Source: Acetobacter okinawensis JCM 25146 | GTDB lineage: Bacteria; Pseudomonadota; Alphaproteobacteria; Acetobacterales; Acetobacteraceae | NCBI RefSeq assembly: GCF_000613865.1 | Contig: NZ_BAJU01000009.1 | Location: 1 to 64,000, forward strand | Direction of reading: 5' to 3' | DNA: 64,000 bases | Shown: piece after piece, positions 1 to 64,000 of the stretch | Layout of the letters: every line of letters starts with the position of its first letter | How positions within the stretch are numbered: the first letter of the stretch is position 1 | Position numbers and translations under genes: made by a program | The notes under the pieces: generated by a model | The model's input: only the letters and a program-made list of their open reading frames with translations | Databases searched by the model: none | What the model was told of the DNA's origin: nothing

Positions 1-651
1 CTGCGTGTGGGCCGGGCGGGCGGGGATATCTTCCTCATCGGTGTTGAGGGTTACAATACTGGGGTTATGGCCCGACCAGAGCCATGTGAGGAACCGCTCG
101 TAAATGCCGGGCTGGAACGCGGGGGGGAAGGGAATGGTGTGGGAGTGGAAGTGATGTGGCTCCGGGGGGGTGTCCTGCGTGTCGGCCACGTCAATCAGAT
201 TATCGGCCACCAGTCGTCCGTCCGGGCCAAACAGGCGGGCATGGGCGTTGGGGCTGGGTTCGGTCAGGCGCTGGAGCAGGGGGCGGGCCAGACTGGCTTC
301 CAGCTCGTAGCCACGGTCCTGTAGCTGCGTGGCATGGGGGTGGGCGGCACGTACCGCACTCTGCCCCAGTGCTCCGGCGTAAATGCGGGCCTGTTCACGC
401 AGAGCCGTAACCTCTGTTGCCAGCAGGCTGTTGCGGAACTGGTTGAGGAACAGGACCGTCAGCCCTAGCAGGGCTAGTGGCAGAATATTGACCAGCAGCA
501 CGCGGCGCATAAGGGGAGAGATCAGCCGTGTGCGCGACGCCTGATAGGCGGCTGTGGCCTCCACCCCGCCATTGTGCGGGCGTTGTCCGGGTATGCGCAG
601 GTTGCGGGCCCGCGCGAACAGATGCGCCAGCAGGGGGGGGCGGTCGGTCAT
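1..651 (-). CDS. chvG: ChvG-type sensor histidine kinase (N-terminal part, runs off the left edge)
   Basis: Amino-terminal 217 residues of a membrane sensor kinase; the reading frame is still open at base 1, so the HisKA and ATPase domains are outside the window. Visible are a basic cytoplasmic N-terminus, a membrane helix at about residues 51-69 (VLLVNILPLALLGLTVLFL) and the start of an extracytoplasmic domain of the kind that senses envelope or pH change in ChvG/ExoS proteins. The ATG at 651 lies 9 bases after the stop of the ChvI regulator, so the two form an operon in the order chvI-chvG. In alphaproteobacteria this pair controls envelope and acid-stress genes; that role here is inferred from the family and from the neighbour. 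Confidence 0.8.
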   Translation of the reverse strand, partial: MTDRPPLLAHLFARARNLRIPGQRPHNGGVEATAAYQASRTRLISPLMRRVLLVNILPLALLGLTVLFLNQFRNSLLATEVTALREQARIYAGALGQSAVRAAHPHATQLQDRGYELEASLARPLLQRLTEPSPNAHARLFGPDGRLVADNLIDVADTQDTPPEPHHFHSHTIPFPPAFQPGIYERFLTWLWSGHNPSIVTLNTDEEDIPARPAHTQ

Positions 652-660
652 GCCCTTGGG

Positions 661-1377
661 TCAGTCTTCCTTGTAGCGGTAGCCAATGCCGTACAGGGTT
701 TCAATCTGGTTGAAGTCATCATCCACCTGACGGAATTTTTTGCGGACCCGCTTGATGTGGCTGTCAATGGTCCGGTCATCCACGTACACTGTGTCCCCGT
801 AGGCGGCGTCAATCAGCTGGTCGCGGGATTTGACCAGACCGGGCCGCTGCGCAAGCGTTTTAACCAGCAGGAATTCGGTTACGGTCAGGGGGACATCCTC
901 CCCTTTCCATGTGCATTTGTGGCGCAGTTCATCAAGGGAGAGGTTGCCCCGTGTGAGCGCTCCGCCACCGGCGGGCGCGCCACTGGCTTCCGCCCGGCTG
1001 ACCTCGTTACGGCGCAGCAGGGCGCGGATGCGCTCCAGCAGCAGGCGCTGGGAGAACGGCTTGGTAATATAGTCATCCGCCCCGAGCCGCAGGCCCATGA
1101 GCTGGTCGACCTCCTCGTTCTTGGAGGACAGGAAGATGACAGGCAGGTTGGAGCGGGTGCGCAGGCGCTGCAAAAGTTCCATGCCGTCCATGCGGGGCAT
1201 CTTAATGTCCAGTATGGCCAGATCGACCGGGTAGGCCGTCAGGCCCTGCAATGCCGACTCGCCATCCGTATAGGTACGGACGTTAAAACCCTCTGCTTCC
1301 AGGGTCATCTGAACCGATGTCAGAATATTGCGATCATCATCAACCAGCGCAATTGTCTGCTTGGTGCGCTCTGTCAT
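661..1377 (-). CDS. chvI: DNA-binding response regulator ChvI (OmpR/PhoB class)
   Basis: A 238-residue two-domain response regulator. The receiver domain (about residues 8-122) has the acidic pocket at D13-D15, the phosphoacceptor D57 in AILDIKMP and the conserved K106 in ITKPFS. The C-terminal winged helix (about 135-236) has the usual OmpR features, including the [17 protein letters not shown] recognition segment typical of ChvI. It is cotranscribed with the ChvG kinase 9 bases downstream. Known relatives act as positive or negative regulators of envelope, exopolysaccharide and acid-response genes. The 190-base gap to divergent grpE holds promoters for both directions. Confidence 0.92.
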
Positions 1378-1395
1378 CGTTTGTGTGTTCCTTCC

Positions 1396-1425
1396 CTTGC
1401 CATCCGCGCAAGCTGCCTAACTTAG
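1396..1425 (+). promoter_or_regulatory. Candidate heat-shock (sigma-32) promoter upstream of grpE
   Basis: CTTG at 1396-1399 is followed 16 bases later by CCTAACTTAG at 1416-1425, which resembles the alphaproteobacterial RpoH pattern CTTG-N17/18-CYTATNTNNG with one mismatch and slightly short spacing. No CIRCE inverted repeat was seen nearby. Position and downstream gene fit; the match is only moderate. Confidence 0.35.
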
Positions 1426-1566
1426 GCGCCGCAGCCGATCCATGCCAAGGGGGGAAAGGCAAGAGACACGCTTTTTTCAGCCCAAGGGCTGTCATGGGCA
1501 AAATCCTGCCCTGCAGGGGGCCAACGGGTCTTGTCGGCGGGTGCGGTGTTGCCTACTTCTTTCTGC

Positions 1567-2148
1567 ATGACCCAAGATACAGAACCCACACAGGTCGAGA
1601 CCCCGGTAGAACCGGCTCCGGCCGAACAGGCTGCCCCCCAGCATGAGGGTGCAGCCGAGAGCACTGCCGATGCGCGTGTACAGGACCTTGAACGCACCGT
1701 AACGGAGTTCAAGGAAAAATGGCTGCGCGCGGAAGCGGAAAACCAGAACCTGATGGCCCGCGCCAAGCGCGATGTGGACGATGCCCGCCAGTATGCGGTG
1801 CAGAAGTTTGCGCGCGATGTGGTGGAGGCGGCAGAAAATCTGCGTCGCGCACTCGACAGCCTGCCCGCCCCGACAGAGGGTGAGGATACGGTTGTTACCA
1901 AAATGCGCGAGGGGATTGAGAGCACCGAGCGCTCCTTCCTGTCCATTCTGGAACGGCATGGCATCAAGAGCGACAACCCTGCGGGCAAAGCGTTTGACGC
2001 CAACCTGCATCAGGCCATGGCTGAGCAGCCGAGTGCGGAGCATGCGCCCGGTACGGTCATGCAGGCATGGACGCCCACATGGACGTTGCATGGCCGCCTG
2101 CTCAAGCCCGCCATGGTGGTTGTAGCCAAGGGTGCCGGCGCACAGTAA
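1567..2148 (+). CDS. grpE: GrpE, nucleotide exchange factor for DnaK
   Basis: GrpE releases ADP from DnaK. The 193-residue protein begins with an acidic Pro/Glu-rich tail (MTQDTEPTQVETPVEP), then a long helical region (about residues 40-110, KEKWLRAEAENQNLMARAKRD) and the compact beta domain ending VVVAKGAGAQ. The ATG at 1567 is preferred over an in-frame TTG at 1531 because the latter would add 12 residues without a family match. No strong ribosome site is visible. It sits 193 bases before dnaK, separated by two hairpins and a heat-shock-like promoter, and probably belongs to the same heat-induced regulon. Confidence 0.93.
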   Translation: MTQDTEPTQVETPVEPAPAEQAAPQHEGAAESTADARVQDLERTVTEFKEKWLRAEAENQNLMARAKRDVDDARQYAVQKFARDVVEAAENLRRALDSLPAPTEGEDTVVTKMREGIESTERSFLSILERHGIKSDNPAGKAFDANLHQAMAEQPSAEHAPGTVMQAWTPTWTLHGRLLKPAMVVVAKGAGAQ

Positions 2149-2156
2149 CGCTGCGG

Positions 2157-2220
2157 GGCGGGAAGGATAAAAACCTTTCCGCCGTGTGGTTTTTCCTTCT
2201 TGAAAAAGGGAAAACCACAC
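2157..2220. repeat. Two consecutive hairpins between grpE and dnaK
   Basis: GGCGGGAAGG (2157-2166) pairs with CCTTTCCGCC (2174-2183) with one mismatch; directly next to it GTGTGGTTTTTCC (2184-2196) pairs with GGGAAAACCACAC (2208-2220). Neither ends in a clean T-run on the plus strand. They may be an intergenic repeat unit, an mRNA-stability element at the end of grpE, or an inefficient terminator. Confidence 0.5.
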
Positions 2221-2231
2221 CATACATCTGG

Positions 2232-2258
2232 CTTGTCATTGTGGTTGCGCCCCGGTTT
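2232..2258 (+). promoter_or_regulatory. Candidate sigma-32 promoter of dnaK
   Basis: CTTGTC at 2232-2237 and CCCCGGTTTT beginning at 2250 resemble the heat-shock promoter boxes CTTGAA and CCCCATTT with about 12 bases between them. It would give a leader of roughly 75 bases before the dnaK TTG. Function is inferred from position. Confidence 0.4.
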
Positions 2259-2340
2259 TGTCCGGGCACACCCGGTTACGATAAAAAAGGGCTTTATCTG
2301 ATGCTTCGGGTCGGATGAAGTCGCTACAAGGAGCACGAAA

Positions 2341-4251
2341 TTGAGCAAAGTCATTGGTATCGACCTCGGCACCACCAACTCCTGCGTGGCCGTGCGCGAA
2401 GGTAACGAAACAAAAGTCATCGAAAACAGCGAAGGCGCACGCACAACGCCGTCCATGGTCGCTTTCACCGAAGGGGGTGAAATGCTGGTCGGGCAGGCCG
2501 CAAAGCGTCAGGCTGTTACCAACCCTACCAACACTCTTTATGCCGTAAAGCGCCTGATCGGCCGCCGTTTTGATGATGCAACCGTCCAGAAGGACAAGGG
2601 CATGGTGCCCTACAGCATTGTCAAAGGCGACAATGGCGATGCATGGGTCGAGGCACGCGGCACAAACTACGCCCCCTCCCAGATTTCCGCCTTCATTCTG
2701 GGCAAGATGAAGGAAACTGCGGAATCCTACCTTGGTGAAAAAGTCACGCAGGCCGTTATTACGGTTCCCGCGTACTTTAACGATGCCCAGCGTCAGGCAA
2801 CCAAGGATGCAGGCCGCATTGCCGGTCTGGAAGTGCTGCGTATCATCAACGAACCCACCGCAGCGGCTCTGGCTTACGGGCTGGAAAAAAAGAGCGGCGG
2901 CACCGTGGCCGTGTATGACCTTGGTGGTGGTACGTTCGACGTATCCGTGCTGGAAATTTCTGACGGCGTGATCGAAGTAAAATCTACCAACGGGGACACC
3001 TTCCTCGGTGGGGAAGACTTTGATAACCGGATCATCGCGTTTCTGGCTGACGAGTTCAAGCGCGAGCAGGGCATTGACCTGCGCTCCGACAAGCTGGCTC
3101 TGCAGCGCCTGAAGGAAGCCGCAGAAAAAGCCAAGATCGAGCTGTCCTCCTCCAAGGAAACCGAAATCAACCTGCCGTTCATCACGGCGGATGCCTCCGG
3201 TCCCAAGCACCTTGTGGTCAAGCTGAGCCGCGCCAAGCTGGAAAGCCTTGTGGATGACCTGATCAGCCGCACGCTTGAACCCTGCAAAGCCGCGCTGAAG
3301 GATGCCGGTCTGTCCGCTTCGGGGATTGATGAAGTCATTCTGGTCGGCGGTATGACCCGCATGCCCAAGGTGATTGAAACGGTTAAGGAATTCTTTGGCA
3401 AAGACCCTGCCCGCAACGTGAACCCGGATGAAGTGGTTGCTATTGGTGCCGCCATTCAGGGGGCTGTGCTCAAGGGTGATGTCAAGGACGTTCTGCTGCT
3501 TGACGTAACCCCCCTGTCTTTGGGGATTGAAACCCTCGGTGGCGTGTTCACCCGCCTGATTGACCGTAACACCACCATTCCGACCAAGAAGAGCCAGGTG
3601 TTCTCCACGGCGGAAGACAATCAGGGCGCTGTGACCATTAAGGTCTATCAGGGCGAGCGCGAAATGGCGGCGGACAACAAGCTGCTTGGCAACTTCGACC
3701 TGACCGGCATTCCCGCAGCACCGCGTGGCGTACCCCAGATTGAAGTGACCTTTGATATTGACGCAAACGGCATTGTGTCCGTTTCCGCCAAGGATAAGGC
3801 GACTGGCAAGGAACAGCAGATCAAGATCCAGGCATCTGGTGGTCTGTCGGACAATGACATCGAAAAGATGGTCAAGGACGCTGAAGCCAACGCAGCAGCC
3901 GATAAGGCCAAGCGTGAGCAGGTGGAAGCCCGCAATAGCGCTGAATCCCTTGTGCATCAGGTCGAAAAGTCTCTGGCTGACGTGGGTGACAAGGTGCCTG
4001 CGGCTGACAAGTCCGAAGCCGAAAGCGCCATTGCCGCCGTTAAGTCCGCTCTGGAAGGTACAGATGTGGACGCGCTCAAGAGCGCAACCGAACGTCTGAC
4101 GCAGGCCGCCATGAAGGTGGGTGAAGCCGCCTACAAGGCTGGTCAGGAAGCTGAAGGTGCAGAAGCCGGTGCCGCTGCTGGTGCCAAGGCTGATGAAAAA
4201 GACATCGTTGACGCCGACTTTGAAGACGTGAACGAAAACAAGAAGTCCTGA
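2341..4251 (+). CDS. dnaK: DnaK, Hsp70 chaperone
   Basis: A full-length 636-residue Hsp70. The ATPase domain starts [13 protein letters not shown] and contains the adenine/phosphate motifs [14 protein letters not shown] and [10 protein letters not shown]; the substrate-binding domain follows from about residue 390 ([16 protein letters not shown]) and ends in a helical lid and [13 protein letters not shown] tail. The start codon is TTG at 2341, supported by AAGGAG seven bases upstream and by the exact N-terminus expected for the family. It works with GrpE upstream and DnaJ downstream. A terminator-like hairpin at 4312-4346 separates it from dnaJ, which may tune the ratio of the two proteins. 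Confidence 0.97.
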
Positions 4252-4311
4252 TCGGACGTATGCAGCCTATGGGGCCATGTGACATGCATGGCCTCAATGC
4301 ATTTTCTATGC

Positions 4312-4346
4312 GGCGTCCGTGCTTTTTATAAGGCGGACGCCTTTTT
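4312..4346 (+). terminator. Attenuator or terminator between dnaK and dnaJ
   Basis: GGCGTCCG (4312-4319) pairs with CGGACGCC (4334-4341) and is followed by TTTTT. The loop is 14 bases. Since dnaJ follows 60 bases on, partial termination is likely. Confidence 0.6.
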
Positions 4347-4406
4347 ACGTTTTACATTCTGGACAGATGCTGTGCTCATGCAAGAGGCAGCCCCAAGAGG
4401 ACTTTC

Positions 4407-5541
4407 ATGGCTACTAAGCTTGATTACTACGAAATTCTTGAGGTAACCCGCACGGCCTCTGGCGAGGAAATTAAAAAAGCCTATCGCAAGCTGGCCATGA
4501 AGTTCCATCCCGACCGTAATCCGGGGGATGATGCGGCGGAGGCCAAGTTCAAGGAAATCAATCAGGCTTACGATGTGCTCAAGGACGAGCAGAAGCGCGC
4601 CGCCTACGACCGCTTTGGCCATGCTGCGTTTGAAGGGGGTGGCCCGGGGCCGGGCGGGTTTGACTTTAACGGGTTTGGTGGCGGCGGTCTGGGCGATATT
4701 TTCGAACAGATGTTTGGAGACATGATGGGCCGCCGTGGAGGACAGGCCCGGAGTGGGAACGACATTCAGACCCATGTCGAAATTACGCTCGAAGAAGCGT
4801 TTGCAGGCGTTGAAAAAGATGTGCGGGTCATCACCCGTGTAGCGTGTGATACCTGCCACGGCACAGGCTCCAACAGCGGTGCCGCAGGGGTGGAAACCTG
4901 CCCAAGCTGCCATGGTGCAGGCAAGGTGCGCGCGCAGCAGGGCTTTTTTGTGGTGGAACGGGCTTGCCCGACCTGCCATGGCGCTGGCCGGGTGGTCAAG
5001 GACCCCTGCAAGGCCTGCCGTGGGGAAGGGACCGTGGAGCAGGAACGGACCATTAAGGTGCAGATCCCCGCAGGTGGAGGATGGCACACGCATCCGCCTG
5101 ACTGGCGAGGGCGAGGCCGGTGGCAATGGCGTGCCAGCGGGCGACCTGTATGTGCATGTCTCTGTTTCTGAGCACTCCATTTTCCAGCGTGATGGGGCCA
5201 ATGTGTATTGCCGCGTACCCCTGCGCATGGCGCAGGCTGCTCTGGGCACGGAAATAGAAGTGCCTGTGATTGATGGCGGGCGCACCAGTGTTAAAATTCC
5301 GGCCGGAACACAGACCGGCGCGCATTTCCGCCTGCGGGGCAAGGGGTTCTCGGTCCTGCGTTCGAGTGCGCGGGGGGATATGTATATTCAGGTCACAGTG
5401 GAAACGCCGCAGGTGCTGACCAAGCGCCAGCGCGAACTGCTGGAAGAATTTGAGAAAGAAGCGGGGGAGGATGTCAAGCACAGCCCCGAACACACGGGGT
5501 TCTTCCGTCGTGTGCGTGATTTCTTTGAGGGATCGGAATAA
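4407..5541 (+). CDS. dnaJ: DnaJ, Hsp40 co-chaperone (reading frame broken near 5075)
   Basis: DnaJ stimulates the DnaK ATPase and delivers substrates. The J domain has the HPD motif ([10 protein letters not shown]), followed by a Gly/Phe region and four zinc repeats ([32 protein letters not shown]). The frame from 4407 is lost in GCAGGTGGAGGATGGC at 5070-5084, and the rest of the protein ([16 protein letters not shown] to FFEGSE) continues in the next frame to 5541. The family expects PAGVEDG here, so loss of one GT unit from a GTGT sequence would explain it. With the correction the protein is about 378 residues, normal length. An assembly error is more likely than a real mutation, because both halves are perfectly conserved. 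Confidence 0.88.
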
Positions 5542-5546
5542 GACAG

Positions 5547-6325
5547 ATGCGTATTGGCATTGCAGGGATTACAGGCCGCGTAGGACAACTGCTGATTGAA
5601 GAGGTGCGGGCGGCAGGTGCAACTGTTGCAGGGGGCACCACGCGCGCGCCAGAACAGGCCACAGGCTGGCAGCCGAGGTTCCATTATTTACCAGCATGTC
5701 TGCTCTGGCGGAAAAATGCGACGTGGTGATTGACTTCACCCATGCAGATACAGTCGTTTCCAGCGCCAGAGCTCTGGTCGGTACCGGCGTTGCGTGGGTG
5801 CTGGGCACCACAGGCCTGTCGGCGGAGCAGCTGGGGGCGTTGCAGGAGGCATCCGGTCATATGACTGTGGTGCACGCGGCCAATTTTTCGCCCGGTGTTA
5901 CGCTGGTGCAGCGTCTTGCCAGGATGATGGGGCAGGCTCTCCCCGCAGAAACCTATGATGCAGAAATTGTGGAGATGCACCACAGGCAGAAGGTGGATGC
6001 CCCATCCGGCACGGCGCTGGCTATTGGTCAGGCGGTAGCTCTTGGCCGCGGCGTGGCGCTGGAAGACGTGCGTGAAAGTGGGCGTGATGGCCTGACCGGC
6101 CCCCGCCAGACGGGCGCCATTGGCTTTGCCGCCCTGCGTGGTGGGCAGATTGTGGGCGAACATGACGTTCTTTTCACATCTGCGGATGAGCAGATTACCC
6201 TGTCGCACCGTTCGTTCAACCGCCGCATCTACGCAACAGGTGCGGTGCGGGCGGCATTGTGGACAAAAGGGCGGGAAGCCGGCCTTTACAACATGGAAGA
6301 TGTGCTGGGTCTGCCGCCGCTGTAA
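5547..6325 (+). CDS. dapB: 4-hydroxy-tetrahydrodipicolinate reductase DapB (frame broken near 5677)
   Basis: DapB reduces the cyclic lysine/diaminopimelate precursor with NAD(P)H. The N-terminus MRIGIAGITGRVGQLL carries the Rossmann GxxGxxG, and the catalytic region HHRQKVDAPSGTA is intact. The first frame ends prematurely after TGWQPR; restoring one G in the GG at 5677-5678 gives TGWQPRVPLFTSMSALAEK and joins it to the frame that runs to 6325. Reconstructed length is 259 residues, slightly shorter than E. coli DapB but typical for alphaproteobacteria. It starts 5 bases after dnaJ, so it may be cotranscribed with it. Essential gene, so the shift is probably a sequencing error. Confidence 0.88.
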
Positions 6326-6348
6326 GCATGTGCCTGTCTGTTCAGCGC

Positions 6349-6393
6349 ATGCCCCGCGTTTGGCGCAGGGCTGAAAACAGGGGCTTGTTTTTT
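6349..6393 (+). terminator. Possible terminator after dapB
   Basis: GCCCC near 6350 can pair with GGGGC before a TTGTTTTTT run, with an inner CCCGCG/GCGCAGGG hairpin. The structure is imperfect. Confidence 0.35.
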
Positions 6394-6398
6394 GTGGC

Positions 6399-6463
6399 GG
6401 GGCCGTATGGCTCTTGACCATTACAGTCTATAACGCCATACGGTCCCGTCCCCTTTTTTGGGG
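6399..6463 (+). promoter_or_regulatory. Structured leader of metK
   Basis: GGCCGTATGG (6401-6410) pairs with CCATACGG (6436-6443) across a 25-base loop, and a second small hairpin CCCC-TTTTTT-GGGG follows at about 6450-6463, 50 bases before the metK ATG. It does not resemble the SAM-I or SAM-II riboswitch cores that I know. It could be an attenuator; function is unknown. Confidence 0.35.
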
Positions 6464-6512
6464 ATGGTTACCTGTTTCCTTTTTTCACTGGCGTGGGGCG
6501 AACGGCACCATC

Positions 6513-7699
6513 ATGCGTAAAGACGGCGATTTTCTGTTTACTTCGGAATCTGTTTCTGAAGGTCATCCCGATAAAGTTGCTGACCGGATCAGCGATACCG
6601 TTCTGGACGCGTATCTGGCGGCGGATCCTGAAGCCCGCGTGGCGTGTGAAACGCTGGTAACGACCAACCGTATCGTTATGGCTGGTGAGGTGCGCGGGCC
6701 TGAATCCGTTACATCCGAACAGCTGATCCACCTGGCGCGTGAAGCGGTCAAGGACATCGGCTACGATCAGGAGGGTTTCTCCTGGCGTCATGCCGAGGCC
6801 TCCAACTACCTGCATGCTCAGTCCGCTGACATTGCCGTAGGTGTGGACAGCACATCGGACAAGGACGAAGGTGCAGGCGATCAGGGCATCATGTTCGGTT
6901 ATGCCTCTAACGAGACAGACACCCTCATGCCTGCGCCGCTGTATTATGCGCACCGCATCCTGCACACCATCCGCGACCTGCGCCGCGCTGGCGATGCGCG
7001 CGTTGCTGGCCTCCAGCCCGACGCCAAAAGCCAGGTAACCCTGCGCTACGTCAACGGTCGCCCGGTGGGCGCGACCTCGGTCGTAATTTCCACACAGCAT
7101 GATGAAGGTGCGGACCAGAACGCCCTGCGCGAGCGTCTGCTGGACGTGACCCGTGGTGTGCTGCCCGAAGCTGGATGCCGCCGGAAAACGAATTTTACGC
7201 CAACCCGACCGGCGTATTCGTGATTGGTGGTCCCGATGGCGACTGCGGCCTGACAGGGCGTAAAATCATTGTGGACACCTACGGTGGTGCTGCTCCGCAT
7301 GGTGGTGGCGCATTCTCCGGCAAGGACCCGACCAAGGTTGACCGCTCCGCAGCATATGCCTGCCGCTACCTTGCCAAGAACGTTGTGGCGGCCGGTCTGG
7401 CTGACCGCTGCACCATCCAGCTGTCCTACGCTATTGGCGTGTCCCATCCGCTGTCCGTTTACGTGGACCTGGATGAGAGCGGCAAGGATGTGGACGAAGC
7501 CCGTCTGGGCGAAGTCCTGCGTGAGGTCATGGACCTGACGCCGCGCGGCATTCGCAAGCACCTGCGTCTGAACCGTCCGATCTATGCGACCACGTCCGCA
7601 TATGGTCACTTCGGTCGTACGCCGGACGACAAGCTGGATACCTTTACGTGGGAACGCACCGATCTGGTGGATTCCCTGCGCAGCGCACTGAAGCGTTGA
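6513..7699 (+). CDS. metK: S-adenosylmethionine synthetase MetK (frame broken at 7170)
   Basis: MetK makes SAM from methionine and ATP. The ATG at 6513 gives the family N-terminus [20 protein letters not shown], with the ATP motif [12 protein letters not shown] and the loop [16 protein letters not shown]. The frame is lost at GAAGCTGG: adding one G (GAAGGCTGG, 7170) yields [18 protein letters not shown] and connects to the frame ending at 7699, which holds [18 protein letters not shown]. Reconstructed length is about 395 residues, normal. An extended reading frame exists upstream to 6414 but has no family match. The base loss in a universally essential gene points to an assembly error. Confidence 0.92.
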
Positions 7700-7717
7700 T
7701 ATAAAGGTAGCGTGCTC

Positions 7718-8454
7718 ATGACGGAGGCAAAAGGTCAGGCTATTACTGGCCAGCCCGAAGCAGTGGATGTAAAGCCCCCGCCGGAAAGGTGTATGGCCGC
7801 CAGCGTGGGCATCCGCTCCGCCCCCGTCAGGAACGCCTGCTGGACGAAACGCTGCCACGCCTGCGGTTTCCGCTGGATAAGGCAGCAGACCCAGCCTCTG
7901 TTTTTGGCCATGCGCCACAGCAGATCTGGTTCGAGGTCGGTTTTGGTGGGGGCGAGCATGTGCTGGCCCAGACCAAAGCCCACCCCGAGGTCGGCTATAT
8001 AGCCTCCGAAGTTTTTCATAACGGCCTGTGCTCGCTGCTCAACAAGCTTGTGCCAGTGGAGCAGGAAGCAACCGCTCCACTGCCGGATATGCTCCGCTTG
8101 TGGGATGATGATGCGCGGCTGGTGTTGCGGGCATTGCCGGATGCCAGTCTGGACCGCCTGTTCCTGATGTTCCCGGACCCATGGCCCAAGGCCCGCCATG
8201 CAAAGCGCCGTTTTGTGCACCCGCAGAATGTGGAACTCTGTGCGCGTGTGCTCAAACCCGGCGCCATCTGGCGTGTGGCCAGCGATGACCCGACCTATCA
8301 GGCATGGGTGGAGGAAGTCATGTCCGCCCAGCCATATTTTGAAGCACCACCACCCGCCACGACCCGGCCGGATGGATGGTTCCCTACCCGGTATGAGGCC
8401 AAGGCCATAGCCGCTGGCCGCCAGCCGCTTTACTGGACGTTTACCCGCCGTTAG
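7718..8454 (+). CDS. trmB: tRNA (guanine-N7-)-methyltransferase TrmB (frame broken near 7790)
   Basis: TrmB methylates G46 in the variable loop of tRNAs using SAM, made by MetK encoded just upstream. The SAM-binding EVGFGGGEH and the signature FPDPWPKARHAKRR are both present. The conserved body is open from a GTG at 7789, but the N-terminal piece from ATG 7718 (MTEAKGQAITGQPEAVDV) reads in another frame; restoring one T (AGGTTGTATGG) gives KPPPERLYGRQRGHPL and a single protein of about 245 residues. That reconstruction is likely but the GTG start cannot be excluded. It lies 18 bases after metK and is probably cotranscribed with it. Confidence 0.85.
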
Positions 8455-8547
8455 GCGGTGTCCACTTCTTTGTCCCGGTTGGTTGCCTGCGTGCGGCATG
8501 TTGGCTAATCAGCCGCATTACGTTTTTGCCGTGCGAAAGGTCCACCC

Positions 8548-10125
8548 ATGAGCCAGACGACGCTTCCTATCCGTCGTGCCCTTATTTCCGTCTCCGATAA
8601 AGCAGGTCTGCTGGACCTGGCCCGTGCCCTTGTGGCGCAGGGGGCGGAAATCCTGTCCACGGGCGGTTCCGCCAAAGCCCTGCGTGATGCAGGGGTGCCT
8701 GTGACGGAAGTATCGGATTACACGGGCTTTCCTGAAATTCTGGATGGGCGCGTTAAAACTCTGGTGCCCAAAATTCATGGGGGCATTCTTGGTCGTCGTG
8801 ACCTGCCAGCCCACGTGGCGCAGATGCACGAGCACGGCATTGGCCCGATCGATCTGGTGGCAGTGAACCTGTATCCGTTTGAAAAAACGGTTGCCTCTGG
8901 TGCGGATGCAGAAACCTGCATTGAAAATATTGATATTGGCGGCCCGGCCCTGATCCGTGCTGCGGCCAAGAACCACGCGCACGTGGTGGTGCTGACCGAC
9001 CCCGCCCAGTATGAAGGGCTGATTGACGCATTGGGCAATGGCGGCACCACGCTGGACACGCGCCGCTTTTACGCCGGAGCAGCCTATGCCCGTACGGCTG
9101 CGTATGACGCTGCCATTGCCGCATGGTTTGCAGCACAGGCGCAGGATGCGTTCCCCGAGCGTTTTGCCCTTGCTGGCCAGCGGGCTGAAATCCTGCGGTA
9201 TGGCGAAAACCCCCACCAGCAGGCTGCTTTCTACCGCGATGGCAGCACGCGTCCCGGCGTTGCAACGGCGGTGCAGGTGCAGGGCAAAGCACTGTCTTAT
9301 AACAACATCAACGACACGGATGCAGCGTTTGAGGCTGTGGCCGAGTTTGACGAACCCGCAGTGGTCATTGTCAAACATGCCAACCCTTGCGGGGTTGCCG
9401 TTTCCAGCGCGTTGACCACGGCCTGGGATCAGGCCCTGCGGTGTGACCCGGTTTCTGCCTTTGGTGGCATTGTTGCGCTTAACCGCCCGCTTGATGCTGC
9501 TACGGCGGAAAAAATTTCCACCATCTTTACCGAAGTCATTGTCGCCCCGGATGCGGCAGAAGATGCCAAAGCCCTGCTGGCGCGCAAAAAAAACCTGCGT
9601 CTGCTCCTTACGGGTGGCCTGCCTGACCCGACGGCGGCTGGTACGGTCGTGCGTTCAGTTGCCGGGGGCTTTTTGGCCCAGACGCGTGATAACGGGCGTA
9701 TTGCCCCCGAAGCGCTCAAGGTTGTGACCAAGCGCAAACCGACCGAGCAGGAAATGCAGGACCTGATCTTTGCATTCCGGGTGGCCAAGCACGTCAAATC
9801 CAACGCCATTGTATATGCCAAGGACCGCACAACGGTTGGTATTGGGGCAGGCCAGATGAGCCGCGTGGATTCTGCACGGATTGCCGCAAGCAAAAGCGGG
9901 GAGGCGGCGAAGGCTGCTGGCCAGTCTGCACCTCTGACGCAGGGCTCGGTGGCAGCGTCTGATGCGTTCTTCCCCTTTGCTGATGGGCTGGAAACCATTG
10001 TGGCTGCCGGTGCAACGGCCGTCATCCAGCCCGGTGGTTCCATCCGTGATGATGAGGTGATTGCCGCAGCCGATGCCGCGGGTATTGCCATGGTGTTTAC
10101 TGGTATGCGTCATTTCCGCCACTGA
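8548..10125 (+). CDS. purH: Bifunctional AICAR formyltransferase / IMP cyclohydrolase PurH
   Basis: PurH carries out the last two steps of IMP synthesis. The 525-residue protein is intact. The N-terminal cyclohydrolase (MGS-like) domain shows [18 protein letters not shown] and [11 protein letters not shown]; the C-terminal formyltransferase domain has the [11 protein letters not shown] motif and [10 protein letters not shown] near the end. It is preceded by a 93-base gap after trmB. Nothing unusual in length or composition. Confidence 0.96.
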
Positions 10126-10244
10126 CGCGCTTTTCCCGCTCTTGCGGGAATGGCTTTTCGTGGCAGATTATGCAGACGAGTCTCACGCATTGCCGCGCCT
10201 TGCCCGTTTTGGGGCAGGGTGCGCCTGTCCTTAGTGGTTGTTTC

Positions 10245-11002
10245 ATGCGCTCTTTGCTTAGTTTGTCTGCTTTGATTCTGGCATCTTCCGTTGCGGTTGC
10301 AGCCCCTGCCATAAGGGGGAGCAGGCTCATGGCGCGCCTTTTGCCTCCAGACAGACCACAACGGAAAAACAGGCGACCGGGGTTTATGACCTGTCTGTCC
10401 TGCCCGTGTTTACGGGGAATGTGGTGCAGTTCCTGCCCGCACCACACGGGGGCATTGTGGGTTTTGTGCTGGATGATGGCACACAGGTTTTTGTCTCTGC
10501 CGCGCAGGCCCACACATTTGCGGGCTTGGTCAAGGTGGGGGACAAGGTTGATATTCGCGGGCTCAAAGGGCAGGTTCTGCCGATCATGCGGGCATTCAGC
10601 GTGACCAGCCCGCGCGGGCGCACCGTGCAGGACAGCTTTATTGAGATGCCCCTGCACTCACCGGAAATGATCGCAGGGCCAGACCTTGTTCTCCATGGTG
10701 AGGTCTGGATGCCCCTGTATGATGTAGGGGGCAATCTGAGCGGTGCGGTGCTCAAGGACCATTCGGTGATTTATCTGTCCCCGCGTGAGGCTGCGCGTGT
10801 GGCCAGCCTGCTCAAGCCGGGGCAGACGCTCTATGCCGTGGGTGGTGGGAGCAGTGGTGAGCTTGGCATTGCCATTGATGCGCGAGAAATTGGCCCTGCG
10901 GTAGACAAGCTGGTCAACATTACGGTGGGGAATGTGCCGCCTCCCGGCCCCGCACCGGGGACACCGGGGTATGATATTATTCCCGGAGCGGACGAACACT
11001 AA
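10245..11002 (+). CDS. Exported protein with two OB-like repeats (frame broken at 10315-10319)
   Basis: No named family was recognised. The N-terminus MRSLLSLSALILASSVAVAA is a clear signal peptide. The signal frame leaves at a run of five G (10315-10319); adding one G gives AIRGEQAHGAPFASRQ and joins a frame reading TGVYDLSVLPVFTGNVV to the stop at 11002, about 252 residues. The mature part consists of two similar units: FTGNVVQFLP...GIVGFVLDDGTQVFVSAAQA and LHGEVWMPLY...LSGAVLKDHSVIYLSPREA, each ending in a short hydrophobic strand after a KxGD or KPGQ turn. This looks like a tandem beta-barrel (OB-like) repeat. Periplasmic location is inferred. It stands alone, followed by a strong terminator. 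Confidence 0.6.
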
Positions 11003-11030
11003 ATTACCGGCACACAAAGTATCATGCCAA

Positions 11031-11063
11031 AATGGCGACCACAGAACCGTGGTCGCCATTTTG
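11031..11063 (+). terminator. Rho-independent terminator
   Basis: AATGGCGACCAC (11031-11042) pairs perfectly with GTGGTCGCCATT (11049-11060), followed by TT. It ends the exported-protein gene. Confidence 0.7.
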
Positions 11064-11124
11064 CGTTAAACACCTATGAGATCATTAAACACGCATGCAA
11101 ATGCGTGGCGTGTGGGAGGCTGGC

Positions 11125-11301
11125 ATGGCGTTGATACGGTGGATTATTGTTTTTCTTATTTTTGCCCTGCTGGCGTCCCTGTTCGGGTTTAGCGGCGCGG
11201 CTTCCGGTTTTTCGGAAATTGCCAAGGTGCTGCTGTTTGTTTTTGTTGTGCTGCTCATTATCAGCCTGTTTTTTGGCGGGCGCTCACGTTCGGGGCCATA
11301 A
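11125..11301 (+). CDS. UPF0391/DUF1328 small membrane protein
   Basis: A 58-residue hydrophobic peptide starting MALIRWIIVFLIFALLASLF, with a short FGFSGAASG turn and a second helix AKVLLFVFVVLLIISLFF, ending in a basic GGRSRSGP tail. This is the layout of UPF0391 (DUF1328) stress-associated membrane peptides. The ATG at 11125 is chosen because GGAGG lies seven bases upstream and because the longer frame from 11095 adds a poorly conserved leader. It is monocistronic, with a terminator directly after it. The molecular function of the family is unknown. Confidence 0.75.
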   Translation: MALIRWIIVFLIFALLASLFGFSGAASGFSEIAKVLLFVFVVLLIISLFFGGRSRSGP

Positions 11302-11307
11302 TGCACA

Positions 11308-11346
11308 AAGGGGTCGCACATTCCAGATGTGCGACCCCTCCTGTTT
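11308..11346. terminator. Strong bidirectional terminator between UPF0391 gene and glyS
   Basis: GGGGTCGCACAT (11310-11321) and ATGTGCGACCCC (11327-11338) form a perfect 12-bp stem with a five-base loop, placed between converging genes. Confidence 0.75.
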
Positions 11347-11371
11347 AAGCCCGGATATTTTGCCCCCCACT

Positions 11372-13450
11372 TTACCAGATAGGTTGGTAGGGGCTTTCAA
11401 TCTGGCTGAAATCTGCGATCATGCGCATCATGCGCACAAGGCGTGACAGCAGTTTCAGCCGGTTCTGGCGAAGTGCAGCTTCTGGTGCGTTGACAGTCAC
11501 GTCTTCAAAAAAGCGGTCAAGGGGCTGGCGTAGGCTGGCGGCAGCGCGCATGGCGTTCGCAAAGTGCTCGGCAGCAAAAGCCTGTTCTACCGCAGGTTCG
11601 ACCGTTTGGAGTGTTGCGTAGAGTGCGCGCTCCTCTTCCTGCGCGAACAGGGCAGGATCCGGCGTCCCTTCGTGCGGGCCGTCCTTTTTGTCTTCAATCC
11701 GCAGGATGTTGGCAGCCCGCCGGGTGGCGGCCAGCAGGTTTTTGCCATCCTCCGTTTCCAGCATGGTCTGCAATGCCTGAGCACGGGCGAGCAGACGCAC
11801 AATGTCCGTGTCGTCATTATCCACCGAGATAGCGGCGAGGCAGTCATGCCGTGCCCCTTCGGCACGGACCTGTACACGCAGGCGCTCGGCAATGAACTGG
11901 GGCAGCAGGGCCAGATCGGGGGCATCACGCAAGGGTTCTGGCAGGGCTTGTGCCGCCAGCACGAACAGTTGCACCAGGTCCAGCCGCAGCCCGTTCTCGC
12001 GGATCAGGCGGATGATGCCAAGGGCAGCGCGGCGCAGGCCAAAGGGGTCGCCCGAGCCGGATGGTTTTTCGCCAGCAGCAAAAAAGGCTGTCAGCATATC
12101 AAACCTGTCGGCCAGCCCGACCACGACGGAAACGGGGGCTACCGGCACCTCATCCCCCGGTCCGCGTGGGGTGTAGTGCTCGCTAATGGCCTGCGCCACA
12201 TCGGCATGTTCACCGTCATGGCGGGCGTAGTAGCCGCCCATGACCCCCTGCAGTTCAGGGAATTCGCCAACCATGCCGGTTGTCAGGTCGGTTTTGCTCA
12301 ACTCGGCGGCGCGCTCGCACAGGTCTTTGGGGGTGCTAACCATATCGGCCAGAATACCGGCAAGGCGCACCATGCGGCGCGTGCGTGCGCCCTGTGAGCC
12401 AAGTTTGGCATGGAAGGTAATGCTGTCCAGCCCGGCTACGCGTGAGGCAAGGCTCTGTTTGCGGTCAAGGTTCCAGAAGTGCCGTGCATCGGCAAAGCGG
12501 GCACGCAGCACACGCTCGTTGCCGCTGACAACCAGAGACCCATCATCGGTAGGAATGATGTTGGCAACAAAGGCAAAGCGCGGCGCTGCCGAACCATCAC
12601 TGTTGCGCAGGGCAAAATAGCGCTGGTTCACACGCATGGACACCTGCATGACCTCGGGTGGCAGGTCCATGAAGATGGGGTCGATCCGTCCGAGGAAGGG
12701 TACGGGCCATTCGACCAGCCCTGCGACCTCATCCACCAGCCCGGCATCGGCGACAATGCTCAGCCCTTCGGCCTGTGCAAGGGTGTTCAGGCCCGTTGTA
12801 ATGGCCTCGCGCCGCTCGGCGGCATGGACCATCACATGGCGTTCGTGCAGACCCTGCTGCCATTGCGCGGCACTGCTGACGTCCATGGTGCCGGGGTTGA
12901 GGAAGCGGTGTCCCTCGGTCTGGTTGGACGCACTCAACCCATGCCCGTTGTCCTCTGCCGTGGCTATGGAGAACGGGACAATCTGGCCATCAAGCAGGCA
13001 GACAATCCGGCGCAGGGGGCGCACCCATGTCATGCTGCTGCCAGCACCCCAGCGCATGGACTTGGGCCAGGGGAAGCGGCGCAGCAGATCGGGCATGATG
13101 GTGGCAATATGCGCTGAGGCCCCAAGGGGGGCTTCCTCACGTTCCAGCACCCAGAAGCCGTTTTGCAGGGTCAGCGCATCCTTGCTCACACCATGCTTGC
13201 GGGTAAAGCCTTCCAGCGCTTTGTCGGGCGCACCCTCACGCGGGCCACGTTCGGAAATGGTGCGGCCCGGCACCATGGCGTCCAGACTGAGGGAGGCTGC
13301 AATGCGGCGTGGGCCGGTGTAGCTTCTGGCATCCGTCGGGTTGAGGGGGGCCAGTGCATCGCTCAGCAGGCGGAGCAGGCTTTCGCCAGCCTGCTGTTGC
13401 ATGCGGGCTGGAATTTCCTCGGAAAAAAGTTCGATCAGCAATTCGGGCAT
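11372..13450 (-). CDS. glyS: Glycyl-tRNA synthetase beta subunit GlyS
   Basis: The 692-residue beta subunit of the bacterial alpha2beta2 glycyl-tRNA synthetase. It starts MPELLIELFSEEIPARMQQQ, the classic N-terminus, and the middle contains VEWPVPFLGRIDPIFMDLPPE and the HD-like core; the C-terminal anticodon-binding region ends SRLVRMMRMIADFSQIE. The ATG at 13450 is preferred over the longer frame from 13519, which reads through the end of glyQ. It begins four bases after glyQ, so the subunits are translated from one message. Confidence 0.96.
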   Translation of the reverse strand: MPELLIELFSEEIPARMQQQAGESLLRLLSDALAPLNPTDARSYTGPRRIAASLSLDAMVPGRTISERGPREGAPDKALEGFTRKHGVSKDALTLQNGFWVLEREEAPLGASAHIATIMPDLLRRFPWPKSMRWGAGSSMTWVRPLRRIVCLLDGQIVPFSIATAEDNGHGLSASNQTEGHRFLNPGTMDVSSAAQWQQGLHERHVMVHAAERREAITTGLNTLAQAEGLSIVADAGLVDEVAGLVEWPVPFLGRIDPIFMDLPPEVMQVSMRVNQRYFALRNSDGSAAPRFAFVANIIPTDDGSLVVSGNERVLRARFADARHFWNLDRKQSLASRVAGLDSITFHAKLGSQGARTRRMVRLAGILADMVSTPKDLCERAAELSKTDLTTGMVGEFPELQGVMGGYYARHDGEHADVAQAISEHYTPRGPGDEVPVAPVSVVVGLADRFDMLTAFFAAGEKPSGSGDPFGLRRAALGIIRLIRENGLRLDLVQLFVLAAQALPEPLRDAPDLALLPQFIAERLRVQVRAEGARHDCLAAISVDNDDTDIVRLLARAQALQTMLETEDGKNLLAATRRAANILRIEDKKDGPHEGTPDPALFAQEEERALYATLQTVEPAVEQAFAAEHFANAMRAAASLRQPLDRFFEDVTVNAPEAALRQNRLKLLSRLVRMMRMIADFSQIESPYQPIW

Positions 13451-13454
13451 GGTT

Positions 13455-14339
13455 TTATTGGTCCTCGCCTGCCAGCCAGGTTTCGCAACACAGTTTGGCC
13501 AGTGTGCGCACCCGGCCAATATAGGCGGCGCGTTCGCTTACGCTGATGACGCCGCGCGCATCAAGCAGGTTGAACAGATGGCTGGCTTTAAGGCACTGGT
13601 CATAGGCGGGCTGGGCCACGCCTGCTTCTGCCAGAGCCACACTTTCCTTTTCAGCATCGCTAAAGTGCTGGAAGAGCAGTTCCGTGTTGGCCAGTTCAAA
13701 ATTATGGCGCGAATAATCCTGCTCGGCGCGCAGGAATACATCGCCGTAGGTCAGGCCCGCGCCGTTGTAGTCGAGGTCATACACATTTTCGACCCCCTGC
13801 ACGTACATGGCCAGACGCTCCAGCCCGTATGTCAACTCCGTGGAGGGCAGGGTTACGGGAATGCCGCCTACCTGCTGGAAGTAGGTAAACTGCGTGACCT
13901 CCATGCCATCGCACCAGACCTCCCAGCCCAGACCCCATGCGCCAATGGTCGGGTTTTCCCAGTCATCTTCCACAAAACGGATGTCGTGCTTGTCAGGGTC
14001 AATGCCTATGGCGCGGTAGCTGTCCAGCAGGAGCTTCTGGCTCTCCTCCGGTGTGGGTTTGAGCAGAACCTGATACTGGTAGTAGTGCTGCAGGCGGTTC
14101 GGGTTTTCCCCGTACCGGCCATCGGACGGGCGGCGGCAGGGCTGCACGTAGGCGGCCTTCCACGGCTTGCTCCCCAAGGCACGCAGGGTGGTGTGGGGGG
14201 AGAGTGTGCCGGCACCTATTTCCTGATCATAGGGCTGGAGAATGGCGCACCCCTGTTTTGACCAGAACTGGTGCAGGGTCAGGATCAGATCCTGGAAGGA
14301 GAGGGGCCGCTCTGTGGGGCGGGGAGACGCCGGGTCCAT
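13455..14339 (-). CDS. glyQ: Glycyl-tRNA synthetase alpha subunit GlyQ
   Basis: A 294-residue alpha subunit carrying the class II catalytic core for glycine activation. Recognisable stretches are [40 protein letters not shown] and [20 protein letters not shown]-like sequence around residue 70 ([20 protein letters not shown]). The ATG at 14339 is chosen because the residues before it (from 14402) do not belong to the family. It is the first gene of the glyQ-glyS operon. The upstream 230 bases before the divergent DUF2076 gene hold the promoters of both; no T-box is visible. Confidence 0.95.
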
Positions 14340-14572
14340 GGTATGGATGAAACTCCGCAATATGACGGTCAGGTTGGATGTGCGCATGGCACGGTTGGCC
14401 ACACCATACAGCCCCGCGCGCCAGACCGGAAGAGAAGGCAGGCTTTATGGCAGGGTTTCCTTCTTGGCGTACTCTCTTGTAACAGGCTTGTGGGCGCGCC
14501 ACATCTTGGCCAGAGTGTTCTGGCACAAAGCTCTGGTGCTGCAATTGGCCCGTCAGGGCGGGAAGGTATGGA

Positions 14573-15330
14573 ATGACAAACGAAGAACGCGACCTTATTG
14601 AAAAATTCATGGCCCGTGTTGGCGGTGCTGCCCAAGGTGGCTTTGGCAGCGTGCCGGGGAGCCAGCCCAACCTGCCCGCAATTGACCAGCAGGCAGACCA
14701 GTTTATTGCGCAGGAATTCCAGAAGTACCCCGAAGCCCGCTACCGCGTGACCCAGATGGCCGTGGTGCAGGAAGCCGCACTGGTGCAGGCACAGAATCGG
14801 ATTCAGCAACTTCAGTTCCAGCTCCAGCAGGCACAGCAGGCTCTTCAGGCAGCACAGCAGCAGAGTAATGCAGGGCAGCAGAAGTCGGGCGGTTTTTTGG
14901 TGGTCTGTTTGGTGGCGGGCAGTCGGCCCAGCCGCAGTCTGCACCGCCTCCGGGCTGGGGTGGTCGGCCTGCCATGCCGCCGCAGTACCAGCCGCAGCCC
15001 ATGCCCTACGGCATGCAGCCTTCCGCGTTTTCGGGCGGGTCGGGTTTTCTGGGCAGCGCGCTGACCACAGCCACGGGTGTGGCGGGCGGCATGCTTGCGG
15101 CCAATGCTCTGACCAGCCTGTTTAGCGGTCACCACGATGCTGGCGGTATGGGTGAAGGCGCTATGGGCGGGACAACCACCAATGAAACTATTGTCAATAA
15201 TTATGGTGACACCGGAGCCGACCCGTTTGCCGGAGGTGGCGTGCAGGCCGATCAGGGCTTTGACGCAGGCGGTGACTGGGGTGGCGGAGACGGTGGTGAC
15301 TGGGGCGGTGGCGACGACCAGAGCTTCTGA
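14573..15330 (+). CDS. DUF2076 family protein (frame broken at 14893-14898)
   Basis: The N-terminus MTNEERDLIEKFMARVGG and the helical, Gln-rich segment to about residue 100 (IQQLQFQLQQAQQALQAAQQ) are characteristic of DUF2076, sometimes described as periplasmic ligand-binding sensor-like proteins. At a run of six T (14893-14898) the frame is lost; adding one T gives GGFFGGLFGGGQSAQPQSAPPPGW and connects to the Gly/Ser and GGHHDAGG part, ending in the Gly-Asp-Trp rich tail DWGGGDGGDWGGGDD. Reconstructed length is about 252 residues. Function is unknown. A good ribosome site (GGAAGG) precedes the ATG and a strong terminator follows. Confidence 0.75.
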
Positions 15331-15365
15331 TACGTAGCGTCTGCTTACGCTACTGCTATGTGAGT

Positions 15366-15397
15366 AAGGGGTAATGCGCAGGCATTACCCCTTTTTT
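15366..15397 (+). terminator. Rho-independent terminator after the DUF2076 gene
   Basis: AAGGGGTAATGC (15366-15377), four-base loop, GCATTACCCCTT (15382-15393), then a T-run. Textbook structure. Confidence 0.85.
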
Positions 15398-15450
15398 ATG
15401 GGCGGGCCTTTGCCCTGTTCATGCTGGTAAGCTGAGAACAGGCCCGGATT

Positions 15451-15975
15451 TTATCGTGTTGCGCTGGGGCGGGCCATGGACTGGATCAGTGCCAGCATTT
15501 TCTGCCGTAGGTCACGGTCGGGTATCTGGTAGTAGGCCCGCACCAGATCCAGTGTTTCCTTTCTGGCCAGCATATCCTGCTCATCTGTCATGGCCTTTAG
15601 GGACGGATTACTCGGCAGAGCCGGTGGCGTGGTGGCACAGGGAGTAGATGTGCCAAAAGGCTTGCGTGTTTCGGCAAAGCCGTGATTGAGGGCGTTTGGC
15701 TTGGCGGAGGAGAGCATGTCGTCAAAAAAGAAGCTGATCGGCACGTCCAGCGCTGTGGCAATGTCATACAATCGGGAGGCCCCGACCCGGTTGGTACCGC
15801 GTTCATATTTTTGAATTTGCTGGAAGGTGACGCCCAGTGCCTCCCCCAGTTTTTCCTGCGAGAGCCCAAGCAGTGTCCTGCGCAGCCGAATGCGCTTGCC
15901 AACGTGGGCATCTATCGTTTCCGCATGTGTGGAAATCGTGGCGGCTGGATCCGTTAGAGGCTCGGTATTGCTCAC
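15451..15975 (-). CDS. XRE-family transcriptional regulator
   Basis: A 174-residue protein with an N-terminal Cro/CI-type helix-turn-helix at about residues 28-82: KRIRLRRTLLGLSQEKLGEA (first helices) and ALGVTFQQIQKYERGTNRVG (recognition helix). The C-terminal half is low in conservation and ends in a helical segment (LDLVRAYYQIPDRDLRQKML) seen in many Acetobacteraceae and rhizobial XRE regulators of this size. Targets are unknown. It is isolated between a terminator and lnt, and shares the upstream intergenic space with no divergent gene. Confidence 0.8.
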   Translation of the reverse strand: MSNTEPLTDPAATISTHAETIDAHVGKRIRLRRTLLGLSQEKLGEALGVTFQQIQKYERGTNRVGASRLYDIATALDVPISFFFDDMLSSAKPNALNHGFAETRKPFGTSTPCATTPPALPSNPSLKAMTDEQDMLARKETLDLVRAYYQIPDRDLRQKMLALIQSMARPSATR

Positions 15976-16101
15976 GACTGTTTTTTTTCCCGCGGCTGTA
16001 AAGGCTGGAACAGGAGGACGGATACCATGTAATCTTAACGTTTCATAAAGGAAAAATTGTAATGCTTCATATAAATTCCTGCCTTGTTAAAGCGGCGTTG
16101 C

Positions 16102-17760
16102 TTAGGGGCGTCTGGGGTAGGGTATGCATGTCAGCCCCAGCAGCATAAGGCAAAGTGCCAGCGGAATGGACTGGCCCAATCTTCCAAACAAGGTTGGCGG
16201 AAGTGGGGCAGGCAGTGCCACGCTCAGAACACCTTGTTTGCCCCATCCCAGATGGTCAAGCATGTGGCCCAGACCATCATAAGCGACGGAAATACCCGTA
16301 TTGGCAGCGCGGGCAATGGGCAGCCCCTCCTCCACCGCGCGTAGGCGCACGGAGGAAAGATGCTGCCGTGGCCCGGCACTGTTACCAAACCATGCGTCGT
16401 TGGTCACATTGGCCAACCAGCGCGGGCGGTCATGGGCATTCACAACATCGCCTGAAAAAATAACCTCGTAGCAGATAAGAGGACCAACGGCCGGCACGTC
16501 GGCCAGATGCCATGTTTGTGGTCCCGGACCTGCGGCCATGCCACCTTGTGGTACAATCTGCAGGGGAATGAACGGGGGCTGATACTCACCAAACGGCACA
16601 AGCCGGGCCTTGTCATACACGGCTTCAATAGCGCCATCGGGAGCCAGAGCAACTACGGAGTTGCGGTAGTGTCCGCTATCATCCATGCGCAGTGCGCCAA
16701 TAATGCCAGCATCGGCCCCGATGGCCCACTCCATAATAGCCTGCCGTGCACGCGGGCTGTTCTGAATCAGCTCATAACCGGGGAAAGAGGTTTCAGGCCA
16801 AAGAAAAACAATGGGCCGAAAGTGCTCTCCCGGTTTGCGTTGTGTGGTCTGTAATGCTTGTGCTGCCTGAACCCCCTGAGCAGTCAGGCCGAGGTAGCGC
16901 ATAAAAATATCGCGCGGGGATTGCCGGCCAATTTTTTCGGTCTCGGGGACATTCCCCTGTACAATAACGGTAATGGGGCCGGGTTCGCCTGCGGGGTGTA
17001 CGGTGTACAGCCGCAGACCTGCTGCTATGCCCCACGTCAGAAGGCCAGCCCCCGAGCACATAAGAACCCGCCTACGCAGGTGGGACAGGCAAGGAGGAGG
17101 CGGCACATGCCCGGGGTTTAGCGTGTGGCTTATCCAGCGGGCGAGGGGTGTCTGTTCCAGTATGGTGGTGCCGCACAGCAGAGAAAGAGTGACAAGGCCC
17201 AGAGTCAGCCCGTCCTCTCCCACCCATGCGGCAGGCTGGATCAGTAGCTGCCCTATAGGGCCGGGAATAGCCAGGCAACTCCCAAGCGCATTCCATGTAA
17301 ACCCGCTGAAAATAAAAGTGCGTCCCATGTCAAACAATGTCCACAGAGCCGCAAAGGCGCTCAGGCGGCGTATGCCAGCGGGCAGCAGGGTGGAGAGTGC
17401 CGCAGGGGCGGCAACAGTGGGTGCCAGAATAAGCGCGCAACCAAGGGAGGGAAACGGGACAAACCACCAGAACTCATCCGCACGGATCAGCACGGCATAG
17501 ACCAGCCAGTAAAGACCGGCGGCATAAAAGCCAAACCCGAATAGTGCTCCTGCCCAGGCGGCGCGCTTCCAGTTTTGGGTAGTGTTGAGGATATAGCCCA
17601 GCAGGCCAAAGCTCAGGAGCAGAATGGGCAGGCCATGCAAAGGTGGCAGGGCCAATGTTGCAAGCCCACCAAGACCCAGCAGGATGGCAATAAAGCAAAG
17701 AGTCTCCCGTTTTGGGCAAAAGCGGGAAAACACGATTTTACGGGGCATGGGAGCGCTCAT
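16102..17760 (-). CDS. lnt: Apolipoprotein N-acyltransferase Lnt
   Basis: Lnt adds the third acyl chain to lipoproteins at the periplasmic face of the inner membrane. The 552-residue protein has about six to seven N-terminal membrane helices (LGLGGLATLALPPLHGLPIL and following) and a C-terminal nitrilase domain with the triad in FLWPETSFPGY (Glu), YDKARLVPFGEY (Lys) and GPLICYEVIFSG (Cys). A last hydrophobic helix ends the protein. It is in the same direction as, and 80 bases downstream of, the OlsB-like gene, and may be part of an envelope-lipid operon with it. Confidence 0.93.
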   Translation of the reverse strand: MSAPMPRKIVFSRFCPKRETLCFIAILLGLGGLATLALPPLHGLPILLLSFGLLGYILNTTQNWKRAAWAGALFGFGFYAAGLYWLVYAVLIRADEFWWFVPFPSLGCALILAPTVAAPAALSTLLPAGIRRLSAFAALWTLFDMGRTFIFSGFTWNALGSCLAIPGPIGQLLIQPAAWVGEDGLTLGLVTLSLLCGTTILEQTPLARWISHTLNPGHVPPPPCLSHLRRRVLMCSGAGLLTWGIAAGLRLYTVHPAGEPGPITVIVQGNVPETEKIGRQSPRDIFMRYLGLTAQGVQAAQALQTTQRKPGEHFRPIVFLWPETSFPGYELIQNSPRARQAIMEWAIGADAGIIGALRMDDSGHYRNSVVALAPDGAIEAVYDKARLVPFGEYQPPFIPLQIVPQGGMAAGPGPQTWHLADVPAVGPLICYEVIFSGDVVNAHDRPRWLANVTNDAWFGNSAGPRQHLSSVRLRAVEEGLPIARAANTGISVAYDGLGHMLDHLGWGKQGVLSVALPAPLPPTLFGRLGQSIPLALCLMLLGLTCIPYPRRP

Positions 17761-17840
17761 GGTGCAGGCAGGTCGCCTGCCCGTGGATGAAGTCCGTTTG
17801 AGTCAAGGGGCTACCCCCACGGGCGCGTGCTATGCGCGGC

Positions 17841-18685
17841 TTAGTCTAGTGCGTCGCGCAGGCGGCGTTCATAGTGGCGATAGTATTTGTCCGCCAGAAG
17901 TTCACTTTTAACCAGAATGGCAACGTCTGTAGTGTTGAACTGCGGGTCAATGACCGCGCCATCCCCCACATATCCCCCAAGGCGCAGATACCCTTTGATA
18001 AGGGGCGGTAGGCCAACAAGGCAGCGGCGCACGTTAAGTGTATGCGGGTCTGTGCGCAGCATTTCCACCCGCCGGTTTTCCAGTGCGCGGACACGCAGGC
18101 CGGGGGGGCGAGATGGTTATGGTAGAGGTAGGTTAGCTCATCTGCGATCTGGTCGGGGTCCGTGCAGGGCAGGCTGGCGCAACCAAACAGCAGGTCAATG
18201 CGGTGGAGAAAAATGTAGGATGCAATGCCCCGCCACAAAAGCTGCATGGCCGCGCGGCCACGGTAGTTTTTGTCCACGCAGGAGCGCCCGACTTCTAGCA
18301 GTCTGCCGGGGAATTCCTTGAGCGGGGTAATGTCGTATTCATTGGAGGAGTAGAAGCGCCCGATCTTCTGCGCGGCATCACCCTGCACAAGACGATAGGT
18401 GCCAATGACCCCGCGTGCGTCTGATGCAATGGCGTTGTCTATGACCAGAAGGTGGTCTGCAACGCTGTCAAACTCATCAATATCGCGCTTCAGGCGCAGG
18501 GTTTCCGCACTGGGGTGTGCCCCCATTTCCTCATAAAAAACGCGGTAACGCAGGGCTTGAGCCGCGTCACGTTCGTCATCTGTTTCGGCAATGCGGACGC
18601 TCAGGCTGCCACCATGCAGTTCCGGGAAGCGTGAGCGGTCCAGATCAAGCGCCGAAAGCCCGCCTGTGGTTTGTGTGGAACTCAT
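17841..18685 (-). CDS. OlsB-like GNAT acyltransferase (hemolysin-like; frame broken at 18102-18108)
   Basis: Member of the Acetyltransf_5 family, which includes OlsB, the enzyme that N-acylates ornithine with 3-hydroxyacyl-ACP in ornithine-lipid synthesis. The frame from 18685 has SVRIAETDDERDAAQALRYR, RVFYEEMGAHPS, FDSVADHLLVID and LLEVGRSCVDKNYRGRAAMQ. It is lost in a run of seven G on the plus strand (18102-18108); one more base gives LAPPGLRVRALENRRVEMLR and joins the C-terminal part (VRRCLVGLPPLIKGYLRLGG) that stops at 17841. Total about 281 residues. Ornithine lipids are common in acetic acid bacteria, which supports but does not prove the substrate. Its start overlaps the Fur-family stop by four bases (ATGA). 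Confidence 0.72.
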
Positions 18686-19173
18686 GTCTGGTCTTTCTTG
18701 CGGCGGGGACGGGGAGTTGTCTTGCCTGATGGAGCCGCTGCTGCCTGACGTTTTTTGCCAAACAGCTCCAGCCGCATGGAGACAAACTCGAATCCAAGCC
18801 GCTCCGCCACCTTCATCATGAAGGCCTCGTGTTCGGGGTCTTCAAACTCGATCACTTTACCGTTATCAACATCAATCAGGTGATAATGGTGCCGACCATG
18901 TTCCGTTGCTTCATACCGAGCACGTCCGCCGCCAAAATCGCGGCGTTCCAGAATGCCTTTTTCCTCCAGCAGCCGTACCGTGCGGTACACGGTAGCGACC
19001 GAAATGCGGGAATCCAGCACCAGCGCACGGCGGTACAGTTCTTCCACATCCGGGTGGTCGTCTGCCTCGGAAAGAACACGTGCGATAACCCGCCGTTGTC
19101 CGGTCATTTTCAGGCCGTGTTCGATACACAGCTGCTCAATCCGCGATTCTGCCGCTTGTACCTTCAAGGTCAC
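18682..19173 (-). CDS. Fur-family metal-responsive regulator (Fur/Mur-like)
   Basis: A 163-residue Fur-superfamily repressor. The winged helix (LKMTGQRRVIARVLSEADDH, then VATVYRTVRLLEEKGILERR) is followed by the metal-binding dimerisation domain HHYHLIDVDNGKVIEFEDPE. The two CxxC pairs of classical Fur structural zinc sites are absent, as in alphaproteobacterial Fur/Mur proteins that answer to iron or manganese. The C-terminus is a basic Lys/Arg/Pro-rich tail. Its stop overlaps the start of the OlsB-like gene, suggesting translational coupling. Which metal it senses cannot be told from sequence alone. Confidence 0.85.
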   Translation of the reverse strand: MTLKVQAAESRIEQLCIEHGLKMTGQRRVIARVLSEADDHPDVEELYRRALVLDSRISVATVYRTVRLLEEKGILERRDFGGGRARYEATEHGRHHYHLIDVDNGKVIEFEDPEHEAFMMKVAERLGFEFVSMRLELFGKKRQAAAAPSGKTTPRPRRKKDQT

Positions 19174-19348
19174 AAACCCTGTCTAATGTTATCATCTCTG
19201 CGTTCGTCTTTCAGGTAGCCGAAGTCAGAGGTGTTTGTCCAATTTTACACCACCATACAGTTTTTTTATGCTGTGTAGGCCTGTCTGTATGATGGTCGCC
19301 TGTGGTTTTTTCCCTCGGAAGGAGGAAGGTTGGCATGAATGATGCCTG

Positions 19349-19617
19349 ATGCCAGAGCAGCAGAACGGTAATTGCGCTGCGGCTCTGGATATTACTGCGG
19401 AAAAATGCCCCATGACGTTTGTACGCACACGTCTGGCGCTGGATGTGCTGGCCCCCGGTGGCCTGCTGGCAGTGCGCCTTATGGGGGAGGAGCCACACCG
19501 CAATGTCAGCCGCTCAGCCAAAGCTCTGGGCCATAGCATTGTCGCGGACACTCCACAGCCGGATGGTAGCGTGGTGCTGACGATCCGCAAAAAGAGGCCA
19601 GCCCCACGCCCGCCTGA
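19349..19617 (+). CDS. TusA-like sulfur-carrier protein (C-terminal frame probably broken)
   Basis: A small TusA/SirA-fold protein: DITAEKCPMTFVRTRLALDV carries the conserved Cys-Pro of the CPxxxxx motif, followed by GGLLAVRLMGEEPHRNVSRS and GHSIVADTPQPDGSVVLTIR. TusA proteins pass sulfur as a persulfide for tRNA thiolation and cofactor synthesis. The raw frame runs on to 19783, deep into the antisense of rho, which is unlikely. One extra A in the run at 19589-19593 would give RKKEASPTPA and a stop at 19615-19617, an 89-residue protein of normal size. An ATG at 19335 with a better ribosome site (GGAGGAAGG) would also need one base added. The end coordinate is therefore inferred. Confidence 0.6.
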
Positions 19618-19645
19618 CAAGTCAGGGCATTCAAGGGGCTGGCCC
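19588..19645 (-). terminator. Rho-independent terminator of rho, embedded in the tusA 3' end
   Basis: On the minus strand GGCCAGCCCC (19644-19635) pairs with GGGGCTGGCC (19605-19596) and is followed by CTCTTTTTG. The stem lies inside the last codons of the oppositely oriented tusA gene. Confidence 0.7.
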
Positions 19646-19654
19646 TGCAGTCGA

Positions 19655-20953
19655 CTAGTTGTTCATGGCTTCGAAGAAGTCATTGTTCGTTTTGCTGTAC
19701 TTGAGCTTGTCGAGCAGGAAGTCCATGGCATCCATGGTGCCCATGGGTGCCAGAATCCGGCGCAGCACCCACATTTTGGATAGGGTGGCGCGGTCAACCA
19801 GCAGCTCTTCCTTACGGGTGCCGCTCTTGGTGATGTCAATGGCAGGGAAGGTGCGTTTGTCGGCCAGCTTGCGGTCCAGCACCAGTTCCGAGTTGCCCGT
19901 GCCTTTGAATTCTTCAAAGATCACTTCGTCCATGCGGCTGCCGGTATCAATCAGGGCGGTGGCGATAATGGTCAGGGAGCCACCTTCCTCAATGTTACGG
20001 GCGGCACCAAAAAAGCGCTTGGGCCGCTGCAGGGCGTTGGCATCCACACCACCTGTCAGCACCTTGCCCGATGAGGGCACGACCGTGTTGTAGGCGCGGG
20101 CCAGACGGGTAATGGAGTCGAGCAGGATCACCACATCGCGCTTGTGTTCAACCAGACGCTTGGCTTTTTCGAGCACCATTTCGGTCACCTGCACGTGGCG
20201 GTGTGCGGGTTCGTCAAAGGTGGAGGCAATGACCTCGCCCCGTACGGAGCGGGCCATGTCGGTCACTTCCTCGGGGCGTTCGTCAATCAGCAGCACGATC
20301 AGGAACACTTCGGGGTGGTTGGCCGAAATGGAGGAGGCAATGCTCTGGAGCATGACCGTCTTGCCCGAACGCGGGGGGGCTACGATCAGGGCGCGCTGGC
20401 CCATACCGATGGGGGAGACAAGGTCGATCACCCGGGGGGTGAAGTCCTTTTGTGACCCTTTTTTGTTTTTGTCGCCCTTGGGTTCGGGGGCGGTGGCCTG
20501 ACTTTCCACTTCCATCTGGAGGCGGCGCTCGGGGTAGAGCGGGGTCAGGTTGTCAAAGTTGATCCGGTGGCGCACCGCATCGGGGGACTCAAAGTTGATC
20601 GTGTTGATCTTGAGCATGGAGAAGTAGCGTTCTCCATCCCGTGGGGCGCGAATCTGGCCTTCAACCGTATCCCCGGTGCGCAGGCCAAAGCGGCGGACCT
20701 GTGTGGGGGAGATGTAAATATCATCCGGGCCGGGAAGGTAGTTGGATTCGGGCGCACGCAGGTATCCAAACCCGTCATGCATGATCTCAAGCGTGCCTTC
20801 GCCATAAATGGCCTGATCGTTGTCCGCCAGTGTTTTGAGGATGGCGAACATCATGTCCTGCTTGCGCAGGGAGGACGCGTTTTCGATATTCAGGTCTTCA
20901 GCGCAGGCCAGAAGGTCGGCTGGAGACTTGGCCTTGAGTTCCGCAAGATGCAT
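19655..20953 (-). CDS. rho: Transcription termination factor Rho
   Basis: A complete 432-residue Rho ATPase/helicase. The N-terminal Rho domain ([20 protein letters not shown]) is followed by the cold-shock-like RNA-binding fold ([20 protein letters not shown]), the Walker A loop [11 protein letters not shown], Walker [19 protein letters not shown] and the R-loop/Q-loop region [17 protein letters not shown]. No insertion domain is present beyond a short Lys-rich linker ([14 protein letters not shown]) at about residue 160. It is a single gene with a structured 250-base leader on its 5' side and its own intrinsic terminator. Confidence 0.97.
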
Positions 20954-21204
20954 CTAACAAATGCCCTGACTGGCAAGAAAAAGTTCAAAAGGGGAAGGTC
21001 CGGGTCGTTCCATGCACGGCAGAGCCGGTCGGGTAGACCGGTAACACGCATGCCTGAGGAGGCATGTCCGGGCCAGAAGGAACCTGACGGGAGGGGAAAC
21101 CGCTGGGCAGGTGAAGTCAGCCAGCGTCTTAGGGAGGGATAATACCTGCGCTGCTATGGATCGTCAACACAGGATATGGGGTCTGCGTGGGTAGCAGCCA
21201 GAGG
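20954..21204 (-). promoter_or_regulatory. Structured leader/promoter region of rho
   Basis: About 250 bases without a gene between rho and corA. It holds two neighbouring inverted repeats, CCGGTC/GACCGG (21025-21041) and CATGCCT/AGGCATG (21049-21066). rho is autoregulated by attenuation in other bacteria, so this could be such a leader. No clear promoter boxes were identified. Confidence 0.4.
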
Positions 21205-22375
21205 CTATTTGATGCCACCCAGCCAGCCTTTTTTCCAGAACCATAGCAACGGCAGGATGATGGTCGTAGCCATGAGCCCGAGCGAGTACCAGTAGCCAAA
21301 AGACCAGTTAAGCTCGGGCATGTACTTGAAGTTCATACCATAAATACCTGCGATCAGCGTTGGTGCGACCCCAATGAAGCTGACCACGGTCAATACTTTC
21401 ATCACCCCGTTCTGCTCGATGTTGATGAACCCCAGCGTTGCATCAAGCAGGAACTCCACCTTGTCCTGCGACTGGGAGACATAGGCGTCGAGCGAGGACA
21501 GGTCATGGCTGACGGAGGTTATGCGTGCGCGCAATGTGCCGGACAGGGCATAGGCTGCGGTGACCTTGCCCTCCTCATCCGGAGTAGGAGTGGTGAGCGG
21601 TGTTGGGGGGGATGAACGCGGCGTGCACAGGGCAAACCCCGTAACCGGGAGAGTGGAAGAGGTTTTCCGGCTTTCGCCTAAAAACAGGGCAATACGCTCC
21701 ATGCCCAGCAGAGTATCGCGCATGCGCGAGCACAGGTTGCCGGCTTCGCCCACGCGCTGGAGCAGGTTGCGCTGCCACACGGCCACGTTGCGGATGGGGG
21801 TCTGCTGCGTGCGGGCGCGGAAAATATCGTGCGAGAGTGTGTCCAGCAGATTGCCCATGCTTTCCAGAATATCAGCCAGCCGGTCCACAATGGCTTCGAT
21901 CAGGGCCACCAGTATTTCTCCTGCGTGGAGCAGGGTTTCATGCTGGGGGGGGATTTCGCTGGGTTGGGTGGCAGGCCCTGCCGTTCCGGTGTGGTGTGCG
22001 GGGGCGGCATGGTGGAGGCCACGCAGTCCGCCACAAGCTGGGCGACAGTCTCGAACGCAGATAGAACTGGAACCGGATGGTAAAAAGCCGCTGCTCGGTC
22101 AGGATAAAACCGACCGGCATGGTTTGAAAATCCTCCCCGCTCTTGCGCAGCAGCGGGGAGGACAGGAACGCAGCACCATTGCGCACGCTAATGCGTGAAG
22201 AACTCTCGATCGCACTCAGGTCATCAAGTGTGGGAATGGGCTGGCCGCACAGCTTTGCCGCCAGCGCCAGTTCGTCCGGAGTGGGGTTGAGAAGATCCAG
22301 CCAGATAGCGTTTTTGGCATCGTCTTCCGTTTCAACGGCGCGAGCAGGCATACCGGGCCTGTGGGCCAGAAACAT
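21205..22375 (-). CDS. corA: CorA-family Mg/Co/Ni transporter (two frame breaks)
   Basis: Divalent-cation channel of the CorA family. The N-terminal cytoplasmic domain begins MFLAHRPGMPARAVETEDDA and includes WLDLLNPTPDELALAAKLCG. The C-terminal half has the long stalk helix, the signature YGMNFKYMPEL at the pore entrance and a second membrane helix before the basic FWKKGWLGGIK end. Two bases appear lost: one A/T at 22054-22055 and one G/C in the run 21945-21952. Adding them gives YLRFETVAQLVADCVAST and SPPQHETLLHAGEILVALIE and one protein of about 390 residues. Family members take up magnesium; specificity is not visible. The gene is divergent from trpB. Confidence 0.85.
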
Positions 22376-22628
22376 ACGATTCTCCCAGTTTTTGCCTTGC
22401 AGGCGGAGCGTGTGCGTGCCGGTGGCGGCCGGGTTGGCGACCTGCCTCCAAGCATACGTGTCCCTTCAAGTATGACGCCTTTGTCTGGTTTGTGGCAAGA
22501 TGACCGCACGGGACCGTGCAATGCGGCCGCGCATCTGGTAAGCCATTTTGCCAGTTGAAAATGATAAGAACATATGGCCCCCGACAGGGCGCGCCATGGG
22601 GCTATTGTAAGGAGCGGCAGGACAGAGA

Positions 22629-23871
22629 ATGGCGAACCCGATCGAACACGGCGCCGCAGCGGCACAGAGCAATTCCTTCAGGCAGCAGCCTGATGAACAC
22701 GGGCATTTTGGTGGCCGTTATGGCGGCCGCTTTGTGGCCGAAACGCTTATGCCGCTCATTCTGGAACTGAACGCGGCATACGAGGCCGCAAAGGCCGACC
22801 CCGCTTTTCACAAGGAGCTGGCGTATTACCAGACCGATTATATCGGTCGCCCCAGCCGCTGTGGTTTGCCCGCCGCATGACAGAGGAGTTGGGGGGTGCC
22901 AAAATCTACCTCAAACGTGAAGAGCTGAACCATACCGGTTCGCACAAGCTCAACAACGTCATGGGGCAGATTCTGCTGGCGCGCCGCATGGGGCGCACCC
23001 GCATTGTGGCCGAGACCGGGGCAGGCCAGCATGGTGTGGCCACCGCTACCGTATGCGCCTGTTTGGCATGAAATGCGTGATCTACATGGGTGCTACCGAT
23101 GTGGAGCGGCAAAAGCCCAACGTGTTCCGTATGCGCCTGCTGGGGGCCGAAGTTGTGCCCGTAACCGCCGGGGCCGGTACGCTCAAGGACGCCATGAACG
23201 AGGCCATGCGGGACTGGGTGGCCAATGTGGCGGACACCTATATGCTGATCGGCACCGTAGCTGGCCCACATCCGTACCCCGCCATGGTGCGTGACTTCCA
23301 GAGCGTGATCGGGGAGGAAACAAAAGCCCAGATGCGCGCGGCCGAAGGCCGCCTGCCGGATGTGGTGGTGGCGGCCATTGGTGGTGGCTCCAACGCCATG
23401 GGTATTTTTTACCCGTTCCTGGATGACGTGAGCGTCCGCCTGATTGGGGTGGAAGCCGCAGGCCATGGGCTGGATAGCGGCAAAACCGCAGCGTCCATCG
23501 AGCGTGGTCGTCCCGGTGTGCTGCATGGCAACCGTACCTATCTTTTGCAGAACGCGGATGGGCAGATCGATGAGGCGCACTCCATCAGCGCCGGGCTGGA
23601 TTACCCCGGTGTTGGGCCGGAACATTCATGGCTGAATGATATTGGCCGTGCCGAATACGTGGGTGCGACCGATACGGAGGCGCTGGATGCCTTCCAGCTC
23701 TGCACAAGGCTGGAGGGGATTATTCCTGCCCTCGAATCGGCGCATGCCGTGGCCTATGCCGCCAAACTTGCCCCCACCCTGTCCAAGGACACGTTGCTGG
23801 TGATCAACCTGTCCGGTCGTGGGGACAAGGACATCTTTACTGTTGCCGAGCATCTGGGAGTTACGCTGTGA
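22629..23871 (+). CDS. trpB: Tryptophan synthase beta subunit TrpB (two frame breaks)
   Basis: TrpB condenses indole with serine using PLP. Three frames must be joined: [20 protein letters not shown] to DYIGRPS; the piece with [16 protein letters not shown], whose Lys binds PLP; and the piece from [20 protein letters not shown] to the stop, with the phosphate loop GGGSNAMG and a final LSGRGDKD. One C is missing at 22856-22857 (CAGCCCGCTG expected) and one at 23058-23059 (GCGCCCTG expected). The reconstructed enzyme is about 414 residues, normal. GGAGCGG lies upstream of the ATG at 22629. The stop overlaps the trpA start, which suits subunits of one complex. Confidence 0.92.
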
Positions 23872-24700
23872 GCCGTATTGCCGCCCGTTTTAAAGCCCTT
23901 GCTGCCGAAGGTCGTGGCGCGCTCATTCCGTATCTGGAGGCGTATGACCCCGACCGTGCCACATCGCTTGAGTTACTCCGGGCCATGCCCGCAGCTGGTG
24001 CGGACCTGATCGAGGTTGGCATGCCTTTTTCCGACCCGTCAGCCGATGGTCCGGTTATTCAGGCCGCAGCCCTGCGCGGGCTCAAGGCCGGGGCCACGCT
24101 GGTTGGCGTGCTGGATATGGTGGCGGAATTCCGTAAGGAGGATGATGCGACCCCGGTTATTCTGATGGGCTACGTCAACCCCGTGGAATCTTACGGTTAC
24201 GAACGATTCTGCAAGGATGCCGCCGCCGCCGGGGTGGACGGGCTTATTCTGGTTGACCTGCCGCCAGAGGAAGGTGCTGTCATTGCCGCTCCCGCGCAGG
24301 CTGCGGGGCTGGATATTATCCGTCTGGTCGCACCGACTACACCTGATGCCCGCCTGAGCTATGTGCTCGCGCATGCCTCGGGCTTTGTTTATTATGTCAG
24401 CATCGTAGGGATTACGGGTACCCGTTCGGCAAGTGCGCATGACCTTGCCGGTGCCATTCCCCGCATCCGTGCGGCGACTGATCTGCCATTGCCATTGGTT
24501 TTGGTGTGCGCACGCCAGAGCAGGCTGCTCAGGCCTCCAGCATAGCCGATGGCGCTGTTGTGGCCTCCGCCCTGCTGGCAACGCTCGCGCAAACGCTGGA
24601 TGAGCAGGGGCGGGCCACGGCCCAGACCCTGCCGCGTGTGCTTGAGCAGATCCGTGGTCTGGCTCAGGCCGTGCGTGCGGCAGGCCAGAAGGCACCATGA
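23868..24700 (+). CDS. trpA: Tryptophan synthase alpha subunit TrpA (frame broken at 24486)
   Basis: TrpA cleaves indole-3-glycerol phosphate and channels indole to TrpB. The catalytic Glu and Asp lie in [20 protein letters not shown]; the loop [14 protein letters not shown] is present. At CTGCCATTGCC one C is missing (24486-24487); with it the sequence reads [20 protein letters not shown] and continues to the stop at 24700, total about 278 residues. The start is GTG at 23868, overlapping the trpB TGA (GTGA), which indicates translational coupling. trpF and accD, often neighbours in alphaproteobacteria, are not adjacent here. Confidence 0.92.
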
Positions 24701-24719
24701 TCGGTAATTGCCACCATTG

Positions 24720-25973
24720 ATGACCGATAACCCCCGCATTGTTGTTGTAGCGGCGGCCCCGCAGGCTTGCCGCCGCCGAGTATCTGTCCGGGGTGGGGTA
24801 TGGTGTGCGGGTCATGGACCGCATGCCCAGTTTTGGCCGCAAGTTCCTTATGGCCGGACGGGGTGGGCTGAACATTGCCCACTCCGAAGAACATGCAGCA
24901 GTCATTGAGCGCTATGGCCCGGCCAGCCCATGGTTGCGTCCGGCACTGGATGCATGGACCATGCCTGATATTCGTGAGTGGATGTCCGGGCTGGGGCAGC
25001 CGAGTTTTGTTGGCTCTTCCGGCAGGGTTTTCCCCACAGGGATGAAGGCGTCACCCCTGCTGCGGGCATGGCTTGCGCGTTTGCATGCGGCTGGGGTGGT
25101 TCTTCAAACCCGCGCGGACTGGCTGGGGTGGGGCGAGGGCGCGCAGCTTCTGTTCACTACACAACAGACGGGGGATGCGGCTGCGCAGCAGGTGGCGGTG
25201 GAGGCGGATGCCGTTCTGCTGGCCCTTGGCGGCGCAAGCTGGCCACGGTTGGGGAGTTCTGGTGGCTGGGTTCCTCTGCTGCAACAGCGTGGCGTGGAGG
25301 TGGCGCAACTGGAGCCTGCCAACTGCGGCTTTTGCACGCAGTGGTCCACTCTTTTTGCAGAGCGTTTTGCAGGCACTCCGCTCAAGCCTATCGCCCTGAC
25401 GTTTGAAGGCAGACGTGTGCGTGGCGAAATTGTGCTGACCCACACAGGGGTGGAAGGGGGCGCACTTTATGCGCTTTCCACCCCTGTGCGGCAGGCTATT
25501 GCCACGCAGGGGCAGGCCACCGTGCTGTGCGACCTGCGCCCGGACCTGAGCGAGCAGGAGCTGCTGGGCAGGTTGCGTGCAACCCGTGTGCGGGAGAGCC
25601 TGAGCAATCGTTTGCGTAAGGCGCTCCGTCTGCCCCCCGCAGTGGTGGGGCTGCTGCGTGAGCAGGGTGATGTCCCCGCAGACCCCCGCGCTCTGGCAGC
25701 ACTTATCAAGGCCGTACCGCTGACTTTTTATGCCCCTGAGCCACTGGCCCGCGCCATTTCCACAGCCGGGGGGGTTACGCGCGCGGCGTGTGACGAGTCT
25801 TTTATGCTCAGAGCGCTCCCCGGTGTGTTTGTTGCAGGGGAAATGCTGGACTGGGAGGCCCCGACAGGGGGGTATCTGCTCCATGCCTGCTTGCTACCGG
25901 CCGTGCTGCGGCAAAGGGAATGGAGGCATGGTTGCGCAAGGGTGGGACAAGGCGGTATCCCCTCCAACCATGA
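24720..25973 (+). CDS. BaiN/HI0933-type NAD(P)/FAD flavoprotein (three frame breaks)
   Basis: A flavoprotein of the BaiN/HI0933/YhiN family, usually annotated as NAD(P)/FAD-dependent oxidoreductase of unknown substrate. From ATG 24720 the sequence reads MTDNPRIVVV, but the FAD-binding GxGxxG appears only after adding G at 24750 and 24769 (VVVGGGPAGLAAAEYLSGVG). The body contains RMPSFGRKFLMAGRGGLNI, typical of the family, and GVFVAGEMLDWEAPTGGY near the end. A further G at 25893 gives LHACLATGRAAAKGMEAWLR and a natural stop at 25971-25973; the raw frame otherwise overruns into the next gene to 26034. Reconstructed length is about 418 residues. It is coupled to the ATPase gene by an ATGA overlap. 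Confidence 0.82.
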
Positions 25974-27451
25974 ACAGCATGATTACAATGGGGGAGGTGC
26001 CGGGGGGTGGTCCGGCACGCATGGACCTGGGTGAACTCCTGGCCACGCGTCTTCTGGTGCAGGGCAACTCCGGGTCGGGTAAATCGCATCTTCTGCGGCG
26101 TTTGCTGGAGCAGTCTGCGCGCATGGTCCAGCAGGCAATTATCGACCCCGAGGGCGACTTTGTCAGTCTGGCCGAAAAATTCGGGCATCTGGTCATAGAT
26201 GGTGCTGACCATTCTGAAATGGCGTTGCATGCGGCGGGTGAGCGTATGCGCATGCACCGTGCCTCTGTAGTGCTCAATCTGGAAGGGTTGGATGCGGACC
26301 AGCAGATGCGTTGGGCAGCGGCTTTTCTGGGCGGTATGTTCGAGGTGCCGCGCCAGCACTGGTACCCCGTTCTGGTGGTGGTGGACGAGGCGCAGCTTTT
26401 TGCGCCCGCTGCGGCGGGTGAAGTCTCGGACGAGGCGCGCAGGGCCTCCCTTGGGGCCATGACCAACCTGATGTGCCGTGGCCGTAAGCGTGGACTTGCG
26501 GGTATTATTGCCACGCAGCGTCTGGCCAAGCTAGCCAAGAATGTGGCGGCGGAAGCCTCCAACTTTCTTATGGGGCGCACTTTTCTGGATATTGATATGG
26601 CGCGCGCGGCGGACCTTTTGGGCATGGAGCGCAGGCAGGCTGAGGCGTTCCGTGACCTTGCGCGTGGCACGTTTGTGGCTCTTGGCCCCGCCCTCAGCCG
26701 CAGGCCACTCTCTGTGCGCATTGGCGCTGTGGAGACGGAAAGCCGCTCGGCAGGGCCGGTGCTTGCGCCGTTTGAGCCGCCGTCCGCTCCTGTGCACGAG
26801 CTTATTCTGGCTCCCGTACCTGTGCAGGACCTGCCCGCCCGCCAGCGCAAGGCACCCGCTCCCTCAGCCCCCGACCTGCTGACACAGCTTGCCGCCCATG
26901 GGGAGGCACAGGCCAGTGTGCAGCCCGAGCAGGAGCAGGAGGAGGACACGCCCGAAACACAGGCCGAGCGTGAAAGCCGCATGAACGCCATCCTGCGTGA
27001 CATGATGGAGGATGAGGATTCGTCCTTCAGGCCCGTGCCTGTCCTGTATCAGGATTTTCTGGTGCGCTGCCGTATTGCAGGGCTGGGGCGCAATGCTTTG
27101 GACCTGCGCCGCTTTAACCGTGCACTGGCCACAGCCCGCAGCGGAGTAGGGGAGGACACGTCCGCCTCCACACAATGGCAGGAGGCCGAAACCCGCGCCT
27201 CCGCCCTGCCAGAGGACCTTCAGGCGGTCTTTCTTTTTCTGGCCCGTGCCGCCATTGAGCGCGCGCCCTGCCCATCGGATGCGCAGATTGCCAAGGTATA
27301 TGGCACGGTGTCCACCGGTCGGGCGCGCCGCCTTCTGGCATGGTTCGAGGACCAGAATCTGCTGGTGCTGCGGGCCGATGGCATGGGGCGGCGGGTGCTC
27401 ACCTTTATCGGCTCAGGGTGGGAAACGCTGCCCGGTGTTGCCGAGGGTTGA
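25970..27451 (+). CDS. HerA/DUF87-type P-loop ATPase
   Basis: A 493-residue ATPase of the HerA-FtsK class. The Walker A loop is LLVQGNSGSGKSHLLRRLLE (about residues 25-45), Walker B is VLVVVDEAQLFAP at about 140, and RGRKRGLAGIIATQRLAKLA follows as the sensor region. A Pro/Glu-rich linker (about 285-340) leads to a C-terminal helical domain. HerA proteins usually pump DNA together with a NurA nuclease; no nurA is in this neighbourhood, so the function is uncertain. The ATG at 25970 overlaps the flavoprotein stop; a longer frame from 25730 is rejected because it would overlap that gene by 240 bases. Confidence 0.78.
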   Translation: MNSMITMGEVPGGGPARMDLGELLATRLLVQGNSGSGKSHLLRRLLEQSARMVQQAIIDPEGDFVSLAEKFGHLVIDGADHSEMALHAAGERMRMHRASVVLNLEGLDADQQMRWAAAFLGGMFEVPRQHWYPVLVVVDEAQLFAPAAAGEVSDEARRASLGAMTNLMCRGRKRGLAGIIATQRLAKLAKNVAAEASNFLMGRTFLDIDMARAADLLGMERRQAEAFRDLARGTFVALGPALSRRPLSVRIGAVETESRSAGPVLAPFEPPSAPVHELILAPVPVQDLPARQRKAPAPSAPDLLTQLAAHGEAQASVQPEQEQEEDTPETQAERESRMNAILRDMMEDEDSSFRPVPVLYQDFLVRCRIAGLGRNALDLRRFNRALATARSGVGEDTSASTQWQEAETRASALPEDLQAVFLFLARAAIERAPCPSDAQIAKVYGTVSTGRARRLLAWFEDQNLLVLRADGMGRRVLTFIGSGWETLPGVAEG

Positions 27452-27540
27452 GCCCATCCACCCGTTTTGTGTGGTAAAAGGCGCAAAAGAACACACCCAC
27501 GGGCATGACGGGCGGAGCATGGAGTGCTATAGCCCGAGGC

Positions 27541-28688
27541 ATGACGGACGACCCGCCCTTTAGCCCGGCCCTGCTGCCTGCTGGCTTTGTAGATCTGCTA
27601 ACCCCCGATGCCCGTACGGAAGCGCGGGGTGTGGCAACCCTTATGGATGTGTTTGCCTCCCACGGCTACGACAGCGTCCGCCCGCCTCTTATGGAATTTG
27701 AGGAAACCTACCTTGCCGGTGCAGGGGTGGCTCTGGCGGAGCAGTGCTTCAGGGTCATGGACCCGGACACCCGGCGCATGATGGTGCTGCGGCCAGATAT
27801 TACGCCCCAGATCGCCCGTATGGCTGCGACTCGCGTAAGCGGGCTGCCGCGCCCGCTCCGCGTATCCTACGCAGGCCCTTGCGTTGTGGTTGCTCCTGTA
27901 GCTGCGGAGGAAAGCAGCCGCCAGATCATGCAGACCGGCATTGAGCTGATCGGCCCGGATTCCCCCGAAGCCGATGCAGAGGTCATGTCTATCGGGGCCG
28001 AAGCGCTCATGCGCCTTGGCGTGAAGGATGTCTCCTTCGACCTGACCATGCCGCCCTTTATTCCCGCCCTGCTGGAAGAGGCGGGTGTGCCCGCCGCACA
28101 GCGCCCAGCACTTATGCGCGCGCTCGACCGCAAGGATGCCGCAGCCGTGGCCCAGCATGGCGGAGCGCTGGCTGCAACGCTTATTGCCCTGCTTGACGCC
28201 ACCGGGGCTGCGGAGCACACGGTGGCGCTGCTGGCTGAGCTGAGCCTGCCACCCAAGCCCGCATTGTGCTGGACCGGTTGATTGATACGGTAGCCGCTGT
28301 GCGTGAAATCTGCCCGACCCTGCGCATGACCGTGGACCCGGTAGAATTCCGGGGCTGGAAATACCATACCGGTGTGTGTGTAACGCTGTTTGCCGTGGGC
28401 CGCTCGGAAGAGCTGGGGCGTGGCGGGCGTTACATCTGCAATGATAACGAACCGGCCTGCGGGTTGACCCTACGCCCCGACGTACTCTTCCGCATGATTC
28501 CCCCCGCTCCGGCACGTGCGCGCGTGTATCTGGCGCTGGATGCCAACCGGCAGGAAGCCGCAAGCCTGCGTACGCAGGGTTACGCGACCGTGCGCGGTTT
28601 TGCCTCCGGCGCACAGGCCGAGGTAGAGGCCCGTCACCTTGGGTGTGGCAGCGTTCTTACCGGCACCCACAGGGTGGACCTCGCCTGA
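27541..28688 (+). CDS. hisZ: ATP phosphoribosyltransferase regulatory subunit HisZ (frame broken at 28257)
   Basis: HisZ is a histidyl-tRNA-synthetase paralogue that activates the short form of HisG in histidine synthesis. The protein starts MTDDPPFSPALLPAGFVDLL and has the class II motif VLRPDITPQIARMAATR. One G is missing in CCCAAGCCC (28257); with it LSLPPKARIVLDRLIDTVAA continues to the region GWKYHTGVCVTLFAVGRSEE, GRGGRY and the stop at 28688. Length about 382 residues. ATG 27541 is chosen; an upstream in-frame start at 27505 adds unmatched residues. hisZ next to purA is a common alphaproteobacterial arrangement. Confidence 0.88.
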
Positions 28689-28716
28689 GAGCACTTCAGG
28701 CGTGATTTTTCTTTTT
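28683..28716 (+). terminator. Rho-independent terminator after hisZ
   Basis: CGCCTGA pairs with TCAGGCG around a short loop and is followed by TGATTTTTCTTTTTT. It starts within the hisZ stop codon. Confidence 0.7.
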
Positions 28717-28753
28717 TGACCAGCAGGCAGTTTTTTTCAGGAGCAGACCGTCT

Positions 28754-30042
28754 ATGTCCAACGTAACCGTGATCGGCGCCCAGTGGGGTGATGAAGGCAA
28801 AGGCAAAATCGTTGACTGGCTGGCCAGTCGGGCCGACGTGGTGGTGCGTTTTCAGGGCGGGCACAATGCGGGCCATACGCTTGTTGTTGGCAATCAGGTT
28901 TACAAGCTGTCGCTCCTGCCGTCAGGTGTGGTCAGCGGCAAGCTCGGTATTATCGGTAACGGTGTGGTGGTGGACCCGCAGGCTTTGCTGGCCGAAATTG
29001 CGCGGATTGCAGAGCAGGGGCTGAACGTCACCCCCGAAACTCTGAAGATTGCAGAAAACGTCCCCCTTATCCTGCCCGTGCATGGTGCGCTGGACCGTGC
29101 GCGTGAGGCCGCCCGTGGCGATCGCAAGATTGGCACCACAGGGCGTGGCATTGGCCCCGCCTATGAGGACAAGGTGGCCCGCCGTGCCATCCGTCTGTGC
29201 GATCTGGCCGAGCCCGAGACATTGGACTGGAAGCTGGACGAACTGCTCCTGCACCACAACACCCTGCTGGCCGGTTTGGGTGCGCCAACCTTTGCCAAGG
29301 AAGAACTCCTTGCCTTCCTGAGCGATGTTGCCCCCAAGGTCCTGCCCTTTATGGCTGCCACGTGGGACATTCTCGATGATGCACGCCGCAACGCCGCCGC
29401 ATTCTGTTCGAGGGCGCGCAGGCGGTCATGCTGGATGTGGACCATGGGACTTACCCGTTTGTTACCAGTTCCAACACCGTTGCTGCCAATGCGGGAACAG
29501 GTTCTGGCATGGGACCGTCTGCTGCAGGGTTTGTGCTGGGCATTGCCAAGGCATACTGCACCCGCGTGGGCGAGGGACCGTTCCCGACCGAACTGCACGA
29601 TGCCATCGGCCGCCGCCTTGGTGAGCGTGGGCATGAGTTTGGTACGGTTACGGGGCGTCCGCGCCGCTGTGGCTGGTTTGATGCGGTTCTGGTCCGTCAT
29701 GCCGTGCGGGTTGGCGGTGTTAACGGGCTGGCCCTGACCAAGCTGGACGTGCTGGATGGGCTGGATGAGATCAACATCTGCGTTGGTTACGAACTGGACG
29801 GGCAGAAAATCGAGCGCTTCCCCTCCGGCTCTGCGGCACAGCAGCGTGTTCGCCCGGTTTATGAGACAATCGAAGGGTGGAAAGAAACCACCCAGGGCGC
29901 GCGCCGCTGGGCCGACCTGCCTGCTCAGGCCATTAAATATGTGCGCCGTGTAGAAGAACTGGTGGGAGCTCCGGTCACGCTGCTGTCCACCAGCCCGGAC
30001 CGTGATGACACCATTCTGGTCCGCGATCCGTTTGAAGACTGA
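28754..30042 (+). CDS. purA: Adenylosuccinate synthetase PurA (frame broken at 29393)
   Basis: PurA makes adenylosuccinate from IMP, aspartate and GTP. The N-terminus carries [19 protein letters not shown] (GTP loop and catalytic Asp) and [10 protein letters not shown]. One G is missing in CGCAACGCCGCC (29393); adding it gives [20 protein letters not shown] and joins the frame ending at 30042 with [18 protein letters not shown] and DPFED. Reconstructed length is about 429 residues, normal. AGGAG precedes the ATG at a good distance. PurH, the source of IMP, is encoded 18 kb to the left. Confidence 0.93.
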
Positions 30043-30073
30043 GTTATGACGGTTTGATGACAGACGTCTTAAA

Positions 30074-30102
30074 GGCCCCGGCACTGTGCCGGGGCTTTTT
30101 TG
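30074..30102 (+). terminator. Rho-independent terminator after purA
   Basis: GCCCCGGCAC pairs with GTGCCGGGGC, followed by TTTTTTG. Very stable stem. Confidence 0.85.
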
Positions 30103-30130
30103 TTGGTAGTCCGCTGGTTTTGTGGGTGGG

Positions 30131-30148
30131 TCACAAAAGATTCACAAA
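30131..30148 (+). promoter_or_regulatory. Direct repeat upstream of phoB, possible Pho-box-like site
   Basis: TCACAAA occurs at 30131-30137 and again at 30142-30148, exactly 11 bases apart, the spacing used by PhoB half-sites. The sequence itself is not a close match to CTGTCAT, so autoregulation is only a suggestion. Confidence 0.3.
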
Positions 30149-30293
30149 GCCGTTTTTGCTGTGTGCACAGCGGCTTTTATGCGTGTGCCATACGCCATAA
30201 TGGGGTGCGCGCAGGGTTTTGGGCATACAGGCGGTTGTTTTTTGTCATCTGCGCGTCATATCCTAGTGGCAGGTTTTTAAAAGGCATTCTGGT

Positions 30294-30989
30294 ATGCACA
30301 AGGCAGATCTTCTGGTTGTTGAGGATGATCCGGCACTCGCCCGGCTTGTTAGCTACAATCTGGAAAAACAGGGTTACATGGTGCGCCATGCAGCGGACGG
30401 AGAGGCTGCACTGGATTACGTGCGGCAACGCCGGCCTGACCTGATTCTGCTGGACTGGATGCTGCCCGGTATTTCCGGTCTGGAAGTCTGCCGCCGTTTG
30501 CGCGAGCAGGCCAGAACAGCCGCCCTGCCCATTATCATGTTCAGCGCCCGGGGGGAGGAAGCTGACACGATCCGTGGGCTGGATACCGGGGCGGATGACT
30601 ATCTGGTCAAGCCCTTTAGCATGGACGCGCTGTTTGCCCGTGTTAAAGCCATTTTGCGGCGCGCCCCGCCGGTCGATAAAACCTTGCGGTTTGACACGCT
30701 GGTCATGGACCGGGTGAGCCACAAGGTGGAGCGGGATGGGCGGTTGCTGTCTCTGGGGCCGACCGAATATCGCCTGTTGGAATTCCTGATGTCGCACCCG
30801 GCTCAGGTGTTCTCGCGCGAGGAATTGTTGAAGCATGCGTGGGAGCGTAGTTCCTTTGTGGAGTTGCGCACAGTGGATGTACATATCCGCCGTCTGCGGC
30901 AGACCCTGAACGAAGGGGGAGGGGCGGATCTGATCCGCACCGTGCGGGCGCGTGGCTATGCACTGGATAAAGTGCAGGATCAGGACTGA
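30294..30989 (+). CDS. phoB: PhoB phosphate response regulator
   Basis: A 231-residue OmpR-class regulator. Receiver domain: acidic pair E10-D11-D12, phosphoacceptor D54 in LILLDWMLPG, K106 in LVKPFS. The C-terminal winged helix contains LLEFLMSHPAQVFSREELL and VDVHIRRLRQTLNEGG, the PhoB recognition helix. The paired histidine kinase starts 27 bases downstream, and a good Pho box and pstS lie further on, so assignment to phosphate control is well supported. Under low phosphate PhoB would activate pstS and probably the porin at 34223. Confidence 0.93.
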   Translation: MHKADLLVVEDDPALARLVSYNLEKQGYMVRHAADGEAALDYVRQRRPDLILLDWMLPGISGLEVCRRLREQARTAALPIIMFSARGEEADTIRGLDTGADDYLVKPFSMDALFARVKAILRRAPPVDKTLRFDTLVMDRVSHKVERDGRLLSLGPTEYRLLEFLMSHPAQVFSREELLKHAWERSSFVELRTVDVHIRRLRQTLNEGGGADLIRTVRARGYALDKVQDQD

Positions 30990-31016
30990 ACACACCGCAG
31001 AAAGGGGCGGCTGATC

Positions 31017-32276
31017 ATGCATGCTTGGCTGGCGGCACTCTGCGGCATGGCGGGGGGCGGCGCGTTGGCGGCTTTGCCGCTGTTGTTGGCGCGTGCGAAC
31101 CATTTTGAACCGCTTCCCGACGATTCCGAAAACCGGAAAAACCGCATGGGGCGGGACCATTCATCCACAGTTACGCTGGATGAGGTCATGGCCTGCCTGC
31201 CTGCGGCAACGCTGGTGCTGAATGACACACGGCTACCGTGTGTTATTTCGCCCGAAGCCAAAAGGCAGTTCACAAACAGCATTGGTAGCATTATCCGCCA
31301 TCCGGCTTTTCAAAGCTGCGTGGACAGGCTTCTGGCGCAGAAAAAAGATGACCAGCAGCCTGCCGAGGCGCTGATTGTGCTGGATATCCCCCACTACAGG
31401 GTGGTGCGTGCGTGGTTGCAGAAGAAAACCGTGCCAGATGTGTTTCTCTCCGAAGGGTATCGTAAGGGAGGTGGCGCGTTTTCATCCAAAACAACGCTGG
31501 TTTTTGTTGCCCTGCATGATGAGACAGAGGCCGTTCTGGCCGAGCGCCAGCATACGGATTTTGTGGCGTTTGCCAGCCATGAACTGCGTACGCCACTGGC
31601 CTCCCTGCTGGGGTTCATAGAAACCCTGCAAGGCCCTGCCGCCGATGATCCGGGTATTCAGCAGGAGTTTTTGGGCATTATGTCCGAGCAGGCCAAGCGG
31701 ATGCAGCGGCTATTGGACGGTCTGCTTTACCTGTCACGCGTGCAGATGCAGGAGCACCACAGACCCAAAGAAACAATAGGCATTGCTGAACTGCTCAAGC
31801 GTCTGTCGGACGAGGCAGCAGGGCTGATTGCGGGCAAGCCTGTGCGTTTTCAGGTTCAGGCGGATGATGTGCAGGAACTATGCGTGCAGGGGGATGAAAC
31901 CCAGCTTTTGCAGGTGTTGATGAACCTTGTGGAAAACGCGCTCAAGTATGGCCTGTTTGACCGTGGCAAACGTCATGACGAGCCCTTGGGCATTACGGTT
32001 GCCTGCGCCCGTGCCGCCAAAAATGCCGGTTGGCCGACTGAGCCGGGGTTGGTGTTGAGTGTTACGGACACGGGACCGGGTATTCCTGCGCGGCACCTTA
32101 ACCGTCTGACCGAGCGTTTTTACCGTGTGGCCAAAACAGCCGCCAGCGTGCAGGGCAGTGGTCTGGGGCTGGCTATTGTGCAGCAGATTCTGGCCCGCCA
32201 TGATGGGCGTTTGAGCGTGGAAAGCACGGTGGGCGAGGGTACGACATGCCGCATATGGCTCCCACTCATAAGTTAG
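31017..32276 (+). CDS. phoR: PhoR phosphate sensor histidine kinase
   Basis: A 419-residue kinase. The N-terminus has a single short hydrophobic stretch (LAALCGMAGGGALAALPLLL), then a PAS-like region (about 53-175). The phosphorylated His is H188 in FVAFASHELRTPLASLLGF, followed by the ATPase boxes VLMNLVENALKYG (N), VTDTGPGIPARHL (G1) and GSGLGLAIVQQIL (G2). The layout matches alphaproteobacterial PhoR. It probably forms one transcript with phoB. In the family, PhoR reads phosphate status through the Pst transporter and PhoU; neither pstCAB nor phoU is in this window. Confidence 0.9.
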   Translation: MHAWLAALCGMAGGGALAALPLLLARANHFEPLPDDSENRKNRMGRDHSSTVTLDEVMACLPAATLVLNDTRLPCVISPEAKRQFTNSIGSIIRHPAFQSCVDRLLAQKKDDQQPAEALIVLDIPHYRVVRAWLQKKTVPDVFLSEGYRKGGGAFSSKTTLVFVALHDETEAVLAERQHTDFVAFASHELRTPLASLLGFIETLQGPAADDPGIQQEFLGIMSEQAKRMQRLLDGLLYLSRVQMQEHHRPKETIGIAELLKRLSDEAAGLIAGKPVRFQVQADDVQELCVQGDETQLLQVLMNLVENALKYGLFDRGKRHDEPLGITVACARAAKNAGWPTEPGLVLSVTDTGPGIPARHLNRLTERFYRVAKTAASVQGSGLGLAIVQQILARHDGRLSVESTVGEGTTCRIWLPLIS

Positions 32277-32377
32277 GCTCTGCCTGCGAGCGGATTTTAA
32301 TCTAACAGTGACAATCATATGCCCGATGTGCTCTTTGTTGAGGAACCCGGGAGCTAAAAAGAAGGGCTTTGCAAACC

Positions 32378-32791
32378 ATGCAGCATATCAGACACAACCT
32401 TGCTGTTTGCGTGTTCGGGTGTGTTGTGTTGATGGGCTGTTCTCGTTCACAACCAAAAGATGCCGACACAGTTTGTGCGCTCCCAGCGGCACATCCGGAC
32501 GGTCACGGTCATGTCTTGGCAACTGTGGGGGATGGGCTGGGTCATCTGGCACCTATGGCGCTTTCTGCCATACCCGGCATGAATGGAATAGGTGGCCAAG
32601 CGGCAGGCATGGGGATGCAGCAGGTCACGAACCGTTTTGGCATGGACCATCCTCGTGGTATGGTCAGCAGTGTTCCCCTTCACGCGGAGAACGAAAACTC
32701 CGACCAACATACCATACCGTCCGTCCCCTGCCCAGTCAGGAAAACCGTACAACAAGAGGTTAACGGTCAGGATATCAAATTTTCTGAATAG
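32378..32791 (+). CDS. Predicted lipoprotein, unknown function
   Basis: No family was recognised. From ATG 32378 the protein is 137 residues: a signal sequence MQHIRHNLAVCVFGCVVLMG with the lipobox LMGC at residue 21, then a His- and Gly-rich mature part (PDGHGHVLATVGDGLGHLAP, NGIGGQAAGMGMQQVTNRF) and a charged C-terminus. An in-frame TTG at 32369 is an alternative start. It sits 100 bases after phoR and before the pstS Pho box, so it may be read from the phoR transcript. The His-rich part could bind metal, but this is only a guess from composition. Confidence 0.55.
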   Translation: MQHIRHNLAVCVFGCVVLMGCSRSQPKDADTVCALPAAHPDGHGHVLATVGDGLGHLAPMALSAIPGMNGIGGQAAGMGMQQVTNRFGMDHPRGMVSSVPLHAENENSDQHTIPSVPCPVRKTVQQEVNGQDIKFSE

Positions 32792-32906
32792 TTAAAGAAA
32801 ACCGGTGGCATTGCAGATATTGCTGGAAAACTCCTGCGACCTGATCCGACCTTACTGCTACCGCATTTTGGCTCCCGTTTTTTGTTAAAGGCAGCCATGG
32901 ACTGGG

Positions 32907-32935
32907 TTGTCATAAAACCGTCATCCAATTGTCCT
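32907..32935 (+). promoter_or_regulatory. Pho box upstream of pstS (three 11-bp-spaced half-sites)
   Basis: TTGTCAT (32907), CCGTCAT (32918) and TTGTCCT (32929) repeat every 11 bases with A/T-rich spacers. The first 18 bases match the PhoB consensus CTGTCATAWAWCTGTCAY at 16 positions. It lies about 105 bases before the pstS ATG, as expected for a PhoB-activated promoter. Confidence 0.85.
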
Positions 32936-33039
32936 GAAAGCATAATACCATTTCCCCCTGACTTACTTTAACCCAGAACAGCGCGGCACGTTTTTGTTGC
33001 CGCATAAGCTTTTGCAATTGGCTCAGGGAAAAAACCAAC

Positions 33040-34065
33040 ATGCGTTTTTCAGTCAGGTCTGGAATGTGTCTGGCCGTCATGACCACCTTCCTTACGGCAC
33101 TTCCAGCAGCATCTCGGGCCGAGAGCGTGACCGGTGCAGGCTCCAGCTTTGCCGCTCCGATCTATGAAGGCTGGGGTGCAGTCGCCAAGTCTGCCACCGG
33201 CGTGACCGTTAACTACCAGAGCGTTGGTTCCAGCGCAGGCCAGAACCAGATCGTGGCAGGCACGGTGGATTTTGGCGCGTCTGACGCTCCCATGGATGCC
33301 CAGAAGCTGGAAACCAACCATCTGTTCCAGTTCCCCACGGTTATGGGTGGCATTGTTCCGGTTGTGAACATCCCCGGCGGTATCAAGCCCGACACGATCA
33401 CGCTGAGCGGTGACGTGCTGGCAGATATTTACGCAGGGACCATCACCTCCTGGAATGACCCCAAGATTGCGGCCCTGAACCCCGGCGTCAAGCTGCCGGA
33501 AGTGGCGATTGCACCAGTTCACCGTGCAGATGGTTCGGGCACAACCTTTGTGTTCACCTCCTACCTTGCGGGTTCTTCCTCCTCCTGGAAGGAAAACTAC
33601 GGCGCGAGCACATCCATTAGCTGGCCCGGTGGCCTGGGTGCCCGTGGGAACGATGGCGTTGCAGCAACCGTGCAGAACACCGAAGGTGGCATTGGTTATG
33701 TGGAATACGCTTATGCAAGCCGCAACCACCTGACCACCATCCGCCTGCGCAACCATGCTGGCGCCAGTGTTGTTGCCGGTATGAACAGCTTTTCCCACGC
33801 CGCACAGGCTGCTGACTGGGGCCATGCTTCCCATTTTGCAGTGAACCTGCTGGACACGGATGGCAAGGAAGCTTGGCCGATCATGTCTGCAACTTACGTG
33901 CTGGTTCCTGTTCCTGCCCGTAACCCCGACCGTGATCAGGCCGTGCAGAAGTTCTTTAGCTGGAGCTTCAATAATGGTGATGCCATTGCCACCAAGCTGG
34001 ATTATGTGCCTCTGCCCAAAGCCGTTAAGGACAGCATTATGTCCGCATGGAAAAGCGGCAAATAA
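33040..34065 (+). CDS. pstS: PstS, periplasmic phosphate-binding protein
   Basis: A 341-residue phosphate-binding protein of the ABC transporter PstSCAB. The signal peptide (FSVRSGMCLAVMTTFLTALP) is followed by ESVTGAGSSFAAPIYEGW; phosphate-contact segments GSSAGQNQIVAGTVDFGASD and RADGSGTTFVFTSYL are intact. Transcription is expected from the Pho box 105 bases upstream. The rest of the transporter (pstCAB) is not next to it; instead a phosphate-type porin follows, an arrangement that supplies outer-membrane and periplasmic steps from one locus. A strong terminator follows pstS. Confidence 0.95.
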   Translation: MRFSVRSGMCLAVMTTFLTALPAASRAESVTGAGSSFAAPIYEGWGAVAKSATGVTVNYQSVGSSAGQNQIVAGTVDFGASDAPMDAQKLETNHLFQFPTVMGGIVPVVNIPGGIKPDTITLSGDVLADIYAGTITSWNDPKIAALNPGVKLPEVAIAPVHRADGSGTTFVFTSYLAGSSSSWKENYGASTSISWPGGLGARGNDGVAATVQNTEGGIGYVEYAYASRNHLTTIRLRNHAGASVVAGMNSFSHAAQAADWGHASHFAVNLLDTDGKEAWPIMSATYVLVPVPARNPDRDQAVQKFFSWSFNNGDAIATKLDYVPLPKAVKDSIMSAWKSGK

Positions 34066-34107
34066 ATTACGTTTTGTAATTTTTACTGCGCATTTGAGCT
34101 TGCTGGA

Positions 34108-34136
34108 AAGCGGCCCGGAAACGGGCCGCTTTTTTA
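34108..34136 (+). terminator. Rho-independent terminator after pstS
   Basis: AGCGGCCCG (34109-34117), GAAA loop, CGGGCCGCT (34122-34130), TTTTTT. Confidence 0.9.
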
Positions 34137-34142
34137 ATAAAT

Positions 34143-34171
34143 CCGTAACGAAACCATCACCGAAGCATCAC
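34143..34171 (+). promoter_or_regulatory. Degenerate Pho-box-like triplet upstream of the porin
   Basis: CCGTAAC (34143), CCATCAC (34154) and GCATCAC (34165) repeat with the 11-base period of PhoB sites and lie 50 bases before the porin ATG. Each half-site deviates from CTGTCAT, so affinity would be lower than at pstS. Confidence 0.5.
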
Positions 34172-34222
34172 GCACAAAAAAGTTAGAGCGGGTTATTCAC
34201 TCCTCATCGTTCTTATCATGGA

Positions 34223-35941
34223 ATGGCCACAATGCGCTGTAACTCGCTTTTTTCTTCTGTTGCTCTAACGTCTTTTATGTTGGCTGGAATCGCTCCTGTG
34301 GCCGAGGCGGCTTCCACTGAGGATTCCGAAATTCGTCTGCTGCGTGCGGAAATGTCCCAGATGCGTCGGGATATGCAGCAGCAGATCGTCACCCTCAAGC
34401 ATCAGCTGGCAAAAAGCGATGCGACCTCAGCAAAAGGCCGCGTGGGTAAGGCGGCTGGCCATGGCCGCAACACCATGCATGTTGCTGACGGCACCTACGA
34501 CCCGAACGTGCAGTTTGGTGAGCAGGAACCCCTCAAAAAAGCTGCTCCCCTGTCCGGTGTCGGCACCCCGCCGTCTGACCGTGGTGACACCATGTCCTGG
34601 AAGGACTTCAAAGCTGCCACGGCATCTGACGAAGAAGTCCGTATTGGTGGCATGATTGTCGGCTTCCCCAAAGGTCGCTTTACGGTTTCTTCCGAAGACG
34701 GCGCATACGGCTTTTCCGTTGGTCTGGCTTTCCACGAAGACTTTGGTGGTTTTCTTGGGACTAACGCGCGTGGTAGCGAAAAAGCTGGTGATTTCAGCAG
34801 CTTTACCGAAAATGCCCGCCGTATTCGTATCCCCTTCACCTTTCGTTACAAAGACTGGGTTGCTAACGTAACGCCTGACTTTGGTGCAGGTAGTGCTGAC
34901 GGTGCATCCACCGACCAGACTCTGTATGAAGCGAACCTGAACTACACGGGCTTTCATAATACCATCCTGACGGTCGGTTACTTCCAGCCGCGCGTAACGG
35001 AAGAAGATTCCGAAAGCTCGAACGACTTCGAAATGATGGAACGTCCCGCCATCACCGATGCCGTGCGTAAGATTGCAGCAGGTGACGCCCGCTTCAGCTT
35101 TGGTGGTCTGCATTACGAAAAACGCTGGTGGGTTGCTGCTTACTTTACGGGGCAGAGCTTTGGTCAGCGTAGCAGCAATACAACTGGCAACAACTCCTAT
35201 GGTGTGTCAGGTATTGTAAACAGCCAGACGGGCGGCACCTTCCGCGCTGCTGGTCGTCCTTATATGTCTAAGGACATTGACGTGCATGTTGGCATTTCCG
35301 CCATCAGCGCCTTCAAGGTGGCTGAAACATGCAGTGCGGGCACAACCACGGCAGCAGGTACCTGCTCGCGTTCCTATAAGCCCGGTCAGTCCCCAGAAGT
35401 TAACCTGACCAGCACAAACCTGATTGGTGCTACAATTAGCAACGCATCGTCTGTGTGGTCGGCAGGTCCGGAACTTGGTTTCCGCTGGAAAAAGCTTCTG
35501 CTTAAAGGCGAATACTACAATATCGGTATCAACCGGGACAACAGTGGGATTTCGGGGGCTGAAAAGCTCAAGACCGTTCATCTTCAGGGTTATTACGGTT
35601 CTGCCAACTATACTCTGTTTGGCAAGGGTCGTGAATATAACATCAAGGAAGGTGCATTCGCCGCTCCGGGTGTGGAACATGAATTTGACCCCTCACGCGG
35701 TTACTGGGGTGCAATGGAAATCACGGGTCGTTACAGCGTAACAGACTTCAGTGACGTTGCGCAGAACGTTAATGGTGGTCGTCAGACTGTATGGTCCGGT
35801 GGTATCAACTGGTATCCTAACCGCCACTTCCGCTTCATGCTTGACTTCAACCACTTCATTGTTTCCCAGAATGGTTCTGCATGGAACAACGCTGGGCGTA
35901 ACGGGAACTCTCTCGCCGCCCGTGTGCAGGCTGCGTTCTAA
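34223..35941 (+). CDS. OprO/OprP-type phosphate-selective porin
   Basis: A 572-residue outer-membrane porin. After a signal peptide (residues 1 to about 28, ending VAEAA) comes a short coiled coil (EIRLLRAEMSQMRRDMQQQI) typical of OprO/OprP porins and then the beta-barrel: repeated aromatic-ended strands such as FSVGLAFHEDFGGFL, HNTILTVGYFQPRVTEEDSE and GGINWYPNRHFRFMLDFNHF, ending in the expected terminal Phe (VQAAF). In Pseudomonas these channels favour phosphate or polyphosphate. Location right behind pstS with an 11-bp-period repeat upstream supports a phosphate-starvation role here; selectivity is inferred. Confidence 0.85.
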   Translation: MATMRCNSLFSSVALTSFMLAGIAPVAEAASTEDSEIRLLRAEMSQMRRDMQQQIVTLKHQLAKSDATSAKGRVGKAAGHGRNTMHVADGTYDPNVQFGEQEPLKKAAPLSGVGTPPSDRGDTMSWKDFKAATASDEEVRIGGMIVGFPKGRFTVSSEDGAYGFSVGLAFHEDFGGFLGTNARGSEKAGDFSSFTENARRIRIPFTFRYKDWVANVTPDFGAGSADGASTDQTLYEANLNYTGFHNTILTVGYFQPRVTEEDSESSNDFEMMERPAITDAVRKIAAGDARFSFGGLHYEKRWWVAAYFTGQSFGQRSSNTTGNNSYGVSGIVNSQTGGTFRAAGRPYMSKDIDVHVGISAISAFKVAETCSAGTTTAAGTCSRSYKPGQSPEVNLTSTNLIGATISNASSVWSAGPELGFRWKKLLLKGEYYNIGINRDNSGISGAEKLKTVHLQGYYGSANYTLFGKGREYNIKEGAFAAPGVEHEFDPSRGYWGAMEITGRYSVTDFSDVAQNVNGGRQTVWSGGINWYPNRHFRFMLDFNHFIVSQNGSAWNNAGRNGNSLAARVQAAF

Positions 35942-35981
35942 AGCCGCTTGCCTCTGGCTTTGGTCAGATATTCAGTGTGGA

Positions 35982-36013
35982 AAAGGGTCATTCGCAAGAA
36001 TGGCCCTTTTTTT
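35982..36013 (+). terminator. Rho-independent terminator after the porin gene
   Basis: AAAGGGTCATTC, GCAA loop, GAATGGCCCTTT, then a T-run. Confidence 0.85.
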
Positions 36014-36036
36014 ATGCCTGTTGAAAGGCAGAGGAA

Positions 36037-36070
36037 TAAAAAACCATACCGGACGGTATGGTTTTTTATT
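36037..36070. terminator. Symmetrical terminator, probably serving the minus-strand lipoprotein gene
   Basis: AAAAACCATACCG and CGGTATGGTTTTTT form a perfect stem with a two-base loop. Because it is symmetrical it can end transcripts from either side. Confidence 0.7.
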
Positions 36071-36187
36071 TTAATCATCAGATATGTGGAAGCTATATGG
36101 GGCTGCCGTGTGCTGCGGTGCACGTCATACCTGTTGCTTACAAGGTCTGTTTGACCCAGATTTCAGGGTAAAAATCCGGGCCTGCGT

Positions 36188-36637
36188 TTAGCGCGAGTAA
36201 CCATACCCGTAAGCAGGCTGCGGGGCAGGCAGGACGTTTTTATAAGAGATCATGCATGCCACATACGCATTGTTATACTGCGTTTGAATGCCGCCTTGCT
36301 GACTGTTGGAATAGAGGCTCCCCCCCAGACCGCCACCCATGGCACCCGCAGCCGCCCCAATGCCAGCACCCGCGCCGCCGCCGGCAGCAGCGCCAAGACC
36401 TGCCCCCAGAGCTGTTGCGGCCAGCCCACCATAAATGGCCTTATGGTTCTGCCGTTCGGCCTGCCCCTGCACGGCCGCCGCGGCTTGGGAGCGGCAGAAG
36501 TTCTGTTCCTGCAGGAACTGACCATAGTTTTTGCCGGGTCCGGGCAGAACCTGTGCGGTTGGCCCCATGGGTGTTTCCGCACAGCCTACCAGTAAAAGAA
36601 CGGGCAAGAAAGCAACGGGAATCGCTATAAACTTCAT
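36188..36637 (-). CDS. Glycine-zipper lipoprotein
   Basis: A 149-residue predicted lipoprotein. The signal peptide MKFIAIPVAFLPVLLLVG ends in the lipobox LLVGC (Cys at residue 19). A central Gly/Ala-rich stretch (GLGAAAGGGAGAGIGAAAGA) is of the glycine-zipper kind found in outer-membrane-associated proteins, and the C-terminus is Tyr/Pro-rich (QPAYGYGYSR). Two Cys (FCRSQ and ACMIS) could pair in the periplasm. Function unknown; a structural or stress role at the envelope is plausible for this class. Confidence 0.75.
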   Translation of the reverse strand: MKFIAIPVAFLPVLLLVGCAETPMGPTAQVLPGPGKNYGQFLQEQNFCRSQAAAAVQGQAERQNHKAIYGGLAATALGAGLGAAAGGGAGAGIGAAAGAMGGGLGGSLYSNSQQGGIQTQYNNAYVACMISYKNVLPAPQPAYGYGYSR

Positions 36638-36711
36638 CTCACTCTCTCCAATTATATTGGACGATGTTAAGGTAAGAGAAGTATGTCATTTTTTAGTTAA
36701 TAGAGGAATAA

Positions 36712-36762
36712 TAGAAAAAAGGGGCAAGGCGGCCGGTACCGGTAAGCCTTGCCCCTTTTTTC
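36712..36762. terminator. Bidirectional terminator after the corC-like gene
   Basis: GGGGCAAGGC (36721-36730) pairs with GCCTTGCCCC (36746-36755); T-runs flank both sides (TTTTTT to the right, AAAAAA to the left). It ends the minus-strand gene whose stop is at 36776. Confidence 0.75.
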
Positions 36763-36775
36763 TACTCTGCTCTTT

Positions 36776-38098
36776 TTACACAGTGGTATTCAGCCGTGTC
36801 ACCAGAAGCTGGTTGATGCGGAAACCTTCCACGTCCACGACCTCAAAGCGAAAGCCCGAGGCATCCACCCGGTCAGTTTTGCGTGCCATGCGGCGTAGGC
36901 GGTGCATGATAAAGCCGCTGATTGTATCAAACTGCTCATGGTCGGGCAGGGTGGCAATATCCAGCTCACGCATGACTTCCCCAATGGGGGCAGCACCGTC
37001 CACCAGCCAGGAGTTGGCGTCACGCTGGACAATGGCCTGCTCCTCAAACGGGCTGGCCAGACCATCCATGAGCACACCCATGATATCCTTGAAGGTAATC
37101 AGCCCCACCACCAGACCATATTCATTGACCACCAGCGCAAAACCCACACCGGATGTGTCAAACTGGGCGAGTGTATCCCATAGGTTCAGCGTCTCCGGCA
37201 CGGAGGGGACGTCGCGGCGCATGCGGGCAATGGGGTTGGAATGGGGGCGGCCCGAGGGAGCGGTGGACGGGTCCACAACGGATGCCAGAACGTCTTCCGC
37301 GCGGATGGAGCCAATGACCTTGTCTAGTCCGCCATTGCACAGCGGGTAGCGCGAATACGGCTCCATGCGCACTTTTTCGTGGTTATGTTCGGGAGTGTCC
37401 TGAATATCGAGAAAAATAATCTCGTCCCGGGGCGTCATGGCGGAGGTAACCGAGCGGTCCTGTAGTCCCAGCACGTTCTCGATCATCTGGTGCTCTTGAT
37501 GGAGCAGGGCGCCAGAGGCTGTGCCCGCGGCCAGAATGGCATGCAGGTCCTCCGGAGTGACAGGTTCCACTGCCGAGGCAGCAGGAATTTTGAGCGCTTT
37601 GAGCACCACATCGGAAATTTTGGAAAAAATCCAGACAACGGGGTAGAGAATGCGCAGTGCCAGCCGTGGGAACCAGCCCACGGCAAGGGCGACCTTGTCG
37701 GGGTTGCTCATGGCAACGCGCTTGGGCAGCAGGTCCGCGAACAGTACGAACATGCCGGTAACAAAAACAAAACTAAGGGTGGAGGCCAGATTTTGCGCCC
37801 ACCAGTCGGACAGTCTCCACTGAGTGAAAAAATCAGCCAGTGGGGGGGACAGCATTTCGGAGCTGACAATACCCCCCATAATTCCCACGCCATTCAGGCA
37901 GATCTGGATAACGGTTATGACCTGCCCGCTGTTGCGGCGGAGTGCCAGAAAAGCCTGGGCACGGGGGTCTCCTGCTTCTGCACGGCTGCGGAGCCTGACT
38001 TCCCGGGCAGCGGCAAAAGAGATTTCGGAAAGCGCGATCAGGATACTGATTGCGATAAGCAGAATAAGGGTCAGCAGACCCATTATGAACAGGAGCAA
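36776..38098 (-). CDS. CNNM/CBS-domain transporter-like protein (TlyC/CorC family)
   Basis: A 440-residue membrane protein of the hemolysin/CorC/CNNM type, linked in other bacteria to magnesium and cobalt efflux. The N-terminal DUF21 part has about four membrane helices (LLTLILLIAISILIALSEIS; LSFVFVTGMFVLFADLLPKR), then two CBS domains (about 215-340; SAMTPRDEIIFLDIQDTPEH and GVGFALVVNEYGLVVGLITF) and a CorC_HlyC C-terminal domain. The start is uncertain: TTG at 38098 or ATG at 38083, neither with a good ribosome site. It stands alone between two terminator-bounded units. Confidence 0.85.
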   Translation of the reverse strand: MLLFIMGLLTLILLIAISILIALSEISFAAAREVRLRSRAEAGDPRAQAFLALRRNSGQVITVIQICLNGVGIMGGIVSSEMLSPPLADFFTQWRLSDWWAQNLASTLSFVFVTGMFVLFADLLPKRVAMSNPDKVALAVGWFPRLALRILYPVVWIFSKISDVVLKALKIPAASAVEPVTPEDLHAILAAGTASGALLHQEHQMIENVLGLQDRSVTSAMTPRDEIIFLDIQDTPEHNHEKVRMEPYSRYPLCNGGLDKVIGSIRAEDVLASVVDPSTAPSGRPHSNPIARMRRDVPSVPETLNLWDTLAQFDTSGVGFALVVNEYGLVVGLITFKDIMGVLMDGLASPFEEQAIVQRDANSWLVDGAAPIGEVMRELDIATLPDHEQFDTISGFIMHRLRRMARKTDRVDASGFRFEVVDVEGFRINQLLVTRLNTTV

Positions 38099-38328
38099 GA
38101 GAACGTCCGGTTTACTGTTAGGATGTCACAGTATGAACACAAAGTGAGCCGCTGACCAGCAATGATTCCCATTGTATTTTTTATGTCACGGAGGAATTGA
38201 GGGTCTTCAAAACTCTGTCAGAGCGGAACAGACGGGCTTTGCAGGCGTTGGGGAGTGGCTAGCATATATGCGCCACTGTCTGGTCGGTGGCGTGATGACT
38301 GTTTGGTTGCTCCCGCTGGATAAAACTG

Positions 38329-39300
38329 ATGTTTGATGCGCTCTTTCTTGAACAGGCTGGTCAGATGGCCAAGCTCGTATGTCTACCCGACGACGCTCTG
38401 CCTGCGGAGGAGGTGACTGTCCGTGTCCACTGGTCGGGGCTGAATTATAAGGATGCGCTGGCCGTTACCGGGCGCGGTCCCGTGGTGCGGAACTGGCCAA
38501 TGGTTCCGGGCATAGATTTTGCCGGTGTGGTCGAGCACTCTGCCAGCCCCGATTTTTCTGTCGGGCAGGAAGTCATCCTCAATGGCTGGGGGGTAGGCGA
38601 AAAGCACTGGGGAGGTTTGCGCAAAGGCCTGCGTGCCGGGTGCCTGGTTGCAGCCTTTGCCGCAGGGGTTGAGTGGTCAGCAGGCTATGGCGCTAGGAAC
38701 GGCAGGGTTTACGGCTATGTTGAGCGTGCAGGCCCTTGTGCGCGAAGGGGTAGAGCCCGTCCATGGTCCTGTGCTGGTAACAGGAGCAACCGGTGGGGTT
38801 GGGAGTGTGGCCGTTATGCTGCTGGCCCAGATGGGGTATGAGGTGGTGGCGGTAACCGGTCGTCTGGAGGAGCAGGCTTACCTGCATCAGCTTGGGGCGA
38901 CAGAGGTACTTGCGCGCTCACATTTTGAAATGCCGTCCCGTCCGTTGGAAAAAGCCCGCTGGCTGGTGCTGTGGATGTGGTGGGCGGGCAGGTTCTTGCG
39001 TCTGTATGTGCCTCCATGAAGCCGCAAGGCGTGGTTGCAGCCTGTGGGTTGGCGGGTGGTATGGATTTTCCGGCAACAGTTGCCCCCTTTATTCTGCGTG
39101 GTGTGACCCTTGTGGGAATCGATAGTGTGATGTGCCCTCAACCCGTGCGGCGGCAGGCATGGGCGCGTCTGGCAGAGCAGGTGAATAAAACCCTGCTTGC
39201 AGGTTTGACACGGGTTATTCCTCTGCCTGATGTGCCAGCGCTGGCAACGGAATTGCTGGATGGCAAGGTGAGGGGGCGCATTGTTGTTGAGGTGCCCTGA
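38329..39300 (+). CDS. YhdH/AcuI-type acryloyl-CoA reductase / quinone oxidoreductase (three frame breaks)
   Basis: A zinc-independent medium-chain dehydrogenase/reductase of the AcuI/YhdH kind. The start MFDALFLEQAGQMAKLVCLP and the segment WSGLNYKDALAVTGRG, GIDFAGVVE are intact. Two bases (38619 and 38626-38627) restore GEKHWGGLAQRACVPGAWLQ and a third (38961-38962) restores KARWAGAVDVVGGQVLASVC; the NADPH loop is VTGATGGVGSVAVMLLAQMG. The rebuilt protein is about 325 residues, normal. Family members reduce acryloyl-CoA to propionyl-CoA; the actual substrate is unknown. All three losses are one G from a G-run. Confidence 0.8.
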
Positions 39301-39702
39301 CTTTAATGGGAGAGGGTGTGTTTTACAGTGTTTTGGCTTGCTCGATAATAGTTAGAAAAATCATTAAATATTGATCTGTCCGGGCATTATTCGGGGAAAA
39401 ACCCCCTGCAAACGGGGGCAGTCGTTATTAAAAATCTGACAAAAAATAATAAAAACGCATAGATTAAAAATAAAAATAATTAAAATAAAAAGTTAATATG
39501 AAAATATATCGTATTTAAACGAAACATCATTAACGGAATATAAATATAAATCATATTATAAATACATATATCAAGATACACATCGTTTTTACATGGGCAC
39601 TCTGTAACTGAGAAAATTCTCAACACCATGTTTATCTTGACGGGAATTGCATACCTATATAATTAAATAAATTAGTTAAATAAACTATGTAAGTATGATC
39701 GT
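39301..39702 (+). promoter_or_regulatory. AT-rich upstream region of the cydDCAB operon
   Basis: About 400 bases without a gene, visibly much richer in A and T than the surrounding coding DNA, with long tracts of A/T only around 39440-39570. The best promoter candidate is TTGACG (39637-39642) with TATAAT (39658-39663), spacer 15, ending 40 bases before cydD. No convincing FNR half-site pair was found. AT-rich DNA of this kind often holds several regulator sites or a nucleoid-protein target. Confidence 0.5.
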
Positions 39703-41394
39703 ATGGTCGCAGCCTCCACACGCCCCCGTGGTACAGATATGACAAGGGAACTGGTGCGCATTGCGCGTGGCTGGTTGCTTGGGTCTGTTGTGGCCGGGGG
39801 TGTGAGCGCTGTTCTGCTGGTATGCCAGTTTGTCCTCCTTGCGCATGTGGTGGACAACGTGGCGTTTCATGCTCAGGCCCCCCACACGCAAGGGCGCGCA
39901 TTTATACTGATCCTGATCTGCCTTGCAGGGCAGGTGGGGGCGCGTTTTGCATCTGACATGATGGGAACACGGGCCGGGCTGCGGGTGGCCAGTCATGTGC
40001 GCGGGCAACTTCTGGCGCATCTGTTTGCTGCGGGACCAGTTGCATGTGCGGATGTGGCTGCCGGAGATATCGTGACCACCTTTACGGAAGGGGCGGCAGC
40101 GCTGGTCCCTTATTTTGCCCGTTACCTGCCTTCTGCTGCCATGATGGTCGTTTTGCCTCTGCTTATTCTGGCAGTTGTGGCGGGCGTGGATGGGTGGAGT
40201 TTTCTTGTGCTGGCCTGCACCGGCCCACTTGTTCCCGTATTCATGGTTTTTGTGGGCTATGGCGCGCAGGCCATTATGGACCGGAGGTGGCGTCAGCTAT
40301 CCCTGCTGGGTGGTAGTTTTCTCGATGCGTTGCGGGGGTTAAAAACCCTGCGTCTGCTGGGGCGCGCACAGGGGAGTCTGGAGCGGATTACCCAACTGGC
40401 GGATGCGCACAGGCGTACGACCCTGTCGGTTATGAAGGTGGCGTTCCTGACGTCTGCTGCACTGGAGTTTTTCTCCAGCCTGTCCATAGCACTTGTGGCT
40501 GTTGTGTTTGGCACACGTCTGTTGGCGGGCACTGCCGACTTCCGCTCTGCTTTTCTGGTGCTGCTGTTGGCCCCAGAGTATTTTATGCCCTTGCGCACTT
40601 TTTCTGCCAGTTATCATGCGCGGCAGAATGCGCAGGCTGCATGCAGAGCATGGATACGGTTTTGGGTCTTGCCCACTCTGGCTCGCTCCTATAGCGGGCA
40701 ACCCATGCAGGGCGTGATCGGGGGAGTGCAATGCCGTGCTCTTTGCGTGTGTCGGCCGGATGGTATGTCTGTTCTGCACGACGTAACCTGTGATTTTGCA
40801 GCAAACAGGTTAACGGTCCTGACCGGGGCGAGTGGTGCAGGTAAAACCACGCTACTCCATGCCCTGCTTGGTTTTATTCCTGTTTCAGTTGGAACGCTGG
40901 AAGCCAGCAATGTGTCTGGCCACCCCATACAACTGGATGGTGTGCGCATGGCATGGGTGCCACAACGCCCGGTTATGGTTTTTGGCACCGTGGCTGACAA
41001 CCTGCGCCTTGGTGCGCCGGATGCGGATGAGGAGCAACTGCGCCACGCAGCGGCACAGGCCGATGCGCTGGGCTTTATTGATGCACTCCCCAATGGGTTT
41101 GAAACGCATATAGGCGAACGGGGGAGCCGCCTGTCCGGCGGGCAGGTGCGGCGTCTGGCCCTAGCGCGTGCTCTGCTGCGCAACCCGGATGTTCTGGTGC
41201 TTGATGAGCCAACGGCAGGGCTGGATGCAGCCAGTGCGTTGCGGGTGAGCAATGCCATATGCCGCTGTGTGCCAGGGCGCATTGTTGTTGTGGCAACCCA
41301 CGAGCAGGTCATGGCTGCACGCGCGGACGTGCTGCTGCATGTGGCTGACGGCACGGTTGTCGTGCAGCCGGTCAGGGCGGAGAGCGTTGCATGA
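39703..41394 (+). CDS. cydD: CydD, ABC exporter subunit for bd-oxidase assembly
   Basis: CydDC exports cysteine/glutathione and is needed to assemble cytochrome bd. The 563-residue half-transporter has an N-terminal membrane domain (helices at [40 protein letters not shown] and others) and a C-terminal ATPase with Walker A LTGASGAGKTTLLHALL, signature LSGGQVRRLALARALL and Walker B VLVLDEPTAGLD. ATG 39703 is used; ATG 39739 (MTRELVRIARGWLL) is an alternative closer to the family N-terminus. The stop overlaps the cydC start. The stretch around residues 313-332 looks unlike its relatives and may hide a compensated frame slip. Confidence 0.9.
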   Translation: MVAASTRPRGTDMTRELVRIARGWLLGSVVAGGVSAVLLVCQFVLLAHVVDNVAFHAQAPHTQGRAFILILICLAGQVGARFASDMMGTRAGLRVASHVRGQLLAHLFAAGPVACADVAAGDIVTTFTEGAAALVPYFARYLPSAAMMVVLPLLILAVVAGVDGWSFLVLACTGPLVPVFMVFVGYGAQAIMDRRWRQLSLLGGSFLDALRGLKTLRLLGRAQGSLERITQLADAHRRTTLSVMKVAFLTSAALEFFSSLSIALVAVVFGTRLLAGTADFRSAFLVLLLAPEYFMPLRTFSASYHARQNAQAACRAWIRFWVLPTLARSYSGQPMQGVIGGVQCRALCVCRPDGMSVLHDVTCDFAANRLTVLTGASGAGKTTLLHALLGFIPVSVGTLEASNVSGHPIQLDGVRMAWVPQRPVMVFGTVADNLRLGAPDADEEQLRHAAAQADALGFIDALPNGFETHIGERGSRLSGGQVRRLALARALLRNPDVLVLDEPTAGLDAASALRVSNAICRCVPGRIVVVATHEQVMAARADVLLHVADGTVVVQPVRAESVA

Positions 41395-43114
41395 TGGCGC
41401 AGGGAAGTCCTTTGCAGGGTGAGGGCCTGATGTCGGGCTGGAGGGGGGTCTCCGCTTGGCCGCTGCTGCGCGGTGGCGTCTGGTCTGGGGGGTGGCGCTT
41501 GCTTGTGCGGCGTCACTGGCAAGTTTTGGCCTGCTTTTCCTGTCGGGCTGGCTGCTGGCGGGTGCGGCGGTGGCCGGGCTTGCAGGGCAGGTGAGCGCGC
41601 GGGCTTTCAATATTATCCTGCCGTCAACGGGTGTGCGCTTTTTTGCCATGGTGCGCATTCTGGCCCGTTATATGGAGCGGGTTGTTGCCCATGATGGTGC
41701 TTTGCGCCTGACGGGGCAGTTGCGTGCATGGGTGTATGAACGGTTGATCCCCCTTGCTCCGGCAGGGTTGGTGGAGTTGCAGGGCGGAGACATGTTGGGC
41801 CGCTTTGTCTCGGATACGGACAAGGTTGCAGCATATTATACGGATGTTGCTCTGCCTTTTGCACGCGCCGCGTTGTGTGGTGTGGTGTTTGTCGGGGTGT
41901 TTGCCTGTTTTCTGCCGCTGGCGGCGCTGGTTCTTGCACTTGGGTTGCTGGGTGGGGCGCTGGTGCCATGCCTGAGCGGCGCTGCAATGGACCGGCTGGT
42001 AAGGAGGGGAGCAGAAAAGCAGAGCCAGATTCAGGCAGAACTGGCGGAAACACTTCAGAATCTGGGTGAGTATCTGCTTTTGGATGCGGCATGTAGCCGT
42101 GCCAAAGGTTGGCAGACTCAGCAATCTGCTGTGGATCATGCACGCTGGATGCTTGACGCGCTGGAAGGAGCCGCACGCGGGCTTGTTACAATCCTGACAT
42201 TTGTCACAGCGCTGGCCGTGCTGGTTCTGGCGGCGCACGCGCACCAGATGGGGCAGTTGAGTGTTGCTGAAATTCCCATGCTGGTTCTGGGGGTTCTCGC
42301 AGCGTTTGAGGTTGTAACCCCCCTGCCGCTGGCGCGGCAGGCTGCGGCGGAAGCGCGGCTGGCAAGTATGCGGTTGCAAATGGCGTGCGCGCCGCATGGT
42401 GCAGCGGAGGTGGTGCAACCCCACGCCCTGCCTCACGCTCCGTACGACCTGGTAATGCGTGACGTGAGTTTTGCATACCCCAAGACTGTCAGCCCGGTTT
42501 TGCAACATGCATCGCTGAGCATACGTCAGGGCGAGCATGTGGGGCTGGTAGGGCCATCGGGCGTGGGTAAAAGCAGCCTTATCAATCTTCTGTTCGGGTT
42601 TTATGCACCTTGCGGTGGCAGCATAACCTTTGGTGGGGTGGATGTGCGCCTGCTCCGGGCCGAGGATATGGCGGCGTTTGTTGCTGTGGTCGCACAGGAC
42701 TTTCATCTGTTTGCCGGAACATTAAGGGACAACCTGCTGCTTGGTGCGCCGTCCGCCACGGATGCGGATGTGGCGGAGGTGCTGGAGGTGGCGCAGTTAA
42801 CCCGGTTTGTTCAGTCCCTGCCAAAGGGTTTGCAAACATGGGTTGGCAATGATGGTCTGCGCCTCTCTGGTGGGCAGGCGCGTCGGGTGGCTGTTGCTCA
42901 GGCCCTGCTGCGGCGGACACCATGGCTTGTTCTGGACGAACCGACCGAGGGGCTGGATGCGCCCCTTGAGCAGGCTCTTATGGCGGCCCTTACGTGGTGG
43001 GCTGCTGGCACTACCATTGTGTGCATGACCCACCGCACGGCGGTGCTGCCATTCATGCACAGGGTTGTCAGGGTGGAAGACGCACGCTTTTGCCCGGAAG
43101 GGAGAGCGACATGA
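41391..43114 (+). CDS. cydC: CydC, ABC exporter subunit for bd-oxidase assembly (frame broken near 41456)
   Basis: Partner of CydD. From ATG 41391 (overlapping the cydD stop, ATGA) the protein reads MMAQGSPLQGEGLMSGWRG; one T is missing at 41456-41457, and with it SALAAAARWRLVWGVALACA continues into the main frame. Membrane domain followed by ATPase with Walker A LVGPSGVGKSSLINLLF, signature LSGGQARRVAVAQALL and Walker B LVLDEPTEGLD. Rebuilt length about 574 residues. It is separated by 47 bases from cydA, so the assembly factors and the oxidase belong to one operon. Confidence 0.9.
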
Positions 43115-43161
43115 AGAACTGAAAATGAAAAACGCTTTTCTTCTGTAATAAGGTTGAGAAA

Positions 43162-44756
43162 ATGGATCTGATTAACCCTGCGGTCGTTGACCTCTCACGC
43201 TTTCAGTTTGCGTTGACGGCTCTTTACCACTTCATGTTTGTTCCCCTTACATTGGGGCTGACCTTTATGCTTGCGGCTATGGAAACGGTGTACGTCGTGA
43301 CCGGCAAGCAGGTGTACAAGGATATGGCCCTGTTCTGGGGCAAGCTGTTTGGCATCAACTTTGCTCTGGGGGTCGCCACCGGGCTGACCATGGAGTTTGA
43401 GTTCGGCACCAACTGGTCCATGTATTCCCGCTTTTTTGGGGATATGTTTGGCACGCCGCTGGCCATTGAAGGACTGATGGCGTTCTTTATGGAATCCACC
43501 TTTGTTGGTCTTATGTTTTTTGGCTGGGACCGCCTGAGCAAGCCTGTGCATCTGGCGATTACCTACCTTGTTGCACTGGGCTCCAACCTGTCTGCCTTGT
43601 GGATTTTGGTGGCCAATGCCAGCATGAACATGCCCAACGGCGCACATTTTGACCCCGAAACACTGCGTATGACGTTTGACAGCTTTGTTGGCGTTGTCTT
43701 CAACCCCGATGCACAGGCCAAGTTCGTGCATACATCGGTTGCGGGGTATGTGGCGGCGTCCATGTTTGTCATGGGCATTAGCGCCTTCTACCTGCTGCGC
43801 AAGGAACACCGGGAGTTTGCTGCCCGCTCCTTTAGAATGGCAGCGCTGTTTGGCATTTTCTCCACTGTTGCGGTCATTACGCTGGGCGACGTGCTCGGCC
43901 GTCTGGACTATGAGCACCAGCGACCAAGATCGCGGCCATTGAGGGGCTGTGGCACACCAGCAAGCCGCCTTATGAGCCATGGATTATTGCTGCTCTGCCC
44001 AATGATGCCAAGCAGGAAAGCTCGTATGAAATTGGGGTGCCGTTTGTGCTGACCCCGCTGATTACGCACAGCTTCACCACCCCCATTACCGGCATGATCG
44101 AACTGGAAGACGCAGCCGCTCCACGCATTGAGTCCGGCATTGCCGCTGTCAGTGCCCTGCGCCGGTATGAGGAGGGCCATCAGGCGGCGGATCTGGAGAT
44201 GTTCCATGCTCATCAGAACGACATGGGCTACGGCCTGCTGGCATCGCGGCATGCGCCTAATCAGGATGTTACCGCCATCCCTCCCGAGCAGATCCAGAGT
44301 GTTGTCGAGCAGACCAAGCCGGATATCCTGCCTAATGTGTTTGTGACCTTCTGGTCCTTCCGCCTTATGGTTTTTCTCGGCGTTTTCTTTTTCGTTCTGT
44401 TTGCAATGGCGTCCTACCTGAGCCTGAAGAACCAGCTGGAACGTAACCGTCTGTTCCTCAAGATATGCATGTGGGCCATTCCCCTGCCTATTCTGGCAAC
44501 GGAGTTCGGCTGGATTACGGCAGAGGCTGGCAGACAGCCATGGACGGTGTTTGAGCGGCTGCCTACCTTTATGTCTGCTTCAACGCACAGCGTGTCTTAC
44601 ATGCTGTTCTCGCTGGCCGGGTTTACTGTGCTTTACAGCATATTTATCGCGGTTGAGCTTTACCTGATGTTCAAGTTCGCACGGTTGGGGCCGGAGGCGC
44701 ATGGTCAGCACGACCATGGTGCTGACGCAGACCACCTGTCCATTGTGGCGCATTAA
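43162..44756 (+). CDS. cydA: Cytochrome bd ubiquinol oxidase subunit I, CydA (frame broken at 43921)
   Basis: CydA binds haems b558, b595 and d and oxidises quinol. The haem-ligand helices [20 protein letters not shown] and [15 protein letters not shown] are present, as are [18 protein letters not shown] and [18 protein letters not shown]. At CACCAGCGACC one C is missing (43921); adding it gives [20 protein letters not shown] and joins the frame ending at 44756. Length about 531 residues, which suits the long-Q-loop CydA form better than the short cyanide-insensitive form (inference from size). Operon order is cydDC-cydAB-cydX. Confidence 0.92.
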
Positions 44757-44771
44757 GGAGGGTCTTGCATC

Positions 44772-45908
44772 ATGGACCTTTATGTTATTCTCAAACTCGT
44801 CTGGGCTGGCCTTTTGTGTGTGCTGCTGATCGGGCTTGGCCTGATGGTGGGCATGGATATGGGGGTAGGCACCCTGCTGCGCTTTGTGGGGCGCACGGAT
44901 GGGGAGCGCCGCACGGCGCTCAACATTATCGGCCCGCACTGGGACGGGAATCAGGTCTGGTTCATTCTGGGCGGGGGGGCTATTTTTGCAGCGTTCCCCA
45001 CCCTGTATGCCACATCCTTTTCCGTGTTTTATGTGGTCATGATCCTGCTTTTGTTCAGCATGATCTTGCGGCCTGTGGCGTTTGAATACCGCTCCAAGGT
45101 GGATGCACGCCTATGGCGGGCAAGCTGGGACTGGGTTTTTCTGCTTTCAGGCTTTTTGCCCATGTTTGTGTATGGCGCAGCCTTTGGCAATATTCTTCAG
45201 GGGGTGGGTTACCACTTTAACTGGAGCGGGCAGTATTTTCAGGACGGGTCGTTCCTGAGTTATCTGCTCAACCCCTTTGCCATTCTGTGTGGTCTTATGG
45301 CGGTCAGCCTGAGTGTGATGCAGGGTGGGGTCATGCTGATGATCCGCTCCGAAAACCCGATCCATGACCGTGCGCGCCGTTACGCCAGCCGTGCGGGACT
45401 TGTGGCGGTTGTCCTGTTCCTTGTCGGTGGTGTGTGGGTGCGGGGCATGCATGGCTTTGTGTTGGAGCAGGGGAATCCTGCCATGCCAGCAAACCCCATG
45501 CACGGGCAGCACGTCAGCATGCAGGTTGGCGCGTGGTTGAACAACTATGCAGCACATCCCGTACTGTGGCTGCTGCCGCTGCTGGGTGTGGTGTGCATGC
45601 TAGCGGAGGTAGCGCTGGTGCTGGCCAACAGGCCGCGTGTGGCATGGTGGATGGGCCTTGGTGCCTGGGTGGGCACAATTGGCACGGTTGCGGCCTCCAT
45701 GTTCCCGTTCTTTATGCCGTCCACCACAAATCCGGATCAGAGCCTGACAATCTGGAACAGTTCTGCCAGCCAGTACGGCCTGACCTGCATGCTGGCTGTG
45801 GCCCTGATTTTTGTGCCGCTGATCCTGTGTTACACATCATGGTGCTATTACGTGATGCGTGGCAAAGTACATACGGCAGATATTATAAAAGACACGCATA
45901 GTTACTGA
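44772..45908 (+). CDS. cydB: Cytochrome bd ubiquinol oxidase subunit II, CydB
   Basis: A complete 378-residue membrane subunit with eight to nine predicted helices. Characteristic stretches are GLGLMVGMDMGVGTLLRFVG near the N-terminus, WDGNQVWFILGGGAIFAAFP and PSTTNPDQSLTIWNSSASQY towards the end. It starts 15 bases after cydA with GGAGG upstream, and the small cydX gene follows 14 bases after its stop. Nothing unusual. Confidence 0.95.
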   Translation: MDLYVILKLVWAGLLCVLLIGLGLMVGMDMGVGTLLRFVGRTDGERRTALNIIGPHWDGNQVWFILGGGAIFAAFPTLYATSFSVFYVVMILLLFSMILRPVAFEYRSKVDARLWRASWDWVFLLSGFLPMFVYGAAFGNILQGVGYHFNWSGQYFQDGSFLSYLLNPFAILCGLMAVSLSVMQGGVMLMIRSENPIHDRARRYASRAGLVAVVLFLVGGVWVRGMHGFVLEQGNPAMPANPMHGQHVSMQVGAWLNNYAAHPVLWLLPLLGVVCMLAEVALVLANRPRVAWWMGLGAWVGTIGTVAASMFPFFMPSTTNPDQSLTIWNSSASQYGLTCMLAVALIFVPLILCYTSWCYYVMRGKVHTADIIKDTHSY

Positions 45909-45922
45909 AAAGGAGAGGGGAG

Positions 45923-46120
45923 ATGAAAATCTTTCTGCGTTTTGCAGGGTTGGGTCTGGCTCTGGTGGTGGCTTTGCTGTTTGCCGTTTTTGTGGGCGAT
46001 CAGGGGCCTTGGTACTTTGCATGGGCGGTAGGCACGGTCATGATTATTCTGGTCGCAGCTGCCGGGGGTGTTCTGTTTGACGCACAGACCGAAGACCATG
46101 TGTCTGAAGGGGAGTTCTGA
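45923..46120 (+). CDS. cydX: CydX-like small subunit with an extra N-terminal membrane helix
   Basis: A 65-residue membrane peptide. Its second half, PWYFAWAVGTVMIILVAAAG followed by a polar tail, closely follows the CydX signature WYFAWxLG that sits at the extreme N-terminus of E. coli CydX (37 residues). Here it is preceded by a complete additional hydrophobic helix, FLRFAGLGLALVVALLFAVF. CydX stabilises the haem-d site of CydAB. AGGAGAGGGGAG before the ATG is an excellent ribosome site, and the gene is directly after cydB. The two-helix form is unusual compared with the classical peptide. Confidence 0.8.
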   Translation: MKIFLRFAGLGLALVVALLFAVFVGDQGPWYFAWAVGTVMIILVAAAGGVLFDAQTEDHVSEGEF

Positions 46121-46122
46121 GC

Positions 46123-46221
46123 ATGATGGGTGATCTGGAAGCCATTATATTTTTTGTACCGTTTTTGTATTTATCCTTTTATATAATAGCATTTTCTGTT
46201 ATAAAAAGGATGTTTCCCTAG
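46123..46221 (+). CDS. 32-residue membrane micro-ORF behind cydX
   Basis: Two bases after the cydX stop an ATGATG opens a frame of 32 codons: MMGDLEAIIFFVPFLYLSFY, then IIAFSVIKRMFP and TAG. It is one hydrophobic helix with an acidic N-terminus and a basic C-terminus, as for membrane peptides with the N-terminus outside. AAGGGGAG at the end of cydX supplies a ribosome site, and the operon terminator follows 37 bases on. Codons are notably AT-rich. It matches no cyd-operon peptide known to me (CydX, CydH, CydZ/DUF2474, YbgE). Coding is supported by position, start signal and composition; function is unknown. Confidence 0.55.
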   Translation: MMGDLEAIIFFVPFLYLSFYIIAFSVIKRMFP

Positions 46222-46257
46222 CCTGTAATTCTGACATCAGGGAAGCCGCACAAAGGA

Positions 46258-46293
46258 ACAGCCTGCATATCGCAAGATATGCAGGCTGTTTTG
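46258..46293 (+). terminator. Terminator of the cyd operon
   Basis: ACAGCCTGCATAT, CGCAA loop, ATATGCAGGCTGT, then TTTG. Perfect 13-bp stem. Confidence 0.85.
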
Positions 46294-46313
46294 TATTGAT
46301 ACCAAAAGTTATG

Positions 46314-46341
46314 CCACACTCCTGTAGTTTCAGGAGTGTGG
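46314..46341 (-). terminator. Terminator-like hairpin after the SDR gene
   Basis: CCACACTCCTG and CAGGAGTGTGG form a perfect 11-bp stem with a six-base loop just beyond the SDR stop at 46349; the following T-rich stretch is weak. Confidence 0.55.
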
Positions 46342-46348
46342 AGAGTTG

Positions 46349-47080
46349 TCAGGCTTCCAGGCCGCCATCTACCGGCAGGGCCGCACCCGTGATGTAGGAC
46401 GCCTTGGGGCTGGCCAGAAAAGCAGCCATGGAGGCAATGTCATCCACCGTGCCATACGCGCCGGTTGCGACAAAACTGCTGATAAGAGAAGCACCTTCAC
46501 CATCTTCGGGGTTCATGTCGGTGTGGATCGGGCCGGGTTCGATCACGTTGGCTGTAATGCCACGGCTCCCCAGATCCCGCGCAACGCCCTTGGCAAAGCC
46601 ACGCAGGGCTGCTTTGGTGGCAGCATACAGCGAAATACCGGGGAATGGTGCGCGTGCCCCAAAAGCGGAGCCAATGTAGATAATCCGCCCGCCTTCCTTC
46701 ATGTGCTTTACGGCTTCCATGGTTTCCACCATGACGGCCCGCACGTTCAGGTTCAGGATATTTTCGATCTGTGCGACCGTCATTTCATCAATCGGGCCGT
46801 AAGGGTAGGTGCCTGCGTTGCAGACCAGTGCGTCAATGCGGCCAAAAGCGATTATGGTTTCGGCAATGACTTCGCGGTTGCCTTCCACCGATGCGCCATT
46901 GGCTTTGATGGTCAGGGCCTTACGACCCAGAGCACGCACTTTTTCCGCGACCTCTTCCGCAGCACCCGAACTGCTGGAGTATGAAATGGCAATATCATAC
47001 CCATCTTTTGCCAAAGCCTGTGCAATGGCAGATCCAATACCCCGGCTACCGCCGGTAACAATAGCAACACGATTGCTCAT
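46349..47080 (-). CDS. SDR family NAD(P)-dependent oxidoreductase (FabG-like)
   Basis: A 243-residue classical short-chain dehydrogenase. Cofactor loop VAIVTGGSRGIGSAIAQALA, NNAG-type VCNAGTYPYG, the catalytic Ser in IYIGSAFGARAPF and Tyr/Lys in SLYAATKAALRGFAKG, and the C-terminal ITGAALPVDGGLEA are all present. The start ATG at 47080 directly follows AGGTTT on the minus strand. It resembles 3-oxoacyl-ACP reductases and sugar/alcohol SDRs; the substrate cannot be assigned. It lies 22 bases from argC in the same direction and may be cotranscribed with it. Confidence 0.85.
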   Translation of the reverse strand: MSNRVAIVTGGSRGIGSAIAQALAKDGYDIAISYSSSSGAAEEVAEKVRALGRKALTIKANGASVEGNREVIAETIIAFGRIDALVCNAGTYPYGPIDEMTVAQIENILNLNVRAVMVETMEAVKHMKEGGRIIYIGSAFGARAPFPGISLYAATKAALRGFAKGVARDLGSRGITANVIEPGPIHTDMNPEDGEGASLISSFVATGAYGTVDDIASMAAFLASPKASYITGAALPVDGGLEA

Positions 47081-47102
47081 AATATTAAAAACCTTTCAAA
47101 AT

Positions 47103-48022
47103 TCAGGCGTTGTTCAAACCAAGCATCAGGCTGATGTTCTGCAGTGCTGCCCCGGATGCTCCCTTGCCCAGATTGTCCAGACGGGCAGTCAGCAGGGCCT
47201 GCCGGCAGTGTGTGCCTGCGTGCACGCGCAGTTCCATTTTGTCACTTCCTGCCAGTGCCTCGGCGGAGAGTGTCGGCTCGTGCGGCATAACGCGCACATG
47301 TTCCTGCCCTGCATAGTGCTCTTGCAGAATGTTGTGCAGGTCACTCCCGGTGATGTGACCTTGCAGGTCATCCAGATGCAGGGGGATGGAGACAATCATC
47401 CCACGGGCAAAATGGCCGACCGAAGGCACAAAAACCGGTCGCCGGCCAAGCCCAGCATGCTGGTGAATTTCGGGCACATGCTTGTGTTCAAGGCTTAAGC
47501 CATACAGCTCAAAAGCTGGGCCGCCAGCACTTTCATGCGCTTCTATCATGCTGCGGCCACCGCCGCTGTACCCACTGATCGCGTTAATGCAGATAGGGTA
47601 GCGGGCATCGAGCACGCCTTTGTCCACCAGTGGGCGGAGCAGGGCGATGGCACCAGTCGGGTAACAGCCGGGGTTGGAGACGCGCAGAGCGGTTGCAATG
47701 GCTCTGTCCTGCCCTTCTGCCAGTTCGGGGAAGCCATAGACCCACGCGGCATCGGTGCGGAAGGCAGTGCTGGCATCCAGCAGGCGGGGGGCAGCATCAC
47801 CCAGTGTTGCCGCCATCTGCACCGCCTCGCGCGAGGCGGCGTCTGGCAGGCACAGAACAACCAGATCAGCCGCGGCCATGGCATCCTTGCGGGCCGCAGG
47901 TCCTTGCGCCGGGCGGGGTCGATTGAAAACAGCGTAACAGGCAGGGCCGAGAGGCGCTCGCGTATTTCCAGCCCTGTTGTGCCTGCTTCGCCATCAATGA
48001 AGATAACGGGTTTCTGTGTCAT
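47103..48022 (-). CDS. argC: N-acetyl-gamma-glutamyl-phosphate reductase ArgC, short type (frame broken at 47899)
   Basis: ArgC reduces N-acetylglutamyl phosphate in arginine synthesis. The N-terminus [20 protein letters not shown] belongs to the short (type 2) enzymes, and the catalytic Cys is in [18 protein letters not shown], with the later motif [16 protein letters not shown]. One base is missing in the GG at 47899-47900; adding it gives [20 protein letters not shown]. Rebuilt length about 306 residues. mazG is divergent, 140 bases away. Confidence 0.88.
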
Positions 48023-48161
48023 GCCTTCCTCTTCTGATTCTGGCGGTAGGTTAGGCTTTATCCCTGCAAGCGCATAGACGCGGGGTGGGATTATGGCACA
48101 ATGTTTAACACATCAAGACCCCGCCACCCGCACGGCAGACCACCAGAACAGGCAAAGAACC

Positions 48162-49076
48162 ATGACCAATACGCCCCAGCCCCCCGTAGCATTCCCCAAG
48201 GACATGGCATCTGGCAGGCACACAGCCGCGCAGAACATGGAACGCCTGCTTGCCCTTATGGCACGCCTGCGCGACCCGGAGGAGGGATGCCCGTGGGACC
48301 GTGAGCAAACGCACCAGACCATTGCCCCCTACGCCATAGAGGAGGCTTACGAGGTACTGGATGCCATTGAACGGCAGGACTGGCAGGCTTTTCCCGATGA
48401 ACTTGGAGATCTGCTGTTGCAGGTTGTCTATCAGGCGCAACTGGCCGAGGAGCAGGGGCATTTTGCGTTTGCCGATGTGGCCCGGATCGTGACCGAAAAA
48501 ATGATCCGCAGGCACCCGCATGTGACTTTTGGCAAGGATGTGTTGGGGGAGGATGTGGCGCCCTCCTCCCATGCCGCGGGCGGTGTTTCCGCCACTGCCG
48601 CACCGGGGCAATGGGAGGCGATCAAGGAGGGGGAGCGCAGGCGCTCGGCTCAGGCGGGTGGGGCTGGTAGCCCCCGGCTTGGAGCGTTGGCGGGTGTGCC
48701 CCCTGTTCTGCCAGCCCTGCTGCGTGCCTCCAAACTGGCGTCCCGCGCAGCCCGTGTCGGGTTTGACTGGCCCGATGTGGAGGGAGTTCTGGCCAAAGTG
48801 CATGAAGAAATCGATGAATTTTCGGTGGAAATGCAAAAGGGAGACCGCGAGAAAATGCAGGACGAACTGGGAGACGTCCTGTTCTCGGTAGCCAGTCTTG
48901 CGCGTCGGCTCAAGCTGGACCCGGAGGCCTGCCTGCGGCAGGCGTGCAACAAGTTTACCCGCCGGTTTGAGGCGGTCGAAGCCCGTCTGGCGCAGGACGG
49001 GCTGAGCATGCAGGACCAGAGTGTGGAACAACTGGATGCGTTATGGTGCGCTGTCAAACAGAACGAAAAACCCTGA
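48162..49076 (+). CDS. mazG: MazG, nucleoside triphosphate pyrophosphohydrolase
   Basis: MazG hydrolyses NTPs and dNTPs to monophosphates. Two MazG folds are visible: the first with CPWDREQTHQTIAPYAIEEA and ELGDLLLQVVYQAQLAEEQG, the second with VHEEIDEFSVEMQKGDREKM and DELGDVLFSVASLARRL, each with the metal-binding ExxE...ExxD pattern. The linker (about residues 130-190) is Gly/Ala-rich. ATG 48162 is chosen as the more conserved start; ATG 48093 in frame would add 23 residues. Length is about 304 residues. Confidence 0.9.
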   Translation: MTNTPQPPVAFPKDMASGRHTAAQNMERLLALMARLRDPEEGCPWDREQTHQTIAPYAIEEAYEVLDAIERQDWQAFPDELGDLLLQVVYQAQLAEEQGHFAFADVARIVTEKMIRRHPHVTFGKDVLGEDVAPSSHAAGGVSATAAPGQWEAIKEGERRRSAQAGGAGSPRLGALAGVPPVLPALLRASKLASRAARVGFDWPDVEGVLAKVHEEIDEFSVEMQKGDREKMQDELGDVLFSVASLARRLKLDPEACLRQACNKFTRRFEAVEARLAQDGLSMQDQSVEQLDALWCAVKQNEKP

Positions 49077-49154
49077 AGCCGGAGCGGCGGCTGGGCTGGT
49101 CCCGCCGCCCCAGTGCTGACCAAGAGGGTATTTCTCCCCCTTGGCACGCAAGGT

Positions 49155-51033
49155 TTACTGTGCGCCGGAAGGAAGGACGCCACCTGCCAGATAATCCATG
49201 ATCCGGCGGGAGAAAGCATTCACATCCTTTGGTGTTTCGCCATTCTGAATGCTGGCGACATCAAGCAGGATATGAGCGAGTGCATCAATCTGCTCTCCAG
49301 CCTGCACTTTTTGTGCCAGTGCATGCACAATGGGGTGGGCGGGGTTGAGCTCAAGCACAGGGGTAACGTCCGGTATGTCCTGCCCGCTGCGCTGCATGAG
49401 CTTACGCAGTTGCAGGTCCGGCCCCCCTTCTGGCGCACTCAGCACCATGGCGCTGGAGACCAGACGGTCTGTCGAGCGGATGTCGGACACAGCATCCCCC
49501 AGAACGGTCTTCAGAGTGGGGAGTAAGGTATCCATATCCGCTTTTTCGGCCGGGCTGGCTTCTGGCGCACCAAATTTTTCAAGGTCGTTCAGGCCCTGTG
49601 CAACATTGCGCAGGCTTTTGCCCTCATACGTGCCAAGCGTTCCGGCCAGAAGGAATCCACGGGGTCGCAGAGCAGCAGCACTTCCACTCCGCGTGCCTTG
49701 AACCTTCAATCTGGGGGGAGGCGGCCAGCACGTCCGCATTGTCGCCTGTTACGTAGTAAATGGCGTCCTGCTCGGGTTTGAGGCGTGAGAGGTAGTCATC
49801 CAGCGAGGTCAGTCCTTCTACCGCGCTGGAGCGGAAGCGGCTCAGGGCTGCCACGTCCGTTTTGTAGGTGGGGTCGTCCCACATGCCTTCTTTCAGGACC
49901 GGGCCAAAGTTTTCCCAGAACGTGGCGTAGGTATCTGCATCCTTGGCGCGGGTTTTCAGCTCGTTCACCACCTTGGTGGTTACGGCCTTGCGGATGCGCG
50001 ACAGAACGGGTGTGGCCTGCAACATCTCTCGCGAGACGTTGAGGGGCAGGTCCTCGGTATCTACAACGCCCTGCACAAAGCGCAGCCACGGGGGCAGGAT
50101 TTCCGCATCATCGGTGATGAACATCCGGCGAACATGCAGGCGCACCTTGCTCTCGCGCACCTGCTCGCCAAATTCGAACGGACGGGATGAGGGGACGAAC
50201 AGCAGGGCGGAAAACTCCATCGTGCCTTCCGCGCGCCAGTGCAGCGTATCCCACGGCTTGTCAAAATTATGGGTGATGTGGCGGTAGAATTCCTCAAGCT
50301 GTTCTTCCGTCACGTCATTGCGGGACTTGCGCCACAGGGCCGTACCCTCGTTGGCGGCTTCTTCCTTGCCTTCGCGCATGATGGTGACGGGCCACGCAAT
50401 ATGGTCCGACCATTTGCGAATAATTGCCTGCAAGCGCCATGGGTCCAGAAATTCGTCGGCATCGGATTTGATGTGCAGGGTAATATCCGTACCGGCTTTG
50501 TCCCGCGTGGCAGGTTCAAGCGTGTAAGCGCCCTTGCCATCGGATGACCAGCGCCATGCTTCGTCCGTTCCGGCACGGCGGGAGACGACATCCACCTTGT
50601 CTGCAACCATAAAGGCGGCATAAAAACCAACACCAAACTGGCCGATCAGGCTCGGGCGGTCTTCGGGTTTTGCATTTTCCAGCTTCTGCCCGAATGCGCG
50701 GGTGCCCGAGCGGGCAATGGTGCCGAGGTTGGCCACCAGTTCGTCCCGGCTCATGCCCGACCCATCATCACTGATTGTCAGCAGGCGCGCGTCTTTGTCA
50801 GGGTTGATGCTGATTTTGGCGTTTTCGGGCAGGGCCTGTGCGCCATCGGTCAGTGCCTCAAACCGGCGGCGGTCCGTGGCATCGGCGGAGTTGGCAACCA
50901 GTTCACGCAGAAAAATCTCGCGCTCGGAATAGAGCGAATGCACGACCAGATCAAGCAACCGGCCAACTTCTGCGCTGAACTCGCGCGTTTCACTGCCCTG
51001 ATGTGCTGTGGCGTTTGGGGGTGTTTGTGTCAT
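49155..51033 (-). CDS. htpG: HtpG, Hsp90 chaperone (two frame breaks)
   Basis: Bacterial Hsp90. The GHKL ATPase domain has [40 protein letters not shown] and [20 protein letters not shown]. The middle domain is intact. Bases are missing at 49701-49702 and 49640-49641; with both, the sequence reads [20 protein letters not shown] and [20 protein letters not shown], leading to the dimerisation domain and the stop at 49155. Rebuilt length about 626 residues, normal. The change Glu-Ala-Ser to Asn-Ser-Ala near residue 50 (NSADATDR instead of NASDA) is within the ATP pocket and worth noting. Confidence 0.9.
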
Positions 51034-51193
51034 GCCAAAGTCCTGTCAATTACGATCATCTTATATAAGGGCAGTGTATGCCATAGCTGTTGCGCTTCCG
51101 CACCCTGCCTGTTCTGGTCCAACAGATGTGGTGGGGGGCAAGGGTTTTCAATATCTGTGCCGGACATGTCTGGTGGCCGTGCGCATTCGGGCT

Positions 51194-52114
51194 TTATGCG
51201 GGTGGAAAATGCGCCAGAACACGTTCGACCAGAATGGTTAATGCGTTGGAAAGAGCAGTAAACCCGCTGTGTGGGGTACGCGTGTTTTCATCCATGTAAA
51301 GGCCGCGTCGCATCTCTATTTGCAAGGCATGCATGTTGCTGGTGGGGCGGCCATAGTGGCGGGTAATATAGCCCCCCGCATAGGGGAGATTGCGGGCAAC
51401 TTTAAACCCCAGCCCCTGTAAGGTCTGTTCGGCAAGATTGGTCAGATGTGGTGTGCAGGACGTGCCGTAACGATCGCCCAGCACAAAGTCGGGTGAGCCT
51501 GCCTGTGGTGCATCTGGCATGGAGTGCAGGTCCAGCAGCAGGCTCAAGCCATGTTGTGCCCGGGCGGCCTCAAGTAGGTCAGCCAGAGTAACATGGTAGG
51601 GCATCCAGTAATGGCGGATGCGCAAGGCGGCCTCCATAAAAGGTAGACGTTGCCGGTAAATGGGGCGTCTGTCCGCCACAATGCGTGGGATTGAGCCCAG
51701 CCCTGCCAACCCCCGGTCTGATGGCGCGACAAAAGAGGGAATGGACCCGTGGAACATCCGGCTGTCCAGGTCCCATGCCGCGCGATTGACGTCGCAGAAC
51801 ACGCGCGGAAAGGTGGCTTGGAGCAAGGGTGGCCCCAGAGTATGCGCGCCTTGGGCCAGTTTTTCCACGTAGCTGTCTTCTCCACTGCGCAAAATATCCA
51901 GCGGCTGGCGGGTCAGGCGGATAAATGCTTCGGGATAGAAATGTCCCGAGTGGGGGGAGGCCAACACCACAGGCCCGGTTGCAGGGGTGCCAGACACCAG
52001 CACCGGTGGCGGTGCCATTTGCCTGTCCGGTCCACTCTCCTCATGTGCTTCCTGCTGCGGCAGAAGAAAACGCCGCAGGCTGGGGGGAAACAGGGAAGAC
52101 GCAAATTTTTTCAT
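51194..52114 (-). CDS. N-formylglutamate amidohydrolase
   Basis: A 306-residue member of the FGase family, which removes the formyl group at the end of one histidine-degradation route. Metal/active-site segments are VVLASPHSGHFYPEAFIRLT near residue 50, SLLLDLHSMPDAPQAGSPDF and LQIEMRRGLYMDENTRTPHS near the C-terminus. ATG 52114 (MKKFASSLFPPSLRRFL) is preferred over the longer frame from 52171, which overlaps the upstream tRNA side without family support. No hut genes are near, so the physiological substrate is not certain. Confidence 0.85.
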   Translation of the reverse strand: MKKFASSLFPPSLRRFLLPQQEAHEESGPDRQMAPPPVLVSGTPATGPVVLASPHSGHFYPEAFIRLTRQPLDILRSGEDSYVEKLAQGAHTLGPPLLQATFPRVFCDVNRAAWDLDSRMFHGSIPSFVAPSDRGLAGLGSIPRIVADRRPIYRQRLPFMEAALRIRHYWMPYHVTLADLLEAARAQHGLSLLLDLHSMPDAPQAGSPDFVLGDRYGTSCTPHLTNLAEQTLQGLGFKVARNLPYAGGYITRHYGRPTSNMHALQIEMRRGLYMDENTRTPHSGFTALSNALTILVERVLAHFPPA

Positions 52115-52180
52115 ATTCCCACTATTGTGGGCTTGCGCTCGCAAGGCAAGGAGGATAAAAGGCCCACACACATCAGGAAT

Positions 52181-52255
52181 GGGCGCATAGCTCAGCGGTA
52201 GAGCACTACCTTGACATGGTAGGGGTCACAGGTTCAATCCCTGTTGCGCCCACCA
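52181..52255 (+). tRNA. tRNA-Val (anticodon GAC)
   Basis: Complete cloverleaf with CCA encoded. Acceptor stem GGGCGCA pairs with TGCGCCC; D arm GCTC-AGCGGTA-GAGC; anticodon arm CTACC-TTGACAT-GGTAG, anticodon GAC; T arm ACAGG-TTCAATC-CCTGT. It reads GUC valine codons. The integrase gene that ends four bases beyond its CCA marks it as the integration site of the island to the right. Confidence 0.95.
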
Positions 52256-52258
52256 TTC
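52245..52258 (+). other. Probable left attachment site (attL) in the tRNA-Val 3' end
   Basis: TGCGCCCACCATTC spans the acceptor 3' strand, CCA and the first three bases outside the tRNA. A near copy (13 of 14 identical) is at 63784-63797. Integration into the tRNA 3' end keeps the tRNA intact, as seen here. The exact crossover cannot be set from one sequence. Confidence 0.5.
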
Positions 52259-53425
52259 CTAGAGTGGCAGAAAACCAAGGTTTTCTGGGGCATCAGCAGT
52301 TGGCTCCTTACCTTCTGCATGATCGTCTAGCACGCGAATAGCACGCATATTGAGATTTACCATCGACTGGGTTGCAGCCCGGTCGATGGCGCTTGCGATT
52401 TCGTCAATAACCTTTCTGGCGTTGCTAAGATAGTCCGGTCGGACATGGACATAGCGTCCAGTCGTGCGGAGATTGGGCATGGCGTGGCCCATAAAGGTTG
52501 CAACCTCTATGTCAGGCACTCCACGGGTTATAAGCTCTGTCGCCATTGTGTGACGAATTGTGTAGGGGACAATTTCTTCTGGTAGCCCAGCATTACGGCG
52601 CACTGCCCGCCAAGTCTTATTGATCTTGGCAATTGGTTTGCCATGATAGGTGATAAGGGAACCAGGTCCAGCGGCTTCAATGATTGGGCGAAGGAAATGT
52701 GCCATTGGTACGCGTGGACGTCGCTTTTTGGTCCGTTCTCGGCCGGGAGGATTGAGATCAATAATCCCATGAGTCAGGTCGCATTGCTCGCGTGTAAGCT
52801 GTAAGAGCGCTTCTGGTCGAGAGACTGTGCCAATCAATAAGGCGACAAATACCCGCATGTGTGGGGGCATGTCGGCGTCCCACAGTTGCGCTATTTCCTG
52901 TATCGTCATGATGCGTTGCCTCCCTTCCCCCTCAGGGGGCAAGGTAATTGGCATTTGTTTGTCTATCTCACCATTTTTCCACGACCAGTTTAGAGCAGCG
53001 GCTGCAATACCCATCACTCTACGGGTATAACCAGTAGATAAGCCGTTTTTTTGTAGGTGTGCCGCTATGCGCTTCTGTTCTGTTAGCGTGTAATCAGAAA
53101 CACAAAGACCAGGTGTTAGGGCTTCAAGCACTAATTCTAGAGCGCGTTGGTTCGGGCCAGAGCTGCGTGTGCTTTGTGAGTGCTGAGAGTAACACCGCAT
53201 AAAAACGGATGCAATTGTCGTGTCGATTGCGGGTTCATTGCGTCTATGGGCATTCTGAGTAACAAATGCAGCCAGCTTTATTTGGGCTTCCTGAAAAACT
53301 GTTGTGCCAAGAGATGCTCGCTTTGTCTGTCTGGTATGTGGTTCATACCAGCACGCGCACCATGCATCCGAGTTGGGGCGTTTTCCAAGAAAGTGTTTCC
53401 CAATTCGGAAGATATGGTCGGGCAT
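52259..53425 (-). CDS. int: Tyrosine recombinase (phage/island integrase)
   Basis: A 388-residue integrase. N-terminal SAM-like core-binding domain about residues 60-170; catalytic domain from about 185. Active-site residues: first Arg in LIGTVSRPEALLQLTREQ, His-Arg box in VPYTIRHTMATELITRG, second His in VATFMGHAMPNLRTTGRY, nucleophile Tyr in GRYVHVRPDY. It points at, and stops next to, the tRNA-Val 3' end, the usual arrangement for tRNA-targeting integrases. It shares 148 bases with the start of the AlpA-like gene upstream. Appears intact, so the element may still be able to excise if the other end is present. Confidence 0.93.
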   Translation of the reverse strand: MPDHIFRIGKHFLGKRPNSDAWCACWYEPHTRQTKRASLGTTVFQEAQIKLAAFVTQNAHRRNEPAIDTTIASVFMRCYSQHSQSTRSSGPNQRALELVLEALTPGLCVSDYTLTEQKRIAAHLQKNGLSTGYTRRVMGIAAAALNWSWKNGEIDKQMPITLPPEGEGRQRIMTIQEIAQLWDADMPPHMRVFVALLIGTVSRPEALLQLTREQCDLTHGIIDLNPPGRERTKKRRPRVPMAHFLRPIIEAAGPGSLITYHGKPIAKINKTWRAVRRNAGLPEEIVPYTIRHTMATELITRGVPDIEVATFMGHAMPNLRTTGRYVHVRPDYLSNARKVIDEIASAIDRAATQSMVNLNMRAIRVLDDHAEGKEPTADAPENLGFLPL

Positions 53426-53592
53426 TGTTCATTTCTTAGTAGATAATCAGAAATATGAGTTTGTGTGTAGCGCACACGAAAACGAATTTTTAGATAGCCA
53501 ATGCGACCATCTAATCTTTCTCGTCGTAAAGTGGAGACGGAAATGCCAAGATGTGCAGCGGCATCTCTTTCAGTGAAATAAAACATCTTCAT
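53278..53592 (-). CDS. AlpA-like HTH protein, probable excisionase/regulator
   Basis: A 104-residue protein whose first 50 residues form a MerR/AlpA-type helix-turn-helix: MFYFTERDAAAHLGISVSTL and RRERLDGRIGYLKIRFRVRY. Proteins of this type next to integrases act as excisionases or activate the integrase promoter. It starts at 53592 (ATG, with another ATG two codons later) and overlaps the integrase start by 148 bases in a different frame, which suggests tight coupling or that the C-terminal part from about residue 55 is not essential. Upstream lies a 600-base region without genes. Confidence 0.6.
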   Translation of the reverse strand: MKMFYFTERDAAAHLGISVSTLRRERLDGRIGYLKIRFRVRYTQTHISDYLLRNEQCPTISSELGNTFLENAPTRMHGARAGMNHIPDRQSEHLLAQQFFRKPK

Positions 53593-53750
53593 CTAGTAAG
53601 CCTTACTAGTACGAAAAAAGATATATACATGGAAAAAGATGGTAGATTAGAAAAGAAATCTAGAACTGCTATCAAAAATAAAATTCTTATTGCGGCCTAA
53701 ATTTTCTAATGACATTTTATTTTCTCCGTATCAAACAGCCCGTTCCATGG
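53593..53750. other. Non-coding stretch upstream of the AlpA-like gene
   Basis: About 160 bases of AT-rich DNA with no ORF. It must contain the promoter of the minus-strand AlpA-like/integrase unit, but no pair of boxes stands out. Confidence 0.4.
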
Positions 53751-53779
53751 TTGAAATACCAGCTTAACCTAGGTACTAT
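53751..53779 (+). promoter_or_regulatory. Sigma-70-like promoter of the candidate small RNA
   Basis: TTGAAA (53751-53756), 17-base spacer, TACTAT (53774-53779). Box sequences and spacing are close to the bacterial housekeeping consensus. Confidence 0.5.
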
Positions 53780-53785
53780 ACTAAC

Positions 53786-53892
53786 CAAGATGTCGGATCG
53801 CTTGAGTAGTTGTCAGCGGTTCGTCGGGGTTAAGTGCTTCTAACACTGAACTCTAACGGAAAAGGTCGTCATGTTTATGACGGCCTTTTTTG
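53786..53892 (+). ncRNA. Candidate small RNA, about 105 nt, between AlpA-like gene and higA
   Basis: A transcript started by the promoter at 53751 would run about 105 bases to an intrinsic terminator, AAGGTCGTCAT (53862-53872), GTTT loop, ATGACGGCCTT (53877-53887), T-run. The only frame inside it is an 18-codon one from ATG 53790 without a ribosome site. GC content is similar to the rest of the island. No known RNA family was recognised. It might regulate the integrase unit or be an untranslated remnant of a deleted gene. Confidence 0.4.
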
Positions 53893-54116
53893 TTTCAATC
53901 AAGGTATTATTTTAAAAAAATGAATAATATATTTATATAATTTGGATTTTTAATTATAGGGTTACCTCAACCTCTAATGATGAACCAATTCAATCCATAA
54001 TTTATGAAGCATTTATTTTGTATGAAAGTGCTTATATTTCCGGATGGAACGTTCTTCCCATAATCAGAACATGCGGAACTATACGGCACAGTTCTTGATA
54101 TAATGAGAGGCAAAGA
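53893..54116. other. AT-rich region without genes
   Basis: About 220 bases between the small-RNA terminator and the first copy of the TTTAGCGGCTAAAT repeat. No ORF, hairpin or promoter of note was seen. Confidence 0.4.
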
Positions 54117-54130
54117 TTTAGCGGCTAAAT
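54117..54130. repeat. Palindromic repeat TTTAGCGGCTAAAT, copy 1
   Basis: Perfect inverted repeat TTTAGC-G-GCTAAA plus T. An identical copy is at 54680-54693; the two lie on either side of the higA gene, 563 bases apart. A shortened relative, TTTTTAGCGGC, is at 55076. Confidence 0.6.
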
Positions 54131-54175
54131 TTTTGCTGTAGTTCCCGATCTTGGGAAGTGGCCTGTCTAGTAAAC

Positions 54176-54215
54176 CAAAAAAGGCCCGGTCAGATTATCC
54201 TGAACCGGGCCTTTC
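54176..54215 (-). terminator. Terminator of higA
   Basis: On the minus strand AAGGCCCGGT pairs with ACCGGGCCTT and is followed by TTTTGG; the stem is 10 bp with a 13-base loop, directly beyond the higA stop. Confidence 0.8.
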
Positions 54216-54216
54216 A

Positions 54217-54525
54217 TCATGGTGTCATTTCTACCGCATGTAGAGTAGGAATTTTACTCACATCGACAGTTTTAACAGCCTGCCATTCATCATAAGCCGA
54301 TTGCATTCTGTTCCAAAGGGTGGGGCCATTACCGCAGAGCTTGCCAATACGAACAGCAACAACCGGACTGATTGGCTTGTTCTCTGACAAAATATCATGA
54401 AGGTGTTGGCGGGAAATACCGAGCAACGCGGCAATTTCGATTTTCGATTTGCCAAGAGCCGGAAGAACGTCATCCCGCAGTATTTCGCCCGGATGTGTGG
54501 GGCAGCGGTTAGGGGCGGGTCTCAT
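54217..54525 (-). CDS. higA: HigA-family antitoxin (XRE), without a HigB partner
   Basis: A 102-residue HigA/VapI-type protein: the N-terminus PTHPGEILRDDVLPALGKSK is the family signature, followed by the helix-turn-helix IEIAALLGISRQHLHDILSE and NKPISPVVAVRIGKLCGNGP. HigA normally neutralises the ribosome-dependent nuclease HigB encoded just before it and represses the pair. On the 5' side here no HigB-like frame of any length was found on either strand, so it is an orphan antitoxin or free-standing regulator. It has its own terminator. The palindromic repeats on both sides may be its binding sites. Confidence 0.8.
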   Translation of the reverse strand: MRPAPNRCPTHPGEILRDDVLPALGKSKIEIAALLGISRQHLHDILSENKPISPVVAVRIGKLCGNGPTLWNRMQSAYDEWQAVKTVDVSKIPTLHAVEMTP

Positions 54526-54679
54526 CGAGTGCTCCTGTATTGTTTGTTGGATGTCTATAATAAAAGCATCTTGTGATTAAGATCAAAAGTGATGTGTGAT
54601 TCTATCCGCATACACTGAAGATCATGACGGCTCATTGACTATTCTTTGCCCTTAGTGGGGCGAGATTTAGTGTCTCAGT

Positions 54680-54693
54680 TTTAGCGGCTAAAT
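54680..54693. repeat. Palindromic repeat TTTAGCGGCTAAAT, copy 2
   Basis: Identical to the copy at 54117-54130, about 155 bases upstream of the higA start on its 5' side. Confidence 0.6.
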
Positions 54694-54769
54694 CTTTTCT
54701 AGCGTTTTACGGCGGCAGCCGATGCTCCGCAGGACAAGACACCGTTGAGCCATAGGTGAATAAGGTTGT

Positions 54770-54789
54770 GTGAAGGGTGCACCCTTCAC
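54770..54789. repeat. 20-bp perfect palindrome
   Basis: GTGAAGGGTGCACCCTTCAC reads the same on both strands, with no loop. It is a plausible operator for a dimeric repressor or a recombination core; nothing adjacent identifies its partner. Confidence 0.55.
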
Positions 54790-55282
54790 CTGTCCTGCCC
54801 AGCCTTATGGCTGATATTAGAGCCAATTAGTGATCTCGGACACCGGCAAAACCGATAAAAACCCGTGTTTATCCGAAATTGCGCAAAAAATCGGCAAAAG
54901 CCGCGATTATCGCCTCATGTCAGACATACCTCGCGTCAATTCGCTATTTGTAAAGCGGACATGAATTGGCTGGGTCACTCATAGCTGGTTGGGAGCCGCA
55001 AACGGACCGGCCGGTTCCGGCTGCTAAGAGGGCAAAGCAGATGTTGCCGCTCTACTGGAGAGGAGTCTCGCCAGATTTTTAGCGGCCCCACCGACTAACG
55101 TGCAGATACCCGCTTGACAGCGCATCATTCGACAAAGAACCCCGCAGTCGACGACGCGCCCGGGAAGCCATGCCCCTGAGTGGAAGGCTGAATCTTGTCA
55201 TGGTTACTTCCTACAGGCACCATGATTTCTGGGAGCGTCTAGCAAAGCGGGTGATGCCGCTGATACTATCGATAGGGCGAGC
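54790..55282. other. Gene-free stretch, about 490 bases
   Basis: No ORF of credible length on either strand. It contains short inverted repeats (for example ACCGGCCGGT near 55008) and a TTTTTAGCGGC remnant at 55076. It may be remains of deleted genes. Confidence 0.4.
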
Positions 55283-56180
55283 ATGATAAAGATGGGGTTC
55301 TTCTGGTTCTCTTTGGAGTCGGTTTCCCGACTTTTATTGTTCTACGACCAAGTGGGGTACGAATCCCAAAATTAGTGCTGACGACGATCGGCGGTTTGGC
55401 GATCTTTGCTGGGATCGCCCTTGGGATTGAGGAACGTATTACTAAAGTCGTCTCGCCTTTTGGGCAACTCACCGCGGCAACGGAAAAGGCAACAGCAGAC
55501 GCACAGGCCATTTCACAACTTAAAGAGCGCGTCGAAAATCAGAGCGCGACGGTCGATCTAGTCGCTACTCAGGCGGAGAAAGCGAAGGACATGTCACAGG
55601 CCGCCACTACCCAAGTTACTAAGGCACAACAAGAGATCGATACGCTGAATAAAGTAATCAGCGAAGCCGGAGTTACACTCAAGTCGCTGAAGGAAGAAGA
55701 AGAATTCAGAGGGTTAATCATAGCTGCTCAAAACGACGATCGAGCTAGTTACGACAGATTGGCGAAGATCTCGGTGGACAAAGAGAGCCGCTTTTCTGCG
55801 GCGGCGATAGATGCCTATCGGACCATAACCGGTGCGCACAACTCCAGCATATATCAGAGCGGATTTAAAGGCTATTGGAAACAAGGTATTGATCCATCAA
55901 AATTTTCGTTTATTGAACTATAAAAAATCTACCACACGACACCGTCACAGATAAGGCCTGCGCTTCTGGAATACATATGGAACCGCAACGATATTCCGAA
56001 GCTGAGCCGCATGGATTTCATGATCGATGTGATGAAGACGGACAGCACCTTACGGCTACCGAATATGCCGCTCGACATTTCTTGGAAGGGGGAGACTTGA
56101 CACTGAAAATGAATCCTATGGCCTTTGATAGCCTTTATGAGTGGTGGGCGCAGCACCGAGGCGAATTCGTAGAAAAATAG
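55283..56180 (+). pseudogene. Membrane/coiled-coil protein, broken by one base loss and an in-frame stop
   Basis: No family recognised. From ATG 55283 one A must be added (55288-55290) to read MIKDGVLLVLFGVGFPTFIV, then LVLTTIGGLAIFAGIALGIE: two membrane helices at the N-terminus. A long coiled coil follows (ISQLKERVENQSATVDLVAT to EIDTLNKVISEAGVTLKSLK), then a globular part ending SKFSFIEL at TAA 55921-55923. In the same frame beyond that stop the sequence still looks like protein: KIYHTTPSQIRPALLEYIWN, RNDIPKLSRMDFMIDVMKTD, and with one more slip near 56092 LTLKMNPMAFDSLYEWWAQH to 56180. The intact form would be about 298 residues. It could also be a shorter functional protein ending at 55923. 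Confidence 0.5.
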
Positions 56181-56506
56181 GGCTAGTAGCTCGGAATAAT
56201 TCAACTCGAGAAGAATATTCGTGTTGCAGGGAAGCGGGGAGGCAAGTCCCTCTTAACGATGAAGAAAGCGTCTTCTACAACGGGTTTGCGAAGAATGAAG
56301 CGCCAAGCTGCCGTTTCCTCCCTGCCAAGAAAAAAACGAAATTATATCTCCGTTTGCCAGACAGCGGACAGACTGCATTCCCCCCATTCCAGCCACACAC
56401 CGCTCCTCTTCACGTCGGACAACACGGGATAAAGGCCAATACCGCAGTGTGCCATACGCCAGTTTGCCTATAGTTTGTGCATTGAAGGGCCAGATATCTG
56501 ACCTCA
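56181..56506. other. Region without a credible gene
   Basis: About 325 bases. A minus-strand frame of 84 codons exists but has no start signal, no recognisable domain and an odd composition; nothing else is visible. Confidence 0.4.
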
Positions 56507-56770
56507 TCAGCCATCATCGGGGTGTCGTGCAATGACCCGAATGTAGGCTACAGCGAAGTCAGGGGCCATCGCCCGTGTCTGTTCCCATTCTCGTAACATG
56601 TTGACAGGAACGCGGAGACAACTGGCTAATTCGACTTGAGACAAACCGAGATCGTTACGGGTTTTACGGATCAACTACGCCCTTTGCCCGCGTTCCATGC
56701 CTTCGATGGATACAGAACGGTCTTCGGACTCCGCTGGATCGGCAAACAGAATGATATAATCTTTCTTCAC
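56507..56770 (-). pseudogene. HTH antitoxin-like gene with an amber codon
   Basis: Read from GTG 56770 the frame gives VKKDYIILFADPAESEDRSV, SIEGMERGQRA, then TAG at 56675-56677, and continues in the same frame LIRKTRNDLGLSQVELASCL, RVPVNMLREWEQTRAMAPDF, AVAYIRVIARHPDDG to TGA at 56507. The second part is an XRE-type helix-turn-helix of the kind found in RelE/HigB-partner antitoxins. Length without the stop is about 87 residues, typical. Either the gene is dead or the amber is a base-call error (one substitution). No toxin partner is adjacent. Confidence 0.6.
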
Positions 56771-56971
56771 CGTTGTCGCTTCTTCTTACGGAAATAAAAC
56801 GGGGAGATTATCCTGCCAGATAAACACACTGATGTCCTCAATGATGGAGGCGTTTTGTTTGCTGGTCGTGATTGCGGTAGTTGTGGAATTTGGCACAAGT
56901 TTTTTGCTGTTTGCAAAGACAAGATTGGCAGTGTGCATTGACGGGCTGGATAGTCGATTTTTATGCTTGGC

Positions 56972-57107
56972 TTAATCAGCCATCCAATCCTCGGAACGTA
57001 GACCATTTACCCTGGTAAACTCACGAAGGTTTCCGGTTACTACAACAAGACCTCTGCTTCGTGCATGCCCAGCAATCATCAGGTCATAGGGGCCGATCAC
57101 GCAGCCG
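56972..57107 (-). pseudogene. C-terminal fragment of a VapC (PIN-domain) toxin
   Basis: On the minus strand the frame ending in TAA at 56972-56974 reads GCVIGPYDLMIAGHARSRGL, VVVTGNLREFTRVNGLRSED, WMAD. This is the last third of a VapC ribonuclease: the acidic PIN residue in GPYDLMIA and the T-N-x-x-E-F motif are kept. Further upstream the similarity stops at about 57107, where phage-type sequence on the other strand begins. The catalytic N-terminal part is absent, so no activity is expected. Confidence 0.65.
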
Positions 57108-57405
57108 AGGCGCGAAGCATTAAGGAATTGGACGGTCTTTGGGATATTGTTGACCCAGACGCTGCGGATGCCGCGCTGAAATGGCTGATTGCCAAGCAGG
57201 AGGCCGTAGCGACCGAAGCAAAAAACTCTTCCGCACCCCAGGCTTCCAGCAACGCTGTTGGCTCGTAAAGAATGGGGTGCCTTACACCGTGGCGATGGAG
57301 GATATGAGCGACGCCGAAGTTATGGCGCACTCCATCGCTTTTTCTGAAATGGAAGGCTACCGGTTCAACTGGAATTCCATGACCATGGAGCAGCCCAATG
57401 CCTGA
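57065..57405 (+). CDS. Phage-type protein of unknown function (5' end at a rearrangement junction; frame broken at 57220)
   Basis: The frame from 57065 reads through the VapC remnant (antisense) and becomes protein-like from about 57107: EARSIKELDGLWDIVDPDAA, DAALKWLIAKQEAVATEAK. One A added to the run at 57220-57225 gives KKLFRTPGFQQRCWLVKNG, VPYTVAMEDMSDAEVMAHSI and a C-terminus NWNSMTMEQPNA at 57405. Its stop overlaps the next phage gene by eight bases, as is usual in phage tail/head modules. The true N-terminus was probably lost when the VapC segment joined here. Confidence 0.5.
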
Positions 57406-57882
57406 CATGACGCCGGTTGAATTTGCAGCCCTTCTGGGCGGTATGGTTGTGGAGGTCGAAAACGCTGCGCAAGAGGGGCTGGAGCGCGCAACCAAACTTG
57501 TGCAGCGCGAGGCCCGGGCCGAACTCGGACACTACCAAGATGCCTCCGGGCCATTTCCCGCATGGCCGAATTGGCGGAAAGCACCAAAGATGATCGCGTG
57601 AGGCAGGGGTACCCGGAAAACGAACCGGGCCTGCGCTCAGGCGAGATGCGGGAGGGAATTGAGCGTAACGTGCAGGGGCGCACCGGGCGCGTAGGCTCCA
57701 ATGACGACAAAATGGTGTATTTTGAGCTAGGCAGCGCCAAGCAGCCGCCGCGCGCTACGCTTTCTGGAGCGCTAATCCGCAAGGAAGAGGACGTGGCGCG
57801 AGTTGTCGGCCGCCATTTTGTTGGGCGGTTGTTCGGTGAGGATGTTGCGAATGGAGGCGTGCCCGTTATTGGGGATGAATGA
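57398..57882 (+). CDS. HK97 gp10-like phage protein (frame broken at 57574)
   Basis: Reads MPDMTPVEFAALLGGMVVEV, ENAAQEGLERATKLVQREAR; after adding one G at 57574-57575, PFPAWAELAESTKDDRVRQG, MREGIERNVQGRTGRVGSND, DKMVYFELGSAKQPPRATLS, and ends at 57882. About 161 residues. The pattern helical N-terminus, central DRVRQGYPENEPGLRSGEM (pore/tail-type linker) and a VYFELGS...PPRATL end is that of HK97 gp10 minor tail or head-closure proteins. No neighbouring capsid or portal genes remain, so it is a remnant of a structural module. Confidence 0.6.
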
Positions 57883-58159
57883 TTCCGTGCCGCTCCAGCC
57901 AGTCGAGGGCAAGAATGAAGATAACGCCGCCCACGACCAGCGATGCCATTAGGAACATTGGCACAAAATAGCCGATGAGGGCGCATTGCGCGACTGTTAG
58001 GTTGTCCCACCACTCCCGCACTGTTTTGGGGGTGGGCTGGGGCGCGTTGATGGTGATTGTGGGCTTTGCATGTTGCTGCAGGTGCGCCTGACGCGCGCGC
58101 CACATGGGCGTTCCACCATCGTCAAATTCTTCGTCGGTTTCCCATCGGGAGTTTTGCAT
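57866..58159 (-). CDS. Small single-pass membrane protein, unknown function
   Basis: From ATG 58159 a 97-residue protein: an acidic, Gln/Pro-rich soluble part (MQNSRWETDEEFDDGGTPMW; ITINAPQPTPKTVREWWDNL) and one hydrophobic segment near the C-terminus (CALIGYFVPMFLMASLVVGG, VIFILAL), ending RHGIIHPQ. Another in-frame start exists at 58168. It is convergent with the gp10-like gene, overlapping it by 17 bases. No homologue recognised; phage-encoded membrane proteins of this size are frequent. Confidence 0.5.
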   Translation of the reverse strand: MQNSRWETDEEFDDGGTPMWRARQAHLQQHAKPTITINAPQPTPKTVREWWDNLTVAQCALIGYFVPMFLMASLVVGGVIFILALDWLERHGIIHPQ

Positions 58160-58227
58160 GGCGCGCACGGTACCATGGAGGCGCAGTGTGGGGCTAGGAG
58201 TTTGTTCCCGCCGTAATGTCGTACGCC

Positions 58228-58529
58228 TTAAAGCCCGACAGCCTGACGCAGCAGTTCATTCGCGCGGCCTTGCCAGCCGGGGCCATCGGCCTTTAGGCGG
58301 GCCACCAGATCGGGGTCCAGTCGCATGGACACGAGCGTTTTGGTGGGGGCTTTCTGCGGCCCGCGCACCCGGCGTGCGCTGGCTAGGGTAGGGGCGACCT
58401 CTTGGGCAGGCTGTGCCCGCAGGAAGTCCGCCTCTGTCAGTTCCGGGTTGTCCGGGTCCATGGCAATGCCTGATTGATCTGGGCATCTTCATCATCCGTG
58501 GGCATGATAAATTCAGGTTTGCGCGGCAT
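58228..58529 (-). CDS. brnA: BrnA antitoxin (frame broken at 58467)
   Basis: Antitoxin of a BrnT/BrnA type II pair. The frame ending at 58228 has DPDNPELTEADFLRAQPAQE and the ribbon-helix-helix SMRLDPDLVARLKADGPGWQ, GRANELLRQAVGL, both typical of BrnA (DUF4415). The N-terminal piece from ATG 58529 reads MPRKPEFIMPTDDEDAQINQ; one G added on the plus strand at 58467 (C on the gene strand) gives NQAIAMDPDNPELT and one protein of about 100 residues. The start overlaps the brnT stop by 17 bases. BrnA represses the pair, probably at the repeats at 58782-58831. Confidence 0.82.
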
Positions 58530-58776
58530 AGAGCTTTGCCTCCCGTTTGTTGGCCTTACGCAGGCTGATTATGCGAACAATGCGGGTTTCAATGCTGAAT
58601 ACCAGAACATGAAGCCGCAGATTGATTGGGGCGACAGCGACAAGGCGAGGCTCGTTGGCGCTCTGGCTGGCCATGATGAGAGCAACGTCCCATTCGAAGC
58701 CTTCTGCCACGACAAAATCAACGCCGTGTTTGGCGATGTTGCTCTGTCGTTTTGCTTCGTCCCAATCGTATCTCAT
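58513..58776 (-). CDS. brnT: BrnT toxin, ribonuclease-type
   Basis: An 87-residue BrnT (DUF497) toxin. The signature start MRYDWDEAKRQSNIAKHGVD is followed by RLVAVAPINLRLHVLVFSIE, TRIVRIISLRKANKREAKLY. BrnT blocks growth by cutting RNA and is neutralised by BrnA, whose gene overlaps its end. The order toxin-first is the normal BrnTA arrangement. Promoter and operator-like repeats lie within 60 bases upstream. Sequence looks intact, so with a corrected brnA this is a probably functional stabilisation module for the island. Confidence 0.85.
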   Translation of the reverse strand: MRYDWDEAKRQSNIAKHGVDFVVAEGFEWDVALIMASQSANEPRLVAVAPINLRLHVLVFSIETRIVRIISLRKANKREAKLYAAQT

Positions 58777-58781
58777 GGATT

Positions 58782-58831
58782 ATTGTATATATGATAAAAC
58801 CACATTGGGCAAGGCACATTGTATATATAAT
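58782..58831. promoter_or_regulatory. Twin operator-like repeats of brnTA
   Basis: ATTGTATATATGAT (58782-58795) and ATTGTATATATAAT (58818-58831) are direct repeats with one difference, 36 bases apart, right before the brnT start. Their position fits BrnA autorepression; the minus-strand -10 box probably lies within the first copy. Confidence 0.55.
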
Positions 58832-58868
58832 TTGGATTAGGCAGATGGGGAACGGGGTTAGAAGGGGA

Positions 58869-59417
58869 TTATGCGTCGGTGGGGTCTACAAGATAACGCT
58901 CATCATCCATATTGCTGGGAGCCCACGATTTTTCATCTAAACCTACCTCCTCCAGCATTGCGCGCATCAATGACGCACAATATTGTCTATCTGTGGCTTT
59001 GCAATCCCTCCATGTATTGATGAGATTTTCTATTTCTGGCCACAATATATCCAAGTTATCGCGCTTTAAGATCAATAATTTGCGGTCGAACGCGAAATAA
59101 TTCCAATGGACCTTAATGAAATCTAGCATCTCCTCCTCTTCGAATGAGGGGTGCGTATCGGAATCTGAGGCAAGTTTTATAGCTCGAACGCCAGCATTTA
59201 TATCCCAATAAATTGACCAATTACCTTTAATATTACGGTTTCCATCCATCACGTAGGCTCTCTCTGCGTCTTCCATTACAGCGCGCTCGATAACCTTCGT
59301 AATGGTTTGTCCCCTAAGGCGCGCCACGAATTCCAATGCAAACCTCATTTTGGGATCGAGTCGGATAGTTAGGCTTTCCGACTTTTGCGGTTTTTTGCGT
59401 TTGTGCTGTGTAGACAT
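58869..59417 (-). CDS. Ribbon-helix-helix protein of unknown function
   Basis: From ATG 59417 a 182-residue protein. Residues about 14-50 (KSESLTIRLDPKMRFALEFV, ARLRGQTITKVIERAVMED) form a ribbon-helix-helix DNA-binding motif. The remaining 130 residues have no family match; they are helical and rich in Trp (NWSIYWDINAG, IKVHWNYFAFDRKLL). A longer frame to 59453 is possible. Such RHH proteins with extended tails are common in mobile elements of acetic acid bacteria. Role unknown; perhaps a regulator of neighbouring island genes. Confidence 0.55.
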   Translation of the reverse strand: MSTQHKRKKPQKSESLTIRLDPKMRFALEFVARLRGQTITKVIERAVMEDAERAYVMDGNRNIKGNWSIYWDINAGVRAIKLASDSDTHPSFEEEEMLDFIKVHWNYFAFDRKLLILKRDNLDILWPEIENLINTWRDCKATDRQYCASLMRAMLEEVGLDEKSWAPSNMDDERYLVDPTDA

Positions 59418-59549
59418 TCCGAATCTCCAATACCTATCGGAAATTACATGCACTGAAAAATCATTGCAAATTATGCCTGCCCAAAGAATGATAATCGTGG
59501 AATAAAAGCACTGCGCAATATGTGCGTGAACATTAACGGAAGTGCGAAG

Positions 59550-60290
59550 ATGTCTAAATTCGTGCCCTCACAAGGGAGGGCCTTCGATATTTACAAAGAG
59601 GCAAGGCAGAAAGAGCCGAAAACTCGGTTAGTCACAGTCCTCCCTACAGCAGAGATTGAGGCAATTGATGAATGGGGAGTGCCAAATGGAATGGAAAGCC
59701 GAACGGCTAAGCATTCCCGGGCGGTAGCTGACATTGAGTTGGGAGTTGCTGGTATCGCTGGGTTGGTGGCGTTATCCGGTTCCATGGCCGTTGCTGGGGC
59801 TGCTCTGGGGCCGTTAAACACAGAACTAAGGATTTTTCTGGCAACACTATCGAAAGCTTCCATACCCAGCGCTCCTACCGCTGCCGCTTCTGGCGCTGCG
59901 CCCGCGGCTGCGGTATCCACGGCCGCCCGAGCTTCAACAATTTTCGGTCGCCTGCTTTCTGGTGCCGGCCTCGCTTACGAGGGATATTCTCTATACGAGG
60001 ACCAGAAGGCGCGGGATAATCAACTCAGGGAGACACTCCGCTCTCACCCGAAAGAGGCGCAGCAAGCTCAATGGCTTTACGACCATAGTTACGGCATGTT
60101 TGGCTTGAACATGAAGGTCGGGCAAGCGCAGCCTGCAACACAAGTAAATGTCTATGTGGATGGGAAGCAGATTGCGGCGCACGTCGAGGCGTCACAGGAG
60201 CGCCGCGCCCGCCAAGACATGCGCGCCTCAGGCACGGACCCGGATCTGATGCAGTACGCGCAGTATCCGGGACGGAGCGTGGGACAGTGA
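59550..60290 (+). CDS. Chimera: RHH-type N-terminus fused to tail tape-measure C-terminus
   Basis: The first 50 residues (MSKFVPSQGRAFDIYKEARQ, KTRLVTVLPTAEIEAIDEWG, VPNGMESRTA) are those of an RHH DNA-binding protein of the kind VTVLPxxEIEAIDEWxxxNGMxSRTAAIR, but after SRTA the expected helix is replaced by KHSRAVADIELGVAGIAGLV. From there the protein is Ala/Gly-rich and ends in NVYVDGKQIAAHVEASQERR and LMQYAQYPGRSVGQ, as in phage tail tape-measure proteins. The 246-residue frame is uninterrupted. ATG 59550 has GGAAG upstream. It is probably a product of recombination between unrelated phage genes. Confidence 0.55.
   Translation: MSKFVPSQGRAFDIYKEARQKEPKTRLVTVLPTAEIEAIDEWGVPNGMESRTAKHSRAVADIELGVAGIAGLVALSGSMAVAGAALGPLNTELRIFLATLSKASIPSAPTAAASGAAPAAAVSTAARASTIFGRLLSGAGLAYEGYSLYEDQKARDNQLRETLRSHPKEAQQAQWLYDHSYGMFGLNMKVGQAQPATQVNVYVDGKQIAAHVEASQERRARQDMRASGTDPDLMQYAQYPGRSVGQ
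60225..60290 (+). repeat. Tape-measure 3' end, copy 1
   Basis: Last 22 codons of the chimera, encoding ASGTDPDLMQYAQYPGRSVG and the final Gln. A 66-base relative with 54 identical bases is at 62430-62495. Confidence 0.7.
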
Positions 60291-60349
60291 GATATAGTAT
60301 AAAAATCATCTAATCCGCATCATAGAAATCTTTTGAGGAGACCACTCGT

Positions 60350-60751
60350 ATGCGCTGGATTGCCGTTTCATTGCTCCTACTCACATTGCCAGTTGTGACT
60401 CAGGCTGAGGATTGCAATTATTTAAAATTAGTAGAGGTGACGTGCATCAATCTTACCCCAGCTAAGCTTCGCAGTCTTATGGGGCTGAATGAAGCGCAAG
60501 TTCGGGGTATATTGCAGTCAGAAGGGCGGCAAGAAGGTAATGTGATTCATTTCAAAGGAATGGCGGCCGGGAAAGGCAGCTTCTCTGGCGGTCTGAATAT
60601 TACTTTTACTAATGGAATATCTGACATTGTGTCTGCCGTCATAACGCCAGATGTTGGCTCCAAAGATGGAGAGTGGCAGTTTCTTAAATTTATTCAGAAC
60701 AGCCGTACAGGCTTCTTCTGTTTTGATGGGAACCCCAAAAATGCGTGTTAA
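60350..60751 (+). CDS. Small exported protein, unknown function
   Basis: A 133-residue protein with a clean signal peptide (MRWIAVSLLLLTLPVVTQA, cleavage expected before EDC). The mature part has five Cys, including DCNYLKLVEVTCINLTPAKL at its start and FFCFDGNPKNAC at its end, so disulfides are likely. The middle (MGLNEAQVRGILQSEGRQEG, GSFSGGLNITFTNGISDIVS) is reminiscent of small SmpA/BamE-like folds, but this is a weak impression. GAGGAG precedes the ATG. Exported cargo genes in prophages sometimes change host surface properties. Convergent with the Arc-like gene next to it. Confidence 0.6.
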   Translation: MRWIAVSLLLLTLPVVTQAEDCNYLKLVEVTCINLTPAKLRSLMGLNEAQVRGILQSEGRQEGNVIHFKGMAAGKGSFSGGLNITFTNGISDIVSAVITPDVGSKDGEWQFLKFIQNSRTGFFCFDGNPKNAC

Positions 60752-61084
60752 CTAGGCGACGCCGCCACTCTTGCTTGCTAGACGGCCCACTAAAATACGA
60801 ATTAAATCATGATCTGAAAGTATGCCAGATGCTTCAGCAACTCGTGCGTCAGCATCCATTTGTATCATTTGTTGTATTGATTCTTTGCGTATCTCCTCTT
60901 CTGTTTGCTCTATATCCTGAGCACCCTTCCAGTGTTCCCAATCGTCTACTTCATCGACAGCAAAGCCAAGAAGGTAGATAATTTCAGCATTAAGAGAGCG
61001 TATGTTCCTTTTGGCGCGCTCTTCTATTTTCGTCTTTAGACGCGCTGGCATGCGTATGGTCACTGAGGGGCGAGAATCAGACAT
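60752..61084 (-). CDS. Arc-like RHH repressor
   Basis: A 110-residue Arc-family protein: SVTIRMPARLKTKIEERAKR and NIRSLNAEIIYLLGFAV form the ribbon-helix-helix; the remainder is acidic and helical. The Asn in SLNAEI is the Arc/Mnt helix-B signature. It is divergent from a second, shorter RHH gene at 61178 with two operator-like repeats between them, the same logic as Arc and Mnt in phage P22 immunity regions. Stop is one base from the exported-protein stop (convergent). Confidence 0.75.
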   Translation of the reverse strand: MSDSRPSVTIRMPARLKTKIEERAKRNIRSLNAEIIYLLGFAVDEVDDWEHWKGAQDIEQTEEEIRKESIQQMIQMDADARVAEASGILSDHDLIRILVGRLASKSGGVA

Positions 61085-61105
61085 CGGTTATCCCATAAAA
61101 ACGCT

Positions 61106-61161
61106 TGCACGCATTATGATTGCATGTATACAACATGTCTATGCACGCATTTTGAGTGCAA
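61106..61161. promoter_or_regulatory. Twin operator-like repeats between divergent RHH genes
   Basis: TGCACGCATTATGATTGCAT (61106-61125) and TGCACGCATTTTGAGTGCAA (61142-61161) agree at 17 of 20 positions and are 36 bases apart. Each has outer TGCA half-sites, so each is itself a rough palindrome. They fill the space between the two RHH genes. Confidence 0.6.
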
Positions 61162-61177
61162 TTGCAGAAATGGAGAT

Positions 61178-61363
61178 ATGAAGATCACAGCAACTCTAAC
61201 ACTTAGGTTAGATCGTCGTCTTCTTGATTATATCAGGGAGAGGGCAAGTCGCCACGACAGAAGCATGAATGGAGAAGTTCAAGCCGTATTTCGTGAAATG
61301 GAAGCAAAAGAAAAGGCACCAGAGCACGGCCTCGAAAACCGCTCTGATGCCTCTCAGAAATGA
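61178..61363 (+). CDS. Small Arc/Mnt-like RHH protein
   Basis: From ATG 61178 a 61-residue protein: MKITATLTLRLDRRLLDYIR, ERASRHDRSMNGEVQAVFRE, MEAKEKAPEHG. The strand-helix-helix pattern and MNGEV in helix B are those of Arc-type repressors. GGAGAT lies just upstream. The frame is open to 61124, but residues before 61178 overlap the operator repeats. It is followed directly (ATGA overlap or 17-base gap) by the antirepressor gene, which suggests it controls that gene. Confidence 0.7.
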   Translation: MKITATLTLRLDRRLLDYIRERASRHDRSMNGEVQAVFREMEAKEKAPEHGLENRSDASQK

Positions 61364-61380
61364 CCATAGGAAGTCACAAC

Positions 61381-62157
61381 ATGACGACAAATACCATAAA
61401 CGCCGTCGTTTATTCAACGCCTACGATGTCCAGCCGCGAAATCGCGGAACTGACAGGTAAAAAGCACTTCCATGTCGTGCGCGACATTAAGGCGATGTTG
61501 AAAGCCGTAAACTTGGATGAAGCGGGGTATATCCAAACTTGGATAGACCCCCAGAATGGGCAGGAATACGAGGAATACAACCTACCCAAGAACCTGACCT
61601 TAAACCTCGTAACAGGCTACCGGGCCGACATGCGGCTGAAGATCATTGACCGCTGGTTGGAACTGGAGGCCAAGCCCGCTGTGGCTGCCCCATCCAACAT
61701 GGTCGAAGCCCTCACGCTGGCTCTTGAGCAGCAGAAAGAACTGCAAGCCAAGGATGCCGAGATTGCCGAACTCTCCCCCAAAGCCGCCGCACTGGATGTC
61801 ATATCGGAAGCTGAGGGGGATATGGGCGTTCGGGATGCCGGGCGGGAACTTGGCATTGGTATGTCCAAGGTAGTTGATTTCCTGCTTGATCACAAATGGG
61901 CCTGCCGTGAAGGCGAGAAAAAGAAGAAGCTCCGTCCTGCTCACTATGGCCAGACGCAGGGATATTGCCGCCTTGTGACCAAAACTTACCCGGAGCGGTA
62001 TACAGGCGAAACATGCGTGGGGCATGACTTCAAAATCACGCCTCGTGGCCTCGCCCGCCTGGCGGTCCTGCTATGTGGCATCAATTCCGAACCGGCGCGC
62101 AGGCTGAACGGAGCGAAGAAAGCCGCCCCCGTCCCTTTCTTCCAAACGCCAGCGTAA
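61381..62157 (+). CDS. Phage Rha/KilAC-type antirepressor
   Basis: A 258-residue phage regulator. Residues about 10-90 are a Rha domain (STPTMSSREIAELTGKKHFH; YNLPKNLTLNLVTGYRADMR), and residues about 120-240 an ANT/KilAC domain (EAEGDMGVRDAGRELGIGMS; HDFKITPRGLARLAVLLCGI). Such proteins relieve repression during phage induction. ATG 61381 is chosen for its ribosome site (AGGAAG, eight bases upstream); ATG 61360 overlaps the stop of the RHH gene and is the alternative. Frame is intact. Confidence 0.85.
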   Translation: MTTNTINAVVYSTPTMSSREIAELTGKKHFHVVRDIKAMLKAVNLDEAGYIQTWIDPQNGQEYEEYNLPKNLTLNLVTGYRADMRLKIIDRWLELEAKPAVAAPSNMVEALTLALEQQKELQAKDAEIAELSPKAAALDVISEAEGDMGVRDAGRELGIGMSKVVDFLLDHKWACREGEKKKKLRPAHYGQTQGYCRLVTKTYPERYTGETCVGHDFKITPRGLARLAVLLCGINSEPARRLNGAKKAAPVPFFQTPA

Positions 62158-62207
62158 GCGCCGTAACGGCCAGCCATCCCTTCGGGGGTGGCAACGCTGG
62201 TGAGAGA

Positions 62208-62402
62208 ATGAGTGATAATGCCGTTTCCGTTGCTCTCCTTCACGCCACTTATGCCCTGCCGGGCGTAAGAAAAGAATTTGGCCGCTCAGCGGACGATTTG
62301 CTTGCACATATACGCACAGCCGCACGCGCCATCACTCAGCTTTGGGGCGATGTGGTTGCGGAAGAGGAGCAGAGGAAGGTGGGGCAGAAGGCGTTGGTTT
62401 AG
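62208..62402 (+). CDS. Small phage-type protein, unknown function
   Basis: A 64-residue helical protein, MSDNAVSVALLHATYALPGV and RKEFGRSADDLLAHIRTAAR, AITQLWGDVVAEEEQRKVGQ. GGTGAGAG precedes the ATG. No family recognised. It directly follows the antirepressor and precedes the second tape-measure remnant. Confidence 0.5.
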   Translation: MSDNAVSVALLHATYALPGVRKEFGRSADDLLAHIRTAARAITQLWGDVVAEEEQRKVGQKALV

Positions 62403-62429
62403 GGGAAGAGTGGGCAGGAATTTCTGCCT

Positions 62430-62495
62430 ACCTCCGGCACCGCTCCGGAACTGATGCGGTACACGCAGTATCCGGGGAGGAGCGTGGGGCGGTGA
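62430..62495 (+). repeat. Tape-measure 3' end, copy 2 (remnant)
   Basis: 22 codons encoding TSGTAPELMRYTQYPGRSVG, Arg and stop; 54 of 66 bases match copy 1 at 60225-60290. No gene body precedes it in this frame, so it is a fragment. Confidence 0.7.
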
Positions 62496-62502
62496 GGGGG
62501 GG

Positions 62503-62703
62503 CTACATAATTGCTGCCTCTATTGTGAAGCATAAAGCATATGCAATCATATTATAACCACCGAATTTGAAAACGAAGCAATCAAAAAATTCTTCATTTT
62601 TTCTACTATAATAAGAGAATATGAAGAAAGTAGCTGATAAAGCTGAAATGAAAATTAGACAGGCAAAATAGGCGGGGCTAAATATTTGAGGTACTTGCTG
62701 CAT
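62503..62703 (-). CDS. Possible small membrane protein
   Basis: A 66-residue frame: MQQVPQIFSPAYFACLIFIS, ALSATFFIFSYYSRKNEEFF, DCFVFKFGGYNMIAYALCFT, IEAAIM. Two hydrophobic helices separated by a charged turn. AAAGGA lies eight bases before the ATG. No family match, and AT-rich DNA readily gives such frames, so coding status is open. Nothing else occupies this interval. Confidence 0.35.
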   Translation of the reverse strand: MQQVPQIFSPAYFACLIFISALSATFFIFSYYSRKNEEFFDCFVFKFGGYNMIAYALCFTIEAAIM

Positions 62704-62877
62704 GGCGGATTTCCTTTGATATTGATGAGCCGAGAAGTCGGGGACAGCATTAGCTGCCCCCTTGTCGTTCTCACTTACCCATTAATGAGGATAAGAGCGG
62801 AAATGAGAGCAAACATGCTCTTTCCTTCCAAAGCGAACGCGTACATATGCGCGAACGTGCACCATAAGCGGGCCTCC
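62704..62877. other. Gene-free interval
   Basis: About 170 bases; a plus-strand frame of 66 codons covers it but has no ribosome site or protein-like composition. Confidence 0.35.
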
Positions 62878-63153
62878 CTATGCTAGGCCCAGCGCGCTCT
62901 TGACTTTTTCAGCAAGCAGTGTATCCAGCCAGAGACGCATTAAGTCACTGGGCGTGGATACACTCCTGCCTAGGCTACTTCGAGCACGCTTTAACGGGCG
63001 TTGAAATGTAGCCGCAACCAAATCGCCTATAAAACAAATGAAACTCTCACCTCTCATTTGCTTAGGGCGGTTTGGCCTGCGCTGTTTCTCGCGTACAATA
63101 TCCCCTATGGCAAGAGAAAAATCGAAAAATGAATTTTTGAATTCGTTTTTCAT
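62878..63153 (-). CDS. Hypothetical protein
   Basis: A 91-residue basic protein, MKNEFKNSFFDFSLAIGDIV, REKQRRPNRPKQMRGESFIC, then a helical C-terminus (SDLMRLWLDTLLAEKVKSAL). No domain recognised. AAAGGTGG precedes its ATG on the minus strand. It is divergent from the gene at 63217 with a 63-base AT-rich promoter region between them, which supports that both are expressed. Confidence 0.5.
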   Translation of the reverse strand: MKNEFKNSFFDFSLAIGDIVREKQRRPNRPKQMRGESFICFIGDLVAATFQRPLKRARSSLGRSVSTPSDLMRLWLDTLLAEKVKSALGLA

Positions 63154-63216
63154 TCACACCACCTTTGTTCTCTGTGTTAGCATATTATACAAACCTTAAT
63201 ATGTGCGGAGGCAGTT

Positions 63217-63704
63217 ATGGCCAGTCCACTAGAGATAGCGCTGAAAAGTGCGATTGCTGAAAGAAAAAAATCACAGACCGTTTGAAGGATTTGGATGATT
63301 TTTTGGAGCAGACCTCGCGGCTGTCAGGCATCCCACTGAAGGACCTACTGTACTCTCGAGAAGAGGATGAGTTCACGGTCGATGCGTCTGATGAAGATGA
63401 TTTAGTCGACAGTGGTGAGCGAATTTCTCAAGATGATTTGGAGCGCTTAATTTTAGAATTGATTTTCTCTAGTCCGTTCGGATTATCTTCAGTGGATGAG
63501 ATCATGGATGTGCTAAAGAAGCGTGGGTATGACCCTGGGGGGCAAAATAAACGAAAAAATCTCACAACTAGAATTTGGAGAATATCCGAAAAGAAAAAAA
63601 CTATTATTCGCGTGAGAGATGGGGAGTATGGGGCCGCTAAAAATTTAGTCAGTGCTCTTGGTCCTGATAATAGATTCTATTTTTCTCTAGATAAAAGTAT
63701 GTAA
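63217..63704 (+). CDS. Winged-helix-like protein (frame broken at 63264-63270)
   Basis: From ATG 63217, with GGAGG at the right distance, the frame reads MASPLEIALKSAIAERKK; one A added to the run 63264-63270 gives ITDRLKDLDDFLEQTSRLSG and joins the main frame to 63704, about 162 residues. The N-terminus is a coiled coil, the middle acidic (DASDEDDLVDSGER), and the C-terminus (DLERLILELIFSSPFGLSSV, DEIMDVLKKRGYDPG, KNLTTRIWRISEKKKTIIRV) resembles a winged helix. Role unknown. A terminator follows. Confidence 0.6.
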
Positions 63705-63726
63705 TATTCAAATATGATTGTGGTTA

Positions 63727-63753
63727 AGGGGCGGCATATTGCCGCCCTTTTTT
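63727..63753 (+). terminator. Rho-independent terminator
   Basis: GGGCGGC, short AT loop, GCCGCCC, then TTTTTTATTTT. Confidence 0.85.
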
Positions 63754-63783
63754 ATTTTACCCACCTCCAAACTTGTACTACGC

Positions 63784-63797
63784 TGCCCCCACCATTC
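63784..63797 (+). other. Candidate right attachment site (attR)
   Basis: TGCCCCCACCATTC matches the tRNA-Val 3' end TGCGCCCACCATTC at 13 of 14 bases. Placed after the last island terminator and before a host-type gene. A perfect copy would be expected for a young element, so this is tentative. Confidence 0.35.
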
Positions 63798-63836
63798 AGG
63801 AGCCATTCATGGTCATGCAAACGGTGGCCCAGCCGG

Positions 63837-64000
63837 TCACAGCCCCAGCCATTCATTCACTCCGCCATGTCCGGTGCATGTTCCCCTACGGTGTAGGCTA
63901 AAGCTGTATGTGCCATCACGGCATTTGGCAGAGGCGCCCGGCGGGACTTCTCCATTACGGGTGCGTGCTGGAGAGTGGACAATTTTACCGTCCACGTTGC
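63837..64000 (-). CDS. DUF3761 protein (5' end beyond the right edge)
   Basis: The frame open at base 64000 reads NVDGKIVHSPARTRNGEVPP, GASAKCRDGTYSFSLHRRGT, CTGHGGVNEWLGL and stops at 63837-63839. The pattern PPGASAxCRDGTYSFSxHRRGTCxxHGGVxxWL is characteristic of DUF3761, small secreted Cys-containing proteins found in many proteobacteria. 54 codons are visible; the N-terminus with signal peptide should lie to the right. Function unknown. If the attR candidate is right, this is the first chromosomal gene beyond the island. Confidence 0.7.
   Translation of the reverse strand, partial: NVDGKIVHSPARTRNGEVPPGASAKCRDGTYSFSLHRRGTCTGHGGVNEWLGL

What the first reader, a model, noticed from the sequence alone, without database searches (positions are those of the whole stretch)
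46123..46221. Uncalled 32-residue membrane peptide at the end of the cyd operon
A start signal two bases after cydX, a single hydrophobic helix with acidic N-terminus and basic C-terminus, and an operon terminator immediately behind. It matches no bd-oxidase peptide known to me. Small subunits such as CydX and CydH occupy defined sites in bd oxidases, so a third one in acetic acid bacteria would be new.
Basis: partly seen in the sequence, partly recalled or inferred. Interest (0 to 1): 0.75.

Follow-up and report, generated by a model that had tools for sequence, protein, structure and literature searches.

The report
New tiny cytochrome bd oxidase subunit
Right behind the oxygen-consuming cytochrome bd genes of vinegar bacteria lies a real but overlooked gene for a 32-residue membrane peptide that is inherited together with one branch of this enzyme, so it is very probably a new small part of it.

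Summary
The ORF is exactly where reported (46123-46221, 32 aa, 2 nt after the cydX stop) and is a real gene. In the genus sample 35 of 35 genomes with the close type of CydB carry it and 0 of 14 others do. In the family sample 68 of 69 genomes with this CydB carry it (the miss is a broken cydB fragment), and 0 of 54 with only a more distant CydB. It also accompanies cydAB-cydX on a Thioclava plasmid. Selection on the frame is purifying (pN/pS 0.057 in 8 close relatives; neutral simulation 0.98), and 35 of 35 have a Shine-Dalgarno-like site. On a CydB tree its presence needs one change, support 100/99. No convincing Pfam, NCBIfam or PDB match. The neighbouring two-helix CydX is already published; seven literature searches showed no report of this peptide. 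Best reading: a new single-helix subunit, or dedicated assembly partner, of one clade of cytochrome bd-I. Translation, physical membership and binding site remain unproven.

The parts
46123..46221 (+). 32-aa single-helix membrane peptide gene, last gene of the cyd cluster
   Evidence: ORF; conservation; purifying selection; charges, hydropathy; AlphaFold2 helix 2-30, mean pLDDT 93.5
46107..46114 (+). Shine-Dalgarno-like site of the peptide gene, inside the end of cydX
   Evidence: a site of this kind in 35 of 35 relatives against 293 of 2997 (9.8%) other ATGs
45923..46120 (+). cydX of the two-helix kind (65 aa, motif WYFAWAVGT)
   Evidence: only a weak, below cut-off YbgT_YccB (PF08173) match, E 0.11; two-helix CydX of acetic acid bacteria described in PMC5322542 (passages)
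44772..45908 (+). cydB, cytochrome bd subunit II
   Evidence: TIGR00203 E 2.6e-118
43162..44756 (+). cydA, cytochrome bd subunit I, broken here by a frame change (ORFs 43162-44052 and 44037-44756)
   Evidence: one base shorter than the A. okinawensis relative L082
39703..41394 (+). cydD, thiol reductant ABC exporter subunit
   Evidence: TIGR02857 503 bits, over its cut-off
41456..43114 (+). cydC, thiol reductant ABC exporter subunit
   Evidence: TIGR02868 392 bits, over its cut-off; start codon uncertain
46255..46292 (+). probable intrinsic terminator: 17-bp hairpin running into TTTTGTATT
   Evidence: not listed by the scan

Best explanation
46123-46221 is a genuine gene for a single-span inner-membrane peptide. 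It is the last gene of the cydDCABX cluster, translated from its own ribosome site directly behind (sometimes overlapping) cydX, and it works as a small accessory subunit or obligatory assembly partner of one clade of cytochrome bd-I. The helix (about residues 7-27, mid-helix Pro13 and Tyr16 invariant in the genus) should insert with its acidic N-terminus in the periplasm and its basic C-terminus in the cytoplasm, and pack against CydA or the two-helix CydX. Shown: the gene, its selection, its linkage to the CydAB clade. Inferred: translation, topology, complex membership. My guess for its place is the CydX/Q-loop face rather than the CydH groove, held weakly.
For: 35 of 35 genus genomes with the close CydB and 0 of 14 without (one of the 14 has a chance match at E 1.5). 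68 of 69 family genomes with it, 206-337 nt behind the end of the cydB match in the 67 where both lie on one contig, and 0 of 54 with only distant CydB. 63 of 63 loci with CydB about 59% identical or more carry it; 0 of 21 loci with CydB at 56% or less do. One change on the CydB tree, support 100/99, 60 against 21 rows. It sits with the operon on a conjugative Rhodobacterales plasmid, start overlapping the cydX stop. Relic without cydAB in G281: start and invariant Pro lost. pN/pS 0.057 (8 close relatives) and 0.34 (34, synonymous sites saturated), against 0.83 and 1.89 in the other frames and a neutral mean of 0.98, minimum 0.72. C-terminus net basic in 45 of 45, N-terminus net acidic in 44 of 45 sequences examined. 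One copy in the own genome.
Against: No protein-level data. Three operons with two-helix CydX from outside the window's class (L121, L143, L144; CydB 53-56%) lack it, though L143 shows only 386 nt downstream, so it is not needed by every such enzyme. One Acetobacter genome (G048) with an intact cydB has a stop at codon 26, removing the basic tail. Linkage within one clade cannot tell a stable subunit from an assembly factor. The CydA residues peculiar to this clade crowd in the Q-loop, but peptide, two-helix CydX and shared ancestry are confounded there.
Confidence: 0.75

Rival explanations
1. Dedicated assembly or maturation factor of CydABX that is not a stable subunit: it binds nascent CydA or CydX during insertion or heme loading and leaves.
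For: Same linkage data as for a subunit; last in the cluster, directly behind cydX.
Against: The one-helix peptides CydX, CydS and AppX of other bd oxidases are stable subunits (passages of PMC8951039).
Confidence: 0.15
2. A free-standing membrane peptide (stress regulator or toxin-like) that merely shares the transcript.
For: Small, hydrophobic, basic tail.
Against: In the family sample it was not found away from this cydB except one decayed relic (in G408 the two lie on different contigs); it sits with the operon on a plasmid.
Confidence: 0.06
3. Chance ORF or a conserved non-coding element (3' UTR or terminator) read as a frame.
For: AT-rich (29% GC) in the window; adjacent hairpin; in the 8 closest species DNA identity fades only gradually behind the stop codon (0.96, 0.85, 0.77, 0.67, 0.37).
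Against: Third codon positions vary most (0.43 against 0.26 and 0.13), pN/pS lies far below neutral, the other frames hold stops, and over 34 genomes identity falls at once to background behind the stop; the amino-acid motif persists from 27 to 61% GC.
Confidence: 0.02
4. A divergent homologue of CydH/CydY (YnhF), moved into the operon and filling the same CydA groove that guards heme b595.
For: CydH is the known second one-helix subunit of a long-Q-loop bd-I; 0 of 61 relatives (37 of the genus, 24 of other families of the class) reach the CydH cut-off, so the groove is otherwise probably empty.
Against: No profile similarity to E. coli CydH (hhalign probability 0.2%; one-sequence template, weak test); clade-specific CydA residues do not gather on the first and last helices (helix positions recalled).
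Confidence: 0.1

Closest known systems
CydX / AppX / CydS (one-helix subunit of cytochrome bd)
   Same: Tiny one-helix membrane peptide encoded directly behind cydB in the cyd operon
   Different: This operon already has its own (two-helix) CydX; the peptide lacks the WYFAW motif and shows no profile similarity to CydX (single-sequence comparisons, weak test)
CydH / CydY (YnhF, fourth subunit of E. coli bd-I)
   Same: About 30 aa, one helix, additional to CydX
   Different: CydH is encoded outside the cyd operon (PMC6853902, passages); no sequence similarity found
CydY of Allen et al. 2014 and CydZ (DUF2474)
   Same: Small hydrophobic peptides behind cydB, each tied to a CydA clade
   Different: Those stand in operons without cydX and have a conserved Trp at the helix start (PMC4325964 section 15); here the peptide is added to CydX and no such Trp is conserved
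YbgE (E. coli cydABX-ybgE)
   Same: Follows cydX at once in the operon
   Different: Annotated PF09600 protein of 294 bases; the window peptide has no Pfam match

Membership tests
CydX (PF08173 / TIGR02106) | matches the family model | tested here: not met
   0 families for the window peptide; 29 relatives gave only weak hits to unrelated families (best E 0.049), none to CydX
CydX (PF08173 / TIGR02106) | WYFAW motif at helix start | tested here: not met
CydH/CydY (NF033411) | reaches the model cut-off | tested here: not met
   peptide and 29 relatives unmatched; 0 of 61 genomes over the cut-off (22 with sub-threshold hits); 1 of 14 controls over it, presumably E. coli, the first named
CydZ (DUF2474, PF10617) | matches the Pfam model; operon lacks cydX | tested here: not met
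   no match to it; cydX present beside the peptide
Small accessory subunits of cytochrome bd (functional kind) | conserved small membrane peptide co-encoded with cydAB | tested here: met
Small accessory subunits of cytochrome bd (functional kind) | co-purifies with CydAB / affects its activity | not testable with these tools
   needs mass spectrometry or cryo-EM and a deletion strain

The most novel reading that the evidence does not exclude
The acetic-acid-bacterial bd-I is a rebuilt enzyme: the two-helix CydX plus this peptide form a three-helix small-subunit bundle on the CydX/Q-loop face, altering the dimer interface and quinol site. In this clade the residues that E. coli uses there, Tyr243 and Ser233 of CydA, are Arg and Ala in 97% of 40 sequences each.
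Probability: 0.25. Interest if true: 0.75.

Novelty: new member of a known kind. Interest (0 to 1): 0.6.

Why it matters
Small subunits help decide how cytochrome bd assembles, dimerises and lets O2 and quinol in. A second small gene behind cydX, kept in one clade across Acetobacter, Komagataeibacter, Gluconacetobacter, Saccharibacter and Acidocella, gives a ready test case in tractable industrial bacteria, and warns that structural work on such enzymes expressed from cydABX alone may miss a part.

Tried and rejected
CydH homology: single-sequence hhalign and NCBIfam gave nothing. Duplication of CydX: nothing. Solved structures: 0 hits. Plasmid tblastn of the peptide: only Thioclava (E 1, accepted because of its place behind cydX and 33.9 bits to the profile) and a chance Agrobacterium hit. 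Weak family hits G192, G374, G134, G127, G326 (E 0.01-0.08) were dropped as chance: none is among the 123 genomes with a cydB match. AlphaFold2 gave only a helix; a complex could not be modelled with the tool. Clade-specific CydA/CydB residues were tried to find the binding site: in CydA Q-loop enrichment (12 of 22 against 54 of 288, Fisher p 4e-4), but confounded with the two-helix CydX and with shared ancestry; CydB gave 17 columns and no site. Outside the family the peptide itself was sought only in 51 genomes, by one pattern in genome contigs and in plasmids; a phylum and a class sample were searched for CydB and then read downstream. The other two-helix-CydX bacteria named in PMC4325964 (Frateuria, Acidithiobacillus, Thiomonas, Bordetella avium) were not examined by name.

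Full report
What is there. The window belongs to an Acetobacter genome closest to A. okinawensis: CydB is 99% identical to that of G022, whose contig has the same length (173,979) and the same 100% peptide match as the A. okinawensis contig behind L082. The cluster reads cydD, cydC, cydA, cydB, cydX, and then the reported ORF at 46123-46221. The peptide is MMGDLEAIIFFVPFLYLSFYIIAFSVIKRMFP. A Shine-Dalgarno-like AAGGGGAG lies at 46107-46114, and a 17-bp hairpin running into TTTTGTATT begins 33 nt behind the stop (not listed by the simple scan). A short-chain dehydrogenase gene on the other strand follows.

Is it a gene. The peptide was sought in 100 relatives: 35 of 49 same-genus genomes (own included) hold it at E 1.4e-5 or better; a 36th (G010) has only a chance match at E 1.5; none of the 51 others is below E 0.1. 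In 34 of the 35 the script found cydX directly upstream, the peptide start lying between 4 bases before and 3 bases after the end of its stop. The script failed for G036, whose cydX frame is disturbed; there the gap is 2. All 35 start with ATG, and 35 of 35 have a Shine-Dalgarno-like site against 293 of 2997 other ATGs. Among 29 distinct full-length sequences M1, E6, P13 and Y16 are invariant and G3, D4, I9, F11, L17, A23, P32 nearly so. Substitutions are mostly synonymous: pN/pS 0.057 in the 8 nearest species, 0.34 over 34 sequences (one truncated sequence, G048, left out; synonymous sites saturated), 0.83 and 1.89 when the same DNA is read in the other frames, 0.98 with sd 0.12 in a neutral star simulation. 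Over the 34, identity drops to background directly behind the stop codon; in the 8 nearest it fades over about 50 nt. So this is a protein-coding gene under purifying selection.

Where it occurs. In 397 genomes of the family the profile finds it in 69 at E 4.5e-4 or better, 74 at E 0.1 or better, the other five taken as chance. A CydB search of the same 397 at E 1e-50 finds 69 with the close type (67 at 491 bits or more, plus a contig-edge fragment and a broken fragment) and 54 with only a distant type, 345 bits or less. The peptide is in 68 of the 69 and in 0 of the 54. The one miss, G268, is a fragment of cydB with an internal stop. The one peptide without cydB, G281, is a relic lacking a start and the invariant proline. 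Of the 68, 67 have both on one contig and strand, 206-337 nt from the end of the cydB match; G408 has them on two contigs. Even inside one genus (g93) the genomes with the close CydB have the peptide (G264, G332) and those with the distant CydB do not (G140, G216, G301): it follows the operon type, not the species. Named holders are Acetobacter, Komagataeibacter, Gluconacetobacter, Saccharibacter and Acidocella species plus two unplaced proteobacterial bins (36 loci, one exact pattern, so a lower bound).

Link to CydX type and tree. I read the DNA behind cydB in 84 loci, a few of them repeats of one genome. All 63 with CydB about 59% identical or more (lowest 58.97%) have the peptide (domain E 2.5e-5 or better). 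The script found a CydX in 62 of these and I saw L133's; I judged them two-helix by the hydrophobic stretch ahead of the WY.xW motif. On an 81-row CydB tree the peptide needs one change, support 100/99. It therefore arose once, or was lost once on the other side, within or beside the two-helix-CydX lineage. The Thioclava nitratireducens plasmid NZ_CP019439.1 carries cydAB, a two-helix cydX and MNLVQFIFFVPVIYLVFYLIAWLYARRHFPNSDE, whose ATG overlaps the cydX stop; the gene table lists no gene there.

What it probably does. AlphaFold2 gives one helix, residues 2-30, mean pLDDT 93.5. Of 45 sequences examined (30 from the genus, 15 copied from other loci) the C-terminus is net basic in 45 and the N-terminus net acidic in 44, which by the positive-inside rule (recalled) puts the C-terminus in the cytoplasm. 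Known one-helix peptides of cytochrome bd are subunits: CydX/CydS/AppX bind CydA, CydH/CydY closes a groove near heme b595, and CydX forms the dimer contact (passages of PMC8951039, PMC6853902, PMC13189123, PMC8585947). A subunit, or failing that an assembly partner, is thus the best reading. No similarity to CydH or CydX was found (the hhalign tests used single sequences and are weak), and CydH is absent over cut-off from 61 relatives, 37 of them of the genus. Of 22 CydA positions that are fixed in the peptide clade and different elsewhere (40 against 16 sequences, one short row, L105, dropped), 12 lie in the Q-loop (240-384, bounds recalled) against 54 of the 288 other fixed positions (p 4e-4). 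They include Tyr243 to Arg; Ser233 to Ala lies just ahead of the loop. PMC13189123 places these residues at the quinol site and the CydA-CydX interface of E. coli. The four loci of the other class, which lack the peptide, also differ from E. coli at both sites, so this points to the CydX side only weakly.

What is known. The two-helix CydX of acetic acid bacteria was described in 2014-2015 (PMC4325964 section 12 read; PMC5322542 passages). Allen et al. surveyed small ORFs behind cydB and named CydY and CydZ, both in operons without cydX, and said that other candidates existed (sections 15 and 20 read; their supplements were not available to me). I saw no mention of a second small gene behind cydX in acetic acid bacteria in the listings of seven full-text searches of the open library, in the passages read, or in passages of a 2023 study of Acetobacteraceae respiration (PMC10715153). 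Subscription papers and small-protein catalogues could not be searched.

Verdict. Observation confirmed; interpretation supported at the genomic level; a new family of small bd-oxidase-linked peptides, a new member of a known kind.

Noticed in passing
window 43162-44756: cydA is split into two frames; the window is one base shorter than the A. okinawensis relative between the cydA and cydB starts. Sequencing error or a real broken cydA cannot be told apart from the window alone.
   Followed up: partly
CydA of peptide-bearing operons (L082-L117 without L105, L122, L186-L189): E. coli quinol-site Tyr243 is Arg and CydX-interface Ser233 is Ala in 97% of 40 sequences each; the four loci of another class (L180-L183) have Phe at 243.
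   Followed up: partly
L122 (NZ_CP019439.1): A Thioclava plasmid typed as conjugative carries an acetic-acid-bacteria-type cydAB-cydX-peptide set between IS481 and IS6 transposases, with two ABC transporter genes beyond that may be cydDC (the cydDC guess was not tested).
   Followed up: no
G048:C1:1209002-1209097: Premature stop at codon 26 of the peptide in one near-complete Acetobacter genome, beside an intact cydB.
   Followed up: partly
G029:C172, G009:C227, G036:C108/C197: cydB is interrupted or split across frames or contigs in three Acetobacter assemblies; draft-quality errors or real decay not resolved.
   Followed up: no
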